Shown here one piece after another: positions 1 through 64,000 of a stretch of DNA of 64,000 nt. The DNA comes from Microvenator marinus. Its GTDB lineage: Bacteria > Myxococcota_A > Bradymonadia > Bradymonadales > Bradymonadaceae. Below the pieces are notes generated by a model that saw nothing but the letters and a program-made list of their open reading frames with translations, was not told where the DNA came from and made no database searches. The stretch lies in the NCBI RefSeq assembly GCF_007993755.1, contig NZ_CP042467.1, forward strand, positions 3,744,001 through 3,808,000, written 5' to 3'. Position 1 is the first letter of the stretch. The number at the start of each line of letters is the position of its first letter. A program made the translations under genes and the position numbers.

Positions 1-1
1 G

Positions 2-2113
2 GACTACATCAAGAATTCGATCTCCAACGTTCGCGATTCGGTGCTCATCGGCGCGTTTTTGGCGATCATGGTGCTTCTACTCTTCTTGAAGAACATTCGG
101 TCCACTCTGATCGTGGCGACCGGTATTCCGATCTCGATCATCGGTATGTTCACGCTGATGTACGCTTTTGACATCACGCTCAACCTCATCAGCTTTGGTG
201 GTGTGGCGCTTGGTATCGGTATGCTCGTGGACAACGCGATCGTGATTCTCGAGAATATCTTCAGAAAATACGAAGAGGGCGAAGAGCCCATGGACGCGGC
301 GGTTCATGGTGCCCAGGAAGTTGCGGGCGCGATTGTTGCCTCAACCATTACCACCCTGGTGGTCTTCGTCCCGGTCATCTTCCTTACCGGTTTTGCTTCT
401 ATTTTCTTCGGTCAGATGGCGTTCGTGGTGAGTTTTGCGCTGATCTGTTCGTTGGCGGTCGCTCTCACACTAATTCCCGTCTTGAGCTCTAGATTCCTCA
501 AGAAGGGCACGAAGATGGGGTCTGATAAGGGATTCCTGGCTACTTTGGAAAAGTACTACGCCACCTTCCTGAATGTGTGCTTGAACTGGCGAAAAACCAC
601 GATGGTCGTCTCTGTGGTGATGCTGGCTGCTTCGGCTGCGGTGGTGCCTTTCATCGGCTCGGAACTCCTCCCTGAAGAGGACCAGTCGGAAGTTCGGGTA
701 AACTTTGAGTTCCCTGTGGGAACACGAATCGAGGTCACGGAGCGCGCCATCAAGAAGATGGAAGAAGTGGTGATCGCCGAAGTTCCCGAGCTCATGAATC
801 TGCAGACGGTTGTGGGTACGCCGGGCTTCTATTCGACTTCTGGTGGTGAATCGGCGCGAATTGAGGCCACTCTTGTTCCTCCGACCGAGCGTACGCGCTC
901 CAGTGAGGATATCGCGAATGAACTTCGTCCAAAACTAGAGGGGCTGATTCCCGGAGGCACCGTGCGTGTCTTTGCGGGTGGTGGTCTCTGGATTCTGCGC
1001 GTGCTCCGCGGAGGTGGTGAGCGCCTGGAAGTTCAAGTGCGAGGCCACGATCTTGACGAAGGCGACCGGCTCGCCTCTCAAGTTCAGAAGGTGATGATGG
1101 ATACCGAGGGTGTGAGCGGCGCTCGTGTTAGCCGTCAGCCCGGTGGGCGCGAGCTCCGTGTTATTCCAGACCGCACCAAGATCGCCGGCATGGGGATGAA
1201 CTACTCGGACGTTGCGGGCCAGTTACAAACGCTTTTGCAAGGTACTCGTGCCACCGTTCTGCGAGATGATGGGGATGAGTTTGAGGTGATTGTCCAGCTG
1301 CGTGAGGACGAGCGCCGTGGCCTTGAGGCCATGATGGAGGTGCCGATAGTGGTGCCTAATCATGGAACCACGCCTTTGAGGAACCTCGTGAGGTTCGAAG
1401 AGGTCGAAGGGCCACTGGTGATCGAGCGCCTGAACCAGAACCGTGTCGTTATGGTGAACGCTCAGCTCACGGGTGATAGAGACCTCGGCTCGATTGCCGA
1501 GGACATCCGTGCAGGCGTGCGTGAACTCGAGCACTCAGACAATTTTTCGGTGATCGTGACGGGTGAGACCGAAGAGCAGGAGAAGACGTTCCAGAGTCTT
1601 CTAATCGGCATTATCCTGGCTATTTTGCTGGTCTATATGGTCATGGCGGGGCAGTTCGAGAGCTTCCATCAGCCTTTGATTATCATGCTCTCTGTACCCT
1701 TCGCGGGAATCGGTGTGTTCTTGACCCTCTTCTTCACCGGCACCACGCTCAACATCCAGTCCTTCATGGGCTGCATCGTTTTGACGGGTATTGTCGTGAA
1801 TAATGCGATCGTGCTCATAGATTATATCAATCTAATGCGCAGGGGTGGTGAGGGGCACAAACCCATGGAGTTGTTGGAAGCTGTGCGTGTGAGCGCTCAG
1901 AGACGTCTGCGCCCAATCTTGATGACCACCACCACCACAATCCTCGCCCTTTTGCCGGTCGCCATCGGCTACGCTGAGGGTGGAGATACCCAGGCCCCTC
2001 TGGCCCGCGTGGTGGTGGGAGGGTTGATTACGTCCACCGCCATTTCTTTGATCATCATCCCCGTGCTCTACACTTCGGTGGAGCTCCTCTTGGAGAAGTT
2101 TAGGCAGAAGTAG
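2..2113 (+). CDS. RND multidrug efflux permease, 5'-truncated
   Basis: Inner-membrane permease of the RND (AcrB/HAE1) family, which exports drugs or lipophilic compounds using the proton gradient. The reading frame is open to the first base of the window, so the N-terminal part is missing and about 703 residues remain. Visible features are the TM4 segment GMLVDNAIVILEN, containing the proton-relay Asp, the large periplasmic porter/docking region, and a second block of membrane helices from about position 1590 (LLIGIILAILLVYMVMAGQFES) to the C-terminus. The membrane-fusion and outer-membrane partners would lie upstream, outside the window. It converges on the CNNM/CBS gene across a short gap containing a hairpin. 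The family call is firm; the substrate is unknown. Confidence 0.93.
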   Translation, partial: DYIKNSISNVRDSVLIGAFLAIMVLLLFLKNIRSTLIVATGIPISIIGMFTLMYAFDITLNLISFGGVALGIGMLVDNAIVILENIFRKYEEGEEPMDAAVHGAQEVAGAIVASTITTLVVFVPVIFLTGFASIFFGQMAFVVSFALICSLAVALTLIPVLSSRFLKKGTKMGSDKGFLATLEKYYATFLNVCLNWRKTTMVVSVVMLAASAAVVPFIGSELLPEEDQSEVRVNFEFPVGTRIEVTERAIKKMEEVVIAEVPELMNLQTVVGTPGFYSTSGGESARIEATLVPPTERTRSSEDIANELRPKLEGLIPGGTVRVFAGGGLWILRVLRGGGERLEVQVRGHDLDEGDRLASQVQKVMMDTEGVSGARVSRQPGGRELRVIPDRTKIAGMGMNYSDVAGQLQTLLQGTRATVLRDDGDEFEVIVQLREDERRGLEAMMEVPIVVPNHGTTPLRNLVRFEEVEGPLVIERLNQNRVVMVNAQLTGDRDLGSIAEDIRAGVRELEHSDNFSVIVTGETEEQEKTFQSLLIGIILAILLVYMVMAGQFESFHQPLIIMLSVPFAGIGVFLTLFFTGTTLNIQSFMGCIVLTGIVVNNAIVLIDYINLMRRGGEGHKPMELLEAVRVSAQRRLRPILMTTTTTILALLPVAIGYAEGGDTQAPLARVVVGGLITSTAISLIIIPVLYTSVELLLEKFRQK

Positions 2114-2120
2114 TCGTTCG

Positions 2121-2149
2121 TGTCCAAGCGGACGGAGCCCGCTTGGACA
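2121..2149. terminator. Hairpin between convergent genes
   Basis: A perfect 11-bp inverted repeat (TGTCCAAGCGG and CCGCTTGGACA) with a 7-base loop lies between the stop codons of two converging genes. This is where a bidirectional terminator is expected. Neither side shows a clear T-run, so intrinsic termination is inferred from position and stem strength only. Confidence 0.55.
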
Positions 2150-2150
2150 A

Positions 2151-3206
2151 CTACTCCTCTGTGATTCCCATTGCCTCGACGCGCTTCTTCCATTGTTGGC
2201 GTGCCAGAGAGCGCATGTCTTCGACTTCGTCGAACTCGTCCAGAATTTCCATACCGAGCAGGGTCTCGACGATATCCTCGAGGGTGGCGATTCCCGCCGT
2301 GCCCCCGTACTCATCCACCAAGAGGACCATGTGTTCTTTCTTGGCTAGCATTCTCTCCAGCAACGTAGAAATTTTTGCCACCATCGGCATTACCATGATG
2401 GGTCTTTTAAAGTCCTTCAGCTGAACCTCACCCTCGTCGTGAGCGTAGTTGAGGAGGAGATCGTGTTTGTGGATAAAGCCGGAAATCTCGTCGATACCAT
2501 TTTGGTAGACCGGGATGCGCGAGAATCTCTGGTAGAACTCTTTTTCCCGAAGCTCTTCCATCACTTTTTCCACGGTTTCATCTTCGCAGAATCCGACGAT
2601 CACCGTGCGTGGTGTCATGATGTCCTTGGCAGTCAACGAGCTAAACTTCCCAAGGTTCCTAAGGATTATCGATTCCTGTTCGTGGAACATGCCTTCATCG
2701 GCAGCCATATTGGCCATGGCTGAGAATTCTTCGCGACTCAGGGCTGGCCCGTCGTTCTTGCCCAGCAAGCGCACAAGGAATTTCGAGGGCCAGACCAGTG
2801 GTAGGGTGATGATCATCATGATCGGCAGAATACGGGTGGCGATAGGCGCAAGTTGGCGCCAGAACTTGGCTCCGAGCGTTTTTGGTACGATCTCCGAGAA
2901 GTAGAGGATTGCGACGGTCAGGATCATACCGGCTGCGGCCACCCATTGTTCCCCATAGACTTTGAGGACCTGTGCACCCACACCACCTGCTCCCAAGGTA
3001 TTGGCGATGGTGTTGAGGGCCAGAATCGCCCCCAGCGGGCGGTCCACGTCCTTTTTGAGCGCGGCGAGTCGCGCGCCATAGCTCGGCTTCTCGATTTCCA
3101 TCGCCCCTACATAGGATGGCGTGATGCTGAGCAACATCGCTTCGAGCATCGAGCAGAAAAACGATACTCCGAGAGTGAGCACGATGTAGAAAATGAGCAT
3201 GGTCAT
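2151..3206 (-). CDS. CNNM/CorC-type membrane protein with CBS pair
   Basis: A 351-residue protein of the HlyC/CorC (CNNM) family, implicated in Mg2+/Co2+ homeostasis. The N-terminal half is a DUF21 membrane domain with hydrophobic helices at about residues 1-25, 60-110 and 125-145, including the typical segment ILYFSEIVPKTLGAKFW. Residues of about 195-320 form a CBS pair (DIMTPRTVIVGF and LVDEYGGTAGIATLEDIVETLLG). The usual C-terminal CorC_HlyC domain is absent, making this a short form. The start codon overlaps the stop of the CheA-like gene by four bases (ATGA), indicating translational coupling. It is the last gene of the minus-strand run. Its link to chemotaxis-type signalling is positional only. 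Confidence 0.85.
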   Translation of the reverse strand: MTMLIFYIVLTLGVSFFCSMLEAMLLSITPSYVGAMEIEKPSYGARLAALKKDVDRPLGAILALNTIANTLGAGGVGAQVLKVYGEQWVAAAGMILTVAILYFSEIVPKTLGAKFWRQLAPIATRILPIMMIITLPLVWPSKFLVRLLGKNDGPALSREEFSAMANMAADEGMFHEQESIILRNLGKFSSLTAKDIMTPRTVIVGFCEDETVEKVMEELREKEFYQRFSRIPVYQNGIDEISGFIHKHDLLLNYAHDEGEVQLKDFKRPIMVMPMVAKISTLLERMLAKKEHMVLLVDEYGGTAGIATLEDIVETLLGMEILDEFDEVEDMRSLARQQWKKRVEAMGITEE

Positions 3207-5236
3207 GAGCCAGCTCTCTTCAGAAGTCTCTCAACGCTTCTCACCAGCCTGCTCTCGTCAAAATCTAGTTTTCCCATGAATTCATCTGCTCCTGCGTCTC
3301 TTGCGCGATCTTTGTCTTGCTCGCCAGCTTGCGTTGTTAGCATGAGCGCGGCGATGTCGGAATATCTCGAATGTTGGCGTAGCCATCTCAAGAATTCGAG
3401 GCCGTCCATGACTGGCATTTGAAGGTCACAGACCACGAGATGTGGCCTCGCCTCTTCAATGACCACTTGGGCATGCTGACCGTCTCTCGCTTCCCAAACC
3501 AGGTATCCAGCACCACGAAGAATGCTTCTAATCAGCGCGCGAGTTACGTCTGAGTCATCTACGACCAGCACTCGTGACGCTCTCTCTGTCCGGACTTTGA
3601 GTTCGGAAGCCTCTTCGGAAATTGCATAGGTGTTCAGAAGCGGAACCTGTTCTCCGGTGTCGGTTAGTGCGATACCACGGCAGAGCTTTGCGCCGGCCAG
3701 AAACGCCCCAAGGGGGCGGATTAGGGCTTGTCGCTCACCAAGGATTCGTGCGGCTCGGAGGACTTTGCCGGACTTGAGCGTGACTCGGTACTTCGTAGGG
3801 ACCGGAGGTAGGTTGAAGAGGTCGGTGATATCGAGCCCATCGCCGCCGGCAGCGGCGTTGACCTCTTCGATATCCTGCAGTGCAACGGCGACCAAAATAT
3901 CTGCTGATGCCAGAAGGAGGACCGAGTTCATGGTGCTCGAGGTTGGGATTTCAAGCACGATTGTTGTGCCCACGCCGTGGGTACTCTCGACTTCCACGGA
4001 GCCACCAAACTCCACAACTTTCTGCATCACCACATCCATGCCGATGCCGCGCCCACTAAGGTCGCTCGCCTGCGCGCGCGTGGAGAATCCGGGCTCGAAA
4101 ATCAGGCGCAATGCCTCTTGGTCACTGAGCTCCGCTGCTTCTTTTGGGGTCAACAGCTCTCTCTCGATGGCTACCTCTCGCAATCTATTGGGGTCCATTC
4201 CAGCGCCATCGTCCCGCACCACCACGCGGAGTGAGCTTCCGAGGTTTTGGCAAATCAGAGTGATTTCGCCTTCCTCGGGCTTTTCCTGTGCACGTCGGAC
4301 GCTCGGAGACTCAACCCCATGATCCACAGCGTTTCGAACAAGGTGAAGGAGTGGGTCGGAGAGTCCGGTGATGATTCCGCGGTCCACTTTGACGTCTCCG
4401 AATTCGTGGACGAGCCGGATCTTCTTCGCGTTTTCAAGGGCCAGGGCGCGCACTGCACGGGGATAGTGGCTGAGCACTTCCGCAACCGGGACGTGTCTAA
4501 GTTCCTGCACAACTTCTTCGAGATGAGCGGCTCTGTGAAGGGTTTGATGGCTCTCGTACTCGAGCTCTTGCACACCGACGTGAAGCCGATGGAATGCGGA
4601 CTTGAGATTGTTGGCTAGCGCTCGTGGAAGAACTTCTGTGGTGCGCTCAACCTCTTCGTTTAGCGCATGAAGCAGGTGGTGCGTGACCTCAAATTGATGC
4701 GCGAGCTGCCGAGCCGAGAGGTTTACTTCGCCACTCAAACCCGAGAGGTTTTCAAGGCGCTCGAAGTCCACACGGATGGCTGTCTGCCCCCGAACCTTGA
4801 GAGCCTTTGCGTTGAGGCTCGTGGTCTCTCCGGTTCGGACGCGTTTGAACTCACTGGTTTTGCGGCTTCCCGGATTCCTCCAGGACATCATCTTGTCCAC
4901 AAACCCGGTCAAGTCTGCGGGGGCTTCGCCTGCTGATTTTGTGAGCAGAGTTCTGAGGATATCGAGTCCGAAGTGCAAGACTTCGAAGGTGTCGTCGCGC
5001 CGTGGCGTTGAGCGCAGCCCTTCGATCGCGACTTGTTCGGTGAGGTGCGAGACGAGGTTGATATCGGCAAAGCTCATCATCCGCGCTTCGCCCTTTAGGG
5101 TATGGGTTTCGCGAAGGAGCGCGTCCAGCAATTCGTCGTCGTGTTCGACCTCGAGCTCGTGCACAAGGGAGGCCATTTTATCTACGCGTTCAAGGGCCAC
5201 GCCCCTGAATTTTTCGATGAGGGCGCCTAGGCTCAC
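3203..5236 (-). CDS. CheA-type hybrid histidine kinase with C-terminal receiver
   Basis: A 677-residue chemotaxis-family kinase. Residues 1-110 form an Hpt domain with the phospho-acceptor His45 in THTLKGEA. A dimerisation region follows, then an HATPase domain with LVRNAVDHGVE (N box), DDGAGMD (G1) and GRGIGMDVV (G2). A CheW-like domain comes next, and a receiver from about residue 556 carries VLVVDDSD and the acceptor Asp near 604 in CDLQMPVMDG. No separate P2 CheY-binding domain is apparent. Autophosphorylation at the Hpt domain and transfer to the attached receiver is the expected chemistry. It overlaps the MCP and CNNM/CBS genes by four bases each. No cheY, cheB or cheR is nearby, so the output may not be flagellar. 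Confidence 0.88.
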   Translation of the reverse strand: MSLGALIEKFRGVALERVDKMASLVHELEVEHDDELLDALLRETHTLKGEARMMSFADINLVSHLTEQVAIEGLRSTPRRDDTFEVLHFGLDILRTLLTKSAGEAPADLTGFVDKMMSWRNPGSRKTSEFKRVRTGETTSLNAKALKVRGQTAIRVDFERLENLSGLSGEVNLSARQLAHQFEVTHHLLHALNEEVERTTEVLPRALANNLKSAFHRLHVGVQELEYESHQTLHRAAHLEEVVQELRHVPVAEVLSHYPRAVRALALENAKKIRLVHEFGDVKVDRGIITGLSDPLLHLVRNAVDHGVESPSVRRAQEKPEEGEITLICQNLGSSLRVVVRDDGAGMDPNRLREVAIERELLTPKEAAELSDQEALRLIFEPGFSTRAQASDLSGRGIGMDVVMQKVVEFGGSVEVESTHGVGTTIVLEIPTSSTMNSVLLLASADILVAVALQDIEEVNAAAGGDGLDITDLFNLPPVPTKYRVTLKSGKVLRAARILGERQALIRPLGAFLAGAKLCRGIALTDTGEQVPLLNTYAISEEASELKVRTERASRVLVVDDSDVTRALIRSILRGAGYLVWEARDGQHAQVVIEEARPHLVVCDLQMPVMDGLEFLRWLRQHSRYSDIAALMLTTQAGEQDKDRARDAGADEFMGKLDFDESRLVRSVERLLKRAGS

Positions 5237-6363
5237 TCCAAATCCTTTTCGAGCTCTTCTACGGCAGCTTCAAATGCGTTGAGATGTTCGGGGGTGAACT
5301 CACGGGTGGGTTCTTCACGCTCTGATGTGATCGGGACCGGAGTCTCCTCCGGCTCAGACACAGCGTTTAAGCCAACCACCGTCTGCCGATGGTCTGGGCG
5401 CGAACGCGGCTTTGGGGCCGGAAGAGATTTCTCTACGGCCTTTCTAGAAATTTCGACGCTCATCGACTGGTCGTGGAGGTCATTCATTTGGGCGGCACAT
5501 TGGTCCACACCGGTCTGGATCTGTTGAGCAACACTGCCGATCCTGAGCGCGGAGTCGGAGAGTTGTTCACCGAGCGAGATACCAGCCTCTGACTCGTCAA
5601 TGCCCGCACGTTGAACAATCGCGGCCTGTGCGACGACCTCCTTGATCTCGCGTGTGGCCTCTTGAATCTGCTCGGAGAGCCCTCGAATTTCCGATGCCAT
5701 CTGGGCAAATGATTTGCCTGCTTCGCCCGCGCGACTAGCCTCGAGCGATGCATTGAGAGAGATCATATCAAGCCGCTGAACCACGCTTCGGATCTCCTCG
5801 GAGAGCTCGGCAATGCGAGCTCCTTTGGCGTCGAGATCGTCGAATCGATTACGAATGGTCCTGACCGAGTTTTGGGCGCGTTCGGCGAGCTTAAAGGTGC
5901 TCTGCGTGGAGTCCGCGAGTTTGCGCGTGGTTGCTTGAACGGGATCGATTGCGCGCATGGCGCGGTCTACTGAGTCGAGCGTCTGGCCCAGTGCGCCCGA
6001 AAGGCGGCTGAACTCGGCCAGCAGATCCTCGACCGGTTTGTCTGAAGCTTTGCCGAGGAGGGTTCGTGACTCCGAGGTCCATCGGGTCATACGGTCGCGA
6101 AGGAGATTGATTTGCTCCGCGAGGTCGTTGAGCTCTCCGAATGCCGGAGCGAGCGTGGCCGCGTCGCCTTTGGCGCTCAGGTCGCGCAAGCTCGCCTGAA
6201 CAAAGCGCAAGGGGCTCAACAACGCCCAAGTGGTGGTGGCTAAGACCAACCAGCCAAAGCCAGCTCCAAAGATTAGGAGCGTGTCTTCGAGCTGAGCGGC
6301 CCTGACCCCGAGGAGTCCAAAAACCACGGCCTCTAATAGGATTAGGACCAACCAAATCTTCAT
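5233..6363 (-). CDS. Methyl-accepting chemotaxis-type protein without a periplasmic sensor
   Basis: A 376-residue receptor. Two hydrophobic helices near residues 3-22 and 27-50 are separated by only a few residues, so there is almost no periplasmic loop. A HAMP-like stretch and a long helical cytoplasmic region follow. The hairpin tip is recognisable as RLDMISLNASLEASRAGEAGKSF, a variant of the MCP consensus, followed by MASEIRGLSEQ. The C-terminal 80 residues are charged and proline-containing. Signal input is probably from within the membrane or cytoplasm. The gene overlaps cheW upstream and cheA downstream by four bases, so all three should be co-translated and form one array. Confidence 0.85.
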   Translation of the reverse strand: MKIWLVLILLEAVVFGLLGVRAAQLEDTLLIFGAGFGWLVLATTTWALLSPLRFVQASLRDLSAKGDAATLAPAFGELNDLAEQINLLRDRMTRWTSESRTLLGKASDKPVEDLLAEFSRLSGALGQTLDSVDRAMRAIDPVQATTRKLADSTQSTFKLAERAQNSVRTIRNRFDDLDAKGARIAELSEEIRSVVQRLDMISLNASLEASRAGEAGKSFAQMASEIRGLSEQIQEATREIKEVVAQAAIVQRAGIDESEAGISLGEQLSDSALRIGSVAQQIQTGVDQCAAQMNDLHDQSMSVEISRKAVEKSLPAPKPRSRPDHRQTVVGLNAVSEPEETPVPITSEREEPTREFTPEHLNAFEAAVEELEKDLE

Positions 6364-6704
6364 ATCGAGGCCTCTTCCAATATTTTCATAATATCCAATT
6401 CTTCCGCATCACCTTCGAGCACGCCATGCACTTGCGATACGAGTATTCCAGCTTCAAGTTCTTCGTGTCTGACCAAGAGTAGGTGCTCAGCGATGCTTGT
6501 GGGCTGGCCGAGAAAGGTGCTCAAATCCACCACAGCAAGGGCGCGTCTCTGATGCATCATCACGCCACGAATATGCGCCGGAACCCCGGGAATTGCGGTC
6601 AGGGTCGTGGTTCGCTCAACATGTGTGACGTAGCGGGCGAGCAACGAGTAACGTCGCTCACCTAAGCTGAAATGAAGGCGGTTTAGATTCGGGTCCGGGT
6701 CCAT
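6360..6704 (-). CDS. CheW-like coupling protein
   Basis: A 114-residue protein with the CheW fold signatures: an N-terminal FSLGERRYSLLARYVTHVERTT strand pair, the central PGVPAHIRGVMMHQRRALAVVDL segment, and ILVSQVHGVLEG near the end. It is shorter than typical CheW (about 150-165 residues) and appears to have only compact loops. The role would be to couple the adjacent receptor to the CheA-like kinase. It overlaps the receptor gene by four bases and lies 20 bases after the glycosyltransferase stop. Reading from the first ATG is consistent with the family N-terminus. Confidence 0.8.
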   Translation of the reverse strand: MDPDPNLNRLHFSLGERRYSLLARYVTHVERTTTLTAIPGVPAHIRGVMMHQRRALAVVDLSTFLGQPTSIAEHLLLVRHEELEAGILVSQVHGVLEGDAEELDIMKILEEASI

Positions 6705-6724
6705 CGGGCCTACCTTACCCTACG

Positions 6725-8281
6725 TCATCGCTTCTTGCCATAGGGCAGGGTATCGGTCTCAAAGGCCGGATAGAGCGAACTTACAAAATGATGGTGCCAC
6801 CACGGGGCCTCGATTTCTCTGTACGCGAGGCGAATATCGGGCTTCCCAGCGTTCTCAAAATCCAAGACGACATAGTCGCCCGCCCAGAGAATCTGCGCGT
6901 CTTTGCGCATCCTGTCCGGAGTTTTCAGGTGCCGCCGGGCCATGATTAGGAAGCGGTACTCGTCATTCTTGGGCTTTGCCACCCTGGGGTAGCGCATCTT
7001 GTACGGCCGCCAGAGGTAGTATCGGGCTTGAATCGAAGGTCGAATCCCTGAGTGCAGGGCGACCCCATCGTCAGGCTCCGAATGCTGGTTGACCCAACGA
7101 AAGACCTCGATTTCGTGGAGGCGTCCCATACGCGGGAAACTTGGAGGCTTTGAGGCGGACTCGATGGAGTAGCGTCGCAGATGCTGTTCTGGCCACGAAT
7201 CATGGGCATTCCACAACACGCCCGCACAGAGTACGAGGGCCGCAACGGCCGGCAACCTTGGGTCAATCCAGTCCGTGAGTTCAATGAGGAGCCTGATCCC
7301 GATGGCGGCGCTCACAACAAACGCCGGCATGGTCAGGAGAAGGTAAAAATTGTGGACTACGGCTGCCTGTTTGAAGGTCAGGAAGTAGGCAATTGGCCCC
7401 ACCAAGAACGTCACAACAACGGGGTCTGGACGTAGCCGCACGAGCTGCACCACGAGGCCCAGCGCCGCCAGAAGAATCAACGGCCAGCCGTAGAGGACCT
7501 CGATTCGAGCGGCTAGAAGGTCGAAGAGTTTTTCGTAGGTCACACCACTTGCGCGCCGGTCCCCGAGGCCGAAGAGCCCTTTGCCCGTTGCGTTGAGATG
7601 CAACCACGCGAAGAGGCTCAGAAACATGGCGGTGGTGGCGGCCCCTAGGCCCAGAAATGCTTTGGGTTTTCGCTGAAGAAGTAGGGCGAAACCAGCGCCA
7701 GCAGCCACAAAACACGCCGACCAGTCGATGAAAACGGCGGCTACAAAGGCCAAGATTCCGAGCGCGTTGCGCTGGTGCTGAAAGGCTACCCAGCCGAGCA
7801 TCGCGCAGAGAAGGATTGGGGGCTCGTAGTTCACCATATTTCCAAAGAGCATTTGAATGGGGGTGAAGACGAAGACCGCTACGGTGGTTAGGCCGAGGAG
7901 CACTCGGCGCTCGTCGGTGGCGCTGAGTGTGCGCCCGTAGAACCAAAACGCGAAGAAGAGGCCTAAGGATGCAAGGACCACTGGCAGCCTTGCCGCCCAT
8001 TCATGCTCGCCGAAAATCCCGAAAGACGCCGCGGTCATCAGGTTGATGGCAGGTGGGTGGTTCCAGTGAATCGGGCCGTCTGGGGCGGCAGTGGTCCAGA
8101 TGGTTTTGTAGGGCAAAAACTTGGTCTCGAGCAGGCCGTGCGTGACGTAGTTCTTTGCGATGATGCTTCGCATCGAAGCGTTCCACCCGTGATGACCCAC
8201 GAGAAATCGCGAGCCGATTTCATGCAGGGTGATCAACGTGTGCGCAAGGAATAATGCGGCGAGCGCGAGACGTGTCTTCAT
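6725..8281 (-). CDS. GT-C family membrane glycosyltransferase (GT39/ArnT-like)
   Basis: A 518-residue polytopic membrane protein. After the first membrane helix comes a loop containing the acidic and His/Trp-rich stretch DGPIHWNHPPAINL, followed by about ten further hydrophobic helices and a soluble C-terminal part. This layout matches the PMT/ArnT superfamily, which transfers a sugar from a polyprenyl-phosphate donor to a periplasmic acceptor. The acceptor cannot be told from sequence. The start codon lies two bases after the stop of the upstream lipoprotein gene, so the two are likely co-expressed. The connection to the downstream chemotaxis genes is unclear. Confidence 0.7.
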   Translation of the reverse strand: MKTRLALAALFLAHTLITLHEIGSRFLVGHHGWNASMRSIIAKNYVTHGLLETKFLPYKTIWTTAAPDGPIHWNHPPAINLMTAASFGIFGEHEWAARLPVVLASLGLFFAFWFYGRTLSATDERRVLLGLTTVAVFVFTPIQMLFGNMVNYEPPILLCAMLGWVAFQHQRNALGILAFVAAVFIDWSACFVAAGAGFALLLQRKPKAFLGLGAATTAMFLSLFAWLHLNATGKGLFGLGDRRASGVTYEKLFDLLAARIEVLYGWPLILLAALGLVVQLVRLRPDPVVVTFLVGPIAYFLTFKQAAVVHNFYLLLTMPAFVVSAAIGIRLLIELTDWIDPRLPAVAALVLCAGVLWNAHDSWPEQHLRRYSIESASKPPSFPRMGRLHEIEVFRWVNQHSEPDDGVALHSGIRPSIQARYYLWRPYKMRYPRVAKPKNDEYRFLIMARRHLKTPDRMRKDAQILWAGDYVVLDFENAGKPDIRLAYREIEAPWWHHHFVSSLYPAFETDTLPYGKKR

Positions 8282-8283
8282 GG

Positions 8284-9225
8284 TTACGGGAGCAGGCTGA
8301 AGGAAGAGACGGCCTTTTCACAGAGCTCCATTTCGGTGGTCTTGGGGGGCTTTGTGCAAACCATCATGATGACGGAACCCGGCACTCCCACGAAGTAGAT
8401 CCGTTGTTCAATCTCGGGGTTCCCTACACTCATGCCCGTGAGTCGTTTAGCCTCTCCAGCCGCGGTATCGAAGGTGTCTGTGGAACTCACGGTAAGGTAC
8501 GAATCGATCTGAGCCGCCTTTTCAAAATCGTCCACACTTCCTTCAAAGGGCGTTCGGTTGATTACGAGGGAAAATCCGGTCGTGGCGTTGACGTACATAT
8601 CGTCTTGCATGGACGGGTCTTCTTTCTTCGTCCAACCTTGAGGAACGTCCACGGAGTACCAGGCTTTGGGGGCCACGATATCCTGGAGTTTAAAACTGTC
8701 CGCCGAGCGATCGCACTCCGCCTCGAGGCTTGGCTTCATCGCGTCCTGAGTACACACCATCACGTAAACTTTGCTTCGCTCGGGCGCATTGAGAAAGTAG
8801 AAGAACTGCCGAATCTTAACGCCAGGTTCGAACTCGTTCACGGTCACCAATTTGGGAACGTTTCTGGTGGTGTCTTGGGTCTCGAAGACCATTTCTGGGT
8901 ACATCGCCTTGAGTTGGTCCACCGAGAGCTGAAAATACGTCTCCATATCTCCTGAGTAGTCACCGGGCGAGATATTGATATTGGAGACGAACCCGTCTTC
9001 GGAAGGCGCTTGCGCGACGTAGTACGGCGATTCCTGGGTTGTGATCATGTTCCAGCCGCCTGGAGGCTCCCAGGAAAAACCGGCTCGACCTTCGACGTGT
9101 CGGATGGGTTCCGGGGCCGCTCTTTCCGGCTCTACGGAGGTTTCCGCAACCGGTGAATCGTCGACGGGGGGCGGGCTTGAAGAACATCCCACCAGAAGTG
9201 CACTAAGGAATAAGAACGCGCGCAT
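8284..9225 (-). CDS. Lipoprotein with two tandem repeat domains
   Basis: A 313-residue predicted lipoprotein. The start at 9225 is preferred because AGAGAGG sits just upstream and the protein then opens with a classical lipobox signal (MRAFLFLSALLVGC). A low-complexity Ser/Pro/Glu linker follows the Cys. The rest shows an internal duplication: the first unit ends VYVMVCTQDAM...ADSFKL and the second VIMMVCTKPPK...VSSFSL, each about 130 residues and each opening with a 'GW' strand (PPGGWNM, PQGWTKK). The fold resembles DUF1795/PsbP-like domains, but this is tentative. It sits between the anti-sigma factor and the glycosyltransferase, so it may belong to the ECF regulon. Confidence 0.75.
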   Translation of the reverse strand: MRAFLFLSALLVGCSSSPPPVDDSPVAETSVEPERAAPEPIRHVEGRAGFSWEPPGGWNMITTQESPYYVAQAPSEDGFVSNINISPGDYSGDMETYFQLSVDQLKAMYPEMVFETQDTTRNVPKLVTVNEFEPGVKIRQFFYFLNAPERSKVYVMVCTQDAMKPSLEAECDRSADSFKLQDIVAPKAWYSVDVPQGWTKKEDPSMQDDMYVNATTGFSLVINRTPFEGSVDDFEKAAQIDSYLTVSSTDTFDTAAGEAKRLTGMSVGNPEIEQRIYFVGVPGSVIMMVCTKPPKTTEMELCEKAVSSFSLLP

Positions 9226-9272
9226 GTGGCCTCTCTTTGACGGTTTGAGGCCGGCATCATGCCACAACTTTG

Positions 9273-9677
9273 CTAGGGTTCAAGCGTGGGAGGCTCCACG
9301 AGGTCTCGCATCTGCGTATCGTGAGGCGCGCCGAGGAGCAAATAGGCCGATGCCATCACGATCAGCATCACCACGGCCACCACTTCGTACGGTGCGCGTT
9401 GTCTAAAAAGGATGCTTTCGGCGAAAAACGCCCCGCGTGAGCGCGTGCGAATCCGCGATTGTACCTTGTCCACGAAGTCGTTTGGGGCAAACTCCATGGG
9501 CAGAGCGTGCAGGCCACCCATCACTTGAGAAAACTCCTCCCACTCCCGCTTGAACTCAGGCTCTCGGAGCAAGCGCTCTTTGAACTCTCGGACCTCATCG
9601 GGACTAAGCTCGCCGTCGAGGTACGCGTTGAAGAGCAGCTCATCCTCAGTGCATTCTATGTCGAGTAAAGCTTCCAT
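9273..9677 (-). CDS. Anti-sigma factor, single membrane span
   Basis: A 134-residue protein directly downstream of the ECF sigma gene (6-base gap, GAGG ribosome site). Residues 8-60 are helical and contain LFNAYLDGELSPDEVREF, the usual opening of anti-sigma domains, but the zinc ligands HxxxCxxC are missing, so this is a non-zinc variant. One membrane helix lies at about residues 95-117 (YEVVAVVMLIVMASAYLLLG) and a short tail follows. It would hold the sigma factor at the inner membrane until a signal releases it. Function is inferred from domain form and position. Confidence 0.8.
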   Translation of the reverse strand: MEALLDIECTEDELLFNAYLDGELSPDEVREFKERLLREPEFKREWEEFSQVMGGLHALPMEFAPNDFVDKVQSRIRTRSRGAFFAESILFRQRAPYEVVAVVMLIVMASAYLLLGAPHDTQMRDLVEPPTLEP

Positions 9678-9683
9678 ACATCC

Positions 9684-10262
9684 TCACGAATCGTAGCGCT
9701 TTTCTACATATTCTTTCAACGCCACTCGCGCCCGAAAGAGTCTACTTTTTACGGTGCCTTCTGGCAGCTCAACGATTTCGGCAATCTCTTGATACGAGAG
9801 GTGCTCCACATCTCTTAACACGATAATCGTGCGGTGAATTTCCCCGAGCTCAGCGAGCCCTTCCTGGATGATTTTTTCGAGTTCGCGCCCGAGCACGGCG
9901 TCTTCTGGCTGAGGAATCGTGCCCGCGAAGTCTGAGTCTTGATGCGCGGATTCCGGGGCGTCCTCGTAGTTCTGATGGTCTCTACGATGCCGTCTCGCGT
10001 GGTATTTGAGTCGGTTTCGCGCCTGGTTGGTGGCGATGCGATAGACCCAGGTGGAGAATTTGGCGTCCCCTCGGAATGAGTCGATATGTTTGAAAATGGC
10101 CACAAATACCTCCTGGGCCACGTCCTCCGCTTCTTCACGGTCTCCAAGGATTCGGTAGACGATGTTGAACACGCGGTGTTGATAGACTCGTACGAGCTCG
10201 CGGAACGCGTCTTCGTCGCGCCTTCGCAAATTGCGAACGAGTTTTCTATCACTTAGGGACAT
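9684..10262 (-). CDS. ECF RNA polymerase sigma factor (RpoE-like)
   Basis: A 192-residue sigma-70 family protein of the extracytoplasmic-function group. Region 2 includes YRILGDREEAEDVAQEVFVAIFKHI and FSTWVYRIATNQARNRLK. Region 4 includes LSYQEIAEIVELPEGTVKSRLFRAR, a helix-turn-helix that reads the -35 element. The linker is acidic and His-rich. It heads a co-directional series: anti-sigma, lipoprotein, GT-C, then cheW-MCP-cheA. It probably controls at least the first genes of this series, and autoregulation is usual for the family. Its promoter motif could not be identified in the 75-base upstream gap. Confidence 0.92.
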   Translation of the reverse strand: MSLSDRKLVRNLRRRDEDAFRELVRVYQHRVFNIVYRILGDREEAEDVAQEVFVAIFKHIDSFRGDAKFSTWVYRIATNQARNRLKYHARRHRRDHQNYEDAPESAHQDSDFAGTIPQPEDAVLGRELEKIIQEGLAELGEIHRTIIVLRDVEHLSYQEIAEIVELPEGTVKSRLFRARVALKEYVEKRYDS

Positions 10263-10337
10263 TCAAATCCGCCTCGGAGGAGTGCGCATTAGTACAGAGT
10301 TCTGCGAGAGATGGAAGTTCCATGACTCGTGTTCTGA

Positions 10338-10949
10338 TTAGAAGTAGAATCCCACACCAGCTGCAAAGTCGAGGCGTTCATCGGATTCAATTGGGGCGTA
10401 GATATTGACTGAGGGCATCAGCACAAACCGTCCGAGGTCGAATTTTGCGCCTACCATGCCGGCGATGGCTAGCCCGTAGTAGCCGTCGCGATTGCCGAAT
10501 ACATCGGTGCCCTCTTTGGGGCGCGCGAGCATGACGAGGCTTGGCTTGAGGCCGAGTGTGAGTTTGAAGTCTTCGGACTTCACCACGTCTGCCAGAAGTC
10601 CCACATATCCGCCGGGAAACGCCGGAAGGGTAAGGGTAGCCGCGATATTGAGGGAGAGTGCGAAATCAGGCGAGTTGATGAACGCCCAGTTCCAGTCGAC
10701 GCCGATATTCCCGCCGACGCGGGCCCCGAGATCAGAGTTCTCAGAGATGCCTTTGCGCAGGATAATCTCAGGTGCAGGCTCGATGAGGTGGTCGTTAGGG
10801 CCGACATAACCGCGCACGGCGAGTCCCACCCCGACATTAAACGCGTCTTCCGCAATCGGTGTAGCACTATGGTAAGTCGGCGAAGCACAGGCGACCAGCG
10901 TCAGTGCCAGCGCTAGACCCACCCAAATTCGGAAGTGGAGAAGGTGCAT
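10338..10949 (-). CDS. Small lipoprotein, outer-membrane-like, paralogue A
   Basis: A 203-residue protein starting at the ATG at 10949 and opening with a lipoprotein signal peptide (LALALTLVACAS). The mature N-terminus reads CASPTYHSATPI, nearly the same as in the gene just upstream (CVGSTTYHTATPI). The rest is rich in alternating hydrophobic/Gly strands (VGVGLAVRGYVG, ALSLNIAATLTLP, FVLMPSVNIYAP), with an aromatic terminus (AGVGFYF) of the kind seen in outer-membrane beta-barrels. No function is recognised. It is six bases downstream of its paralogue, so the two form an operon. Confidence 0.7.
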   Translation of the reverse strand: MHLLHFRIWVGLALALTLVACASPTYHSATPIAEDAFNVGVGLAVRGYVGPNDHLIEPAPEIILRKGISENSDLGARVGGNIGVDWNWAFINSPDFALSLNIAATLTLPAFPGGYVGLLADVVKSEDFKLTLGLKPSLVMLARPKEGTDVFGNRDGYYGLAIAGMVGAKFDLGRFVLMPSVNIYAPIESDERLDFAAGVGFYF

Positions 10950-10955
10950 AGCCAA

Positions 10956-11594
10956 TCAGAAGAGCAAGCCTATACCAGCATTGAAGATGAGACCCTCGCC
11001 GAAGTTCTCGACCGGCGTGAGCACGTCAAAGCTAGGCATGAGCGCGAAATTCTTGGAGAGCTTGAACTTTGCTCCAATCGTAGCACCCACGGTGAAGCCA
11101 TTTCCGGCGGCTGAGATTTCTTCATTGTCTTCGTCTTCGCCACTCACTGAGATATAGACGAAACCTGGCTTCAGACCCGCCGTGAGGGTGAAGCCAGGAG
11201 TTTTGACCACGTCGGCCAGCAATCCAAGGGTTGCGAACGTCCAAAGGAAGCTCGCCTCGCCTGCGCCGAAGTAGAAGACCGTCAGTGCTGGGTCGACCGA
11301 GAAGGCGAAAGTGGGCTCGTTGATCACCGCGATGTTCAAGTCTGTAGTCAGCGTTAGGCCGTTAATCTTAACGCCGAGGTCCATGTTCTCTGTGAGGCCG
11401 GTACGAATTCCAAACTCAAGATTCGGAAGGGTCGCGCTAGTTCCGTCCGCTACAACGCCATAGAGACCCGGCATCACACCGATCTCTATGGTGCCTTCTT
11501 CGATTGGGGTGGCCGTATGGTAGGTGGTTGAACCCACACAAGCAGTAGAGAGAGCAAGGAGGCACAAGAGGCCAAGAACACGCAGATTACGCAC
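10956..11594 (-). CDS. Small lipoprotein, outer-membrane-like, paralogue B
   Basis: A 212-residue paralogue of the following gene. A GTG start at 11594 is chosen because GGAG lies six bases upstream; a TTG four codons earlier is the alternative. The signal peptide ends in LSTACVG, followed by the shared TYHTATPI motif. It has repeated Gly-rich beta-strand segments, an acidic loop (SGEDEDNEEIS) and a C-terminus NAGIGLLF resembling a barrel-closing strand. The pair arose by tandem duplication. Export and barrel structure are inferred; the function is unknown. Confidence 0.68.
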   Translation of the reverse strand: MRNLRVLGLLCLLALSTACVGSTTYHTATPIEEGTIEIGVMPGLYGVVADGTSATLPNLEFGIRTGLTENMDLGVKINGLTLTTDLNIAVINEPTFAFSVDPALTVFYFGAGEASFLWTFATLGLLADVVKTPGFTLTAGLKPGFVYISVSGEDEDNEEISAAGNGFTVGATIGAKFKLSKNFALMPSFDVLTPVENFGEGLIFNAGIGLLF

Positions 11595-11763
11595 GAGAAA
11601 CTCCAATAAAAAGAGTGAACTATTAAGATTTTGCGGAAGCTATTTCACTTTGATCGAGCCGGCAAGTCTGAATCTCTCTGACCCTGAACAATGAATGAGC
11701 CGATGGATTGACTTCTGACGCGTGCTCGCTATACCCCTTGGGACTCTCCCAACGAGGCGATTT

Positions 11764-13623
11764 GTGAGTACACGACTAGCATTGATTCCCGCCGCAGGCC
11801 GAGGCCAACGGCTCGACCAGATTAACCAGCCCAAACCGCTCGTGCCCGTGGGAGGCGTGCCGCTGATTGTGCGTACGCTGAGGCAGCTCGAGGCGAGCGG
11901 CATAGAGCGTGCCGTGGTTGTGGTAGGATATCGCGCCGATGAGGTGGTGCGAAAGCTCGCGGCATACCCAGGACTCAAGATTCAGGTGGAGTTTGTGCGT
12001 GCCGAGTGGGAGCGCGGTCTTGCGGCGTCCTTGCTTGCTGCGCGTAAGTCCGTACAAGAGCCGTTCGTGCTCGCCATGGCGGACCATGTTTTTGACGACG
12101 CGGTGATTGGCACTGTTTGCGCGGCAAAGGCGCGTGGTGTGAGTATGTTGGTGGACACGAAACCCGGGCCTGATGTCGACCTGGACACGGCAGTTCGGGT
12201 ACATGTGGACAATGGCGTTGTGGACGGAATTGGTCAGGGTCTTGAAGGCTACAATGGTGTGGATGCCGGCCTTTTCCACGCGACCCCCGAGCTCTTTGAT
12301 GCGCTTGACGAGGCGTTGCGCACACGCGACGGGCACGTGGATCTCAGCCACGGACTTCGGTTGCTCGCCGCCAAAAATCAGGTCCATGCTATTGAAGTTA
12401 GCGGCTTCTGGTTGGACGTGGACACGCCATCGGATTTGGTGCGCGCCGAGATGTGGCAGCGCGCAAAACGCCGGGCACAACAGGTCACGCATGCATCGGT
12501 AGCCACTGGGTCTTCGGCGGAGCCCGCTGCCGTGTTCCATACCGGTAAGTCGACTCCAACCGAGGTGCTGATCGGCCGCGGGTGGGTTCGCCGACCGGAC
12601 GAGCTCCATTTCATTCCGGACGAGTGCGCATCATCGCCGATTTGGGTCATTACCGATGAGACGGTCAACTCCATCTATGGTGCCGAGTTTGTGGGGAGGC
12701 TTCGCAAGATTGGCTATGATATCCATCTGGTGGTGACGCCTGACGGTGAGGAATCGAAGTCCCTTCAGAATTACAACCGTGTGGTAGAGCGGGTGCTCGG
12801 GGAAGGAATCGACGAGCGAAGTGTGATTGTGAGTCTTGGCGGAGGCGTGGTTTGCAATCTAGCCGGGTTCATTGCCTCGACACTCTACCGAGGCGTTCAT
12901 TTGATCCATTTCCCCACGACTTTGATGGCGCAGTGTGATGCGGCGATCTCGCATAAGCAGGGGCTGAACGGTTCGCGCGGCAAGAACCTTGTTGGCGCCT
13001 ACTACGCACCGACTCGAATTGTTGTGGATGTTGAAGCGCTCAGCACGCTGGAGGATTGGCGAATTCCTGACGGTTTGTCGGAAGTGGTCAAGCATGCGCT
13101 TGGTCAAGATGCGTCTTATTTTGACTACTTGATGGGCTATTCTGGCAAACATGATGACCTGGATTTCCTTGAGACTGTGGTTCGTAAGAATGTTGAGCTG
13201 AAATGCGAGATCATGGCTGTGGACCCGCAAGAAAAACGGCAAGGTATGGTTCTTCAGTACGGCCATACCATGGGGCATCCTATCGAGTTCCTGTCGAGCT
13301 ACGAGCTTAGTCACGGGCAGGCTGTAGGGATTGGGATGCACGTGGCGGCACATGTCTCGAATCTACTCGGAGGGTGCTCCGACGAGGTGGTTCGCCAACA
13401 CCGCGAGGTGATTCAGAAATATGGTCTTCCGATTCATATTCCGCCCCATATCAAAGTGGATCAGATTCTGGACGCCGCACGATTTAATAAACGCTACCTG
13501 GTCGAAGGTACTCGAATGGCGCTCTTAAGTGGTATCGGGGAGCTCTGGCAGGTCGCGGATGAGTTTGTGATTCCTGTGCCTGACGAGGTCCTACGTGAGG
13601 CGTTGAGTCGCTCTTTTGCTTGA
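11764..13623 (+). CDS. Fused nucleotidyltransferase and sugar-phosphate cyclase
   Basis: A 619-residue two-domain enzyme. The GTG start at 11764 follows GAGG at a good distance. Residues 1-245 are a nucleotidyltransferase with ALIPAAGRGQRL and QPKPLVPVGG. The AMADHVF and WLDVDTPSD motifs place it nearest to L-myo-inositol-1-phosphate cytidylyltransferase. Residues of about 270-619 are a dehydroquinate-synthase-fold cyclase. GGGVVCNLAG is the NAD-binding turn, KQGLNGSRGKNLVGAYY recalls 2-deoxy-scyllo-inosose synthase, and the probable metal ligands are Glu440, His501 and His517. The usual HGEAV after the last ligand reads HGQAV. It could make and activate a cyclitol. The next gene is an SDR nine bases downstream. 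The substrate is unknown. Confidence 0.8.
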   Translation: MSTRLALIPAAGRGQRLDQINQPKPLVPVGGVPLIVRTLRQLEASGIERAVVVVGYRADEVVRKLAAYPGLKIQVEFVRAEWERGLAASLLAARKSVQEPFVLAMADHVFDDAVIGTVCAAKARGVSMLVDTKPGPDVDLDTAVRVHVDNGVVDGIGQGLEGYNGVDAGLFHATPELFDALDEALRTRDGHVDLSHGLRLLAAKNQVHAIEVSGFWLDVDTPSDLVRAEMWQRAKRRAQQVTHASVATGSSAEPAAVFHTGKSTPTEVLIGRGWVRRPDELHFIPDECASSPIWVITDETVNSIYGAEFVGRLRKIGYDIHLVVTPDGEESKSLQNYNRVVERVLGEGIDERSVIVSLGGGVVCNLAGFIASTLYRGVHLIHFPTTLMAQCDAAISHKQGLNGSRGKNLVGAYYAPTRIVVDVEALSTLEDWRIPDGLSEVVKHALGQDASYFDYLMGYSGKHDDLDFLETVVRKNVELKCEIMAVDPQEKRQGMVLQYGHTMGHPIEFLSSYELSHGQAVGIGMHVAAHVSNLLGGCSDEVVRQHREVIQKYGLPIHIPPHIKVDQILDAARFNKRYLVEGTRMALLSGIGELWQVADEFVIPVPDEVLREALSRSFA

Positions 13624-13631
13624 GGTGAAAT

Positions 13632-14381
13632 GTGTCGAAAGTCGCAGTGATTACAGGTGCAGGAAGTGGAATCGGCCTGGCAACGGCTCGGGCCTTCTTA
13701 GAGGCAGGGTATGTCGTTTGGGGACTCGGAAGAAGCCTACCAAAGCTTGAGGCGGCTCGGGCGGGGCTCGGTGATTTGGCGGACGGACGATTCCTGATTT
13801 CGGGCGTGGACGTGGCGGACCGGGGTGCGGTCGACGCCTTCTTTTCGGGCCTAGAAGCCTTAGATGTGCTGGTGGTCAATCACGGGATTTGCCTCGAGGC
13901 GACCCTTGAGAGCCCTGAGTCCGACGAGGTTTGGGACCAAACCATCTCAATCAATCTCAACGGTGCGTACAATGTCATAAGGGCGGCCGCGGCGCGAATA
14001 CGTGATGCCGGGCGTATCGTGACTGTGAGCTCGGGCTTGGGGGTTCGGGGACGCGCGGCGCACCAAGCCTACTCCGCCTCGAAGCACGGTTTAAACGGAC
14101 TTACGAAGTCGGTGGCGCTCGAACTTGCACCGCGCCGGATTACGGCGAACGCGATTTGTCCGGGCTGGGTGGCAACCGAAATGTCCGCTCAAAACATCGT
14201 GGACACCGCGATTCGTCGAGGCATTGAGCCCAAGGACTTGAGAGCCGAGGCTGAGTCTGGGATTCCAATTGGACGTTTCGTAGCTCCCGAAGAATGTGCC
14301 GCGATGATCCTCTGGCTCGCTTCGGAAGAGGCCGGTGCCATAACAGGTCAAGCCATCAATATCTCGGGAGGGGAGTTCTAG
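13632..14381 (+). CDS. Short-chain dehydrogenase/reductase
   Basis: A 249-residue classical SDR of normal length. The cofactor motif ITGAGSGIGLA is at residues 7-17, VVNHG forms the structural strand, VTVSSGLG contains the catalytic Ser, and YSASKHG holds the Tyr-x-x-x-Lys pair. The C-terminal GQAINISGGEF is typical of family members. It uses a GTG start with GAGG upstream and follows the nucleotidyltransferase-cyclase fusion by nine bases, so it probably acts on the same cyclitol, reducing or oxidising a ring ketone/alcohol. That pathway role is inference; NAD(P) dependence follows from the family. Confidence 0.88.
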   Translation: MSKVAVITGAGSGIGLATARAFLEAGYVVWGLGRSLPKLEAARAGLGDLADGRFLISGVDVADRGAVDAFFSGLEALDVLVVNHGICLEATLESPESDEVWDQTISINLNGAYNVIRAAAARIRDAGRIVTVSSGLGVRGRAAHQAYSASKHGLNGLTKSVALELAPRRITANAICPGWVATEMSAQNIVDTAIRRGIEPKDLRAEAESGIPIGRFVAPEECAAMILWLASEEAGAITGQAINISGGEF

Positions 14382-14484
14382 ATAATCACCTCGGTGCACG
14401 AAAACATTTTGAAGTTGAGTGGAGTAGTGCTAGCGCTAGGTTTAGAACTCATAGCTTATATTTGATTGCAGTTTGAGGTTAGTT

Positions 14485-17400
14485 ATGAATCATTCGTCTC
14501 GTTTGCTGAGCGTCTTGTTGATGCTCATTGGATTGCTCGTTGCATCGCCTGCGGCCGCTCAATTACAATTGGTACAGCCGGACTCTGATCTTCCAGCGAC
14601 ATTCTCGGGGCGAGGCGGTTTTGCTTCCGACGCTCTGGGGCAGACGGCTCCTGGTGGTCTGCTGGAGCTTGATCTTCCAGCAGGGTCCACGGTGGAACAG
14701 GCCTACCTCTACGTGGTTGGCAACGGCACGGCTGGATCGTTGTTGGATCGGACGGTTCTGCTCGATCTCGTCCCCGTCATTACCGAGAACCTTCCCGACT
14801 CAGTATCCACATTCTGGTCTGCTAGAGGGGACGTTACTGCTCAAGTTCGTGCCAAAGTCGGGTCAAACGGCGGAACGACCTCTTTTGTAGTCGGAAATGA
14901 CCCGACCGGCATCGAAGGTGTGGCACTGGTCGCCATCTACAGCAACCCAAATTCGCCGGTCACGACGATCACGGTCTATGACGGAGAGCAACCCTTTGGT
15001 GCCTCAACTTTGCAGGTTCCACTTCAGTTTCCAGTTGATACGAGTGCGGCCGACTACCAGGCGATTTTGAGTCTTGGAATCGGGTTTAGTTTTCAGGGAA
15101 ACAACTCTGATCGCGATCAATGCAATCCTACCTCGAGTCAGCGCTTTGACGTGGACGTGAACGCTACTCGTCTGACCAGCTGTGCTGGGCATTGGGATGA
15201 TGGCGTCGGCGCAAACGGAGCGTTGATAACGATGGGAGGGTTCGGTGATGATCTCGATACTCCGATCACGGCGCCTGGCCGTGATGATGAACTCTATGAT
15301 ATCTCCGCCCTCATCGCCGACGGAAGCACTCAGGTCGGCTTTACATTCAATCAGCCTTCACAAGACGATTATCTCTTCGTGAAAGTGCTTGCAATCAACG
15401 GCCTGCGCTCCGGTAGTTCAACGGCCGACGCGGACGGCGATGGCATCACTGACGCACAAGAGATTTCGATTGGAACGGACCCTGACTCGGCTGACACCGA
15501 TCGTGACGGTTTGTGCGACGGGGTTATTGATGTGGCCAATGTATGCGTGGCCGGAGAGGATGCCGAAAGTGGGCTCGACACGAATTCGGACAATGTCATC
15601 AATGCCCTCGATCCCGACGACGACGGCGACGGAATTCCAACTGCAACCGAGATTGCGGACGGTGCTGTGCACGGCAACGACCCGGACGCAGACAATAGCC
15701 CGAACTGGCTTGACACCGACTCCGATGGTGACGGAATTCTCGATGCAGATGAAACGGTGGACGCCGATCAGGATGGCGTCCCAGATTATCTAGATGCAAC
15801 GGTAGTCTTCCTTCAGACGCCGCTGGACGGCAGCGTCACGAACAATACCCAGCCTCCTGTGACGGGTGCCACGGAGCCCAATGCGGGCGTAAGCGTTACG
15901 ATCAATGATTCGCAAGGTACTCCTATCTTTGCGGTGACAACGACGGCCGACGCAACCGGGGCGTTTTCTGTTCAACCCGACGCTTTGGCTGACGGCGACT
16001 ACACCGTAGTTGTAGTGGTGACGGATAGTTCGACCAACACAGCCACTAATAGCGCTGGGTTTAGTGTGGACACGACGCCTCCTGCAGTGGTTCTGACTAC
16101 TCCAGCAGATGGCACCATCACGAACTCAAGCGACATCGTAGTGACCGGAACGACTGAGCCAGGTGCCACTGTGCAGGTCGTGGTTTCCGATAGTGCTGGT
16201 GTGGTGTTCGATGGGCCAGCGACCGTAGACTCAAATGGCAACTTCACAGTAACGGTGCCAGGGCTTGCAGATGGAACCTACAGCGTTAGCGCGGAAGCTA
16301 CGGACGAGGCGACCAATAGTGCGACGGCAGGCCCCAATGGGGTCACGGTAGACACGGTCGCACCGGCTGTGGCGATCGTCACGCCCGCAGACGGCACACT
16401 CACAAATGCCTCGACACAAACTGTAAGCGGAACCACGGAACCTGGGCTCAGTGTGGTTGTTACGTTCACCAACGCATCGGGCACCATCGGTCAGGAGACC
16501 GCCGTAGCGGATGCGTCTGGCAACTGGACGTTGACTTCTCCTGTCCTCCCTGAAGGTGAGGTTGTCATTACCGCCGAGACCAGCGATGCCGCTGGAAACT
16601 CAAGTGTGGACACAGTCGCAATCACCGTTGACACCACGCCTCCCGCGCTCGCGATTGCTACGCCTCTCGATGGGGCGATTAGCTCAACTGCGCCTGCCGC
16701 CGTGGGTGGAACGGCTGAGCAAGGTGTGACCGTTTCGATTACTCTGACGGATGAGAACGGGACCGTGACGACCTTGGATGATGTCGAAGCCACAGATGGA
16801 ACTTGGACCCAAGATATCGCTACTGCACTCTCGGAAGGCACTTACGTGATCACTGCAAGCACTAGCGATGCTGCCGGTAACGAGTCGACGGTGACGTCCA
16901 CGTTTACGATAGATACCACCGCCCCCGTGATTGCCCTGGTATCGCCGGCTGACGGCGCCACAGTTGGTACACCCACTGTGATGATTAGTGGTACGACAGA
17001 CGAGGATGGAGAAGTCGTGATCGTCGTTAGAGACGACCAAGGAATCGAAGTCTTCACCGCGAGCGTTGATTCTACGGATGGAACGTTTTCCTCGACCACT
17101 ACCCAGTTGGCGGAAGGTACCTACACGGTGAGTGCAACGACAAGTGATGAAGCCGGAAATGAGGCGAGTACGACCAGCACGTTTACGGTGGATCTCACGG
17201 CACCCGAGGTGGTGGTGGTTACACCTGAAGTTGAAGAGGTCGTGACCGAACGGGAGGTCGTTGTAAGCGGCACGAGCGAGGCAGGAGCAACGGTTTCGAT
17301 CATTATCGAGAACGCCGATGGCGAAGAAGTTGAAACGATCGAGGTCATTGCTGATGAGAACGGTGATTGGACTGCAACAACGGCTCCTCTCAACGACGGT

Positions 17401-17910
17401 GAATACACGGCGTCGGTGACGGCAACGGATTCAGTCGGAAACACGGGGAGTGCTGATCCAGTGACGTTTACCGTGTTTAGTGAAGCACCAGAGTTGGTGA
17501 TTTCTACGCCTGAGGACGAGGGCACGGTGGAAGAGAATACTCCTGAGATTCGTGGCACTACTACGCCGGGTGCGACAATTGTGATTGTGATCACTGATGC
17601 TGATGGGAATGAGGTTGAAACCTTAACCCCGACTGTCGACCAAGACGGCAATTTCTCAGCCACTCCGACCTCCGAACTTCCAGACGGAGACTATACGATT
17701 ACGGTCACAGCTACCGGTGAGAACGGCGTCGAGACCAGTGATTCCGTGACCTTTACGGTGGATACGGATGGTAATGTCGAACCAGAGCCAGAGCCATCGA
17801 CTGCGCTAATCTTGGAAGGCGGGGGTTGTGCCCAAGCTGGCTCGAAAGGGTTTGCTCCGACACTCATGCTCTTGTTGGGCTTGGTCGTTCTGCGACGCCG
17901 TCGAAGCTAG
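14485..17910 (+). CDS. Surface protein: TSP3 repeats, seven Ig-like repeats, MYXO-CTERM-like tail
   Basis: A 1141-residue exported protein. The ATG at 14485 follows GAGG and opens a signal peptide ending near ASPAAAQ. Residues of about 25-310 form an N-terminal domain. Around positions 15420-15790 there are thrombospondin type-3-like, Asp-rich calcium repeats (DADGDGITDAQE, DTDRDGLCDG). From about 15808 to 17770 run seven Ig-like repeats of about 90-95 residues, each opening like TPADGT, with GTTEPG in the middle and ending VDTTPP or similar. The end, a Gly-Gly-Gly-Cys motif, a hydrophobic helix (LMLLLGLVVL) and Arg-Arg-Arg-Arg-Ser, matches the MYXO-CTERM sorting layout. It is probably a Ca2+-stabilised surface adhesin or stalk protein. 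Confidence 0.82.
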   Translation: MNHSSRLLSVLLMLIGLLVASPAAAQLQLVQPDSDLPATFSGRGGFASDALGQTAPGGLLELDLPAGSTVEQAYLYVVGNGTAGSLLDRTVLLDLVPVITENLPDSVSTFWSARGDVTAQVRAKVGSNGGTTSFVVGNDPTGIEGVALVAIYSNPNSPVTTITVYDGEQPFGASTLQVPLQFPVDTSAADYQAILSLGIGFSFQGNNSDRDQCNPTSSQRFDVDVNATRLTSCAGHWDDGVGANGALITMGGFGDDLDTPITAPGRDDELYDISALIADGSTQVGFTFNQPSQDDYLFVKVLAINGLRSGSSTADADGDGITDAQEISIGTDPDSADTDRDGLCDGVIDVANVCVAGEDAESGLDTNSDNVINALDPDDDGDGIPTATEIADGAVHGNDPDADNSPNWLDTDSDGDGILDADETVDADQDGVPDYLDATVVFLQTPLDGSVTNNTQPPVTGATEPNAGVSVTINDSQGTPIFAVTTTADATGAFSVQPDALADGDYTVVVVVTDSSTNTATNSAGFSVDTTPPAVVLTTPADGTITNSSDIVVTGTTEPGATVQVVVSDSAGVVFDGPATVDSNGNFTVTVPGLADGTYSVSAEATDEATNSATAGPNGVTVDTVAPAVAIVTPADGTLTNASTQTVSGTTEPGLSVVVTFTNASGTIGQETAVADASGNWTLTSPVLPEGEVVITAETSDAAGNSSVDTVAITVDTTPPALAIATPLDGAISSTAPAAVGGTAEQGVTVSITLTDENGTVTTLDDVEATDGTWTQDIATALSEGTYVITASTSDAAGNESTVTSTFTIDTTAPVIALVSPADGATVGTPTVMISGTTDEDGEVVIVVRDDQGIEVFTASVDSTDGTFSSTTTQLAEGTYTVSATTSDEAGNEASTTSTFTVDLTAPEVVVVTPEVEEVVTEREVVVSGTSEAGATVSIIIENADGEEVETIEVIADENGDWTATTAPLNDGEYTASVTATDSVGNTGSADPVTFTVFSEAPELVISTPEDEGTVEENTPEIRGTTTPGATIVIVITDADGNEVETLTPTVDQDGNFSATPTSELPDGDYTITVTATGENGVETSDSVTFTVDTDGNVEPEPEPSTALILEGGGCAQAGSKGFAPTLMLLLGLVVLRRRRS

Positions 17911-17916
17911 CCGAGG

Positions 17917-18840
17917 CTACTTCGACTCGTCTCTGAACTTTCGAAACTCTTCCCTCAACTCGTCCAACGCAGCCTTTGTTGCGGCGAGCTCGGCCTTTGT
18001 TGCGGCGAGCTCGGCCTTTGTTGCGGCGAGCTCGGCCTTTGTTGCGGCGAGCTCGGCCTTTGTTGCGGCGAGCTCGGCCTCGGTCGCAGCCAACTTCTCC
18101 TTGGTTGCCGCGAGTTCCTCCCTAGTGCGCCTGTGCTCCTCACGTTCCGCGTCATCAACGGCGAACTCTTCTCGCAGCGCCTGAATGATGTTGATAGCGC
18201 GATCTTTGTCTATGTTCTTGTCGTTATCCCCGATTTTCATCATGTCCTCCATTAGCTTTTTCTTGGCTTCGACTCTAAGGTTTTTGGTCCGCGATAGCAA
18301 CTCCAACGAATCAACAAAATCCTCGCCGCTACTTGGGATGCGCGCTGATCGGCGCAGCCACTGGTACCTCGGAACGTTTGGCAATTCTGTGGCAACAATG
18401 AGCAAAATGGGTCCAAACTCCGGTGATCCAAAACGCCAGATTCCTGGTGTGCCCGTGCCATGAAAAAGGTGGGGAGTCCGAAGAATGTCTGAAGGTTTTC
18501 GGTAACACACAATGACCATGGCGGGGACAAATGGATGAGGCCGGTCCTTGATACGAATCGAGGTGAACCTCTCAACCGTCGTCGCGAGCTTTAGCCAACT
18601 TCTAGCAAGATCACCAATTCCCGGCGCGTCTGAAAAATGCTCCACGAGAACTTCGCGCTGAGCCAGGTACATTGCCAAATCTCCCCAGAAACTGATCGGA
18701 GATTTAGCTGCAAACGAAGCATTCACGCGGCGGCGACCCTTTTGGGTGTTGGTTGAAAGCTCTGGGATAAAGGCTCGCAGAATCGCCAAGAACCAGAACT
18801 GATGCGGATATCTTATATCGAAGTTGTGTAAGTCTGACAT
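17917..18840 (-). CDS. Orphan protein with heptad coiled-coil C-terminus
   Basis: A 307-residue protein of unrecognised family. The ATG at 18840 is chosen because AGGAGGAGG lies directly upstream. The first 200 residues are a mixed globular domain with Trp/Phe-rich segments (HQFWFLAILRAFIPE, ISFWGDLAMYL, TPGIWRFGSPEFGP). Residues of about 240-295 are a long coiled coil made of the heptad AATKAEL, repeated five times exactly with degenerate copies either side, followed by DELREEFRKFRDESK. The DNA under the heptads is a 21-bp tandem repeat. A 34-bp element shared with another orphan gene lies upstream. No catalytic motif is visible; a scaffolding role is possible but unproven. Confidence 0.65.
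   Translation of the reverse strand: MSDLHNFDIRYPHQFWFLAILRAFIPELSTNTQKGRRRVNASFAAKSPISFWGDLAMYLAQREVLVEHFSDAPGIGDLARSWLKLATTVERFTSIRIKDRPHPFVPAMVIVCYRKPSDILRTPHLFHGTGTPGIWRFGSPEFGPILLIVATELPNVPRYQWLRRSARIPSSGEDFVDSLELLSRTKNLRVEAKKKLMEDMMKIGDNDKNIDKDRAINIIQALREEFAVDDAEREEHRRTREELAATKEKLAATEAELAATKAELAATKAELAATKAELAATKAELAATKAALDELREEFRKFRDESK
17972..18076. repeat. 21-bp tandem repeat, five perfect copies
   Basis: Five identical 21-base units start at 17972, 17993, 18014, 18035 and 18056, with degenerate continuations on the downstream side. The unit is an exact multiple of three and encodes seven residues (AATKAEL) on the minus strand. Copy-number change by slippage would therefore lengthen or shorten the coiled coil without a frameshift. 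Confidence 0.95.
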
Positions 18841-18875
18841 AGGTTCCCTCCTCCTGAATGGGAAAGTGGTTACCC

Positions 18876-18909
18876 ATATTTTCGGACGATTTGCCGAAGT
18901 GTTGCGAAA
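18876..18909 (-). promoter_or_regulatory. 34-bp bipartite element, copy 1
   Basis: On the minus strand this reads TTTCGCAACAC, 11 variable bases, then GTCCGAAAATAT. It ends 35 bases before the ATG of the orphan coiled-coil gene. The same two halves with identical spacing occur before another orphan gene (27890-27923). It starts just beyond the stop codon of the ABC-F gene. A promoter for an alternative sigma factor or an operator are both possible. Confidence 0.6.
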
Positions 18910-18914
18910 TTTTC

Positions 18915-20387
18915 TCAAAAAAGTGTCTCGAGTGGCGTGAGGCCCAGATTTTTCGCAAACTGAAGATCGTGGGTGACCACCACAAGTGATCCCCCAAAAT
19001 CTTCTAGAGCGCTCTCGAACTTCTCGATGGCCTCGATATCGAGGTCGTTGGTGGGCTCGTCCAACACGATTAAGGCAGGTTGCCGGACTAGTCCTTCAGC
19101 CATCGCAAGCTTTCTAAGCTGACCTGGTGAAGCGGGAAGGTCGTTGAGGAAGATTTCGACATCAAACCCGAGGGCGGCGGCGGTATGAAGCATCTTGCTG
19201 CGCGCATCGCCTCCGTGATCCTTTGCCATGGAAAAAACCTGAGCGCGGTCGGGTTCTTGTTCAATCCAAATCAGCTCATCCTTTGGGATTCGAAGTTCCG
19301 CTACTAGTCTTCTCAAGAGAGTGGATTTGCCGCATCCATTTTCGCCTTTAACCCAGAATCGCGAATCTCCGGATACTCGCAAAATACTTGGACCTTGGTC
19401 CTGGTCCTCGAATTGTTTGAACCAGAGTTCGTCGCCGATATCGAATTCCGCCAATACTTTCTTGTAGTCCCCAGTATCAATTCTAATCTCCCTGGACTTT
19501 TCGGGTCGAGGCAAGTCCTCAAGCTCCCGATTGAGTCTTTGAACCTCTCGGCTGAGCACGCCGGCACTTCGCCCGATTCGGGCTTCGGCAGATTCTGCGC
19601 ACCCCTTGGCCAACATTCCCCTGGCGTCGGAGTCTTTGACGCCCTTCATGCGATGCTTGGCGCACAGACTCAATTTTGAACTCTCGTGTTGCGCTCGCGT
19701 TTGGTTCAGGAGTTTCTGGGCCGCCCTTGCCTCGTCCTGTGCTCGATTCAGGGCTTCTACTTCAAGACGTGCCTGCTCTTGCCAGAATGGGCGCGCATCG
19801 GAATACGAGCCCGTCCATTGAACGGCGGTGCCCCGATACAGTCGAACGGTATGATTCGTGCCACGGTCGAGGAGGTCACGGTCATGCGACACCACGATTC
19901 CTACGCCTCTGAACGAGCGCATTGCCTCGAGCAAGACCTCCTTTCCACGCGCATCGAGATGATTCGTGGGTTCGTCCAGAATGAGTACGTCGTTTGGTCG
20001 GCTAAGGACTTCGGCGAGTTGCCACCGTCGGCGCTCTCCGGCCGAGAGCGTTTCCCAGCGAGAGAACGATTCCGGGTCGAGGTCGAAGATCGAGAGCCAT
20101 TTGAGGCTCTGACGAGAAAACTCCCAGGCGAAATCGGCCAGCGCGTCTTGGTGTGGAATGGCCTGCGCTTGCCGTGTGACTCGGCGCGTCTTGGGTAAGA
20201 CTTGGCCCAAAACGGGTTCGAGTTCGCCTGTGAGCAGTTGAAGCAGTGTGGATTTACCGCTGCCATTGGCTCCGACTACGCCTGTCCAACCTGAAGAAAA
20301 ATGCAGGTTTAGATGTTGTAGTAACGAGCTTTGTTGGGGATATGAAAAAGAAACGTCCACAAGACGGACGTCTGTGATGCCGGACAT
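18915..20387 (-). CDS. ABC-F ATPase (ribosome-associated type)
   Basis: A 490-residue protein with two ATP-binding cassettes and no membrane segment. The start at 20387 follows GGAGG. Cassette 1 has GANGSGKSTLL, the signature LSAGERRR and LILDEPTNHLD. Cassette 2 has GENGCGKSTLL, the divergent signature SPGQLRK and LIVLDEPTNDLD. The interdomain linker at about residues 205-290 is charged and helical, as in ABC-F proteins that act on the ribosomal P-tRNA or protect ribosomes from antibiotics. It is shorter than EttA or Uup (550-630 residues). Whether it is a housekeeping translation factor or a resistance factor cannot be decided here. No regulatory leader ORF was noted in the upstream gap. Confidence 0.85.
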   Translation of the reverse strand: MSGITDVRLVDVSFSYPQQSSLLQHLNLHFSSGWTGVVGANGSGKSTLLQLLTGELEPVLGQVLPKTRRVTRQAQAIPHQDALADFAWEFSRQSLKWLSIFDLDPESFSRWETLSAGERRRWQLAEVLSRPNDVLILDEPTNHLDARGKEVLLEAMRSFRGVGIVVSHDRDLLDRGTNHTVRLYRGTAVQWTGSYSDARPFWQEQARLEVEALNRAQDEARAAQKLLNQTRAQHESSKLSLCAKHRMKGVKDSDARGMLAKGCAESAEARIGRSAGVLSREVQRLNRELEDLPRPEKSREIRIDTGDYKKVLAEFDIGDELWFKQFEDQDQGPSILRVSGDSRFWVKGENGCGKSTLLRRLVAELRIPKDELIWIEQEPDRAQVFSMAKDHGGDARSKMLHTAAALGFDVEIFLNDLPASPGQLRKLAMAEGLVRQPALIVLDEPTNDLDIEAIEKFESALEDFGGSLVVVTHDLQFAKNLGLTPLETLF

Positions 20388-20565
20388 AGCAACCTCCAAA
20401 AAACAATTTCAAGTTGAATTGAAAACACGTCTTTTAAAGGTTTTAGCGCATGACACCTTTGGGCTATGAGGACTCGAAATGGCTCGGCAGAATGAGAGTT
20501 TCAGCGGAACCATGTGAAGCATTCTGCCCGCTTCTCGCCAAAAATGCAATCCACCGGATCACGCC

Positions 20566-21414
20566 ATGAATAGACTTGCCCAAAATATTGAACGACTGAT
20601 GGGAGTGGCTCCGCGCCATATCACGGGTCTCCACGGTGGTTCCGTGTCTCAAGTCTATCGCGCTCAGTTGGGGTCTGAATGGGTTGTGATCAAGGTCGAT
20701 TCGCCAGAAAAGCTGGGCATAGAATCGCAAATGCTCCGATATCTTGGGACCCAAACGGCTCTTGAGCTGCCCGAGGTATTGGTTTGCGAGGATGGACTGC
20801 TCGTCATGACGTATGTTGAGAACGATGGAGATAGTGGCGCCAAGGCAGAAGACTCGGCGGCGGCTATGCTTGCGGGTCTACACAACATCGAAGCTGACGC
20901 GTTCGGTTTTGAGTTCGATACGCTCATCGGCGGGCTTCATCAGCCCAATCCATGGACCAAGAGCTGGGTTGAGTTTTTTGGTGAGCACCGACTTCGCCAC
21001 ATGGCAACTGAGTGCTCAAATCATGGGCAACTGGGGCCGCGTGAGATTGATGCGGTGGAGGATTTGATCTCTAAACTGCCCGAACTATTGCCGGCTGAGT
21101 CCACACCGAGGCTGATTCACGGGGATCTTTGGGGCGGCAACATCCTGTTCAATCAGGGAAGAGTTGCTGGCCTGGTCGACCCCGCGATCTATTTTGCGGA
21201 TGCCGAGATCGAACTCGCGTTTTCCACCTTGTTCTCTACGTTTTCGCCGCGGTTCTACAAAGTCTACAGCGAGTTGATGCCGATCGCTGAGGGCTTCTGG
21301 GAGTGGAGAAAAGAGCTCTACAATGTCTATCCACTCCTGGTTCATGTGCGGTTGTTTGGCGGCTCGTATCGTGCCCAGCTGATGGGTAGTGTTTCAAAAC
21401 TGCTTCGTCTTTGA
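20566..21414 (+). CDS. Fructosamine kinase family protein
   Basis: A 282-residue member of the fructosamine-3-kinase / aminoglycoside phosphotransferase superfamily. Matching segments are LHGGSVSQVYRAQL with the ATP-binding strands, the Lys in VVIKVDSP, LIGGLHQPNPWTKSWVEFFGEHRL, the catalytic loop LIHGDLWGGNILFN, the metal-binding DPAIYFADAEIELAF, and LYNVYPLLVHVRLFGGSY. These occur in the same order and spacing as bacterial FN3K homologues of about 290 residues. The likely role is phosphorylation of ketosamines (glycated amines) to promote deglycation. It is transcribed divergently from the ABC-F gene and converges on the GspE/PilB gene with an 11-base gap. Confidence 0.86.
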   Translation: MNRLAQNIERLMGVAPRHITGLHGGSVSQVYRAQLGSEWVVIKVDSPEKLGIESQMLRYLGTQTALELPEVLVCEDGLLVMTYVENDGDSGAKAEDSAAAMLAGLHNIEADAFGFEFDTLIGGLHQPNPWTKSWVEFFGEHRLRHMATECSNHGQLGPREIDAVEDLISKLPELLPAESTPRLIHGDLWGGNILFNQGRVAGLVDPAIYFADAEIELAFSTLFSTFSPRFYKVYSELMPIAEGFWEWRKELYNVYPLLVHVRLFGGSYRAQLMGSVSKLLRL

Positions 21415-21425
21415 AGTGTTGGTCG

Positions 21426-23117
21426 TTACATGGGGTGCGGTGCCATTTGTTCAATGGAGAGTGTTTTGGGGACTTCGTCTAGCGGCGTGATGCCGCGCAA
21501 GACGAGTTCGATGAGGTGATTTCGGATTGGTTTGAGTCCCGACTTGTATCCGATATGGCGCAGGTCATCTACGGTCAGTTGGCGCGAGATTCCCTGGCGA
21601 AAAGCTTCGTCGACGCGCAGGAATTCGAAGGTGGCAATCCGGCCGCGGGTTCCTTTCCCTTCGCAACGCGCGCATCCCTTTCCCCGGAAACATTTGAAAT
21701 GTTGAGGCACTTCGCCGGAGAAGAGTTCCGAGAGGATCTCTGGGTCAGGTTCGGCGGGTTCGCGGCAATGCTCACAAATTCTGCGTACCAGGCGCTGCGC
21801 GACCACCGCGATTAGTTCGGAAGCGAGGGAATTGGGGTGAATCTCGAGGTCGAAGAGGCGTTGGACCGCGTCCACAGCGTCGTTGCAGTGAAGGGTGGAG
21901 AGCACCAAGTGCCCTGTCTGTGACGCGCGAATCGCCTCGAGCGCGGTTTCGTGGTCTCGGATTTCGCCCACCAAAATAACGTCGGGGTCTTCGCGCACAA
22001 AGGCGCGCATCGCGTCCGCAAAGTTGAAGCCGATTTCGGAATTGACCTGGGTTTGCTGAACGCCAGCAATTGCATACTCGATGGGGTCTTCGACCGTAAT
22101 GATCTTGATCGATGGGTCTTGGGCGAGCTCCATGAGCCCCGCGTAGAGAGTGGTGGATTTCCCAGAGCCCGTAGGGCCGACCACCAAGATGAGGCCTTGC
22201 GGGCTGTTTAGAACCCGGCGATAGCGCGCCGCTTCCGATTCTTGAAAGCCAAGGTCCTCGACCGTGAGCACCTTCTTGTTTTGCGGCAAAAGGCGGATCA
22301 CAAGGTGCTCGCCATAGAGCGAAGGCTGGGTCTGGATTCTCAGGTCGAAAATCGTATTGTGGGCACGCCTTCGCATGCGTCCACCTTGAGGCAGGCGCTT
22401 TTCGGTGATGTCCATGTTGGCGTTGATTTTCACCACGTTGACGATGCCGCGTAGCTCCATCGCTGAGATTGTGATGCGTCGAACTTCTTCGAGGTGACCG
22501 TCGACGCGGTAGCGTAGCTTGACCTGGTCTTCGTACTTCTCGAGGTGAATATCACTGGCTCTGGCGCCGATAGCATCGAGCAAGATGCCTTCAAAGAGGT
22601 CGACCATTCGCGAGTGATACTGGGAGCTTTCGAGGAGGTCTTCTGGCTTTACCTGAGGGAGATCTTGGGTGGATTGGCCTTCGCGTGCGAGCTTTGCGAG
22701 GGAGAGAATCCGCTTGAAATCAGTGTGTGTGACCAGCAATCGCCGAGTTTGAACGGCGCCCATGGCGAGCGAGACCTCTTCGAAGGGTGCAAAGGGGTGT
22801 GTTGCTGCGACCACAGCCACCTTCTTTTCGAGTCGGATCGGGACCACTTCTTCGTGCTCCATATAGGTCATGGGGAGCACGCCGATGACCGACTGGTCTA
22901 CCTCATTGAGGACTTCGTCGGCTCTGGCGATAGGGATCTTGTGGAGCTTTGAAGCCGCGTCCAAAAAGTCCATTTCTGAGATTGCTCCAGCGTGAATGAG
23001 TTCGTCGATCACGCTGGTTTTTGCGGCTTGTGCGTGGGCCTTTGCGTCCTGAATCGCGGCGGGCGAAATCTCGCGCATTTTTTGGATTTCTTGGAGCAAA
23101 AGATCTTTAGCAATCAT
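21426..23117 (-). CDS. GspE/PilB-type secretion ATPase
   Basis: A 563-residue ATPase of the type II secretion/type IV pilus family. Residues 1-150 form an N-terminal GSPII_E-like domain. The core has Walker A (GPTGSGKSTTLYAGL), the Asp box (IITVEDPIEYAI), Walker B (DPDVILVGEIRDHETA) and the His box (TGHLVLSTLHCNDAV). A C4 zinc site (CEHC and, later, CxxC in GKGCARCEGKG) precedes the C-terminal segment. It would drive pseudopilus or pilus assembly at the inner membrane. No other pilus or secretion gene adjoins it. Length and motifs are normal, so an active enzyme is expected; GspE versus PilB cannot be decided. Confidence 0.9.
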   Translation of the reverse strand: MIAKDLLLQEIQKMREISPAAIQDAKAHAQAAKTSVIDELIHAGAISEMDFLDAASKLHKIPIARADEVLNEVDQSVIGVLPMTYMEHEEVVPIRLEKKVAVVAATHPFAPFEEVSLAMGAVQTRRLLVTHTDFKRILSLAKLAREGQSTQDLPQVKPEDLLESSQYHSRMVDLFEGILLDAIGARASDIHLEKYEDQVKLRYRVDGHLEEVRRITISAMELRGIVNVVKINANMDITEKRLPQGGRMRRRAHNTIFDLRIQTQPSLYGEHLVIRLLPQNKKVLTVEDLGFQESEAARYRRVLNSPQGLILVVGPTGSGKSTTLYAGLMELAQDPSIKIITVEDPIEYAIAGVQQTQVNSEIGFNFADAMRAFVREDPDVILVGEIRDHETALEAIRASQTGHLVLSTLHCNDAVDAVQRLFDLEIHPNSLASELIAVVAQRLVRRICEHCREPAEPDPEILSELFSGEVPQHFKCFRGKGCARCEGKGTRGRIATFEFLRVDEAFRQGISRQLTVDDLRHIGYKSGLKPIRNHLIELVLRGITPLDEVPKTLSIEQMAPHPM

Positions 23118-23228
23118 GGGTTTTTAGCCGTTTTCGGGGAGGTCTGACGTGGGAGGATGGCGTGGGTTGACCTTGGTTTTATGGCCGGACAGGTGTAGAG
23201 TATCGCAGCTTCAAATCAGGTCAATGCT

Positions 23229-26200
23229 ATGTCTCAGTTTGTTCATCTCCACGTCCATACTCAGTATTCGCTTCTCGACGGTGCGCTTCGCATTCCGGAC
23301 TTGATGTCCAAAGTCAAAGAGATGGGGATGGGAGCCGTGGCGATGACAGACCACGGCAATTTGTACGGTGCTGTGGACTTCCAAAAGGCGGCGAAAAAGA
23401 AGGGGCTCAAGTCGATTATCGGCTGTGAGATGTACGTCACCCTGCAGCCTTACACCGAGAGCACAGACCCTAAGAGCTATCACCTCACCGTGCTCGCCCA
23501 GAACCTCAAAGGCTATAAGAATCTGATGCTCCTGAATTCGTACGGGTGGCTCTATGGCCTTCATGAGCGCACGAACACGCCGCGGATAGATTTTGAGCTC
23601 TTAAGTCAGCATCATGAGGGCTTGATCGTTCTCAGCGGGGACCTCGGCGGTGAGGTCAACCAGCAGATTCTGCGCGGGGAGCTCGCACAGGCGCGTGAAA
23701 CGGCGACCAAGTATCGCGACCTGCTTGGGCCGGACCACTATTACCTCGAGCTCATGGACAACGCGCTCGATGAGCAACGCAAGTGCAATGAGGAGCTCAT
23801 TCAAATCGGCGAGGAGCTTGGAATTCCATTGGTTGCGACGAGCGATTGTCATTACCTCAATCGTGAGGACGCAAGGGCCCATGCGGTTCTAATGTGTATT
23901 CAGCTTGGGAAATCGGTGGATTTGGAGCGGGTGCTCGAACACGGTGTAGACCAGCTCTATGTGAGAAGTCCCGACGAGATGATTCAGGCGTTTAGCCACG
24001 TGCCTGAGGCCATTTCAAATACGGTCAAGATCGCCGAGATGTGCGACCTCGAAATCCCGCTTGGGCAAGTCTTTTTACCGCAATACGACGTGCCAGAGGA
24101 GTTCTTGAAGTCCGGTGAGATAACCGACATCAAGGTCGGTATCCGGGAGTACTTCAAGTTCATTTCGCGTGAGGGTTTGCAGGCGCGTTTCGATGAGTTT
24201 AGTTCCATAGGCAAGGCGGTTGATGAGGACGAGTATCGCGAACGCCTCGAGGTTGAGCTCGACGTGATTTGCAATATGGACTTCCCAGGATACTTCCTCA
24301 TCGTTTGGGACTTCATCAACTGGGCCAAAGAAAACGGAATTCCGGTTGGGCCAGGTCGCGGTTCGGGTGCCGGCTCACTGGTTGCGTACGCGATGTCGAT
24401 TACAGATATCGACCCAATTCCTTACGAACTTCTCTTCGAGCGCTTCTTGAATCCTGAGCGCGTCTCGATGCCGGACTTCGATATCGACTTCTGCATGAAC
24501 AGGCGCCTCGAGGTCATTCAGTACGTCACCGAGAAGTACGGGCAGCATAACGTGGGCCAGATTATCACCTACGGGCAGCTCAAGGCGCGTGCCTGTATCC
24601 GCGACGTTGGGCGTGCGCTGAACTTTAGTTTTGGAGAGACGGACCGTATCGCAAAGCTCGTCCCTGAAGAGCTCGGAATCTCGCTTGAGGACGCACTCAA
24701 AAAGGAGCCTCGTCTCCAGGAGATGTGCGACGCCGAGCCCGCCGTCAAAGACCTCTTTGATATCGCGCTCTCGCTCGAAAACCTCAACCGTCAGGCGGGC
24801 ATCCACGCGGCGGGTGTGGTGATTTCCGAGGGCGTACTCTGGGATTACGTCCCGATTTGTCGTGGCGCAAACGGCGAGATTGTCACGCAGTTTGCGAAGA
24901 ACGAGGTTGAGGAAGCGGGCCTTGTGAAGTTCGACTTCTTGGGACTCAAGACGCTCACGGTGGTGGACGACGCGGTGCGGCTTATCAATCACCAGCGCGG
25001 CATCCGTGGTGAAGAGCCCTTTGATATTCGGACTATTCCGCTCGACGATCCGTCGGTCTACAAGTTGATTTCTGCCGGAAATACCACGGGTGTCTTCCAG
25101 CTAGAGTCCTCGGGTTTCCAAGAACTCCTTATCAAGCTCAAGCCCGACTGCTTTGAGGATATCGTGGCTGCGGTGGCGCTCTACCGTCCGGGACCGCTCG
25201 GCTCGGGCATGGTGGACGATTTCGTGGACCGCAAACACGGGCGAAAGCGCGTGGAGTACCCGCACCCATGGCTCGAGGAAACGCTCAAACCTACGTATGG
25301 TGTGATGGTCTATCAGGAACAGGTGATGCGTACGGCGCAGGTGATGGCGGGCTATACGCTCGGTGGCGCCGATATTTTGCGGCGCGCGATGGGCAAGAAG
25401 AAGCCTGAGGAAATGGCCAAACAAAAGGCTATTTTCATTGAAGGCGCCGAGAAACTCGAGGTTGAAACACGCAAAGCGGAAGAGATCTTCGAACTGATGG
25501 AGTTCTTCGCGGGCTACGGCTTCAACAAGTCGCACTCGGCCGCATACGCGCTCATCACCTATCAAACCGCGTATTTGAAATGCCATTACGAAGTGGAATT
25601 CATGGCGGCTCTGATGACGAACGACCGTGATAACACGGATAAAATCGTTCGATTCATCAACGAAGCTAAAGGCATGGGGATCGATGTTTTGCCTCCCGAC
25701 GTCAACGAATCCGGGCTCGATTTCGGTGTGGTCGAGGGCAAGATTCGCTTCGGACTCGGTGCTATCAAGGGTGTTGGAGCAGCGGTGATCGAGACGATCG
25801 TCGAGACGCGGAACGAGGGTGGTAGGTTTAAGAATATCTTTGATTTCTGTGCTCGTGTGGACTCGAAGAAGCTCAATAAACGCACGCTTGAGACGCTGGT
25901 GCGTTGTGGGGCGTTTGACTCGGTTGGGCCGCACGACGGCTCGCTCTATATCGGTGATATTGCCCTCGCCCGCGCGCAGATGGTGGCCGTGATTGACCAG
26001 GCCGTTGACCAGGGCTCTAAGGCACAACACGACAAGGCTGTAGGGCAGTCGAGCCTCTTTGGAATGATGGCGCCCGCGGCGCAGGAGACGTTCTTAGAAG
26101 TCTCGTTCCCGGACGTTCCGGCGCTTTCGGACACGGAGATTCTGGACTCTGAGAAGACGCTCCTTGGGTTCTACGTGACCGGGCATCCCCTAGATCGGTT

Positions 26201-26789
26201 TGACCGAGAAGTCGGCCTCTACGGGGTCACAGCAGCGGCTCAGATCGTTCAGTACGGGAACAACCGCGATACGGTGGCAGTGGCTGGCGTGATTACGGAA
26301 TATCGCGAGCGACCGCTCAAGAGCGGCAACGGTCGTATGGCATTCCTTCAGTTTGAGGATAAGTCGGGTGCGGTTGAGGTCCTTGTGTTCGCCTCGGTTT
26401 TTGCGGAGTACGAGGAGACCATCAAGTCCGGGCAGCCGCTTCTGGTCAAAGGATCCGTGTTTGAAGACGGGGATGGTGACGCCAAACAACGCAAGGTTCG
26501 TGCTGAGAGTTTTGTGCAGATGGCCGAAGCCCGGCGCGAGCGGGTGACCAAGGTGAAGCTTGAGATCAACGTTTCTGAGGTCAAGAACGGGGAGCTCGAG
26601 AAAGTGCAGCAACTTCTTCGAGACCACGCTGGCACATGTCAGACAAGCCTCGCCATGTGCCTTGACCGCGAACACGGGCAAGGCCGTGTGGAACTCAGCC
26701 TCTCTGAACAATTCTGGGTGGACCCCACAGACGAATTCTTGATGAACGTTGAGAGGGTCTTTCGGCGTTCGATTGTGACGATGGCGTAG
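23229..26789 (+). CDS. dnaE: DNA polymerase III alpha subunit
   Basis: The replicative polymerase catalytic subunit, 1186 residues, the normal size of DnaE. The N-terminal PHP domain starts with FVHLHVHTQYSLLDGA. The palm has GPGRGSGAGSLVAY and the catalytic aspartates in MPDFDIDF. The fingers contain GVMVYQEQVMRTAQVMAGYTLGGADILRRAMGKKK. A helix-hairpin-helix lies in FGLGAIKGVG and an OB-fold in VAVAGVITEYRERP...GRMAFLQFEDKSG. It synthesises DNA 5' to 3' in the replisome together with the beta clamp. The gene stands alone between the GspE/PilB gene (divergent) and the TPR gene (convergent, one base between stops). Confidence 0.98.
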   Translation: MSQFVHLHVHTQYSLLDGALRIPDLMSKVKEMGMGAVAMTDHGNLYGAVDFQKAAKKKGLKSIIGCEMYVTLQPYTESTDPKSYHLTVLAQNLKGYKNLMLLNSYGWLYGLHERTNTPRIDFELLSQHHEGLIVLSGDLGGEVNQQILRGELAQARETATKYRDLLGPDHYYLELMDNALDEQRKCNEELIQIGEELGIPLVATSDCHYLNREDARAHAVLMCIQLGKSVDLERVLEHGVDQLYVRSPDEMIQAFSHVPEAISNTVKIAEMCDLEIPLGQVFLPQYDVPEEFLKSGEITDIKVGIREYFKFISREGLQARFDEFSSIGKAVDEDEYRERLEVELDVICNMDFPGYFLIVWDFINWAKENGIPVGPGRGSGAGSLVAYAMSITDIDPIPYELLFERFLNPERVSMPDFDIDFCMNRRLEVIQYVTEKYGQHNVGQIITYGQLKARACIRDVGRALNFSFGETDRIAKLVPEELGISLEDALKKEPRLQEMCDAEPAVKDLFDIALSLENLNRQAGIHAAGVVISEGVLWDYVPICRGANGEIVTQFAKNEVEEAGLVKFDFLGLKTLTVVDDAVRLINHQRGIRGEEPFDIRTIPLDDPSVYKLISAGNTTGVFQLESSGFQELLIKLKPDCFEDIVAAVALYRPGPLGSGMVDDFVDRKHGRKRVEYPHPWLEETLKPTYGVMVYQEQVMRTAQVMAGYTLGGADILRRAMGKKKPEEMAKQKAIFIEGAEKLEVETRKAEEIFELMEFFAGYGFNKSHSAAYALITYQTAYLKCHYEVEFMAALMTNDRDNTDKIVRFINEAKGMGIDVLPPDVNESGLDFGVVEGKIRFGLGAIKGVGAAVIETIVETRNEGGRFKNIFDFCARVDSKKLNKRTLETLVRCGAFDSVGPHDGSLYIGDIALARAQMVAVIDQAVDQGSKAQHDKAVGQSSLFGMMAPAAQETFLEVSFPDVPALSDTEILDSEKTLLGFYVTGHPLDRFDREVGLYGVTAAAQIVQYGNNRDTVAVAGVITEYRERPLKSGNGRMAFLQFEDKSGAVEVLVFASVFAEYEETIKSGQPLLVKGSVFEDGDGDAKQRKVRAESFVQMAEARRERVTKVKLEINVSEVKNGELEKVQQLLRDHAGTCQTSLAMCLDREHGQGRVELSLSEQFWVDPTDEFLMNVERVFRRSIVTMA

Positions 26790-26790
26790 G

Positions 26791-27231
26791 TCAAGCCTGC
26801 GCTTCTACAGAGCTGGCCGCATTGCCAACCCGTTGAATCACGGCCAAAGAGAAGCCTGCGCGCTGAACCTGTGGTGTTTGCTGCCGAGGCTCAAGTTCCG
26901 GGTTGTAGCCCTTATTGAACACAGGGTTCAAGAGCTCCACCGCGTTGGTGAACTTGTAGTTGAGCATATAGATCTCAGCGAGCGAGATAGCCACGTCGTC
27001 ATTGTCCGGGGCGCCTTTGTGCGCGAGCTTCGCGTCCTCAAGAGCTTCTTCAACTCGGCCTAAATGGCGCAACGCTTCGGCACGCATCGTGCGAAACTGC
27101 CACACATCAGGCTTGACCTTGATAAGCTCGTTGAGCGCCGTGAGCGCTGATTCCCAACGCTCCTCCGAGAGGTGGAAGTACGCCACAGCAGCCATTTTTT
27201 CGATAAGTTCTTCAAATTTTGGATCGTACAT
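26791..27231 (-). CDS. Small TPR protein
   Basis: A 146-residue helical protein. The ATG at 27231 follows AGGTGG; a GTG three codons earlier is the alternative. Residues of about 10-110 contain three TPR-like units: FHLSEERWESALTALNELIKV, WQFRTMRAEALRHLGRVEEALEDAKLAH and VAISLAEIYMLNYKFTNAVELLNPV. The C-terminal tail is polar (PRQQTPQ). Size and repeat layout recall SycD/LcrH-type secretion chaperones, but no specific signature was confirmed. It is 11 bases downstream of an orphan Gly/Ala-rich gene and forms an operon with it, so the two proteins may interact. Confidence 0.7.
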   Translation of the reverse strand: MYDPKFEELIEKMAAVAYFHLSEERWESALTALNELIKVKPDVWQFRTMRAEALRHLGRVEEALEDAKLAHKGAPDNDDVAISLAEIYMLNYKFTNAVELLNPVFNKGYNPELEPRQQTPQVQRAGFSLAVIQRVGNAASSVEAQA

Positions 27232-27242
27232 GTTTTCCACCT

Positions 27243-27839
27243 TTATGCTCGAAGTTGACGAAGTGCGGGTTCAGAGTTCTCGATGAGTTTGGCGACATCG
27301 TCGAAGATCGACTTCCACACATCGGGTGTGGACTGTTCTGGGAAAACCAGGGGATGGAATAGGTCCCCATAGGGCTGAGGGGCCACGGCATCACCCAAAA
27401 ACTTGAGCAGCTTTTGAGGGTCGGTGATGGTGTCTTTGATATTGTCCATGGCTCCCTTAAAGAACTCCGCAGGGTTGCCTGAGGTGAACGGAGAGACCAA
27501 GTTCTTACCGAGCTCCAGGAACTGTCCCAACTTCTCCGCGCCCACTGCCACGGCGATCTGAGATGCGGCTTCCATGGCCTCAGAGATTGCACCCGGGATA
27601 TTGCCTGTGGCCACGTTCGTGATGCAGTTGAGCACATCGCCGACGATAGGCGGCAAACCCACGGCATCCGTGATGGTTTCAAGCCATTGTCCAGGCCCGC
27701 CGAGAATCAAATCCGTGACATTATCTAGCCCGAGTCCGCTCGCAACCTTGCCGATTAGCGAGTCTTCGCCGACGACGGTATCGATGATTCCCGATACCGC
27801 GCCGCTGACGGCATTACCAATTGCACTAAAAAAACCCAT
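27243..27839 (-). CDS. Orphan Gly/Ala-rich amphipathic protein
   Basis: A 198-residue protein of unrecognised family. The ATG at 27839 follows AAGGAG. The N-terminal half consists of Gly/Ala/Ile/Val-rich amphipathic stretches (FSAIGNAVSGAVSGIIDTVVG, IGKVASGLGLDNVTDLILGG, ITNVATGNIPGAISEAMEAASQIAVAVG). No signal peptide or continuous membrane helix is evident. The C-terminal half is more soluble and ends ENSEPALRQLRA. Such composition is seen in pore-forming or membrane-inserting secreted proteins, but this is inference. It shares an operon with a small TPR protein and is preceded by the second copy of the 34-bp element found before the coiled-coil orphan. Confidence 0.6.
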   Translation of the reverse strand: MGFFSAIGNAVSGAVSGIIDTVVGEDSLIGKVASGLGLDNVTDLILGGPGQWLETITDAVGLPPIVGDVLNCITNVATGNIPGAISEAMEAASQIAVAVGAEKLGQFLELGKNLVSPFTSGNPAEFFKGAMDNIKDTITDPQKLLKFLGDAVAPQPYGDLFHPLVFPEQSTPDVWKSIFDDVAKLIENSEPALRQLRA

Positions 27840-27889
27840 ACCCACTCCTTGAGTCCGAAAGTCAAAAATCGAGAACGAAGCCCTCCTAT

Positions 27890-27923
27890 ATATTTTCGGA
27901 CACTTTTCGCAGGTGTTGCGAAA
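27890..27923 (-). promoter_or_regulatory. 34-bp bipartite element, copy 2
   Basis: The minus strand again reads TTTCGCAACAC, 11 variable bases, GTCCGAAAATAT. Both outer blocks (23 bases in all) are identical to copy 1 and the spacing is the same. It ends 50 bases before the ATG of the Gly/Ala-rich orphan gene. The middle 11 bases match at about half the positions, as expected for a promoter or operator rather than a recent duplication. Confidence 0.6.
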
Positions 27924-27928
27924 AAAGA

Positions 27929-30712
27929 TCATTTTTCTGGGTATTCGACGGTCTCTGCGAAGAAGCAGAAGTGTCTCTTCCCTTGATCTGGTGCGGAGAT
28001 CTGGAACTGAACGTCGCCAGAGAAATTTTTCTCGAGTTCAAGCTCGAATGGGTGGAGTTGATCGTCTTTCTTGGTTTTTTCGTCGAGCTCTACGATTCCA
28101 TCGAGGGCGATTTTGAAGTCGACTTTGGCCGAGCCTCCCTTGCCCGAATTGGCGATGCCGTACCACCCGCGAAGGTGTGTGCCGCCGGGCGTGTTATTGA
28201 AGGAGATTTGTGTGACGCGTCCGTTCTCCGGATGGGCCCAGATGCAGCGCCGCCAGCTCTTCTCAATATCCACGAATGTGGCCTGAACGTGCTTATAGTC
28301 TTCTTCGTCGCACACATGGTGGCCGAGCACCCACGGGCAATGCCGAAGCCGCGCTCCGACCTTCTGGGAGACGTTCGCTGTGTGAATCTTGGACGTGAAA
28401 TCGAATTGTCGTTCCGCGTCGTCTTCTTCTTTGGAGCCGGGAACCCACGCGGCGAGGATTAGGGCCACGACTACGGCTCCGCTGATCACCGCCGCAGCCG
28501 CGAGCTGCACCGGTCGCTCAAATCGCGTTTCGAGGCTTGCTACCTTGGCGCCAAGGGGATCAAGGCGTTTCAAGAGTGCCGGGTGAATCAGCAGGAAAAT
28601 CACGAGTAACATGCCAAGCAAGAAGAAGAGGATCGCGAGTTTTTCCCGTGCGCCGGAGCGGTACTCGAAGACCAATTCGCCCGATTTTTTCATGGGTACG
28701 GTCATCATGCCCGAGCGTTCTTCCTCCGTAGCAATGGGCTCGGCCGTGATCTCGAGCTCTTCACCAGCCAGCGTGGCGTGCCACCTTGAGAAATCGGAGA
28801 CGTTGAGCTGGAAGACCCCGGGTTCGTCGACGTTTAGATCAAAGACGATGCGCTCATCCGACCACGACTTGAGGGTGACGTCGGCTTTGCCTTCGCGCAC
28901 CACAAACGGGTCTGGCGTCCACTCCTTGAACTCGTAGATTTTGAGTCCACCAAAGGTCTCGATCAGCTTGAACTGGCTCCCGGGTAAGGACTTGCTCGCC
29001 AGGATATACCTGACGTTGACGGCCTTTAGTACAGTGGGGTTTCGGGCCTCCATCTTATAAGTGAAGGTCTCGGCCGGCGTGTAGCCGATCTTGTAGACGG
29101 GCATTTTTAGGCGCGCGCCGATATCCGTAAATCCGTGGTCGTGGCCACCTACGTAGAGGGCGGTGCGCCAAAATTCATCGGGCTTTTTCTTGGCCCACTG
29201 CTCGTTTAGCCAGTCGGCAGCCTTCGGGCGCTCGACGCGATAAGGCCGGTTCTTTTCCAGAGTGACGCGGCGCTCAAAACCTTTGTTCCTGTAGGTGTCA
29301 AACACGCCGAAAATGATGGGCGAGGCGAGCACTCCGACGACTAAGAATCGAATGAGCAGGCCGCCGCGGGCACCTTGCCATTGTGGAGATTTTGCGGTTC
29401 TGAAGATTGCGACAATCGCAAACCCAGCGGCCAGGAACGCATAGGGTTTGAGCAGAATCGAAAAGCGTTGGTACTGAACGAAGGTAAACGAATCGCTCAG
29501 ATCCACGAGGTTAAATGCGCTTAAGAAGGTGGTGGACGCCGTACCCAGCAGGACTACAGCCATCACCCCGAGGAACGCGTGTTTGAACTGGCGGTTGAAC
29601 GCGAGGGCGAGCACGCCGAAGACGGCGAGCACGCTGGGGACCACCCAGGAGCCCTCGAGCAGGTTTGCGTGGAAGAGCCGAGAACCCATGTCGAACGACG
29701 TGCGCCATGCGACTCCGTAGTTCTCGGAGGCGTCTTTTGCGCCGAGGAACGGCAAGACCCACAACGCGCCTATCAAAGCTCCGATGCCCGATGCTGCGCC
29801 GAGCCGAATCAGCCCCACGGCTCGCGAACCCTTGGCCTCCGACGCGATGAGCACGAGTGCCGCCACGGGCACCAAGATAGCCAAATGCATGATTTGCATG
29901 GGGTGCGTGATGAGTCCGCAACCCATCCAGAACCCGAAGAGCGCCACGGGGCGCCATGATTTGTGGTCGTGGAGCACACGCGGAAGGTAAGCCACCGCCA
30001 TCATTCCGAGAGCGATGGAGAGCGAGTTTGGCCAGACCCCCCATTCGCCGGCGTATTCCCAGCCGCCGAAGCGGAACGATGCGGTGTCGCTGAGTACAAA
30101 GATCGCGGCAAAGAGCCCTGCCCAGCGCCCAACGGTCGCCCGGCCAACCATGTAGAGTGACCAGCCTTGGAGGAACCAGAAGAGAAGAAAAGCCCAGGCG
30201 TAGGCCTTGGACATGGTGATGAAACCGAGTCCCGCCGCCCAGATACCGATGATCAGGAGGTCGACGCCGATCGGGTAGAGCATTTGTGCGGGGTAGCCGG
30301 CGTACCAGAGGTGGCTCCAGCCGTAGAGTCTGCCTTGTTCGAGGAAGCTTTCTTTGAGCTGCCAGGCCTTGAAGTAGTGGACCGGGTGGTCGTGGTTGAC
30401 GAGGCGATGGCCTTGGGCAATCTCAGGAAGTATCGCGATTGTGAGGCCGAGAAGACCTAGAAATACGACCAAATCTACCGCGGCGGGCCCAAGACGAATG
30501 GTGCGCCCGCGAAGAATTCGGGGCGAGTATTCGCGATTCCAGAGCGCGCTGAGTTGGGGGCCAAGGACTTCCCAAATCACAAGGCCAGCAGCGAGCAATG
30601 CCGCCACCGAGAACCACCAGAAGGGGTCGCTCATCCACCTGAACACGAAGAGCAAGACCGCGAGGAGTAAGAAGCCTCCGGCGGGTGCCAATTTGACCAG
30701 CAATTCTTTCAT
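27929..30712 (-). CDS. Large polytopic membrane protein, GT-C/YfhO-like
   Basis: A 927-residue integral membrane protein. About 12-13 hydrophobic helices cover the first 460 residues. They include an early loop after helix 3 with HRLVNHDHPVHYFKAWQL, an acidic/His pattern typical of GT-C glycosyltransferase first loops. An extracytoplasmic domain of about 250 residues follows (from RRVTLEKNRPYRVE), then a further membrane pair near residues 690-710 and 750-770, and a final soluble domain with two Cys near HCPWVLGHHVCDEED. Overall this resembles YfhO/GT-C-type membrane proteins that modify surface polysaccharides, but the substrate and even the activity are uncertain. It stands as a single gene. 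Confidence 0.6.
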   Translation of the reverse strand: MKELLVKLAPAGGFLLLAVLLFVFRWMSDPFWWFSVAALLAAGLVIWEVLGPQLSALWNREYSPRILRGRTIRLGPAAVDLVVFLGLLGLTIAILPEIAQGHRLVNHDHPVHYFKAWQLKESFLEQGRLYGWSHLWYAGYPAQMLYPIGVDLLIIGIWAAGLGFITMSKAYAWAFLLFWFLQGWSLYMVGRATVGRWAGLFAAIFVLSDTASFRFGGWEYAGEWGVWPNSLSIALGMMAVAYLPRVLHDHKSWRPVALFGFWMGCGLITHPMQIMHLAILVPVAALVLIASEAKGSRAVGLIRLGAASGIGALIGALWVLPFLGAKDASENYGVAWRTSFDMGSRLFHANLLEGSWVVPSVLAVFGVLALAFNRQFKHAFLGVMAVVLLGTASTTFLSAFNLVDLSDSFTFVQYQRFSILLKPYAFLAAGFAIVAIFRTAKSPQWQGARGGLLIRFLVVGVLASPIIFGVFDTYRNKGFERRVTLEKNRPYRVERPKAADWLNEQWAKKKPDEFWRTALYVGGHDHGFTDIGARLKMPVYKIGYTPAETFTYKMEARNPTVLKAVNVRYILASKSLPGSQFKLIETFGGLKIYEFKEWTPDPFVVREGKADVTLKSWSDERIVFDLNVDEPGVFQLNVSDFSRWHATLAGEELEITAEPIATEEERSGMMTVPMKKSGELVFEYRSGAREKLAILFFLLGMLLVIFLLIHPALLKRLDPLGAKVASLETRFERPVQLAAAAVISGAVVVALILAAWVPGSKEEDDAERQFDFTSKIHTANVSQKVGARLRHCPWVLGHHVCDEEDYKHVQATFVDIEKSWRRCIWAHPENGRVTQISFNNTPGGTHLRGWYGIANSGKGGSAKVDFKIALDGIVELDEKTKKDDQLHPFELELEKNFSGDVQFQISAPDQGKRHFCFFAETVEYPEK

Positions 30713-30857
30713 GCATCACCTGATGCGGGCTTCGCCCAAGTCGTCCGCTCGCCTCATTATCACAGAGAATTGCGTGAGTACACGAGCAGGCTCAGTGGCG
30801 TTTACATTCGAGGGTCGTTGCGATAGCAATCAGGTCGAACTGCTCGGAGAGAAGAAT

Positions 30858-31748
30858 ATGACGGATGAAGTCAATTGGGATACCTCGCGCCAGAAGGTCA
30901 TCAACTATAATTCGTACCTCAAAGTGCACGAACTCCTGAGTCTGCAGGAGCTCGAGTCTGAGCCGCCGGCACACGATGAGCTCCTCTTCATCACGATTCA
31001 CCAGGCCTACGAGCTCTGGTTCAAACAGGTGCTCTTCGAGCTCGATACTGTGGTTAAGCGCTTGCAGATGGACGATGTGTACGAGGCGACAAGGCTTCTG
31101 CAACGCGTGCTCGTGATCGAGTCCCTGCTCGTCCAGCAGATCCACATTCTGGAGACGATGACGCCGCGCGATTTTCTCTCATTTAGGCGTGTGCTTAACC
31201 CCGCGAGCGGCTTTCAGTCGATTCAATGGCGTGAAGTTGAATTCTTAACCGGGATTCGTCGCGGTGGCGTGATGAAGGGCATCGAGCTGACCGATGCGCA
31301 GCGAGAGCGTCTTGAGGATAGGCTTAAGGCCCCGAGCATACGGACTGAGTTCTTTCGCCTCCTGCAGCGCAAGGGCTTCAACGTGGAGATTCCGGCCGAT
31401 GACGAGATGTTGGAGGGAGAAGCGCTTGAGCAGACCTACAGGGAGTTGCGTCGAATCTACGAGCATCCCGAGCGCTATTTCCATATCTACTCGCTCTGCG
31501 AGGCCTTGGTGCAGCATGACCAAAACATTTTGATGTGGCGCTTCCATCATGTGCGTGTGGTCGAGCGCTTGATCGGTACTAAGCAAGGGACCGGCGGCTC
31601 ACCGGGCGTCAAATACCTTGAGTCTACCTTGTCCAAACGCGCATTCCCGATGCTCTGGGCAGTCCGTGGGCTTTTGAGCGACGACCAGTTCTACGGTACA
31701 TCGCGTGGCATCACCCAGACTCTGGATGGTAAGGACATCAACGATTAG
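30858..31748 (+). CDS. kynA: Tryptophan 2,3-dioxygenase
   Basis: A 296-residue haem enzyme that opens the indole ring of tryptophan to give N-formylkynurenine, the first step of the kynurenine pathway. The ATG at 30858 follows GGAGAG. Conserved family segments are NYNSYLKVHELLSLQ near the N-terminus, DELLFITIHQAYELWFKQVLFE, SFRRVLNPASGFQSIQWREVE, and the C-terminal WRFHHVRVVERLIGTKQGTGGSPGVKYL with the probable haem-ligand His and the TGGSPGV motif. Length is usual for bacterial TDO. No other kynurenine-pathway gene is in the window; mutM follows by eight bases, probably an incidental pairing. Confidence 0.94.
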   Translation: MTDEVNWDTSRQKVINYNSYLKVHELLSLQELESEPPAHDELLFITIHQAYELWFKQVLFELDTVVKRLQMDDVYEATRLLQRVLVIESLLVQQIHILETMTPRDFLSFRRVLNPASGFQSIQWREVEFLTGIRRGGVMKGIELTDAQRERLEDRLKAPSIRTEFFRLLQRKGFNVEIPADDEMLEGEALEQTYRELRRIYEHPERYFHIYSLCEALVQHDQNILMWRFHHVRVVERLIGTKQGTGGSPGVKYLESTLSKRAFPMLWAVRGLLSDDQFYGTSRGITQTLDGKDIND

Positions 31749-31756
31749 GCCAAACC

Positions 31757-32548
31757 ATGCCAGAACTCGGTGAAGTCGAAATCGCACGCAAGCATTTGCA
31801 GTCATGGTGGACGGATGCCGCGAGCACGTTCCATCTGATTGATGCCAAGGTTCTGAAATCCGGCGAGCCGGCCGATTTAGAACGCCAGATATCCCAAACT
31901 CCTAGGGCTTTTAAGAGGCGCGGAAAGCAGCTCTGGGTCGAGTTCGCAGATGGCCCGCATCTTGCGTTTCACTTCCGTATGACGGGCCAGATCGTGCGCA
32001 CAACAAGCCCCGAAGAGCGATTCTCCAGAATCGCCTGGCAGGTAGGCGATAGCTGGCTTCATTTTGTGGACCCGAGGCGTTTTGGATACGTTGAGGTCTG
32101 GACGGATTCCGAGCGCGACGCAGCGCTAGCCAAACTTGGGCCAGACCCGCACGCCGCCGACCCGAAACTGATGCGAGAGAAGGCTGGCGCGCGCCAACTC
32201 AAGGCCGCGCTCCTAGACCAAAGTGTGATCGCTGGTGTTGGAAATATCGCGTTCATCGAGGTGATGTGGCGCCTTGGCCTTCATCCTGAAATCAAGGGTA
32301 GCCAGCTTAGCAAGGCCGAGTGGAGTCGGCTGATTCAGGCCTTTGTAGACTTCTTCGATGAAGTCGTAGAGCGGGACTTCAGCCCCGAGCAGGGGCGTAT
32401 CGACTACGTGAATACGGGCGGCACCAATCCCTTTGAGATTTATCAGCAAGACCAATGTCCTAAGTGCTCGGGCGGCATCGAACGTCTTGTACAGGGTGGG
32501 CGTTCCACGTACTTTTGTCCGCGATGCCAGCGTTCGGGCAGGCGTTAG
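31757..32548 (+). CDS. mutM: Formamidopyrimidine-DNA glycosylase
   Basis: A 263-residue base-excision repair enzyme of the Fpg/Nei family that removes oxidised purines and nicks the strand. The mature N-terminal catalytic Pro and Glu are present in MPELGEVEIARK (the usual MPELPEVE has Gly in place of the second Pro). HFRMTGQIVR and DPRRFGYVE follow, then DQSVIAGVGNIAFIE of the helix-two-turns-helix, and the C-terminal zinc finger CPKC...CPRCQRSGRR. All key residues look intact. It follows kynA by eight bases and ends in a four-base convergent overlap with the HDOD gene. Nei-type specificity cannot be fully excluded. Confidence 0.9.
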   Translation: MPELGEVEIARKHLQSWWTDAASTFHLIDAKVLKSGEPADLERQISQTPRAFKRRGKQLWVEFADGPHLAFHFRMTGQIVRTTSPEERFSRIAWQVGDSWLHFVDPRRFGYVEVWTDSERDAALAKLGPDPHAADPKLMREKAGARQLKAALLDQSVIAGVGNIAFIEVMWRLGLHPEIKGSQLSKAEWSRLIQAFVDFFDEVVERDFSPEQGRIDYVNTGGTNPFEIYQQDQCPKCSGGIERLVQGGRSTYFCPRCQRSGRR

Positions 32549-33354
32549 GTAGCTTTTGAGAGAACGTTGTCGCGAATCTTGGTCCAGTCAGACTCTCCAA
32601 GTCCCAAACCCTCGAGGGAAGCCAAAAAGAGGGTCTGCGAGATTTCGTCCACCCCGAATACTCCGTATACCGGTGCCCAAGTCTGGTTGGCGAGTTCGGA
32701 GGCGAGCCGCACTACGCATACACTCGGTTTGGCGCAGTCCATCGAATGATAGTCATTTAGGTCTTCGACCATTGCTTGCGGGCACTCCCATGCCTCGAAC
32801 ATCAGGTGGCATGCTTGAGTATTCAGACTCGAGAGAGCTTGCCACGCGTTCCGATCAAGCGGCGGCCGCTCTCGATGTTGAGAGAGGGCCGCAATTCCAG
32901 CGATGATGCCGATATCGTGTAGGAGGCCGAGGGTGTAAAGGCTATCGTCCCTGATATCAGCTGCATTTGACACGATGCGCGTAAATCGGGCTGTGGTCAC
33001 ACAATGGGCGACAACTCCCCGCAAGGCTTCTGGATATCCTCCGCCTGCTTCAACATGCAGAGCCGACATCCCGTACTCGAGAGCAATCCCTCTTACGGTC
33101 TTTGTGCCAAGACGCGCGAGTCCCGAAACAACGGAGGTGATTTCTTGGTTCCCATAGAGTGGAGAACTCGCGACCCTCAATACACGTGCTGCCAAGAGAG
33201 GATCTTGGAGAATGATTTCGGCAACTTTGTGGAAGTCTAGGTCGGACTTTGTCATGCAACGCAGGACATTCATTGAGACTTCGGGTAGCAATGGAGGGAC
33301 GAATCCTGGTGAAGCGAGTTCGTTTCGAATGAACTCGGTAAGGCCGTCTGTCAT
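32545..33354 (-). CDS. HDOD-domain protein 1
   Basis: A 269-residue single-domain HDOD protein, a non-catalytic relative of HD phosphohydrolases often used as a signalling or scaffold module. It contains PPLLPEVSMNVLRCM, DPLLAARVLRVASSPLYGNQEI, the ALEYGM region and TLGLLHDIGIIAG. It is a close paralogue of the HDOD protein at 62306-63115: both share RVASSPLYGNQEI and the GLLHD segment. Only the LLHD remnant of an HD site is visible and the rest of the metal site is absent, as is normal for HDOD. It lies beside the flagellar operon, next to an FHA protein, and may belong to the same signalling network. Confidence 0.85.
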   Translation of the reverse strand: MTDGLTEFIRNELASPGFVPPLLPEVSMNVLRCMTKSDLDFHKVAEIILQDPLLAARVLRVASSPLYGNQEITSVVSGLARLGTKTVRGIALEYGMSALHVEAGGGYPEALRGVVAHCVTTARFTRIVSNAADIRDDSLYTLGLLHDIGIIAGIAALSQHRERPPLDRNAWQALSSLNTQACHLMFEAWECPQAMVEDLNDYHSMDCAKPSVCVVRLASELANQTWAPVYGVFGVDEISQTLFLASLEGLGLGESDWTKIRDNVLSKAT

Positions 33355-33454
33355 GGTGGTCCTTTAAAGGGATTTTGGATGTATTCTCAGTTTCTAAATG
33401 GTATCTTTTGCGAAGGCCAAAGAGAAGCCCAATTCTTTCAGAAAGTGAAGTCCT

Positions 33455-33979
33455 TTGAGTAAAACCATTGATGAGTATGTCCGTCTTCGTAAGACACTTG
33501 GCCTAAAGGCCTTTGCACATGAGCATGCGAGTCCAGTTCTTTGGGGGATAGGGATTTTGGGAGAATTGTCCGAAGACGGCGAACGTGGAGAAGCACAAAC
33601 GTTCTTGGCTTCGATTCATGGCAAGACTGAGGAGCGAGCGATTCACCGTCGTATATGGCCGATTCGCCAAGAGCCAGATGGACCCCGTCTCAAGTACATT
33701 CGTCTGGGGCGTTCTGCACAAAACGATGTGGTTCTTCCCGATTATGCAATCTCACACGTCCACTGTGGGTTTGATCGCACCGAAGCAGGGCGCGTCGTAA
33801 TCTTCGACCTCGATTCGCACAATGGGACCTGGGTAGGTGACTATCGCTTGGCTCCCTATGAAGAGCGACCACTCGAGGTAGAAGATGAGGTCGTCCTGGG
33901 CCGCTACCAGTTTGAGTTTCTGGATTCCCGTACTTTCTTGGAGCGGGTCGAAAACCTTTACGTCCTGACCTTCACCTGA
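33455..33979 (+). CDS. FHA-domain protein
   Basis: A 174-residue protein whose C-terminal 110 residues form a forkhead-associated phosphothreonine-binding domain. KYIRLGRSAQNDVVLPDYAISHVHCGF contains the Gly-Arg-Ser and Ser-x-x-His signatures, and DLDSHNGTWVGDYRL the Asn-Gly-Thr. The N-terminal 65 residues are of unknown type. No ATG exists near the beginning, so a TTG at 33455 is the only plausible start, with a weak GAAG upstream. Its stop is directly next to that of flgL (convergent). A link to Ser/Thr kinase signalling is expected from the fold, but no such kinase is in the window. Confidence 0.78.
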   Translation: MSKTIDEYVRLRKTLGLKAFAHEHASPVLWGIGILGELSEDGERGEAQTFLASIHGKTEERAIHRRIWPIRQEPDGPRLKYIRLGRSAQNDVVLPDYAISHVHCGFDRTEAGRVVIFDLDSHNGTWVGDYRLAPYEERPLEVEDEVVLGRYQFEFLDSRTFLERVENLYVLTFT

Positions 33980-34852
33980 TTAGAGTTTCAACATCTGGTC
34001 CATCAGCTGTTGGACCTGATCCTCGGACTGCGCGTAGACTTCGAGGGTATTGGAGATGCTGAGGAGATTTGAGATCGCCTTCGCCGGGTCAGCATCTGTA
34101 GCCTTTCCAGCGTCGATAGTCGCCTCGGTTTTCAGAGCGTCGAGGAATCCCTGTGCATGTTCGAGCACCTCGAGTTTATGGCCGATTTCCTGGCGAGCAC
34201 CTACCATACTCCCGCGAAACCCTTTGAGGGGTTCGAGGTTTCCTCGTACGGCGTTGGTGTCTTGCAAAGAAAGGGCAGCACTGATCTTATCTAGGACTGC
34301 AAACACGTTGTTTTGGTCGCCAAAAATGTCGGTAGCGACTGGGGTTTGAACGAACTCTCTGGGGGCAATCTCGACGACCCTACTCATTGTTTGGCCCTGA
34401 AGTACTCCAGCACCCGAATACGGTGGGGTCTGATCGGAAGTCCCTCCAAAGGTATGTACGCCTTGAAATTTCGAGTTTGCGACTTCGAGAAGACTTTCCT
34501 TGAGCCCTTCAATCGATTTGGCCGCCGCTGCCATTTGTTCGGCGGAGTATGTATCTGAAGAGAATTGCTGGGCTATCCGCAACGCCTCGTCCACCACAGT
34601 GGTCGCATTGGCCAGCATGCGATCGGCGTGATCAAGACCCGAGGCCAGCTGGTCGTTCGTCTTGAGCATGGACTCAAAGCGCGCCCCCTGGGCCTTGAGC
34701 TTTTCGGCCACCTGGTGAGCTTGCGGATCATCGGACGCTCGTTGAACGCGCAGGCCAGAGGAGACCTGTTCCGAAGCTTTGTCTTTCGCAGCCAGATTCG
34801 ATTGCAGGCGCGAGAGTAGTTGTGCGTTCTTATGTCCTTCAGAAATGCGCAT
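33980..34852 (-). CDS. flgL: Flagellar hook-filament junction protein FlgL
   Basis: A 290-residue structural protein at the junction between hook and filament. The flagellin-like N-terminus has AQLLSRLQSNLAAKDKASEQVSSGLRVQRASDDPQAHQVAEKLK. The C-terminal coil (ISNTLEVYAQSEDQVQQLMDQMLKL) pairs with it in the D0/D1 region. Length fits compact FlgL proteins. It follows flgK by one base and is the last gene of the flg operon, and it should be exported by the flagellar type III apparatus with FlgN as chaperone. A sigma-28 promoter inside flgJ probably boosts its late expression. Confidence 0.92.
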   Translation of the reverse strand: MRISEGHKNAQLLSRLQSNLAAKDKASEQVSSGLRVQRASDDPQAHQVAEKLKAQGARFESMLKTNDQLASGLDHADRMLANATTVVDEALRIAQQFSSDTYSAEQMAAAAKSIEGLKESLLEVANSKFQGVHTFGGTSDQTPPYSGAGVLQGQTMSRVVEIAPREFVQTPVATDIFGDQNNVFAVLDKISAALSLQDTNAVRGNLEPLKGFRGSMVGARQEIGHKLEVLEHAQGFLDALKTEATIDAGKATDADPAKAISNLLSISNTLEVYAQSEDQVQQLMDQMLKL

Positions 34853-34853
34853 T

Positions 34854-36221
34854 TTAGCTCTTTATCGACATCAAGGAGTCGAACATCGACTCGGTAGCAT
34901 TCATTACTTTAAGCGCGGCTTCGAAGCCTCTCTGCGCCTGATTCAACGCAACGATTTCTTCTTCTAGCGAGACGCCTTCGACGGACTGTCTCATGTTTTG
35001 AACTTGGAAGAGTGACGAATCAGCGAGCTCATATTCGCGTTCTGCGCCTTGTACCGTCTTTCCGACATTCTGCTGTATGCCTCGTAGCGTCGCCTCGAAA
35101 TCTAGGCCTCCAGTGGTCGGTGCTTCACGTAGATCCATGATGGCACGAAGCGTACCGTTGTCTCCGGGTTGTCCGTTTGAAGACATTCCGAGCCTACTCG
35201 GGTTCCCCGCAACATCATCGCTGACTTTGAAACTCGCCGCGGGCCTGTTGGGGTCTACTTCGAAGAGGTTGCGGTTTCCCTGTCCGTCGAGTCCGAAGCC
35301 TTGCCGGTGTGAGGCGTTGACCGAATCAGCGAATTCCTGGGCGCTTCGATTGAGTTCGTTAAGTGCTCCTAATGCGACGTCATTATGCGCATGGAGTCTT
35401 CCTCCAATGGAGCCCCCTGGTGTTTCTACGGCCTGAGGGCCGGCTGTTGAAGAGAGCGTCAGGGAGAGCTCACCGGAATTATTTTCCAGCCCCACTTCTC
35501 TGGCTACCCCGCCTTCGACAAAAGCACGTCCATCAGACGCCAGTAGTTGAACGGTGCCATCGTTCGCGTGAACCACGTTCATGCCGGTCATTTGAGTCAC
35601 CTTGTCGACGATACGGTTCCGCTCGTCGATGATTTCGTGAGCGGGTTGGCCGGAGGCCACGGATTGCCTGATGGTCTGGTCGAGTCGGGCGATATCGTTG
35701 AGGTCGGAATTCAGCTTTTCGACGTCCTGACGCAGCCCATCTTCTAGCGAACTCATTTGTGTGTTGAGGACCTCGGCGTCTCTTCTGAAAGAGGTGGCCA
35801 CATCTTCGGCTCTCTGGAGGGCATCGGTGCGATACGCAGGATTGGATGGGTTCGAAGACAGCGTGCCCAGTGAATCGAAAAACGCGCCGACTCGTGTGGC
35901 TGGACCCGATTGGGCATTCGGAAAGAGCGTCCCTTCCAGGGTAGATGCCGCATTGGCGAGTTCGCGATGAAAGCCTAGAGAGTTGCTGAGTGCGGCCTCT
36001 TGGCGGTCCAAGAAATTCGCGCGCAACGCGTGAGGCCCCGACGTTGTAACGCCCTTGAGATTTGTAGCGTATTTCCCACCAATGGTCATGGCGTCCACGC
36101 GTTGGCGCACGTAGCCCTCCGTCGACGCATTGGCGATATTATTCTGCGCATTCGCCATACGACGCTGATTCGTAGCGAGCGCCCCCTGCCCGAGTGACAT
36201 CAAGCGGGTGAGGTCGGTCAT
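34854..36221 (-). CDS. flgK: Flagellar hook-associated protein FlgK
   Basis: A 455-residue hook-associated protein 1. The N-terminus ALATNQRRMANAQNNIANASTEGYVRQRVD is the rod/hook family signature, and the C-terminus VSLEEEIVALNQAQRGFEAALKVMNATESMFDSLM is typical of FlgK. It is slightly shorter than the Salmonella protein (553 residues), with a reduced central domain. It overlaps the stop of flgN by one base and precedes flgL by one base, so the three are tightly coupled. It joins the hook to the filament and is exported through the flagellar type III system. Confidence 0.95.
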   Translation of the reverse strand: MTDLTRLMSLGQGALATNQRRMANAQNNIANASTEGYVRQRVDAMTIGGKYATNLKGVTTSGPHALRANFLDRQEAALSNSLGFHRELANAASTLEGTLFPNAQSGPATRVGAFFDSLGTLSSNPSNPAYRTDALQRAEDVATSFRRDAEVLNTQMSSLEDGLRQDVEKLNSDLNDIARLDQTIRQSVASGQPAHEIIDERNRIVDKVTQMTGMNVVHANDGTVQLLASDGRAFVEGGVAREVGLENNSGELSLTLSSTAGPQAVETPGGSIGGRLHAHNDVALGALNELNRSAQEFADSVNASHRQGFGLDGQGNRNLFEVDPNRPAASFKVSDDVAGNPSRLGMSSNGQPGDNGTLRAIMDLREAPTTGGLDFEATLRGIQQNVGKTVQGAEREYELADSSLFQVQNMRQSVEGVSLEEEIVALNQAQRGFEAALKVMNATESMFDSLMSIKS

Positions 36222-36757
36222 CAGATAAGCCTTTTGACAAGTTGTGCGGAGTTTCGTTGACGTCCGATTCTTCCGGTCACGTCGTAAGTTCCCGCGGATG
36301 AGGTGTCGACCAGCTCGGCCACATAGGAAGTGATCCAGCTGACCGAGCGTTGCACCAGTTCTTTGTTCAGGTCGTGGAGCTCACGGACCACGTCAATCAG
36401 GGCCACAAGCTCACTGCTGTATTCTACAAGACGCCTGCCTGATTGTCCGGAAACCGACTCGCCGAGCAAGCGAAGGGCCTCGGACACACTCTCAGGGGTG
36501 TCCATGCGGCGAGGGCCGGACTCTTGCCAACACGACTTGACGTGGTGCTGGAGTTGGCTTTGAAGTTCTTGGTGCTCAGCAAGGGCTTGGTTTTTGGATT
36601 CGAGTGCTCCCATGAGGCCTTGAACATCAAAGAACACAACGCATTCACGCTCCGATCGAAGAGCTTTGATGATGCTCTGAAGGCTAGAGACGCTGCGCTC
36701 AAGTACTCCGAAAAGGCTTTGGATTGGGTCTTCGATCATGGCAAGTTGCGTGTGCAT
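36221..36757 (-). CDS. flgN: FlgN-like flagellar export chaperone
   Basis: A 178-residue mostly helical protein between flgM and flgK, the standard place for flgN. The helical core (LFGVLERSVSSLQSIIKALRSERE, LMGALESKNQALAEHQELQSQL) and the C-terminal YDVTGRIG match the FlgN pattern, in which the conserved C-terminal segment binds FlgK/FlgL. It is a little longer than enterobacterial FlgN (140 residues). The family assignment rests partly on operon position. It should keep FlgK and FlgL export-competent in the cytoplasm. Confidence 0.8.
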   Translation of the reverse strand: MHTQLAMIEDPIQSLFGVLERSVSSLQSIIKALRSERECVVFFDVQGLMGALESKNQALAEHQELQSQLQHHVKSCWQESGPRRMDTPESVSEALRLLGESVSGQSGRRLVEYSSELVALIDVVRELHDLNKELVQRSVSWITSYVAELVDTSSAGTYDVTGRIGRQRNSAQLVKRLI

Positions 36758-36769
36758 GGTTACTCCTGA

Positions 36770-37048
36770 TTACTCGTCCAAAAGGCTTGAGATGGCGTCA
36801 CTGTTGGTCAGCAGGCGATCTGCGAGGCGATCAAGGTCTGGCTTGTATTCGCCTGACGAAATCGCAGCCTTTAGATCCGCAAGGTTCACCTTTTCAGGGG
36901 ATGCTTGCATGGCACGGGCGCTAAGGTCTTTGGATGCACCCGAGAGCTTAATCACATCGGCTTTGGCCTCGGACGGTGCTGGTGTGTCGGCTTGGGACGA
37001 TTGCACTCGTTTGACTTCGAGTGCTTTTTGGACGCGTTGGATCTTCAT
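36770..37048 (-). CDS. flgM: Anti-sigma-28 factor FlgM
   Basis: A 92-residue protein. The C-terminal half VNLADLKAAISSGEYKPDLDRLADRLL is the recognisable FlgM domain that binds FliA; the N-terminal half is disordered-looking and Ser/Ala-rich. FlgM holds sigma-28 inactive until the hook is finished and is then secreted. The ATG overlaps the flgJ stop by four bases, and GGAG lies eight bases upstream. A sigma-28-type promoter sits in the end of flgJ (37082-37108), giving the expected feedback loop in which FliA activates its own inhibitor. Its target fliA is 4.5 kb upstream. Confidence 0.88.
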   Translation of the reverse strand: MKIQRVQKALEVKRVQSSQADTPAPSEAKADVIKLSGASKDLSARAMQASPEKVNLADLKAAISSGEYKPDLDRLADRLLTNSDAISSLLDE

Positions 37049-37452
37049 GGTTCGTACTCCGAATCAATGTCTTCATACGCATCATCGTCACCTATTTCAG
37101 GAACTTTAGAAAAAAAGTCATTTTTTTGATCATTTTTTTCTAAAGCTCCGCGCGCCTCCTGAAGCTCCAACAAATTCGCAGGTGTCCAGGCCTTCTCCAG
37201 TATCTTAGCTAATCCGAGTTCTCCACGCTCCGCAGAGAGATCTGCGGCGTGGGCCGCAAAATTCTCTTGAAAGAACGAGGTAGCAAGTGAGGGGGAGTTG
37301 CCGACCTCTTCGGCTGTCTTTGAAATACCCTTAAAGAGTTGCGTGGTGAGATAGGCCTCAAACTTTTGAGCAGCTTCCTTGATCTCAGCGCGCTTCTGGG
37401 CTGGGTCATCCACGGGTTGCATTGGAAGATGTGGTTTGAGGTCGATCTTCAT
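37045..37452 (-). CDS. flgJ: FlgJ-like rod-binding protein, no glucosaminidase domain
   Basis: A 135-residue protein corresponding only to the N-terminal rod-binding half of FlgJ: AAQKFEAYLTTQLFKGISKTAEE matches the conserved helix. The peptidoglycan-hydrolysing C-terminal domain of enteric FlgJ is absent, as in many delta- and alpha-proteobacteria, so another enzyme must cut the cell wall. The C-terminal 40 residues are acidic (IGDDDAYEDIDSEYEP), and their DNA also carries a sigma-28-like promoter for flgM. It overlaps flgI and flgM by four bases on each side. Confidence 0.85.
   Translation of the reverse strand: MKIDLKPHLPMQPVDDPAQKRAEIKEAAQKFEAYLTTQLFKGISKTAEEVGNSPSLATSFFQENFAAHAADLSAERGELGLAKILEKAWTPANLLELQEARGALEKNDQKNDFFSKVPEIGDDDAYEDIDSEYEP
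37082..37108 (-). promoter_or_regulatory. Sigma-28 (FliA)-type promoter inside flgJ, for flgM-N-K-L
   Basis: On the minus strand TAAA, exactly 15 bases, GACGATGA. The motif matches those before both flagellin genes and motA in spacing and in both elements, with one base different in the -10. It lies 33 bases before the flgM ATG and inside the flgJ coding sequence. Confidence 0.7.
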
Positions 37453-38594
37453 TGAATCACCAGTTCCGCATCGAGGGCGCCCGCAGCTTTGATTGCCTGA
37501 AGAATAGAGATCAGGTCTCTAGGCGAGGCTCCAAGTGCGTTGAGTGCAGAAACCACATCTTGAATTGAGGCGCTCTGATTGACGACTTGAAGGGCTCGGT
37601 TTTCTTCGGTCACATCGGCCGTTGCGTTGGCCACGACCTGCGTGTCTCCTTGACCAAACGACGATGGCTGAGACGCATAGAGGTCGGTGTTGATGGTCAC
37701 GTTCAGGCTTCCATGGGCCACTGCTACCTCACGAATTCGAACATCACCGCCGAGCACAACTGTACCGGTGCGTTCGTTGACCACCACCCGTGCAATTTGG
37801 TTGGGCGTGACGTCCAAGAGCTCGAGAACGCCGATGAATTGCGGCACGTTCTGCCGGAATCCGTCTGGAATGGTCACGCTGACCGTGGAGGCATCGATGG
37901 CCTTTGCGGGGCCTTGGTTGGGCTGAGCCAATGTGGGGTTGTTTGCATCGGCCTGAACGGGTTGCCCCAAGAACGCGCTGATGACGTTCGCGATTTCGCT
38001 CGCGGTGGCGAAGTCGGGGGTTCGCAAAATGAGCTGAATGGACTCTCGCGTGCTCAAGTCGATGGTGACGTCTCTTTCAATGATGCCTCCGCTCGGGAGG
38101 TTTCCAGCGGTGACATGGTTCTTGGCCTGCGCCGAGCCACTGGGCGCACGCACCTCGAACCCACCTACGGATAGTGAGCCTTGAGCAACCGCATAGACTT
38201 CTCCGTCGGCGCCTTTGAGTGGCGTCATGATGAGAGTTCCTCCTTGCAAGCTGCGCGCGTTACCAAGGCTGGCCACGTTGACATCGAGGCGCTGGCCGGC
38301 GCGGGCGAAGGGCGGCAGGTCTGCTGTCACCATCACTGCGGCCACGTTTCGGGTCTGCAGGCGATTGCGGTCGACCTTGATTCCCATTCGGCTGAGCATG
38401 GAAGCTACGGATTGAACAGTGAACTCGGACTGGCCATAGTCCCCGGTAGAGTTGAGACCCACCACGAGTCCGTATCCGATGAGCTGGTTGTCACGAACCC
38501 CACGGATATCGGCAAGGTCCTTGATTCGGGCCGCCTCGGACTCCAAGGGCACGCTTAGCATCACGAAAAGAATGAGTAGATAAAAAGATCTCAT
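37449..38594 (-). CDS. flgI: Flagellar P-ring protein FlgI
   Basis: A 381-residue periplasmic protein forming the P ring around the rod in the peptidoglycan layer. The start at 38594 is chosen because GAGG lies upstream and a signal peptide begins there (MRSFYLLILFVMLSVPLESEA), directly followed by the conserved ARIKDLADIRGVRDNQLIGYGLVVGL. Other family blocks are NVAAVMVTADLPPFARAGQRLDV and LQGGTLIMTPLKGADGEVYA. The length is normal. It is seven bases after flgH and overlaps flgJ by four. Confidence 0.97.
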   Translation of the reverse strand: MRSFYLLILFVMLSVPLESEAARIKDLADIRGVRDNQLIGYGLVVGLNSTGDYGQSEFTVQSVASMLSRMGIKVDRNRLQTRNVAAVMVTADLPPFARAGQRLDVNVASLGNARSLQGGTLIMTPLKGADGEVYAVAQGSLSVGGFEVRAPSGSAQAKNHVTAGNLPSGGIIERDVTIDLSTRESIQLILRTPDFATASEIANVISAFLGQPVQADANNPTLAQPNQGPAKAIDASTVSVTIPDGFRQNVPQFIGVLELLDVTPNQIARVVVNERTGTVVLGGDVRIREVAVAHGSLNVTINTDLYASQPSSFGQGDTQVVANATADVTEENRALQVVNQSASIQDVVSALNALGASPRDLISILQAIKAAGALDAELVIQ

Positions 38595-38601
38595 CACAAC
38601 C

Positions 38602-39294
38602 TCAGAATGGCCAAATCCAGCTAAAGAAACGCGAAATGACGCCTGGCGATTGATTGTCCGAGAGCGCACCGCGGCCCGTGAACTCGATTTCGGCGTCCGC
38701 AAGTCGGGCCGAAGTAAGCGTATTGTTTTCATCGATATCAAAAGGTCTCGCGACACCGCTGATGTAGAAGTGGTGCTCTTCCTCGTTTACAAGGATGACG
38801 CGATGCCCTTCCACAAAGACGTTTCCATTGGGCAAGGACTTCTTGACGATGACCGGAACGGTCGCCGTGAGCTTTTCTTTGCGGCCGGTCTCGCCGGAAT
38901 GGTCAAATTTGGTCTGACTGCTCGCGTCGATAAGTTTGCTCGGTTGGATATCAGGATCGATTTCCTTGAGCTTTTCCATCAATCCGAGGAAAGCCGAGAT
39001 GTCAGCATTCATCTCGGTCACACGCGACGTTGAGGTTGCAGTCGCCCTCTCGGCATTGGCGAACTCCTCGATTCGAATGGTCAAAATATCGCCAGGGCGA
39101 ATCGCGCGCTGATCGGTGTAGAGGTAGTTACCTTCACGGTTTTTGCCCCAGATCGAGCCTTCACTCGATTGGGCTTCGAGCTCTTCAGGCTCTACTGGGA
39201 AGACATAGTCTCGCTCTTTGGGTTCGTACTTCTTGATATGGTTGTCTGCACACCCAAACCCGAAGAGAATCATGAAAAGAATGAGGACTTTCAT
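38602..39294 (-). CDS. flgH: Flagellar L-ring lipoprotein FlgH
   Basis: A 230-residue outer-membrane lipoprotein that forms the L ring. The signal peptide ends in FGFGC (lipobox). Family segments are GSIWGKNREGNYLYTDQRAIRPGDILTIRIEE, NVFVEGHRVILVNEEEHHFYISGVARPFDID and RLADAEIEFTGRGALSDNQSPG, followed by an aromatic C-terminus (FFSWIWPF) typical of FlgH. Its start shares one base with the flgA stop. The presence of both P and L rings confirms a cell envelope with an outer membrane. Confidence 0.96.
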   Translation of the reverse strand: MKVLILFMILFGFGCADNHIKKYEPKERDYVFPVEPEELEAQSSEGSIWGKNREGNYLYTDQRAIRPGDILTIRIEEFANAERATATSTSRVTEMNADISAFLGLMEKLKEIDPDIQPSKLIDASSQTKFDHSGETGRKEKLTATVPVIVKKSLPNGNVFVEGHRVILVNEEEHHFYISGVARPFDIDENNTLTSARLADAEIEFTGRGALSDNQSPGVISRFFSWIWPF

Positions 39295-39929
39295 CAGGGC
39301 ACCTCACACGTCGCGTGCGCCACGACGATGGCTTCAACGGTTTGATTGGCTGCGGTTCGGACACGCACAATGTCCCCACGCGACCCGTGCTGGAGCGCAA
39401 TGGCGCGCTGGGTAACGGTTACGCCACCTCTGCGTGCGCGCAGCGTGATAGGCTGGGTGCGCTCCACCAAGTTTTCTCTTTTGACGTCTCTGGTCGAGAG
39501 AACGGCTCCACTTCTCAGATTGCGTGCAGCGACCGCGTCTTGGAGGTCGTCTGGATTGATGCGATCTCGAGGAGCCTCTCGAATGGGCCGCACCTCGACT
39601 GAGGTCTCAAGTGTGTTACCCCTTTCGGCGTCGCGCGTTAGGACGACGACGGGCACTAGGACCTCAACTTCGGCATCCACCCATGCGACACCCGAGCCTT
39701 TGGAGTCTCGTACCAGGAGCTTGAGCTTCTGCTGGGTCTTTGGATCCGACCTGAGTTCAAGCGTGTAGGTTGCTGGGAGTTTTCCGCGCGCTGCGACCTT
39801 GCTGACGTTGACCTGAGTATCGGCGCCAAGTCGTGTCGCGACACTCTCTTCGACGGCTAGTCGAAGGTCGTCCTGAGCAAAAGCAAGGCTCGAGAAGCAA
39901 AGGGCGGTAATGAGGACTAGGTAGTTCAT
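39294..39929 (-). CDS. flgA: P-ring assembly chaperone FlgA
   Basis: A 211-residue periplasmic protein with a signal peptide (MNYLVLITALCFSSLAFA) and a C-terminal SAF domain: NLRSGAVLSTRDVKRENLV, RRGGVTVTQRAIALQHGSRGDIVRVRT and the closing VEAIVVAHATCEV. FlgA assists FlgI to polymerise into the P ring. The sequence length and domain order are normal. It lies between flgG and flgH, four bases downstream of flgG. Confidence 0.93.
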   Translation of the reverse strand: MNYLVLITALCFSSLAFAQDDLRLAVEESVATRLGADTQVNVSKVAARGKLPATYTLELRSDPKTQQKLKLLVRDSKGSGVAWVDAEVEVLVPVVVLTRDAERGNTLETSVEVRPIREAPRDRINPDDLQDAVAARNLRSGAVLSTRDVKRENLVERTQPITLRARRGGVTVTQRAIALQHGSRGDIVRVRTAANQTVEAIVVAHATCEVP

Positions 39930-39933
39930 TAGG

Positions 39934-40701
39934 TTACCGAATGTTTGTGGCGGCTCGGAGCATTTCGTCTGCGGTGCGGATGACCTTTGAGTTCACCTCG
40001 TAGGCCCGCTGCGAGACGATCATTTCGATCATTTCTTCGGTGACTTGTACGTTTGAGCCCTCGAGGTAGCCCTGGCTAATCTGGCCTCTTCCGTCCTCGC
40101 CAGGCATTCCAATCTGGGCGGGCCCGGAGGCCTCGGTAGGCTCAAAGAGTCCGCGTCCAAGGGAGCGCAGTCCTGCCGGGTTTTGGAAGCGTGTCAGCTC
40201 AATTCTTCCGACTTCGATTTCCGAGGTCTCGCCGTCAAGTACCACACGAACCGCACCGTCTCTTCCAATGGAGATGGCGGTGGCGTCAGGGGGAATGGCT
40301 ATGCCCGGGTCGAGCATATGGCCGTCTGAGTTTACGACCTGGCCGTTCTGGTCGACTTTGAAGGCTCCGGCGCGCGAATAGACGGCCTGCCCATTGTCTT
40401 GGGAGAGTCTGAAAAAGCCCTCGCCTTCAATTGCGAGGTCGAGAGGATTCTGGGTAGCCTCTAGAGTTCCCTGCACAAAGCTTTTCTGTGTGGCGGCTGC
40501 ACGCACTCCAGAGCCGGTTTCAATTCCGGTGGGATTTCCCTCACCAGGCGCCTTTTCCTGGGTGTAGAGCATTTCCTGGAATTCGGCCCTTGAGCGCTTG
40601 AATCCGGTGGTGTTTACGTTCGCGAGATTGTTCGCGGTGACGTCGAGTTTTCGCTGTTGGGCGTCCATGCCGGAGGCAGCTGTTTTGAGTGCTTTGAGCA
40701 T
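39934..40701 (-). CDS. flgG: Flagellar distal rod protein FlgG
   Basis: A 255-residue axial protein of the distal rod. The N-terminus LKTAASGMDAQQRKLDVTANNLANVNTTGFKRSRAEFQEMLY and the C-terminus EGSNVQVTEEMIEMIVSQRAYEVNSKVIRTADEMLRAATNIR are textbook FlgG. It is exported by the flagellar type III system without a cleaved signal. It follows flgF by eight bases. The length (about 260) is that expected for a rod with both P and L rings. Confidence 0.97.
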   Translation of the reverse strand: MLKALKTAASGMDAQQRKLDVTANNLANVNTTGFKRSRAEFQEMLYTQEKAPGEGNPTGIETGSGVRAAATQKSFVQGTLEATQNPLDLAIEGEGFFRLSQDNGQAVYSRAGAFKVDQNGQVVNSDGHMLDPGIAIPPDATAISIGRDGAVRVVLDGETSEIEVGRIELTRFQNPAGLRSLGRGLFEPTEASGPAQIGMPGEDGRGQISQGYLEGSNVQVTEEMIEMIVSQRAYEVNSKVIRTADEMLRAATNIR

Positions 40702-40709
40702 TTTAACTC

Positions 40710-41423
40710 CTATCCGTTGATACTACCGAGGTCGCGTGCGGCTCGGCTGTCGATTTGTGCGAAGGTTTGAACGAGCTTTTGCATCGCTTCGAAGTGACGC
40801 TGGATGGTGATGAGCTCGGTCATGGACTCCACCGCATTGACATTGCTCTTTTCAATGTGGCCCTGCTGCACTGTAGCGACCGAGGGCTCGAGCGAGTTGG
40901 CAGCGGCCAAGAAGAGCGAGTCCCCGATAGGTTTGAGATTTGCGGGGTCCGTTGTGCGAACGATCTGAATCTGGTCCACCACTCCATAATCGTCCCAGAT
41001 ATTGCCATTTTCATCGACGTAGAAGTCGGTGGCTGGAGGAACCATGACGGGATTGTTTGAGGCGTTGAGCACAGGAAGGTTGTCTTGAGTCACGAGGTTT
41101 CCGTTCTCATTGACCTTGAAGTTTCCTGCCTTCGTGAGTGCCGTGCCGTTGGGGGATTTCACTGTAAAGTAGCCGTCTCCGACAATGGCAAAGTCAAAGG
41201 GGTTTGCCGTTTCCTCGACGGCACCCTGAGCCTGACTCATCTTCCCCTGAGCACTCTGCACATGAGACCTTCCGCTCGCGCGGTCGACTACCAATTCCTG
41301 AAATCTTAGACTACGCGCTTGAAACCCGGGTGTATCGACGTTTGCCAGATTGTGGCTCGTTCGATCGAGTTGTTCTTGTCGGGCTAGTGAGCCGCTGACT
41401 GCGATGTAGATTCCGTCGCTCAT
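40710..41423 (-). CDS. flgF: Flagellar proximal rod protein FlgF
   Basis: A 237-residue rod protein, first gene of the flgF-G-A-H-I-J-M-N-K-L operon. It has the family N-terminus IYIAVSGSLARQEQLDRTSHNLANVDTPGFQ and C-terminus EKSNVNAVESMTELITIQRHFEAMQKLVQTFAQIDSRAARDLG. The ATG at 41423 follows GAGG. A sigma-54-type promoter lies 34 bases upstream of the start, and a terminator-like hairpin for fliA precedes it. flgB, flgC and fliE are not in the window and must be encoded elsewhere. Confidence 0.95.
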   Translation of the reverse strand: MSDGIYIAVSGSLARQEQLDRTSHNLANVDTPGFQARSLRFQELVVDRASGRSHVQSAQGKMSQAQGAVEETANPFDFAIVGDGYFTVKSPNGTALTKAGNFKVNENGNLVTQDNLPVLNASNNPVMVPPATDFYVDENGNIWDDYGVVDQIQIVRTTDPANLKPIGDSLFLAAANSLEPSVATVQQGHIEKSNVNAVESMTELITIQRHFEAMQKLVQTFAQIDSRAARDLGSING

Positions 41424-41456
41424 GGAGTACCTCGGAAAGTTGCTGAATTTTATCTA

Positions 41457-41472
41457 AGCAATCCTGGTGCCA
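41457..41472 (-). promoter_or_regulatory. Sigma-54-type promoter of the flgF operon
   Basis: The minus strand reads TGGCAC, five bases, TTGCT, a full match to the -24/-12 consensus with GG-N10-GC spacing. The -12 end is about 34 bases upstream of the flgF ATG. Expression would require RpoN and an enhancer-binding activator, neither of which is encoded here. Confidence 0.8.
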
Positions 41473-41564
41473 TCCGTGGCTATTTTTCTAATGTGTTGAT
41501 TTCGATGTGTTTTATGGGTTTTGTGTCTGGGTCCAAGTTCTACTGCGAAAAGGATGAGAAAACT

Positions 41565-41583
41565 TTTCCGCCTCTCGCGGAAA
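41565..41583 (-). terminator. Terminator-like hairpin after fliA
   Basis: Seven-base arms TTTCCGC and GCGGAAA with a five-base loop lie 10 bases past the fliA stop. On the minus strand they are followed by AGTTTTCTC, a short T-run. It separates the flhA-flhF-fliA operon from the flgF operon and its sigma-54 promoter. Confidence 0.5.
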
Positions 41584-41592
41584 TCCATTCCG

Positions 41593-42318
41593 TCACGATT
41601 TCATCAGGTCCTTGAGTCGTTTGAGAGCTTCGGTCTTTAGCTGAGACACTCGTCCCTCCGAGATATCGAGAACCTCTCCAATCTCTTTGAGTTTGAGCTC
41701 TCGGTTGAAGTAGAGGTCGAGCACGAGCTGCTCTTTTTCAGGCAGCGACTTCAGGGCCACGACGAGCTGCTTCTTGAGCTCTTTGTCCATGAGGATCACA
41801 TCAGCACGCGGATGTGGTGACTTTAAGGAGACGCATTCTTCGTCGCTGACCATGGAGTACTGGGCCACCTCGGACTTAAGCTTAACCACGTCGTCCACCG
41901 AGATTTCCATCGCGTCGGCAATCTCTTGATTGGTGGGGCTTCGTTTGGTGTCGACTTCGAGTTTCGCGACGACTTTATGAAGTTGGTTCGCCTTGGCTCT
42001 CAGCCTTCTCGGGAAGAAGTCATGGCGCCTGATTTCATCCAGAATCGCACCCTTGATCCTAAACTCGGCAAACGAATCAAACGAGACACCTGAATCAGGG
42101 TTGTAGCGCTCATGAGCGTCAAGAAGGCCCATAATCCCGACGCTTACCAGGTCTTCTTCTTCAAAACCTCGGATATGATGAGGCAATCGTCTAAAGATTC
42201 GGTGTGCCACAGTCCTGACGAGCTTTGCGTGCGCGTCCACGAGCTCAGCATGCTTAGATCTTATGTCGTTCTTCGGGGCGCTTTCGTAGCGTTTGAGTGC
42301 AGTGTTTGAGAGCATCAT
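41593..42318 (-). CDS. fliA: Flagellar sigma factor FliA (sigma-28)
   Basis: A 241-residue sigma-70-family factor of the sigma-28 group. Region 2 includes LVRTVAHRIFRRLPHHIRGFEEEDLVSVGIMGLLDAHERY and FAEFRIKGAILDEIRRHDFFPRR. Region 3 is SPTNQEIADAMEISVDDV. Region 4 is LPEKEQLVLDLYFNRELKLKEIGEVLDISEGRVSQLKTEALKRLK. It transcribes late flagellar genes; matching promoters are visible before motA, flgM and both flagellin genes. Its ATG overlaps the flhF stop by four bases, and FlgM (36770-37048) is its antagonist. Confidence 0.96.
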   Translation of the reverse strand: MMLSNTALKRYESAPKNDIRSKHAELVDAHAKLVRTVAHRIFRRLPHHIRGFEEEDLVSVGIMGLLDAHERYNPDSGVSFDSFAEFRIKGAILDEIRRHDFFPRRLRAKANQLHKVVAKLEVDTKRSPTNQEIADAMEISVDDVVKLKSEVAQYSMVSDEECVSLKSPHPRADVILMDKELKKQLVVALKSLPEKEQLVLDLYFNRELKLKEIGEVLDISEGRVSQLKTEALKRLKDLMKS

Positions 42319-43517
42319 TTATCCTCACGTGCACAGGCATAACCACGGAAAACCCAGCTCACCATTTCGGAAGGTGTTGGGGACTGAATGTGTTCGGGTA
42401 CCAGCGGTCCGTCACAAACGTGTGAGATGGGCACTTGGGCCGCACACGCCGCAGAGTAGAGCACGCCCGGCGCACGCGACTCATCGAGTTTGGTGACGAT
42501 CAAACCATCGGGAGTGATACCGTCGAACGACCTCGCGATGTCCATGGCGTCTTCAACCCTGGTGCTGGCTGCGACACAGAGATGAAACGTGCTAAGGACG
42601 TCCATCGAGTCGAGGACCTCCTCGATATCACGCAGCGTAAATCGGTTTTGGTCGGGACTAGGTTTTCCCCAGGGATTACGCCCCATGGTGTCGATCAGAA
42701 TGAGGTCTAGGTCTTTGAACTTTCTGAGGGCACGCTGGAGTTCGTCCGGGCTGGAGACCATTTGAATGGGGAGGTCTAAGAGCTCCGCATAGGTTGAGAT
42801 TTGGTATGCTGCACCAATACGAAAGGTGTCGGCGCAAATGATACCTACCTTCTTGGACCCAACCCGCGAGGCATGGGCGGCAATCTTTGCCACGGTGGTT
42901 GTCTTTCCCACTCCGGTTGCGCCCATGACCACAGCTACCTCTTGGTGATTAGACCGCGTGGCCCATAGAGGTGTGGTGGTCAGGAGGTGTTGTTCCATGA
43001 AGTTCCGGACGATGCCGTGGAGTTTCGAAGGATCGGACTCCCAGTCCACGTTGGATCCGAAGGCATAAGCCAAGAGCTGTTCGACGTGAGAGGGGTGAAC
43101 CCCGTGTACGGTGAGGACCTGTGTCAAGATGCCTACTGAACGTCCGAACGAATCGTCGGCTCCGCGGTCGTTGATTCGTGCGATTGCCGCCCTTAAACCC
43201 ACCATTGGGTCCATGGCCCAGGCATCGGACCGAAACTGAGCCGCGGGCTTTTGCCGAACTTCGTGAGTGAGACCCTGAATCTGTCCTTTGAGTTCTCTGA
43301 CCAGAGCTTTGAGGCTGGCCAATTCGTCTGGGACCTTTGCTTGCGGCTCTGGCTCAAATTCTCTTGATTGCGAAGATGGATCGAGACCGACTTTGACTTC
43401 GAGGGAGCCGTCGTCCTGGCGCTGAGTGGAGAGGATGATGGCATCATCGCCAACCTGGTCTTTGATCGTCCTGAGGCCTTGACTGAGGTCTGAGACGTGA
43501 AAGGTTCTGGTGATCAT
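42315..43517 (-). CDS. flhF: Flagellar SRP-like GTPase FlhF
   Basis: A 400-residue SRP-family GTPase that sets flagellar position and number. The N-terminal B domain starts MITRTFHVSDLSQGLRTIKDQVGDDAIIL. The NG domain has the P-loop GATGVGKTTTVAKIA, CADTFRIGAAYQISTYAELL, LILIDTMGRN (G3) and VTKLDESRAPG (G4). Length is normal. It lies between flhA (14 bases upstream) and fliA (4-base overlap). The partner ATPase flhG, usually next in order, is not present here. Confidence 0.93.
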   Translation of the reverse strand: MITRTFHVSDLSQGLRTIKDQVGDDAIILSTQRQDDGSLEVKVGLDPSSQSREFEPEPQAKVPDELASLKALVRELKGQIQGLTHEVRQKPAAQFRSDAWAMDPMVGLRAAIARINDRGADDSFGRSVGILTQVLTVHGVHPSHVEQLLAYAFGSNVDWESDPSKLHGIVRNFMEQHLLTTTPLWATRSNHQEVAVVMGATGVGKTTTVAKIAAHASRVGSKKVGIICADTFRIGAAYQISTYAELLDLPIQMVSSPDELQRALRKFKDLDLILIDTMGRNPWGKPSPDQNRFTLRDIEEVLDSMDVLSTFHLCVAASTRVEDAMDIARSFDGITPDGLIVTKLDESRAPGVLYSAACAAQVPISHVCDGPLVPEHIQSPTPSEMVSWVFRGYACAREDK

Positions 43518-43531
43518 AGAAGACTCCTAAA

Positions 43532-45622
43532 TCAAGCCGCTGTCATCGCGGGTGTGCTTCCACCGAGTTGAGCCACGCTAACGATTTGCGCGTTCGGGAC
43601 GATTTCCCTGTGGCAGATGACATCGACGTTGGGGAAGAATTGGTGCAGAAAGTCGCGCAACGGAGACCTGAGGTCTGGTGGCGCAAGGATAAGGGGTTCT
43701 GAGTTTTGAGCGGCGAACGCTCCGAAGGCGTTCTCGATCTCAGCAAAAAGTGACTGAGCCGTATTGAGGTCACAGGCGAGCACGGGTTCACCGTTTTGAT
43801 GAACGAGGCAGCGTCGTAGGTTGTCTTCGAGTGAGCGATTCAAGAGCGCGGCATATATCGTGCCGTCCTCTTGCATATACGTGTGGGAAATTTGGCGAGC
43901 GAGCAAAGAGCGAACCTCTTGCATCACAGCTCCGTGGTTGTTCTTGTCTCCCTTGAAGCTCGCCAGTGCTTCGAGAATTTGCGTGAAATCCTTGACTGAG
44001 ACCCTCTCGCTGAGGAGCTTTCGCATCACGCTCATCATGCCGGCCATGGTGTACTTCTCGAGTACGTCGTCCACAAGCTTTGGTGACTCTTGACGTGCGG
44101 CATCGAGTCTCTCGGCCAGGTCTGGCCAGCCAAAGAGCTCGTGTGCATGGGACCGAAGAAGTTCGCTGATGTGCGTGACGATGATGGTGTCGAGTGTGAC
44201 CACCGTGTATCCGAGCGCTTCTGCGCGGTGCTGGTCCGCCGAGTCGATCCAAAGCGCGTCGAGCCCAAAGGTTGGGTCCTTTGTTGGAATGCCCTGAAGT
44301 GACGAACCCGCTCCACCTGGGTCGATAGCAAGTAGTCGTCCGGCCATAAGCGTTCCGGTTCCGATGGGGATGCCACGGAGCAGGAGTTTGTATTGGTTTG
44401 CATCGTTCTCGAGATTGTCTCGGATGTGAATTGGAGGCACCACGATCCCGAGCGTTTCGGCAAATTGGCGTCGCATCTTGACGAGACGGTCGAGAAGGAT
44501 GGAGCCACCGTTGTCTTCGACCAATCCCACAAGTGCGTAGCCAAGCTCGAGAGAGAGAGGTTCGACATGGAGCATGTCTTTGAGCAAGTCAGTCTCGGGA
44601 CGCTGAGCCGATGAATCCTGGTCCTCTGCAGGGCTTTCGACCACCGGCTCTTGGTTCGACGCGTAATGCGCCAATAGCCCGATAAGTCCTGCGATAGCCG
44701 TGAAGACGAGGAATGGCATCCCAGGGATTAGACCGAGAAGGAAAACCATGGCTGAGGCTGCCCAGAGAACGCGTGGGGTACCGAGAAGTTGTTTTCCGAT
44801 CTCAAGGCCGAAGTCGGATTCGCTGGCGACGCGCGTGATGACCACACCGGTGGCCGTGGAGATGAGCAGGGCCGGAATTTGACTTACGAGACCGTCGCCC
44901 ACCGTCAGGATGGTGTAGTTGGTAAAGGCCTCGCCGAAAGGTACCCCACCCTGGGTAACACCCACGAGGAGGCCGCCGACGATGTTGATGCCGGTGATGA
45001 TGAGTCCGGCGATGGCATCCCCGCGTACGAACTTTGAGGCACCGTCCATAGCGCCGTAAAAGTCGGCCTCTTGTTGGACCTCGGCGCGTCGAACCTTGGC
45101 TTGAGCGTCGGTCAGTGCGCCCGCAGCGAGCTCCGCATCTACGGCCATCTGTTTGCCCGGTAGAGCGTCCAGCGTGAATCTAGCGGCCACCTCGGCAATC
45201 CGGCCAGCACCCTTGGTAATCACCATGAAGTTGATGATGACCAGCACCAGGAAGACGATGATACCGACGATGGCGTTACCACCGACCACGAAGTTGCCGA
45301 AGGTGGTGATGATGCTTCCAACCTCAACGCTTCCTTCAGCCGCACCCAGCAAGATGAGCCGTGTGGACGCAACATTGAGTCCGAGTCGGAACAAGGTGGT
45401 GACCAGAAGAAGCGCTGGGAAGCTTGAGAACTCGAGAGGTCGAAGGATGTAGACCGCCGTAAGAAGCACCAACACTGACGCCGTGATGTTCAAGGCGAGC
45501 AGAAAGTCCAAGAGGAGCGGTGGTACTGGCAATACCATGAGCCCCATGATCGTAATCAAACCGATTAGAACGGGTAGACTTTGGATTTTTGAGTTGGATA
45601 GCCACGCCGGAAGGTTGGACAT
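43532..45622 (-). CDS. flhA: Flagellar export gate protein FlhA
   Basis: A 696-residue inner-membrane protein of the type III export gate. The start at 45622 is preferred over a TTG five codons earlier. Eight membrane helices occupy the first 330 residues, with the FHIPEP-like block [62 protein letters not shown]. The cytoplasmic domain includes [19 protein letters not shown]. It opens the flhA-flhF-fliA operon and works with FlhB, FliP, FliQ and FliR from the divergent side of the locus. A probable sigma-54-type promoter is 42 bases upstream. Confidence 0.96.
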   Translation of the reverse strand: [696 protein letters not shown]

Positions 45623-45664
45623 GGATTGTGCTCTCAAGTCAGAAGGTTTCTCACTTCTTACTTG

Positions 45665-45680
45665 AGCATATTGTATGCCA
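45665..45680 (-). promoter_or_regulatory. Possible sigma-54-type promoter of flhA
   Basis: The minus strand reads TGGCAT, five bases, ATGCT. The essential GG-N10-GC spacing is intact, but one base in each half departs from consensus. Its position ahead of flhA in a 154-base gap supports it. Weaker than the flgF and fliM sites. Confidence 0.45.
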
Positions 45681-45776
45681 ATCTGTTGCGATGCCCGTAT
45701 CTTATTGAATTGTGAGGGTTATCGCGTTTGTGTTGGGATCTTTGCGCCGTGGCATGGGAAGGAAGCGGAAAGGTTT

Positions 45777-46859
45777 TCAACGTGTGTGGAAAGATTTTCT
45801 CCCATGATGTTTCCACACAAAGACCAGAACTTCCGCCACCGCTTTGAAGAACTCTTCAGAGATATGGTCACCAACTTTAACCTGTTTGTGCAGGGCTCTG
45901 GCCAATGGGACATTCGTGACCATCGGAACATTGTTCTCTTTTGCGATTTGCCGAATCTTGGTGGCGATCTCGTCAGCGCCTTTGGCCACAACCATTGGCG
46001 TACCGTCCGTTGCCGAGTATCGCACAGCCACGCTGATATGGGTCGGATTGTTGATGATGACATCGGCCTTCGGAACCTCGTCGAGAAGACGATTCATGGA
46101 CATGATTTCTCGGTGTTTCTGTTTCCTCATGCCTTTGAAGAGCGGGTCGCCTTCGTTTTCTTTGTACTCTTTCTTGGCTTCTTCTTTGGTCATTTTCATC
46201 TGTTGGAACGTTCGATGGTGTTGCCAGGCGAAGTCGAGCCCGCCAATGATGAGCATGGCAACTCCAGACGAGAACAAGGTCCACGCGCTAAGTCTGTGAA
46301 TGAAAACGCCGGATTCGATGGCTGGATACCTCACTAATGTCAGCCATTCCGAGCCGTCCACCAGCACCGTAACCGTGGCGACCACACCGATAAATGCCAC
46401 TTTTCCAACCGTCTTCACGAGGTTGAAGTAAGTGTCCTTAGAGGCAAAGAGACGCTTTAGGCCGGAGACTGGATTGAGCTTAGAAGGCTTGGGTTCAAGG
46501 GCCTTCCAGGCGAGGTTAGGCCCGGTTTGCATCAAGTGAGCTCCCGCGCCCACGATCATCAAGAGTATGAAGACGGGTGCCAGAAGAAAGAAAAAGAGGT
46601 GACCCAGATTTTCGAGCAAAGCTTCCGGCGCAAGGATCCAACTTTCGGCGTGGTCTAGATTCATCCAGAAGTCCGCGAGCCTCACGACCCAAGGACCGGA
46701 GAAGTAGCTCATCAACATCAGCACACCGCCGGAGCCCATGAGCATCATCGCCGAGACCAACTCCTGGCTCTTGGCGAGTCGGCCCTCGTCCTTGAATTGT
46801 TGGCGGCGTTTGGACGAGGGCTCTTCTGTGCGGTCTTCTAAAGGAGTTTCATCACTCAT
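45777..46859 (-). CDS. flhB: Flagellar export switch protein FlhB
   Basis: A 360-residue inner-membrane export-gate protein. The N-terminus ETPLEDRTEEPSSKRRQQFKDEGRLAKSQELVSA and four membrane helices are typical. The cytoplasmic domain contains VIINNPTHISVAVRY, the autocleavage site (between Asn and Pro of NPTH) that switches export from hook to filament proteins. The length is normal. Its ATG overlaps the fliR stop by four bases, and it closes the fliM-N-O-P-Q-R-flhB operon. A 10-bp inverted repeat lies over its last codons. Confidence 0.96.
   Translation of the reverse strand: MSDETPLEDRTEEPSSKRRQQFKDEGRLAKSQELVSAMMLMGSGGVLMLMSYFSGPWVVRLADFWMNLDHAESWILAPEALLENLGHLFFFLLAPVFILLMIVGAGAHLMQTGPNLAWKALEPKPSKLNPVSGLKRLFASKDTYFNLVKTVGKVAFIGVVATVTVLVDGSEWLTLVRYPAIESGVFIHRLSAWTLFSSGVAMLIIGGLDFAWQHHRTFQQMKMTKEEAKKEYKENEGDPLFKGMRKQKHREIMSMNRLLDEVPKADVIINNPTHISVAVRYSATDGTPMVVAKGADEIATKIRQIAKENNVPMVTNVPLARALHKQVKVGDHISEEFFKAVAEVLVFVWKHHGRKSFHTR
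45783..45819 (-). terminator. Inverted repeat in the 3' end of flhB
   Basis: Perfect 10-bp arms TGTGTGGAAA and TTTCCACACA with a 17-base loop, covering the last codons of flhB. On the minus strand the sequence after it (GTTGAAAACCTTTCCGC) has only a weak T content, so it may be a terminator, an RNA-stability hairpin, or a protein-binding site. Confidence 0.35.
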
Positions 46860-47632
46860 GATAAACCCTTGAGCAGAGAAATCAGCCGGCTCGGGAGCGC
46901 TTCAAGCGAGTCTATGAATACAGTAACGACATCTGGCAATGAGAGTCCCATTGCCATGAGCCCACCTACGATGAGCAGGGGAAAGCCAATCGCAAAGAGG
47001 TTCAGCTGCGGAGCCACTCGTGTGATGACGGCGAGTACCAGATAGGCAATCAGCGAGACGATGAGCACCGGTGCAGCGAGCCTGAAGGAGAGCTCCAGAA
47101 ACTCGGCCCCTAGATTTGCGATGCCGAGTCCTGCGCTCGCGACGTTTGGGGCCTGACCAGGCGCGAACTTTCTAAAGCTCGCGAATACCACCGCGAGGAG
47201 GTTTAAGTGAACATTCAGGGCAAAGATGAGCAGGATCACCATCATCGACGCGAGTTTTCCGATGGCTGACGACTGAATCCCGGTCCCTGGATCGATGGAA
47301 ACTGCGAACCCCAGACCAGTAGCCATGCTCACGAGAGTGCCAAAGCCCTCGCCGAGCCAGATTACCATGCGTACGATGAGTCCCATCGCGATCCCGAGCA
47401 ACACTTCAGCTCCTACCACCATCATAATGGCGAGCGGGCCAAGTGTGTCGATTGCTACGGGGCGCATACCCAGACCGACAAAAACAACGAATGAAAGGTG
47501 TAGGACCAGGAACACACGAATTCGTATTGGCACTGCGCTATGAAACCCGAACGGAAGTCCTACGAGGATCATCGCGAAGAACCTAAAAAAGACGCAGAGC
47601 ACCCCGAAGATCATGCCTGATACATCAAGCAT
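46856..47632 (-). CDS. fliR: Flagellar export protein FliR
   Basis: A 258-residue membrane component of the FliPQR export pore. The ATG at 47632 is five bases after the fliQ stop and the protein then starts, as expected, with a hydrophobic helix (VSGMIFGVLCVFFRFFAMILVGLPFG). About six helices follow, including GAEVLLGIAMGLIVRMVIWLGEGFGTLVSMATGLGFAVSIDPGTG, the family core. It assembles with FliP and FliQ as a helical pore in the MS ring. It overlaps flhB by four bases. Nothing unusual is seen. Confidence 0.93.
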   Translation of the reverse strand: MLDVSGMIFGVLCVFFRFFAMILVGLPFGFHSAVPIRIRVFLVLHLSFVVFVGLGMRPVAIDTLGPLAIMMVVGAEVLLGIAMGLIVRMVIWLGEGFGTLVSMATGLGFAVSIDPGTGIQSSAIGKLASMMVILLIFALNVHLNLLAVVFASFRKFAPGQAPNVASAGLGIANLGAEFLELSFRLAAPVLIVSLIAYLVLAVITRVAPQLNLFAIGFPLLIVGGLMAMGLSLPDVVTVFIDSLEALPSRLISLLKGLS

Positions 47633-47637
47633 TCCAA

Positions 47638-47913
47638 TCACGGGGCCATTCCTTGAAGTGCGGTGACGGAGATGAGTTCGGTGGTGAAAGACACCCACTT
47701 CTCAAGCATCCATCCGCTTCCGACCCAGAGACAAAACCCGGCTCCAACGATTTTGGGCACGAAGCTCAAGGTCATTTCATTGACCTGCGTTGCCGCCTGC
47801 AAGATGCTGATGGTGAGACCGAGACCAAGGGCGATCACCATGAACGGGCCGCCTAGCGTTAGGGCCAAAATCAGGGAGCTCTCGATGACTTGAATGATCC
47901 ATTCCGCGGACAT
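47638..47913 (-). CDS. fliQ: Flagellar export protein FliQ
   Basis: A 91-residue membrane protein with two hydrophobic helices, forming four-fold pairs around FliP/FliR in the export pore. The pattern VIESSLILALTLGGPFMVIALGLGLTISILQAATQVNEMTLSFVPKI is characteristic: the ATQ-x-NE-x-TLSF-x-PK motif is intact. The ATG shares one base with the fliP stop and the stop is five bases before fliR. Length matches the family (about 89). Confidence 0.96.
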   Translation of the reverse strand: MSAEWIIQVIESSLILALTLGGPFMVIALGLGLTISILQAATQVNEMTLSFVPKIVGAGFCLWVGSGWMLEKWVSFTTELISVTALQGMAP

Positions 47914-48656
47914 TAGACGCCTCCCATGATGCTTCGTACAAGGCTTCCAACCACGAGGTTCCAGCCGTCTGCCAGAATGAAGAGGAGGAGCTTTATGGGT
48001 AGTGAGACCACCGCCGGTGGAACCATCATCATACCCATCGCCATGAGTACCGACGCGACTACAAGGTCGATGACGATGAATGGGATGAAGATCATGGCGC
48101 CCATGATGAAAGCGGCTCTTAGCTCCGAGAGCATGAACGCCGGGATGAGTGTTAGCGTGCTCACCTCGTCAAAATTCGCCGGTTTTTCAGCGTTGGAGAG
48201 CGAGAGCATCAGTCTCAGTTCATCAGCTCGTGTATGCCTGGCCATGAAGGCTCGAAGCGGAACAAGGCCCTTTTCGAGCGCCTCTTCATCGTTGATCAAA
48301 CCGGCCTGATAGGGTTGCCATGCCGTCTCATGAACCTTGTTGAGTACTGGACTCATGGTGAAAAGGGTCAGGAATAGGCTCAGGCCGATGATGACCTGAG
48401 ACGGCGGCAGGGATTGTGTCCCGAGCGCTTGCTTTACGAACCCAAGCACCACCACAATACGCGTGAAGCTTGTGACACTCACCAGTAGCGCGGGCAGCAT
48501 AGAGAGTGCGAGTAGCATCAATGTGACGCGAAGCGCTGGCGCGTAGGTTCCTTCTCCTTCTGTACCCACGGGAATGGACACTTGAAGCATATCCTGAGCG
48601 AACGCGGGCTCAGCGATAAAGCTTAGAAGAAATCCGATGGCAAGGGCACGTTTCAT
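47913..48656 (-). CDS. fliP: Flagellar export protein FliP
   Basis: A 247-residue membrane protein with a cleaved signal peptide (MKRALAIGFLLSFIAEPAFAQ), as is normal for FliP. The family block LLALSMLPALLVSVTSFTRIVVVLGFVKQALGTQSLPPSQVIIGLSLFLTLF and the C-terminal IPFIVIDLVVASVLMAMGMMMVPPAVVSLPIKLLLFILADGWNLVVGSL are complete. It forms the pore with FliQ and FliR. It overlaps the fliO stop by four bases and the fliQ start by one. Confidence 0.97.
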   Translation of the reverse strand: MKRALAIGFLLSFIAEPAFAQDMLQVSIPVGTEGEGTYAPALRVTLMLLALSMLPALLVSVTSFTRIVVVLGFVKQALGTQSLPPSQVIIGLSLFLTLFTMSPVLNKVHETAWQPYQAGLINDEEALEKGLVPLRAFMARHTRADELRLMLSLSNAEKPANFDEVSTLTLIPAFMLSELRAAFIMGAMIFIPFIVIDLVVASVLMAMGMMMVPPAVVSLPIKLLLFILADGWNLVVGSLVRSIMGGV

Positions 48657-49249
48657 GCGGTCGCTCGTGCTTTGGATTCGAGTGATTTGAGGCCGATCAA
48701 AACGCTGTCTGATTCACGATTGGTGCGCGTTTGAGGTCGAGCATCCACCTGAGCAAAGAGTCCGGAGTGTTCCTGAGTCTTAGGCTCGACGGGTAGATTC
48801 TTGCTCTGGCGTAGCGCCTCGAGCCAGAGGTCGGCTTTCGGAGCCTCTTGAGTCTGTGGAGCTTGTGTCTGCTGGGCTTCGTTGGCATTCAATACATGAA
48901 TGCCTGCATCGCTGACTCCTAGAAGAAGTTGCTTGCCGTCGAGCTCAACCACTACCAGACGGTGCTTTGGGCTGAGGTTGAGTGAATGGACCACATGCAT
49001 CGGAGCATCGTCGAAGGTGTGCCTTCGGGCTTTCCACTGGGTGATCCCAAAGCCAGCCAGTGCAATAAGACCCGTGCCCACGAAGAAGATCCACATGGTT
49101 TCTGAATAGGGGTCTTGAGCTGGCGCAGCCGCCTCTTGGGCGGGTGTGGCCAAGGCCTGGTTTAAGAGTGCATTGGGGTCATCTTGCGCGGAGAGCGGCT
49201 GGACCCACGCAACTAAGAGCAAAAGTGTGACGAGGAATCTACGCATCAT
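48653..49249 (-). CDS. fliO: FliO-like flagellar assembly protein
   Basis: A 198-residue bitopic membrane protein. A signal peptide (MMRRFLVTLLLLVAWVQPLSAQ) is followed by a periplasmic Ala/Pro/Gln-rich stretch, a membrane helix at about residues 53-70 and a cytoplasmic domain with the FliO signature LSPKHRLVVVELDGKQLLLGVSDAGIHVL. The remaining C-terminal part is polar and variable, as in the family. FliO stabilises FliP during pore assembly. It overlaps fliN and fliP by four bases each. Confidence 0.9.
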   Translation of the reverse strand: MMRRFLVTLLLLVAWVQPLSAQDDPNALLNQALATPAQEAAAPAQDPYSETMWIFFVGTGLIALAGFGITQWKARRHTFDDAPMHVVHSLNLSPKHRLVVVELDGKQLLLGVSDAGIHVLNANEAQQTQAPQTQEAPKADLWLEALRQSKNLPVEPKTQEHSGLFAQVDARPQTRTNRESDSVLIGLKSLESKARATA

Positions 49250-49581
49250 TCACCTCCATTCATGGAGCCGAGAAGCCGGTCTGGGGTTACGATAGAAGAG
49301 AGTCGGACTCCAAAGCGGTCGTTGACCACTACGGCTTCGCCGCGCGCAATCAGTACGCCATTGGCGCGAATCTCAAGGGGGTCACCCGATGCCTTGTTGA
49401 GCTCGAGAACCGAGGACGGTCCGAGCTTGAGCAACTCCGCGATCGAGAGCTTCGTGCGGCCAAGCTCGACCGTGATTTCCAAAGGCACGTCGCTAAGGAA
49501 GTCGAGCGCGCGCTTTTGGAGTGATGCCGAAGCTTCCGAAGGTTGAGCCATCAGCTCTGATGATTCTTCGATATTACTCAT
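49246..49581 (-). CDS. fliN: Flagellar switch protein FliN
   Basis: A 111-residue cytoplasmic C-ring component. The ATG at 49581 lies inside the last codons of fliM (8-base overlap). After a 30-residue variable N-terminus comes the SpoA/FliN domain LSDVPLEITVELGRTKLSIAELLKLGPSSVLELNKASGDPLEIRANGVLIARGEAVVVNDRFGVRLSSIV, which is complete. With FliG and FliM it forms the rotor switch that responds to CheY-P. The length is typical of short FliN proteins. Confidence 0.96.
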   Translation of the reverse strand: MSNIEESSELMAQPSEASASLQKRALDFLSDVPLEITVELGRTKLSIAELLKLGPSSVLELNKASGDPLEIRANGVLIARGEAVVVNDRFGVRLSSIVTPDRLLGSMNGGE

Positions 49582-50512
49582 CGTTTTGGTCCTGTGCTTG
49601 AAGGGTGCGGCCGTCTGCCGACCGCAATTGAATTGCGATATTTCCGAAATGGACACTGATGTCGCCGCGGTACTTTGGGACACCAGCAATGCTGACCATG
49701 ACCGGCCTCTCGGCGGGTTGGTTCAGACGAATAACTTCACCGACTTGAAGGCTCAAAATCTGGTCCAGGGTCATTTGAGCTCGACCGAGCTCCGCGACGA
49801 GTTCCACTGGGACGTCTGGAAGCAGCTTTCTGAAGTCGTCTTCCCATGGGTAGTCTCGCTTTTTGCGAGGCTCAGAGGGGCCACTCAGGCGATTGCGAAA
49901 AGGGTCGAGAAGCGCCGAGGGCATGAGCAGTCTCAGCTGCCCTAAACTTTCGCCTTCAGCTCGAATTTCGTAGGAGGTTTGAAGGACCCACTCGTCCTTT
50001 GTGGTCAGGTTTGAGCTCGCAATCCGGGTCTCGATTCGAAGGTGTTTGACCGTGAACGGCACGACCCCTCTCCAAGCGGTTTCCATGGACCTTGCAAATA
50101 CGTGTGTAATGCGGCGCGCGACGCGTTCTTCCACCTTCGAAAGGCGGCTTCTCACTGGAGGTTTAACCGTGCTCGTCCCACCGAAGAGACGGTCGAGAAT
50201 CGCAAAGAAAGTCGGCCAGCTAAGGTCGAGCACTCCAAGGCCGCCGAGTTGTTCGAACTCGAGGACATTGACCACGCCCGGCTCTTGCTCCTCGGTAAGT
50301 TCCCGAAAACGAATGGCGGTGGTTTGTTTTAGCTCTACTTGAACTCGAACCCGAAGAAGGCTTGAGAGCTCGGCTCCGAGAATCCCGGCGAGCCGCTCTT
50401 CGACAGCGACCAAAGACCCTGGCATGCCGCCACGTTCCAGCGGTGCATCCGCCAAGTTGACGGTCTTGGAGTCAAGGTCTTCGATTTGGGTTGATAGAGG
50501 TTCTGCGCTCAT
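49574..50512 (-). CDS. fliM: Flagellar switch protein FliM
   Basis: A 312-residue C-ring protein. The middle CheC-like domain includes RFRELTEEQEPGVVNVLEFEQLGGLGVLDLSWPTFFAILDRLFGG, and the C-terminal SpoA domain includes LLPDVPVELVAELGRAQMTLDQILSLQVGEVIRLNQP. The N-terminal CheY-binding LSQxEIDALL motif of canonical FliM is not visible: the protein begins SAEPLSTQIEDLDSKT. That suggests a different or weaker mode of CheY binding. It heads the fliM-N-O-P-Q-R-flhB operon, with a sigma-54-type promoter 35 bases upstream and GAGG before the ATG. Confidence 0.93.
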   Translation of the reverse strand: MSAEPLSTQIEDLDSKTVNLADAPLERGGMPGSLVAVEERLAGILGAELSSLLRVRVQVELKQTTAIRFRELTEEQEPGVVNVLEFEQLGGLGVLDLSWPTFFAILDRLFGGTSTVKPPVRSRLSKVEERVARRITHVFARSMETAWRGVVPFTVKHLRIETRIASSNLTTKDEWVLQTSYEIRAEGESLGQLRLLMPSALLDPFRNRLSGPSEPRKKRDYPWEDDFRKLLPDVPVELVAELGRAQMTLDQILSLQVGEVIRLNQPAERPVMVSIAGVPKYRGDISVHFGNIAIQLRSADGRTLQAQDQNDE

Positions 50513-50547
50513 ACTGCCTCATAAGGGGAGGAGACAGCTTTGACCTA

Positions 50548-50563
50548 TCCAAGACTCGTGCCA
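50548..50563 (-). promoter_or_regulatory. Sigma-54-type promoter of the fliM operon
   Basis: The minus strand reads TGGCAC, five bases (GAGTC), TTGGA. The -24 half is perfect, and the -12 half has GG where consensus is GC. The -12 end is 35 bases upstream of the fliM ATG in the divergent fliM-motA gap. The motA sigma-28-type promoter lies about 125 bases away on the other strand. Confidence 0.6.
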
Positions 50564-50686
50564 TTGGGGTTTTGGGCTAATTGGTGCCGTTTTCGTGAAT
50601 AAGAGAAACAAGAACGGAAAGATTTTCCGCATCCTCTTCCGAGTGGGGGACGACTTTTCCGCATCATCGAAAAACGAAAATTCAGC

Positions 50687-50713
50687 TAAAGATTTTCCAA
50701 GCCGTGTCGATGA
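50687..50713 (+). promoter_or_regulatory. Sigma-28 (FliA)-type promoter of the motA operon
   Basis: TAAA, 15 bases, GTCGATGA, the same spacing as at the flagellin genes with one base different in the -10. The motA ATG is 53 bases further on. Part of this site would be coding if an upstream start were used, which supports the ATG at 50767. Confidence 0.72.
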
Positions 50714-50766
50714 CGACCTTGAAGCTGGCCCTCCGGGGCCTGGCACGAAACTCAAGGAGTCGTGAC

Positions 50767-51528
50767 ATGGATTTCGCCACAATAATCGGACTTGTCGTCG
50801 CATTCGGTCTCATCATCGGGTCAATCCTGGTGGGAGGATCGTTGATGGCGTTTGTAGACGTCCCAAGCCTTTTGATCGTGCTCGGGGGTACTGGAGGCGT
50901 TGCGCTCATCTCGTTTCCTTTGGCGCAGGTGCTTGAGTCTTTCAAGGTGGCGGTCAACGTGTTCAAGTACCCGCTTCCAAACATCAAAGATCAGAATCAG
51001 AAGTTCCTCGAGTTCGCTGAAGCGACGCGTCGAGACGGCATTTTGGCCCTCGAGGGGGCAATCTCCTCCATTGAGGATCCATTCATGCGCCGTGGCCTTC
51101 AACTCCTTGTGGACGGCGTCGACGCGGAAAAGATTGAGGCGATGTTGTGGGACGAACTCGACGGTGTTGCTTCGCGTCACCGACGAGGTGCACAGACGTT
51201 TGAGGCGCTCGGAGCAGCGGCTCCAGCGCTGGGGCTGGTGGGTACGCTCATCGGTCTTGTTCAGATGCTTCAGGCCATGGATGACCCTTCGAGCATTGGT
51301 CCTGCGATGGCTGTCGCGCTCTTGACCACATTTTATGGCGCGCTTTTTGCGAACGTGGTGTTCAACCCGATCGCGGGCAAGCTTCGAGTTCGACATGACG
51401 AAGAGCAACTCGGCAGGCAGCTCGTGATCAAGGGTCTCTTGGGAATCGCTCGCGGCGAGAACCCGCGGATCCTGGGACAGCAACTCGAAGCAGACCTGGC
51501 GCCTTCAATGAGATCGAAAGAGGACTGA
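50767..51528 (+). CDS. motA: Flagellar stator protein MotA
   Basis: A 253-residue inner-membrane stator subunit. The ATG at 50767 follows AAGGAG. Four membrane helices are seen, two near the N-terminus (TIIGLVVAFGLIIGSILVGG and VPSLLIVLGGTGGVALISFP) and two at about residues 145-205. The family block GAAAPALGLVGTLIGLVQML and AMAVALLTTFYGALFANVVFNPIAGKL carries the two functional prolines. The cytoplasmic loop (about 75-140) contacts FliG. It forms the MotA pentamer around a MotB dimer. The gene starts the stator operon, followed after one base by the first motB-like gene. Confidence 0.95.
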   Translation: MDFATIIGLVVAFGLIIGSILVGGSLMAFVDVPSLLIVLGGTGGVALISFPLAQVLESFKVAVNVFKYPLPNIKDQNQKFLEFAEATRRDGILALEGAISSIEDPFMRRGLQLLVDGVDAEKIEAMLWDELDGVASRHRRGAQTFEALGAAAPALGLVGTLIGLVQMLQAMDDPSSIGPAMAVALLTTFYGALFANVVFNPIAGKLRVRHDEEQLGRQLVIKGLLGIARGENPRILGQQLEADLAPSMRSKED

Positions 51529-51529
51529 T

Positions 51530-52192
51530 ATGCCACGCCGTCCCCAAAAGACTGATGAGCCAAAGGAAGATGATTTCATCGTCCTCTTTACGGCCCTTTC
51601 GATGATTCTCCTGGCTTTCTTCATTATGTTGAACAGTATGGCAACAATCGATTCAGCAAGGTCTAGAACGGTGATTAGTTCGTTGGTCGGAACCTTCGGC
51701 AGCATGCCAGGGTTCGAGAAACAACGGACAATCATTGAGCTCGATCACGAAAGACCGGGTGGCCAAACTCAAGGAGAGATCGAGCGAACCCTTCGGCAGA
51801 TTTTAAATGGGGAGTTGGAAGAGCTGGATATCTACACCCAAGATGGTCGGGTTGTAGTGTCAGTGGGAAGCGCGCTGATTTTTGAGCGAGGCGGAACCGA
51901 GCTCTCTCCCAAGTCGTTCAGGACCCTCGATACTCTGGCGGGAATCATCAAGTCGATTGGCATTCCGGTTCGAGTTGAGGGCCACGCTGATCCAGCACCT
52001 GCGAAGCCTCCGAAGTCCAACTGGTACTACTCGACAGCCCGGGCAGCGGCGGTGCATCGGTACCTCGTTTCAGGTCATCAGATACCAGCTGGTTCTGTAG
52101 AGCTCGCGGGTTACGCAGACTTTCGAGCAGACCGTCATGGGAACAAGGTAGCGCGCGTCGAGATCATCTTTCTTCCCGAGGCCCGGCCATGA
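51530..52192 (+). CDS. MotB-like stator protein lacking the proton-carrying Asp
   Basis: A 220-residue protein with one N-terminal membrane helix (residues 16-36, FIVLFTALSMILLAFFIML) and a periplasmic OmpA-like domain. The essential MotB Asp (Asp32 in E. coli) falls at residue 22 and is Ala here (codon 51593-51595). The neighbouring second MotB has Asp at the identical residue number. The peptidoglycan-binding part is well kept: VRVEGHADPAP, SNWYYSTARAAAVHRYL, ELAGYADF and KVARVEI. It may therefore anchor the stator without conducting protons itself. It overlaps the second motB by four bases (ATGA). The family is certain; the role in a mixed dimer is inferred. Confidence 0.88.
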   Translation: MPRRPQKTDEPKEDDFIVLFTALSMILLAFFIMLNSMATIDSARSRTVISSLVGTFGSMPGFEKQRTIIELDHERPGGQTQGEIERTLRQILNGELEELDIYTQDGRVVVSVGSALIFERGGTELSPKSFRTLDTLAGIIKSIGIPVRVEGHADPAPAKPPKSNWYYSTARAAAVHRYLVSGHQIPAGSVELAGYADFRADRHGNKVARVEIIFLPEARP

Positions 52193-52932
52193 GACGTCAA
52201 GCAGCTCCGGAAAAGCGGGGAAGCTCGAACGCTTGGATGGCCACGTTCTCCGACCTCCTCATGCTCATGCTGACCTTCTTCGTGCTCTTGCTCACGATGT
52301 CGAGTCTTGACGCGAAGAAGGTGCGGGAACTCGCAAGAAGCGGCGTGCATCAACAACCGAGCTCGAACAAGGACTCGGCCATCGAGTTTCAAGATAAGGC
52401 GGCACCCCCTCTGATAGCGGGCATGACAAAAGCGCTCGGCAAACTCAACGGCGGAGATGACGACGTCAAAGAGCAAGTAAAGACTCTGATGAAGGAGCTC
52501 TTAAAGGTGTCTGGGATTGCTGGTGAAGCCTGGATTGAGGTTCGCGCCACCGGCGTTCAGGTGACCATCGCAGGTGATATCGCGTTCGACGAGGGGTCGG
52601 CTCAGCTTACGAAAGAGGCGCGGCAATTTGTGGAAGACTACGCAAGGGTGGCCCAGGGGGCAGGCTCCAATGTGAGCGTAGAAACCTATCTGGCGACACA
52701 AGGCAGTTTTGAAGAAGAGGATGCTGGTTGGGAGCTCGCGCTCAAGCGTGCTGATACCGTGGCCAGTACGATCCGCAGGTCTGGCGTTGAAGGGCAATTC
52801 ATAAGGGTGAGCGCACGTGGGGCCCGTCTTGGGGCCGACGAACTTAAATTCGTGCAGGCGGCAGAGGTGCTTCGGCTAGGGCTCATCGTGGGTGAGCCAG
52901 GTGCTGAGGCCTCCGTAGGCACAAAGCAATAG
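52189..52932 (+). CDS. motB: Flagellar stator protein MotB with degenerate peptidoglycan-binding motif
   Basis: A 247-residue MotB. The membrane helix WMATFSDLLMLMLTFFVLLLTM has the conserved Asp22 in FSDL, so it can carry protons. The periplasmic plug region has the usual variable helices. The OmpA-like domain is weakly kept: the position of the GHTD motif reads ETYLATQG, WELALKRADTV keeps the Arg-Ala, and the usual NRRVEI end is AEVLRLGLIV. Wall anchoring may therefore rely on the preceding Asp-less partner. It is ten bases upstream of fliL and belongs to the motA operon. Confidence 0.88.
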   Translation: MRRQAAPEKRGSSNAWMATFSDLLMLMLTFFVLLLTMSSLDAKKVRELARSGVHQQPSSNKDSAIEFQDKAAPPLIAGMTKALGKLNGGDDDVKEQVKTLMKELLKVSGIAGEAWIEVRATGVQVTIAGDIAFDEGSAQLTKEARQFVEDYARVAQGAGSNVSVETYLATQGSFEEEDAGWELALKRADTVASTIRRSGVEGQFIRVSARGARLGADELKFVQAAEVLRLGLIVGEPGAEASVGTKQ

Positions 52933-52941
52933 GAGCTAGAG

Positions 52942-53430
52942 ATGAGTGATGCGAACGAAATGGAAGATGTTGTGGCCCCAAAGAAAAGTATTGGACCTTG
53001 GGTCGCTGCTATTGTGCTGGCACTTCTCTCCAACGCCGGATGGGCAGCCTTTTTTGTCGTGTCTCAGTCCTCGAGCAACGAGCCTGTTGCCCAAGCGCCT
53101 GAGGCGCCAAAAGAGGAGGCCAGCGAGCCTGGGCCAATCATGGATTTGAGCCCATTTGTGGTGAACCTCAACGATTCCGTGAGTGCTCGGTATTTGAGGA
53201 TCGGGATCTCGCTGGAGCTTAGTTCTGAGGCGGACCGGGCGGCTGTTGAAAAGAATCTGGTTCCATTGCGTGACCAGTATATTCGACACCTTTCGAGCCT
53301 TGCGCCCTCTCAGCTGATGGGGGCAGCGGACAAAGACGACCTCAAAGTGGTGTTGATGGAGAAGACTCAGAGTGTGCTTCCAAAGCGGGCCGTTCGAGAG
53401 ATCTATTTTACCGAATTCATGATGCAATGA
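52942..53430 (+). CDS. fliL: Stator-associated protein FliL
   Basis: A 162-residue bitopic protein. The membrane helix at about residues 17-40 (GPWVAAIVLALLSNAGWAAFFVV) is followed by a Pro/Glu-rich linker and a periplasmic domain with MDLSPFVVNLNDSVSARYLRIGISLELSSEADRAAVEKNLVPLRDQYIRHLSSL, matching the FliL/SPFH-like fold. FliL forms rings around the stator and raises torque. The gene follows the second motB and precedes the fliJ-like gene by nine bases. The conserved closing phrase (REIYFTEFMMQ) is intact. Confidence 0.92.
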   Translation: MSDANEMEDVVAPKKSIGPWVAAIVLALLSNAGWAAFFVVSQSSSNEPVAQAPEAPKEEASEPGPIMDLSPFVVNLNDSVSARYLRIGISLELSSEADRAAVEKNLVPLRDQYIRHLSSLAPSQLMGAADKDDLKVVLMEKTQSVLPKRAVREIYFTEFMMQ

Positions 53431-53439
53431 GGTGATGAT

Positions 53440-53877
53440 ATGGGCCGCCGAACACTAAGTAAAAAACTGGTCAAGCTCGCTGAGATCGATGCTCAACGCG
53501 CGCAAGAGCGTCAAAACGGGGTCGAGTCTGAGCTCAATGAGTTTCGACTGGAACTCAAGAACAAAGAGAAAGATCTGGAGCGTCTGGAAAACGAGCGGCA
53601 GCGGCGTGCAAGCGAAGGCGTGACCCTCGGGCAACTCATGATCATGGACGCCAACTTGGAGCGTCTTCGTCAGACGCTCATCCACGATATGAACGCGATT
53701 TCTCGAATGGAGGATAGGCTCGCCAGCGAAAAGAATCGCGCCCTATCTGCCAGAAAAGAGGTCGATCGAGCAGAGAAAGTCAGTCAGAAGGTAGCCGTGG
53801 ATGCCGAGAAGAAGAAGTCCAAAGTCGTCCAACGAGCGCTTGATGATCGCGCAGCTCAGAAGTGGGAAACACTATGA
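53440..53877 (+). CDS. FliJ-like coiled-coil protein
   Basis: A 145-residue, almost entirely helical protein with long heptad stretches (KKLVKLAEIDAQRAQERQNGVESELNEFRLELKNKEKDLERLENERQRR). It has the size and composition of FliJ, the stalk-like escort of the export ATPase, and the typical central LMIMDANLERLRQTLIHD, which recalls the FliJ core. FliJ normally sits with fliI rather than with stator genes; here it lies between fliL and a histidine kinase gene, so assignment is moderate. It overlaps the kinase gene by four bases. Confidence 0.62.
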   Translation: MGRRTLSKKLVKLAEIDAQRAQERQNGVESELNEFRLELKNKEKDLERLENERQRRASEGVTLGQLMIMDANLERLRQTLIHDMNAISRMEDRLASEKNRALSARKEVDRAEKVSQKVAVDAEKKKSKVVQRALDDRAAQKWETL

Positions 53878-55049
53878 AAAGTTCAGTTGAGATCATCGTC
53901 GTGGCTCGTTCTGAGTGGGCGTCAGAATTGGGAGAGCTCGAAGAGTCCATCCACGTCTTCGCAAACACACACGAGGCATGTTCGTTTGCCGTGGATTGTG
54001 ATGAGGGGCCTTGCTTGATGCTGCTCGAAGGCAACGGTTTGTCGATCTATGCTGTGGTTCCTGAACTCGTTCGTATTCTCGAGGTGAATCCCAGGCTCGA
54101 CCTGGTGATTTACTCCACTGAACGAGCTCATTGGGATTTGATCTGGGAGCGATTCGATGCGGCCGGACGTGTGCTGATTTGCGGCGAGGCTCCAAGTGCT
54201 CCAAGTGTTCAACAATTTATTCGCTTTCACGAAGCAAAGAACCGGCAGCGGTTGAGCTATAATTCGAATCTTGAGCGCAGCGAGAGCGGGCGAATGGAGG
54301 CTATTGGGCACCTAGCCGCTGGCGTTGCACATGAGCTAGGCACTCCCGTTCAATACGCGATGGACAGCGCATATTTTCTCACCAGCGCGTGGCAAGGTCT
54401 GCTGAACAACGACTGCTCTTCAGAGGATCTCACCTACTTTCGCGAGGAGGTTCCTGCGGCTCTTGAGCGTCTCAATGATGGACTTCTTCGGATATCAGAA
54501 CTCTTGGGCTCCATGCGAGATCTAGCGCCTAGAGAAGCCGAAGAAGAGTTCGAAGTCGTTGACCTGAGTAGCGTCGTCAAGAAGACCCTGAAAGTTGCGC
54601 GCGGTACGATTCGTGCCAACACCGACCTTAGAACTGCCCTTAGCGCCGAAGCATTCGTTTCGTGTCAGCCCAGTCGTATGGCGAGTGTGATTTTGAATAC
54701 GGTGATCAATGCCGTGCACGCGATTGAAGAGTCAGGTCGCGAAGATGGATTGATCACCGTGAGCACCCGGGAGAGAGGTCGCTGGGTCATTCTGCAAATC
54801 GAAGACAATGGTTGTGGAATCCCAACCGAGAATCGAAAGAAGATTTTTGATCTCTTCTTTACCACCAAACCTGTGGGCGTTGGGACAGGTCAAGGGCTAG
54901 CATTGGTGCAGTCCATTGTGAAACGGCACGGAGGGCGCATCGCTTTCACGTCGAACACCGGGGCGCGTGAGTCGGGCACCAAATTCCAGCTATACTTTCC
55001 ACGGCACCAAAGATCTCAGGAGGTGTATCATGAGAATCGGGGTCATTGA
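53874..55049 (+). CDS. Histidine kinase 1 with pseudo-receiver N-terminus
   Basis: A 391-residue soluble histidine kinase. Residues 1-120 look like a receiver fold with lost acidic residues (IIVVARSEW, LMLLEGNG, LVIYS, VLICGEAPS). The HisKA domain has GHLAAGVAHELGTPVQYAMD with the phospho-acceptor His153. The HATPase domain has LNTVINAVHAIEE (N box), IEDNGCGIP (G1), TTKPVGVGTGQGLALVQSIV (F/G2) and a Gly-rich end. Kinase residues are complete. It is translationally coupled to the fliJ-like gene and so belongs to the sigma-28-driven stator operon. No membrane helix or sensor domain beyond the pseudo-receiver is visible. Confidence 0.88.
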   Translation: MKSSVEIIVVARSEWASELGELEESIHVFANTHEACSFAVDCDEGPCLMLLEGNGLSIYAVVPELVRILEVNPRLDLVIYSTERAHWDLIWERFDAAGRVLICGEAPSAPSVQQFIRFHEAKNRQRLSYNSNLERSESGRMEAIGHLAAGVAHELGTPVQYAMDSAYFLTSAWQGLLNNDCSSEDLTYFREEVPAALERLNDGLLRISELLGSMRDLAPREAEEEFEVVDLSSVVKKTLKVARGTIRANTDLRTALSAEAFVSCQPSRMASVILNTVINAVHAIEESGREDGLITVSTRERGRWVILQIEDNGCGIPTENRKKIFDLFFTTKPVGVGTGQGLALVQSIVKRHGGRIAFTSNTGARESGTKFQLYFPRHQRSQEVYHENRGH

Positions 55050-55908
55050 ACGTGACGAACAACTTTATCAAGGGATAAGGACTAACCTCGCAACGATTGG
55101 AAGTGTGAGTCGAGTTGAACAAGGGGAAGACGCAAGAGGTCTCGATGTGGTCGTTCAGGGCGACGGACCTGAAGTTGACCTTGCAAACACTCCTCGTATT
55201 GAAATCGTGAGTCAGGCCGACGACGCGAGATTGTGTGAGGCGTTGCGTCGAGGTTCGGCTGTCCTGGAAAGGCCATTTCTTCCCGAGCGACTCGCTGAAC
55301 TTGTCCATTGGGTGGCGCGAAATCCGACCGTCTTTCAAAGCTGGTGCCCTTCGACTCAGCCAGAAAACTTCGAGCAGCTCCAACACATGAGTCTAGCAGG
55401 AGCAGAGGCCCGGGACATAGCTCAGGTTGTAAGCCGCGACCTCGGCCTCTTTTGGACTACGCTTCGCCTTGCCGGAGCAATCTCCGGGACTCTTTCTACG
55501 TTTCCAACGCTCACCGGGGCCATACAACGCATCGGCTCAGGACGCTTCAATCGACTGGTGCAGAATGGCTATATTGAGTCTTTGTTGACCTTGAGCACTG
55601 ATCCGGTCCCTCAGTCGACGAGCCGACAAATGAAAACTGCCGAGTGTGCGCGAGCCTACCTTCATGATCCCGTATATTCGGCGCTCGCGTATATCATTCC
55701 GATCACACGAGCAGTTGCGAGAGAGCTTCAGATTGACACGGTTGAGTTGCTTCAAGGTGTGGGCGGTCCAAAGGTATGGACCCAGACCTACGAATCTCTT
55801 GTCAAGAAGGAGCTCGGAAACCCGGTCGTGGCTGCCATTATGGCGGCCGAGTACCGAAACACTCGCCGAGTACAAACCGCGACCTATCATCTCAAGCGTG
55901 CGGGGTAG
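55030..55908 (+). CDS. Degenerate receiver plus HDOD-like protein
   Basis: A 292-residue protein. The ATG at 55030 follows AGGAGG and lies inside the kinase 3' end (20-base overlap). Residues 1-105 have a receiver-like pattern (MRIGVIERDE at strand 1, VLERPFLPERLAELVHWV at the last helix) but the acidic pocket is altered and no clear phospho-acceptor Asp is seen. Residues of about 120-290 resemble an HDOD domain in worn form (VVSRDLGLFWTTLRLAGAI, LTGAIQRIGSGRFNRLV) without HD residues. It is probably a signalling adaptor working with the flanking kinase and receiver proteins. The assignment is by pattern only. Confidence 0.6.
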   Translation: MRIGVIERDEQLYQGIRTNLATIGSVSRVEQGEDARGLDVVVQGDGPEVDLANTPRIEIVSQADDARLCEALRRGSAVLERPFLPERLAELVHWVARNPTVFQSWCPSTQPENFEQLQHMSLAGAEARDIAQVVSRDLGLFWTTLRLAGAISGTLSTFPTLTGAIQRIGSGRFNRLVQNGYIESLLTLSTDPVPQSTSRQMKTAECARAYLHDPVYSALAYIIPITRAVARELQIDTVELLQGVGGPKVWTQTYESLVKKELGNPVVAAIMAAEYRNTRRVQTATYHLKRAG

Positions 55909-55911
55909 ACC

Positions 55912-57006
55912 ATGGCTAAAGCGAATATCTTAATCGTTGATGACGAACCACGGGTCTTAGAAGGGCTCAAGATGAACCTCGGTCGAGAGTACGAGGTGTT
56001 TACCACGACGGAGGCGGACCAGGCGCTGCGTTGGTTGAAGAAGACCCGATTTGCGGTGATCATTTCGGACCTGAAAATGCCGCGCATCTCTGGAGTCGAG
56101 TTGCTGAACCAGGCTCGTGAGATTTCACCGTTTACCGTTCGAGTGCTTTTGACAGGCTTTGCGAGCCTGAATGCGGCCTTGGACGCGATCAATCTTGGCG
56201 GAGTCTTCAAACTCTTGACCAAACCGAGTTCACCACCTGAAGTGCGTCAAGTTGTAGCTCAGGCGGTTCAGGCGCATCAATCTGCGATGGACCAAGAGCG
56301 CGTCGAGAAGCATTTGGACCTGGCCCGCCGGGCACAAGAGTTTGAAGCCATCGCACTCGGAATGAGCAAAGAGCTCTCTGGTATGGCACTGCAGTTCAGT
56401 GCAGTCCTCTATGCTGCCGCGGATGGGCAGCTCTCCCAAGACGATATCGAAGACCTTCGATGGGTTGAAGATCGCCTCCACGCAACGGTTGACCGATTGG
56501 CAAAAGTTGAGGGCCCCGCGCTTTCCAAGGTCAAAGCGGAGTCTGTTGTGGGACTACAAACGGAGCTCTGGGAGCGCAGTGGTAGGTTGGGAAGTATCGG
56601 TCTCTCGTACAAGTCCGACTTTTCAGGGGCGCTTTCGATTCCTACAAGTGTGGTCGAGCAGGGAATCAACTGCTTCCTTGAGAACGCCGTCAATGCGCTG
56701 CAAGGCGCTGATAGTCCAAGAATCAAGGTAAGACTCTACTTCTGCCACTTCATGGAGATGGCGTGTCTTGAGGTCAAGAACAACGGTCCAGCAATGCCCT
56801 CCTATGTGACCAATAAGCTGCTCGAGTCGCCTGTCAAAAGCGCCACGGGTAGCGGAGAGAGTCTCTATCTACTTAACAAGGTGCTCGGGCAGTTTGGCGG
56901 AAAAATAGGGTTTCGCCAGCGCTCTAACGGCGTCTCTTTCATGATGTGGATGCCTTTGCACGCCAGCGAAAACTCATCGGCGTACATGGTCACAGAGCAA
57001 TTCTGA
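55912..57006 (+). CDS. Response regulator with pseudokinase C-terminus
   Basis: A 364-residue protein. A complete receiver occupies residues 1-125 (ILIVDDEP, acceptor Asp53 in ISDLKMP, LLTGFAS, Lys in LLTKPSS). The remainder is kinase-like but altered. The H-box position reads ALGMSKELSGMALQ with Lys in place of His. The N box is FLENAVNALQ, G1 is VKNNGPAMP, with Asn instead of Asp-x-Gly, and the end is GESLYLLNKVLGQFGGKIGF. The C-terminal half probably binds rather than phosphorylates partners. It may dock the histidine kinase of this operon. Flagellin 1 follows after 92 bases with its own promoter. Confidence 0.75.
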   Translation: MAKANILIVDDEPRVLEGLKMNLGREYEVFTTTEADQALRWLKKTRFAVIISDLKMPRISGVELLNQAREISPFTVRVLLTGFASLNAALDAINLGGVFKLLTKPSSPPEVRQVVAQAVQAHQSAMDQERVEKHLDLARRAQEFEAIALGMSKELSGMALQFSAVLYAAADGQLSQDDIEDLRWVEDRLHATVDRLAKVEGPALSKVKAESVVGLQTELWERSGRLGSIGLSYKSDFSGALSIPTSVVEQGINCFLENAVNALQGADSPRIKVRLYFCHFMEMACLEVKNNGPAMPSYVTNKLLESPVKSATGSGESLYLLNKVLGQFGGKIGFRQRSNGVSFMMWMPLHASENSSAYMVTEQF

Positions 57007-57026
57007 GATTTTTCGTGAAAATCTTC

Positions 57027-57053
57027 TAAAGGATTTTTTCCACGTGCCGATGA
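57027..57053 (+). promoter_or_regulatory. Sigma-28 (FliA)-type promoter of flagellin 1
   Basis: TAAA, 15 bases, GCCGATGA, a near-perfect sigma-28 promoter 45 bases before the ATG. The early transcribed region contains TTGTCAA, also present at the same place before flagellin 2. Confidence 0.88.
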
Positions 57054-57098
57054 AGTGATTGTCAACAAGGCAGAAGCCACTCAAAACGGAGAACAATC

Positions 57099-57935
57099 AT
57101 GATCGGTGTAAGAACAAACGTCTCAAGTCTCAATGCTCAGCGTCACCTCAACGGAACCAGCAAAGCTCTTCAGGACAATATCGCCAAGCTCTCGAGCGGC
57201 TTTAGGATCAACAACGCTGCGGATGACGCCGCGGGTCTGGCCGTCTCCGAGGAGATGAAGTCTGATATCCGAAGCCTTGGCCAGGCGAGCCGCAATGCCA
57301 ACGATGCCGTGAGCCTTGTGCAAACTGCTGAAGGCGCGCTTGGTCAGGTCCACAATATTCTGGGCCGAATGAAAGAGCTCGCGGTTCAGGCCAACAGCGA
57401 TGGTATCAACGACACGCAGCGCGCCCACATCGATACTGAGTTCCAAGAGTTGGTGGCCGAGATCGACGATATCTCCTCCACCACATCATTCAACGGGAAC
57501 GATCTGCTCGATGGCACCTATAGCGGTAGTTTCCAGGTTGGTGCTGAAGCCACTGACACGCTGACTATCTCGATTTCTCAGGGATTCGCTGCTGCGGACC
57601 TTACAGACTCAGGTGGTACCAACAACCTTGGCGGTGCCGACTTGCTTTCAACTGCGAATGCAGTGACCGCCATGGGCGTCATCGACAATGCGATTTCGAC
57701 AGTCTCGGAGCAACGCGCCGAGTTGGGTGCCTCGCAAAACAGGTTGGAGATGAAGATCGAGAACCTCTCGGTGGCTCGCGAGAACCTCGAGGCCGCTAAC
57801 AGCCGAATCCGTGACGTAGACGTGGCAAGTGAGATGGCTTCTTTGACCAAGAACCAGATCTTGACTCAGGCAGGCGCCTCCATGCTCGCACAGGCCAACA
57901 GCGGTCCTCAGATTGCCCTCTCTCTCCTTGGCTAA
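57099..57935 (+). CDS. fliC: Flagellin 1
   Basis: A 278-residue filament protein, essentially only the D0/D1 domains. The N-terminus has MIGVRTNVSSLNAQRHL and LSSGFRINNAADDAAGLAVSEEM, and the C-terminus has ENLEAANSRIRDVDVASEMASLTKNQILTQAGASMLAQAN. The central variable D2/D3 region is very short, as in minimal flagellins. The ATG follows GGAG. A strong sigma-28-type promoter precedes it and an intrinsic terminator follows, so it is monocistronic. A close paralogue begins at 63208. Confidence 0.97.
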   Translation: MIGVRTNVSSLNAQRHLNGTSKALQDNIAKLSSGFRINNAADDAAGLAVSEEMKSDIRSLGQASRNANDAVSLVQTAEGALGQVHNILGRMKELAVQANSDGINDTQRAHIDTEFQELVAEIDDISSTTSFNGNDLLDGTYSGSFQVGAEATDTLTISISQGFAAADLTDSGGTNNLGGADLLSTANAVTAMGVIDNAISTVSEQRAELGASQNRLEMKIENLSVARENLEAANSRIRDVDVASEMASLTKNQILTQAGASMLAQANSGPQIALSLLG

Positions 57936-57958
57936 GTGAGCTGATCTGAACTACGAGC

Positions 57959-57991
57959 GCACCAAGACCCAAAGTCTTGGTGCTTTTTTTT
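57959..57991 (+). terminator. Intrinsic terminator of flagellin 1
   Basis: Perfect 10-bp arms GCACCAAGAC and GTCTTGGTGC with a five-base loop are followed directly by eight T, 23 bases after the flagellin stop. This is a strong rho-independent terminator. Confidence 0.95.
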
Positions 57992-58072
57992 GCATACGTT
58001 TTGCGAGTAAACGCAGAGAATGTTGAGGCTGGATGTGTCGATGACCTGAGTGAGTCCTTTTATGAGGTCATT

Positions 58073-59149
58073 ATGCTTTCGGACATCTTCTTCAAACATT
58101 CAGACGAACTCAGACCCAAGTCGGTCATTGATGAGCTCTTCAGCGACTCTGAAAGAGGAATCGACATACTATTTCTAAGCGGCGAGCATGATCTTCGAGA
58201 AGTCATGTATGAGCTTGATGCTCGCGGCCTGCACCACGTGATTGGTTGCACCACGGCCGGACACATCAGTTCGGAAGGCTACAAGACTCAGGGGGGGCTA
58301 CGGTTTCACCTTGGTGGATCGAGGCTGAAGTCTCGTTCGTGGATGCTCGATCTCGACCTTAGCGACCTGCTTTCCAAAGGGTCTGAGTTGCGTCAATTCG
58401 CGGCCGCAAACCCGGATGCGTTTGGAATCATCATGATCGATGGTCTTTCCGGAAGAGAAGAGTCTATTGTGGGCGCGCTCAGGCGCGAGCTTCCGGGTGT
58501 TCCTATCGTGGGCGGGTCAGCCGGAGACTCGTTGAAATTTGAGAAAACACATCTCTTTCACGGCGCTGAGTTACACAGCGATGTGGCAATATTAACCCTC
58601 GTGGCAACAGCTGATTTTCGTGTGTCGATGTTTCGACTTCAACACCATTTGCCGACTGAGAAGGCATTCCTCGTCACACGAGCAGAAGGGCGTCGCCTCT
58701 ATGAACTCAACGGTCGGCCGGCTCTAGAAGTCTACCTCGAGGCTACAGGCTTGTCTGAGTCTGAACTCGGAGCCAGTGCGTACGGCAGGTATCCGTTGAT
58801 GGCGAAGTCCGGCGAGCATTTCTATATCCGAGCGATTCAGGATGCCACGCACGAAGGGCTCGACTTTTTCTGCAAACTAGAGGTTGGAACGGTTCTGCGT
58901 TTAGGTACGAGTCCTGGCTCCAACGATGAACTCTTACGTACACTCGATGGAGTCGGTTGCGATGGCCCACATGTATCGCTCTTCTTCGACTGCACGTTGA
59001 GAAGGCTAGAGTTCGAGGACCGCGCTCTGAGTCAGCTGGTCGGACGCCGGCTCGGAAACTCCGGGTCCGGATTTTGCACTTACGGTGAGCAGCTTGATGG
59101 AATTCACGTAAATCAAACTCTGGTAGGGTTGAGATTTGAGGAGCCTTAA
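58073..59149 (+). CDS. FIST-domain sensor protein
   Basis: A 358-residue protein with the FIST N and C domains, found in bacterial signal transduction and thought to bind small ligands such as amino acids. The ATG at 58073 follows GAGG. Recognisable parts are LHHVIGCTTAGHISSEGY, IGGLD-like DGLSGREESIVGALRRELPGVPIVGGSAGD, and the C-terminal FISTC part with VSLFFDCTLRRLEFEDRA and SGFCTYGEQ. No membrane helix is present. It shares its last base with the start of the PAS kinase and so probably feeds a signal to it. Its own promoter is not identified. Confidence 0.85.
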   Translation: MLSDIFFKHSDELRPKSVIDELFSDSERGIDILFLSGEHDLREVMYELDARGLHHVIGCTTAGHISSEGYKTQGGLRFHLGGSRLKSRSWMLDLDLSDLLSKGSELRQFAAANPDAFGIIMIDGLSGREESIVGALRRELPGVPIVGGSAGDSLKFEKTHLFHGAELHSDVAILTLVATADFRVSMFRLQHHLPTEKAFLVTRAEGRRLYELNGRPALEVYLEATGLSESELGASAYGRYPLMAKSGEHFYIRAIQDATHEGLDFFCKLEVGTVLRLGTSPGSNDELLRTLDGVGCDGPHVSLFFDCTLRRLEFEDRALSQLVGRRLGNSGSGFCTYGEQLDGIHVNQTLVGLRFEEP

Positions 59150-61194
59150 TGTTGCATTTGGAAGAAACCGAAGCATTGCGCGCGCAAATCGAGGCGCATG
59201 AACGCACTATCTCGCGGCTACTCAGCACCCTGGAGAATAGCCAACGGATAGCAGAAACCGACCTTTGGAGTAGTACGAGGCACCTTCAAGAGCTGGTGGA
59301 CGCAAGAACTGAAGAGCTCCGAGGGGCGAGTCAGTTTCTGGATTCCATTATCGAATCCCTGCCAAATCGAATTTGTATCCTTGATCTTGAAGGCGTCGTG
59401 GTTCGCGTCAACTACCCATGGTCGATGCAGATCGATGTATCGGACTCGAGGTTGAAACCCGGCGATGACCTCTTGGCTTTCTATCGGGAACACCGCGCAG
59501 ATGTAGCCAGCGTTTTGAGCGATGTAATCGAAGGGAGCCTTAGCAGTTTTTCCCTACTTTCGGTGGTTGAGGGAAAGTACTTTGAGACCACACTACGAAG
59601 GCTAGAAGACGAGCAACACATTCTCATCTCAGAGGTCAACGTTACCGAGTTGGTAGCCGCGCGAAAGCGTCACGACGCTGAGCGACGCCAGATCGAGATG
59701 CTCTCGATGGTGGCTCGGTACACCGAAAAAGTGGTTGTGATTTTGGGTGAGGATGGAAAAGTTGAGTGGTCTAATAGCGCGGCTGTAGCGGTTTTTGGGC
59801 CTCAGCACATAGGTCAAGATGGGATGAGTCTGGCAGCAGAAATCCTTGTGGATAGCGCTTTCGGTGAGGATATCGAGCAGCTTTTGGAGGCGGGGAAGAC
59901 TATCGGGACCGACGTCTGCGTCAAGGATAAGACCGGTCAACATGTGTGGTACAAACTCGAGTTGCGCCGCGTGCCCATGAGCATTCGTTACGTCACTCTG
60001 ATCATCATGACCAACATCACTCACCGAGTTCACGGGGAGCAGGAACTCGCCCGTGAGCGTGAACTTCTGAGTTCTGTGATTGAAAACGTGCCTCACTCGG
60101 TGTTTTGGAAGGACGGTGACGGTTCCTATCAGGGAGTGAACTCTAGTTTCTTGGACCTCGTTGGTTTGACTCGTTCCGACGTCTTGGGCAAGCGCGAAGT
60201 CGACCTTGCGTTGAATGCTATTTGGGGTGGCAAAGAGCCGCAGGGAGAGTTGCTCGTGGAGTCTAAAGGGGTCGAAAGGTCACTCTTGGCTAACACGGTT
60301 TGCCTGAAAGATGCCCAAGGGAAGGAAGGAAGTGTGAGCATTTTGGCTGATATCACCGAGTTCAAGACCTTGGAGCGTCAGCTGCATCAGGCTGGAAAGC
60401 TGGAGTCTATCGGACAGCTTGCCGCGGGTGTGGCACATGAGATCAATACGCCTATGCAGTACATAGGGGACAATTTGCATTTCATGCAAAGAGCTTTTGA
60501 TATGCTCATGGAGCTTGCTTCGAAGGTTGAAAAAGCTTGTGATGACGGAAGTCTGAACGTTGACCGTGCGACGAGCTGGCTGAAGGAGTCTCGCCTTGAG
60601 ATGGTCCGCGATAAGACACCACGGGCACTTGCGAACGCACGCGATGGTGTCGATGTGGTTTCAAAGATTATTCGTTCCATGAAAGTTTATTCTCATCCTG
60701 GCGGTGAAAAGACCAAAGTGGATATCAACGAGGCGCTCTCGCACGTGGTTGCGTTGAGTCGAAACGAGTGGAAATACCACGCAGATCTCGAGACAGATTT
60801 CGTGGATAACGCCTACTCGTTCTGCGAGATTGCCACGTTGAATCAGGTCTTCGTGAACCTGATCGTCAATGCGGCTCAAGCGATCGCAGAGCAGAATAAA
60901 CACGGGAAAATTGTTGTGCGTACTCGGGTTCATCCACGCACAATTGCAATCGAGATTCAGGACGACGGACCCGGAATCCCGGAGTCGATTCAGTCTCGAA
61001 TCTTCGATCCATTCTTCACGACCAAGGAAATCGGGAAGGGCACTGGGCAAGGTTTGTCTATCGCTCGAAGAATCATTGAGCAAAGTGATGGCAAGATCGA
61101 TTTTGTTTCGACTCCAGGCGTTGGGACCACGTTTAGGTTGGAGTTGCCAAGGTATACCTCAGAATCAACTCTCAATGACGGAGTGAAACAATGA
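59149..61194 (+). CDS. PAS-domain histidine kinase 2
   Basis: A 681-residue soluble histidine kinase. After a coiled coil (residues 1-55) come three PAS-like domains at about 60-165, 170-290 and 300-410 (SLPNRICILDLEGVVVRVN; VVVILGEDGKVEWSNSAAVAVFG; NVPHSVFWKDGDGSYQGVNSSFLDLVGLTRSDVLGK). The HisKA domain has GQLAAGVAHEINTPMQYIGDN with His430. The HATPase domain has FVNLIVNAAQAIAEQ, IQDDGPGIPE and FTTKEIGKGTGQGLSIARRII. It is a close relative of the kinase at 53874 in the H-box region. It forms an operon with the FIST gene upstream and the receiver-HD gene downstream. Confidence 0.92.
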   Translation: MLHLEETEALRAQIEAHERTISRLLSTLENSQRIAETDLWSSTRHLQELVDARTEELRGASQFLDSIIESLPNRICILDLEGVVVRVNYPWSMQIDVSDSRLKPGDDLLAFYREHRADVASVLSDVIEGSLSSFSLLSVVEGKYFETTLRRLEDEQHILISEVNVTELVAARKRHDAERRQIEMLSMVARYTEKVVVILGEDGKVEWSNSAAVAVFGPQHIGQDGMSLAAEILVDSAFGEDIEQLLEAGKTIGTDVCVKDKTGQHVWYKLELRRVPMSIRYVTLIIMTNITHRVHGEQELARERELLSSVIENVPHSVFWKDGDGSYQGVNSSFLDLVGLTRSDVLGKREVDLALNAIWGGKEPQGELLVESKGVERSLLANTVCLKDAQGKEGSVSILADITEFKTLERQLHQAGKLESIGQLAAGVAHEINTPMQYIGDNLHFMQRAFDMLMELASKVEKACDDGSLNVDRATSWLKESRLEMVRDKTPRALANARDGVDVVSKIIRSMKVYSHPGGEKTKVDINEALSHVVALSRNEWKYHADLETDFVDNAYSFCEIATLNQVFVNLIVNAAQAIAEQNKHGKIVVRTRVHPRTIAIEIQDDGPGIPESIQSRIFDPFFTTKEIGKGTGQGLSIARRIIEQSDGKIDFVSTPGVGTTFRLELPRYTSESTLNDGVKQ

Positions 61195-62309
61195 CCAAGA
61201 AGGTTTTATGTGTTGATGACGAATCTCTGGTTTTGGAAGGGCTTGAAAACACCCTTGGATGGGATTTTTCTGTGGTGACGTTTACCTCGGGTGCCGAAGC
61301 TCTCGACTATCTCAGATCCAATTCAGAAGAGGTCGGTGTCATCATCTCAGACATGCGCATGCCCGGCATGGATGGTGCCACCTTCTTGAGCGAAGTTGCT
61401 CGGAGCTATCCAGATATCGTGCGAATGCTGCTCACCGGCTACTCCGATATCGAGTCAGCATTGCGAGCTATCAATCATGGAAAAATCTTCCGGATGTTGA
61501 TGAAGCCGATTGGGGCTGAGGAATTGGGTGGTGCGGTACGTGATGCCTTTAGGCAAGCAGAATTGATTGAGGCCGAGAAAGTAGTGCTTGAAGGTACTCT
61601 CAAGGGGGCGATTGAAGCGTTGATGGAAGCTCTATCCTTGGCGTCTCCATTGGCTATGAGTCGCTCTCGGATTTTGGAGAGGATGGTGCGGCATATTGGA
61701 CAAACTCTTGGCGATTCAAATTGGGAATACGAAACCGCTGCTCTGCTCGCGCTCCTTGGTACGATCGCCTCACCGAATTCCGTCCTTGAGAAGTTTGCGA
61801 TAGGCGCACCTATCTCTCCACAAGAGGCCGAGACTATCGAAGGCTATGCCGAGCTTGGCTACGATATGCTCAAGAAGATTCCGAGGTTGGAACGCGTCGC
61901 TGAGATCGTGCGTAGGCATCGAGACCCTGGCCAGTCAGAAGCAGAGTTTGTCAAGGTGGGTGCACAAAGGCTGCAAGCCTCATTGCTTTTTGATCAACAG
62001 GTCCTGCGAGGCGCTACCCCTCAAGAGGTCAGTGAGCACCTGCGCAGGGCTGGAGTTTCCAAAGAGATAGTTGCGGCTTTGATGAGCTTTAGGCCACCAC
62101 TTTCCGCCGATGCCTCGCGATTCGTAGACCTCGCCCAGCTGCTTCCTGACATGAGACTTGAGACCGATGTCCATTCGAAAACGGGCCAGCTTCTTCTAAG
62201 AAAGGATACCGTTTTGTCTTGGGCAAGTATTGAAAGGTTGAGAAATTTCGATCGTGGAGTCGGTGTAGAGACCCCTTTACATGTATCGATGATAACGAGG
62301 TGTGTATGA
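61191..62309 (+). CDS. Response regulator with degenerate HD-GYP-like domain
   Basis: A 372-residue protein. The receiver is complete (VLCVDDES, acceptor Asp54 in ISDMRMPGMDG, LLTGYSD, Lys in LMKPIG). The C-terminal part follows the RpfG/HD-GYP layout but the His-Asp pair is missing: where an active enzyme has LLHDIGK, this one reads LLALLGTIA. The later part (EGYAELGYDMLKKIPRLERVAEIVRRHRDP) retains only the outline of the GYP region. c-di-GMP hydrolysis is therefore unlikely; it may act as a binding platform. It overlaps the kinase and the HDOD gene by four bases each. Confidence 0.78.
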   Translation: MTKKVLCVDDESLVLEGLENTLGWDFSVVTFTSGAEALDYLRSNSEEVGVIISDMRMPGMDGATFLSEVARSYPDIVRMLLTGYSDIESALRAINHGKIFRMLMKPIGAEELGGAVRDAFRQAELIEAEKVVLEGTLKGAIEALMEALSLASPLAMSRSRILERMVRHIGQTLGDSNWEYETAALLALLGTIASPNSVLEKFAIGAPISPQEAETIEGYAELGYDMLKKIPRLERVAEIVRRHRDPGQSEAEFVKVGAQRLQASLLFDQQVLRGATPQEVSEHLRRAGVSKEIVAALMSFRPPLSADASRFVDLAQLLPDMRLETDVHSKTGQLLLRKDTVLSWASIERLRNFDRGVGVETPLHVSMITRCV

Positions 62310-63115
62310 GCGCTGACCTGGTGTCCTCAAGTGCTATCGATGGTAAGTGGTTACTCGAAGTTGTGCGTGGGCCGGACTTCGAGCCGCCGCTACTACCAGA
62401 CGTGGCGACTCGAGTGCTCAAGCTGCTAACTCAGCCCGATGTAGACTTCCAAGAGCTTGCGAGACTGGTGTCCTCGGAGCCGCTTCTTGCGGCGCAGATT
62501 ATTCGAGTTGCGAGTTCCCCACTCTATGGCAATCAAGAGATCGGTACCGTCGTCTCAGCCCTGATACGCCTTGGGAATCGAACGGTGCGCAATGTCGTCC
62601 TTGAATACGGACTTAAGACCTTGAGACACTCTCAGCTTCGGTTCCAAGCCGAGGTCAAGGCGGTGATTGACCACTGTGTTGTGACGGCCAATTTGATGCA
62701 TATCGTCTCGAGACGAACGGGAATCACGAACGACGGATTCTTTACGCTCGGTCTCTTGCACGATCTTGGGCTTATTGCGGTGCTAAGCGCATTAAATGGG
62801 GTTGAACGGCAAGAACTCACGCAGGCTGATTGGAATGTGCTGAGTCAGACCAGTGAGGAAGCGTTGAGCCAGTTGATCAAAGCTTGGTCGTTGCCCGTCG
62901 AGCTTGGAAGGGTTCTCGATGACTACTTTGGTGCGGCTTCCAGTGAGAAGCACGTGCTCCTGGTTGCATCTGCACTGGCAGACGGTCTTGGCTTCAAGTC
63001 GACACCGGAGGCAGGCAGCTCCGTCTCTGGGCTCGAGTCTAGCCTTGAAGCATTGAAGCTTGGGGAGAGCGACTTCGAGGCTATGCTCGAAGAGGCAAAA
63101 AGCGCTGCGTCTTAA
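62306..63115 (+). CDS. HDOD-domain protein 2
   Basis: A 269-residue HDOD protein. The ATG at 62306 overlaps the previous stop (ATGA) and GAGG is just upstream. It is a close paralogue of the HDOD protein at 32545-33354, sharing PPLLPDVATRVLKLL, RVASSPLYGNQEI, VVLEYGLKTL and TLGLLHDLGLIAVL. It is the last gene of the FIST-kinase-receiver operon and precedes flagellin 2. As a non-enzymatic member of the HD superfamily it probably binds partners or nucleotides. Presence beside the flagellin gene suggests, but does not prove, a role in motility control. Confidence 0.88.
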   Translation: MSADLVSSSAIDGKWLLEVVRGPDFEPPLLPDVATRVLKLLTQPDVDFQELARLVSSEPLLAAQIIRVASSPLYGNQEIGTVVSALIRLGNRTVRNVVLEYGLKTLRHSQLRFQAEVKAVIDHCVVTANLMHIVSRRTGITNDGFFTLGLLHDLGLIAVLSALNGVERQELTQADWNVLSQTSEEALSQLIKAWSLPVELGRVLDDYFGAASSEKHVLLVASALADGLGFKSTPEAGSSVSGLESSLEALKLGESDFEAMLEEAKSAAS

Positions 63116-63124
63116 CTTTTTTTC

Positions 63125-63151
63125 TAAAGTAATTTTGGAGGGTGCCGATGA
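63125..63151 (+). promoter_or_regulatory. Sigma-28 (FliA)-type promoter of flagellin 2
   Basis: TAAA, 15 bases, GCCGATGA, identical in both elements to the flagellin 1 promoter. It lies 56 bases before the ATG, and TTGTCAA recurs in the early transcribed region. Confidence 0.88.
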
Positions 63152-63207
63152 ATGGGTTGTCAATAGTCGGCGAGTTTTCAACCCCACTCGCCCCAAAGGA
63201 GTGAGTC

Positions 63208-64000
63208 ATGATCGGAGTAAGAACAAACGTAGCAAGTCTTGGAGCTCAGCGTCACCTCAACAGCACCAGCAAGGCGCTTCAGGACAATATCGCCAAACTC
63301 TCGAGTGGATTCCGCATCAACAACGCCTCAGACGACGCAGCAGGCTTGGCGGTCTCGGAGGAAATGAAATCTGACATTCGCAGCCTTGGACAAGCCAGCC
63401 GCAACGCGAACGACGCGGTTAGCTTGGTGCAAACGGCGGAAGGAGCACTTGGTCAAGTACACAACATTCTCGGCCGCATGAAGGAGCTCTCGGTACAAGC
63501 CAACAGCGATGGTATCAACGACACCCAGCGCGCCCACATCGACACTGAGTTTCAAGAACTCGTCGCCGAAATCGATGATATCGCTTCAACCACCTCCTTC
63601 AACGGCAACAGCCTACTCGACGGAACTTACAGCGGTACCTTCCAGGTAGGTGCGGAAGCCACCGATACGTTGACCATCGACATCACTCAGGGATTTGCTG
63701 CGGCCGACCTTGAGGATGCGGGCGCAACCACCAACCTCGGTGCCGCGAGCCTGACCTCCACGGCAAACGCCGTCACCGCCATGGGTGTGATCGACAACGC
63801 GATCTCGACCGTGTCGGAGCAGCGCGCAGCACTTGGTGCCTCACAGAACCGATTGGAAGCCAAGATCGAGAACCTCTCGGTGGCACGTGAAAACCTCGAA
63901 GCAGCAAATAGCCGCATCCGCGACGTAGATGTGGCAAGCGAGATGGCTTCTTTGACCAAGAACCAGATCCTTACCCAGGCAGGTGCCTCCATGCTCGCCC
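63208..64000 (+). CDS. fliC: Flagellin 2, 3'-truncated by the window end
   Basis: The first 264 residues of a second flagellin, closely similar to flagellin 1 along its whole visible length: MIGVRTNVASLGAQRHL, LSSGFRINNASDDAAGLAVSEEM, and the C-terminal DVDVASEMASLTKNQILTQAGASML up to the window end. Differences cluster in the short middle region (about residues 155-200). Only around 14 residues are probably missing. AAGGAG precedes the ATG. It has its own sigma-28-type promoter. Two nearly equal flagellins could form a mixed or segmented filament. Confidence 0.96.
   Translation, partial: MIGVRTNVASLGAQRHLNSTSKALQDNIAKLSSGFRINNASDDAAGLAVSEEMKSDIRSLGQASRNANDAVSLVQTAEGALGQVHNILGRMKELSVQANSDGINDTQRAHIDTEFQELVAEIDDIASTTSFNGNSLLDGTYSGTFQVGAEATDTLTIDITQGFAAADLEDAGATTNLGAASLTSTANAVTAMGVIDNAISTVSEQRAALGASQNRLEAKIENLSVARENLEAANSRIRDVDVASEMASLTKNQILTQAGASMLA

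What the first reader, a model, noticed from the sequence alone, without database searches (positions are those of the whole stretch)
52189..52932. Complementary decay: two MotB proteins that may form one functional stator dimer
The second MotB keeps Asp22 but its peptidoglycan motif is worn (no GHTD, no NRRVE, though Arg-Ala is kept), while the first keeps the wall-binding motif but lacks Asp. Stators are known to contain a MotB dimer in a MotA pentamer. The sequences suggest an obligate heterodimer, with one subunit conducting protons and the other anchoring. They share a four-base ATGA overlap, which would favour equal synthesis. I know of no described stator with this division of labour.
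Basis: partly seen in the sequence, partly recalled or inferred. Interest (0 to 1): 0.82.

Follow-up and report, generated by a model that had tools for sequence, protein, structure and literature searches.

The report
Flagellar stator with mismatched MotB pair
This bacterium and relatives across several phyla drive their flagella with two different MotB proteins, one of which has permanently lost the acidic residue that carries the driving ion, so the motor probably runs on a lopsided MotB pair with a single ion site instead of the textbook two.

Summary
A motA-motB1-motB2-fliL operon encodes MotB1 with Ala22 where the ion-binding Asp belongs, and MotB2 with Asp22 but no GHTD wall motif; the genes share ATGA. 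It is not decay in one genome. Asp-less MotB (A/S/T) next to an Asp-bearing MotB recurs at about 40 loci in Myxococcota, Nitrospirota, Bdellovibrionota, Thermodesulfobacteriota and others. In a tree built without the Asp column, 38 Asp-less proteins form one clade (SH-aLRT 99). Every Asp-less MotB whose neighbour could be read has an Asp-bearing partner. In the window's order, true FliG and this pair occur in exactly the same 8 of 26 genomes; 26 genomes in all carry no other recognisable MotB, and 25 of them have FliG. Best explanation: a MotA5 stator around an obligate MotB1-MotB2 heterodimer with one ion-binding site (dimer and stoichiometry inferred). I found no description of such a stator; nearest are Aquifex motA/motB1/motB2 and AglRQS, where both B proteins keep Asp. 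New variant of a known kind.

The parts
50767..51528 (+). motA: stator ring subunit (PomA/MotA-like)
   Evidence: PF01618 E 3.7e-29; PomA model 281 bits, below that model's own cut-off of 341. In 35 relatives' MotAs the R90-like, P173-like, P222-like and TM4 Thr-Thr columns are invariant and the E98-like column is E in 31 and Q in 4
51530..52192 (+). motB1: Asp-less MotB with plug/TM helix and OmpA-like wall domain
   Evidence: PF13677 and PF00691; Ala22 in place of Asp; member of the Asp-less clade; model mean pLDDT 83.5 with periplasmic fold nearest MotS/PomB
51593..51595 (+). codon GCC, Ala22, where the ion-binding Asp (E. coli D32) should be
   Evidence: alignments (A20/S10/T5 in 35 MotB1s)
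51980..51991 (+). GHAD (GHTD wall motif, Asp kept) of MotB1
52040..52042 (+). Arg171 of the S-x-x-R-A wall motif of MotB1
   Evidence: invariant in A1, A2 and A4
52189..52192 (+). ATGA overlap of the motB1 stop and motB2 start
   Evidence: sequence; position -4
52189..52932 (+). motB2: Asp-bearing MotB with worn OmpA-like domain
   Evidence: PF13677 E 1.1e-15, PF00691 E 1.2e-9; model mean pLDDT 81.1, OmpA fold kept
52252..52254 (+). codon GAC, Asp22, the ion-binding Asp of MotB2
   Evidence: invariant in all 35 partners and in A3
52684..52695 (+). TYLA where GHTD would be in MotB2 (wall-motif Asp lost)
52747..52749 (+). Arg187, the retained Arg of the RA motif in MotB2
52942..53430 (+). fliL: stator-associated protein, next gene of the operon
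   Evidence: PF03748 E 1.9e-19; follows the pair in most relatives
49574..50512 (-). fliM, divergent neighbour; beyond it fliO, fliP, fliR, flhB, flhA and rod/hook genes
   Evidence: PF02154, PF01052; for the cluster

Best explanation
motA-motB1-motB2 encode one flagellar stator. Five MotA subunits surround an obligate MotB1-MotB2 heterodimer in place of the usual MotB homodimer. Only MotB2's Asp binds and releases the driving ion; MotB1's TM helix is a fixed neutral partner (Ala/Ser/Thr). If the alternating 36-degree cycle of 5:2 motors holds, one site would load once per 72 degrees, so about 5 instead of 10 ions per MotA turn. In the window's family MotB1's OmpA domain is probably the main or only peptidoglycan anchor. 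Shown by sequence: operon, loss of Asp in one member only, single-clade origin, invariable pairing, sole MotBs in many flagellated genomes, wall-motif loss in MotB2. Inferred: the heterodimer, the 1:1 ratio, the ion stoichiometry, the anchoring role.
For: Asp column in 35 triples: MotB1 A20/S10/T5, MotB2 D in 35 of 35; TM columns fixed differently in the two (E. coli numbering: 39 A vs T, 42 I vs V, 36 I vs L, all 35 of 35; 45 mostly N vs L/I/F). 38 Asp-less MotBs form one clade, SH-aLRT 99, Asp column left out. No Asp-less MotB without an Asp-bearing neighbour wherever the contig allows. In the order, FliG with E below 1e-32 occurs in exactly the 8 genomes with the pair and none of the other 18. 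26 genomes have no other MotB_plug match, 25 of them with strong FliG. MotA, MotB1 and MotB2 distances correlate (r 0.73-0.76, 0 of 5000 permutations as high). Family f37: two MotB1s nested in the Asp-less clade carry a TM resembling their own MotB2 with Asp (67-68% identity in the TM, 17-23% elsewhere), as if overwritten by gene conversion, so the two TMs probably use the same slot.
Against: No direct evidence for the dimer; the structure tool took single chains only. A single-Asp stator conflicts with published models in which both Asps are protonated in turn (PMC10659934), so function must be tested. B1-B2 distance correlation is expected from shared inheritance (partial r given MotA 0.48). 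In some genomes other MotBs exist beside the pair, the window's own included (one MotB beside a FliG-like protein, one ZorB). 'Only MotB' rests on draft MAGs for most genomes. With f37 included, the data do not reject the Asp-less set as one clade excluding f37 (p-AU 0.24), so the gene-conversion reading is not certain.
Confidence: 0.7

Rival explanations
1. MotB2 homodimers form the working channel, and MotB1 sits outside the MotA pore as an extra anchor or stator-docking protein (a role like MotY or FliL).
For: MotB2 keeps the Asp; its OmpA fold persists in the model; in roughly a third or more of pairs MotB2 also keeps a full wall motif.
Against: MotB1's TM helix is strongly conserved (I, A, F, F, I invariant in 33 rows), which an outside anchor would not need; in f37 its TM seems to have been replaced by a MotB2-like one; in f1 and others MotB2 lacks the wall motif, so MotB2 homodimers could not anchor in the canonical way.
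Confidence: 0.14
2. MotB1 is a tuner: homo- and heterodimers both form, and MotB1 lowers the power of a fraction of stators in a dominant-negative way.
For: A MotB without the Asp is expected (general knowledge, not tested here) to poison homodimers; both genes share one operon.
Against: The 1:1 adjacent arrangement is nearly invariant over several phyla and no genome with MotB1 alone or at a distance was seen; the TM interface columns differ systematically between the two, which suggests a specific heterotypic pair.
Confidence: 0.1
3. Both channels still conduct: in MotB1 the Ala/Ser/Thr place plus a MotA residue or another site binds the ion.
For: Ser or Thr, which can ligate Na+, occur in 15 of 35 MotB1s.
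Against: Ala is the commonest residue (20 of 35); no acidic residue lies in the MotB1 TM helix except a plug-proximal Asp in two Bdellovibrionota-type loci; MotA pore residues are ordinary.
Confidence: 0.04
4. Plain decay of a redundant duplicate.
For: One motif is missing in each protein.
Against: Open frames, conserved TM columns and operon order across phyla; the Asp is replaced only by A, S or T.
Confidence: 0.02

Closest known systems
MotA5MotB2 / PomA5PomB2 flagellar stators (PDB 6YSF, 6YSL, 8BRI, 8ZYV)
   Same: MotA/PomA-type ring protein with rotor and pore residues kept; MotB plug, TM helix and OmpA-like domain; fliL neighbour; flagellar genes around it
   Different: Two non-identical MotBs; one lacks the ion-binding Asp that the known stators have in both MotB copies; in this family the other lacks the GHTD wall motif
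Aquifex aeolicus motA/motB1/motB2 operon (PMC4525482)
   Same: One motA followed by two motB genes with very different periplasmic parts
   Different: There the two TM regions are 97% identical and both chimeric MotBs worked separately with MotA in E. coli; here the two TMs share about 30% and one lacks Asp
AglRQS gliding motor of Myxococcus (PMC9389320)
   Same: One MotA-like and two MotB-like proteins; whether they form heterodimers is stated to be unknown
   Different: AglQ and AglS both keep the Asp and have TolR-like wall domains, not OmpA-like; not flagellar
Tandem MotB pairs in other families of the window's class (f3, f7; this study)
   Same: motA-motB-motB order; in most, the second MotB keeps the wall motif and the first has lost it
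   Different: Separate duplication in the tree; both keep Asp; TMs mostly homogenised (93-100% identical in 9 of 13)

Membership tests
MotAB/PomAB flagellar stator | MotA-family ring subunit with rotor-facing charges and pore prolines | tested here: met
MotAB/PomAB flagellar stator | B subunit with plug/TM helix and periplasmic OmpA-like domain | tested here: met
   both MotBs
MotAB/PomAB flagellar stator | ion-binding Asp in the B-subunit TM helix of every copy | tested here: not met
   met by MotB2, not by MotB1 (A/S/T in the Asp-less clade)
MotAB/PomAB flagellar stator | peptidoglycan-binding motif (GHTD Asp and RA Arg) in the B subunit | tested here: inconclusive
   MotB1 keeps both residues; MotB2 keeps Arg only; binding itself not tested
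MotAB/PomAB flagellar stator | linked to a flagellar rotor | tested here: met
   flagellar cluster; FliG matches the pair 8 of 8 against 0 of 18 in the order; FliG in 20 of 21 further pair-only genomes
MotAB/PomAB flagellar stator | 5:2 stoichiometry and ion-driven rotation | not testable with these tools
   needs purification, cryo-EM and torque assays
Aquifex-type motA-motB1-motB2 | near-identical Asp-bearing TMs in both MotBs | tested here: not met
   TM identity 19-37% (mean 30) in Asp-less pairs, one Asp missing
AglRQS | two TolR-like B subunits, both with Asp, no flagellum | tested here: not met
   OmpA-like domains, one Asp, flagellar locus

The most novel reading that the evidence does not exclude
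An ancient, multi-phylum class of flagellar stator is built on an obligate heterodimer of two specialised MotBs with a single ion-binding site, so that it moves about half as many ions per MotA turn; in some lineages, including the window's family, it also splits ion conduction and wall anchoring between the two subunits.
Probability: 0.55. Interest if true: 0.92.

Novelty: new variant of a known kind. Interest (0 to 1): 0.82.

Why it matters
Current models of 5:2 rotary motors assume two identical ion sites used in turn. A natural, widely conserved stator with one site would show that this alternation is not required, would predict a different ion cost per turn, and gives an existing system in which to count ions and steps. 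It also shows that motB duplication repeatedly leads to unequal subunits.

Tried and rejected
Single-protein scan of genome contigs found nothing; the alignment query worked. Pseudogene decay was rejected on conservation. A general wall-anchor/ion-channel split was rejected as a rule after finding many pairs with both motifs intact (that count partly overstates the Asp in f2 MotB2s through alignment). Unequal plug charge as a pairing signal was looked at: MotB1 is more basic on average (+2.2 vs +0.9) but the spread is wide, so it is not used. A heterodimer model could not be computed because the structure tool takes one chain. Literature searches for a MotB heterodimer, an Asp-less MotB or a D24N-dominance paper gave nothing usable.

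Full report
What is in the window. Positions 50767-53430 (+) hold motA, motB1, motB2 and fliL, divergent from fliM and a long flagellar cluster (fliO, fliP, fliR, flhB, flhA, flhF-like, rod, P-ring, hook-associated and flagellin genes). MotB1 has Ala22 and MotB2 Asp22 at the ion-binding place; the genes overlap by ATGA. Both have the plug/TM segment and an OmpA-like domain. MotB1 keeps GHAD and the RA Arg; MotB2 keeps the Arg only.

Is it real and conserved? Fifty-eight genomes (own and relatives) were searched. In the window's order, eight of 26 genomes have the pair (G000, G009, G010, G011, G022-G025), and in all eight MotB1 has Ala at the Asp column and MotB2 has Asp. These eight are exactly the genomes with a strong FliG (E below 1e-32); the other 18 have neither (Fisher p 6e-7, which ignores kinship). 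G010, at 8,047,206 bp in one contig, is within 100 bp of the published size of Persicimonas caeni YN101, which bears visible flagella and swims (PMC7188933). G010 and G022-G025 have no MotB_plug match other than the pair.

Beyond the order. A scan of named genomes with an alignment of the Asp-less MotBs used one peptide pattern that lies after the Asp column; it gave 38 loci, and 37 of them hold an Asp-less MotB (A, S or T), the exception being a Butyrivibrio record; six of the 37 are the same contigs as genomes already counted in the order. Record titles place them in Myxococcota/'Deltaproteobacteria', Nitrospirae, Thermodesulfobacteriota, Bdellovibrionales, Sumerlaeota, Anaeroferrophillacea and Lentisphaerae. 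In the Lentisphaerae locus L156 the order is reversed. Wherever the neighbour could be read it is an Asp-bearing MotB (L157 is cut by the contig end; in L143 the partner is split into two frames). A profile search of 379 Myxococcota species gave 12 best matches, all Asp-less and all paired, followed among the 30 inspected by Asp-bearing MotBs. Of 34 further genomes checked, 23 have exactly two MotB matches, 21 of them Asp-less pairs; 20 of those 21 have strong FliG. Most are draft MAGs.

Evolution. With the Asp column removed, 38 Asp-less MotBs form one clade (SH-aLRT 99), apart from their partners, from single MotBs and from the tandem pairs of families f3 and f7. In 35 triples the two MotBs differ by fixed TM residues, and MotA's key columns are kept. 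Distances of MotA, MotB1 and MotB2 correlate strongly, as expected for an operon inherited as a unit. In family f37 two MotB1s are nested in the Asp-less clade but have an Asp-bearing TM close to their own MotB2, with the rest close to the Asp-less sister; gene conversion is the likely cause, though a tree that keeps the Asp-less set apart is not rejected (p-AU 0.24). In most f3/f7 pairs the TMs are 93-100% identical while the rest is 15-29%, as in Aquifex (97% and 23%; PMC4525482). This suggests that tandem MotBs use the same place in the stator.

Wall motif. A column count found both motifs kept in 14 of 35 pairs, only the Asp-less member in 12, only the Asp-bearing member in 5, neither in 4. 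The '5' is inflated by misaligned f2 MotB2s. In f3/f7 the wall-motif Asp is lost from the first MotB in 11 of 13 and kept in the second in 11 of 13, an independent case of one-sided anchoring with both ion-site Asps kept.

Structures. Models of MotB1 (mean pLDDT 83.5) and MotB2 (81.1) show an N-terminal helix and an OmpA-like domain; nearest solved folds are MotS, PomB and MotB periplasmic domains and PA0833. MotB2 thus keeps the fold but not the motif Asp.

Mechanism. From published work on 5:2 motors (PMC9389320 and PMC10659934) each MotB Asp is loaded in turn, one ion per 36 degrees. A heterodimer with one Asp should be loaded once per 72 degrees. This step is inference. Nothing found in the held library describes a stator with an Asp-less MotB; papers outside that library were not searched.

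Verdict. Observation confirmed; interpretation right in its main point (obligate unequal pair), overstated in the second (anchor/channel split). New variant of a known kind.

Noticed in passing
G000:C1:about 5044497-5047707 (locus L101:3498-6708): Second MotA-MotB pair (Asp kept) followed by a 572-aa protein with signal-like start, a TM segment and a weak FliG C-terminal domain (E 6e-5). Several family genomes without true FliG have a similar MotB and a weak FliG match about 2 kb apart, so it may be a non-flagellar rotary system.
   Followed up: partly
G000:C1:about 3570774-3571541 (locus L102:3775-4542, -): MotB-like protein matching ZorB of the Zorya anti-phage system (PADLOC E 7.4e-56); neighbouring genes not examined.
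   Followed up: partly
L072-L084 (families f3 and f7 of the window's class): Independent motA-motB-motB operons, both MotBs with Asp; in 9 of 13 the TMs are 93-100% identical though the periplasmic parts are 15-29%, suggesting gene conversion of the TM; the first MotB has usually lost the wall motif.
   Followed up: yes
L171 (G222) and L177 (G157): MotB1 of the Asp-less clade whose TM looks overwritten by that of its own MotB2, bringing the Asp back.
   Followed up: partly
G401 and G405 (genomes of L150 and L155, Bdellovibrionales-type): Each seems to hold two separate tandem MotB pairs.
   Followed up: no
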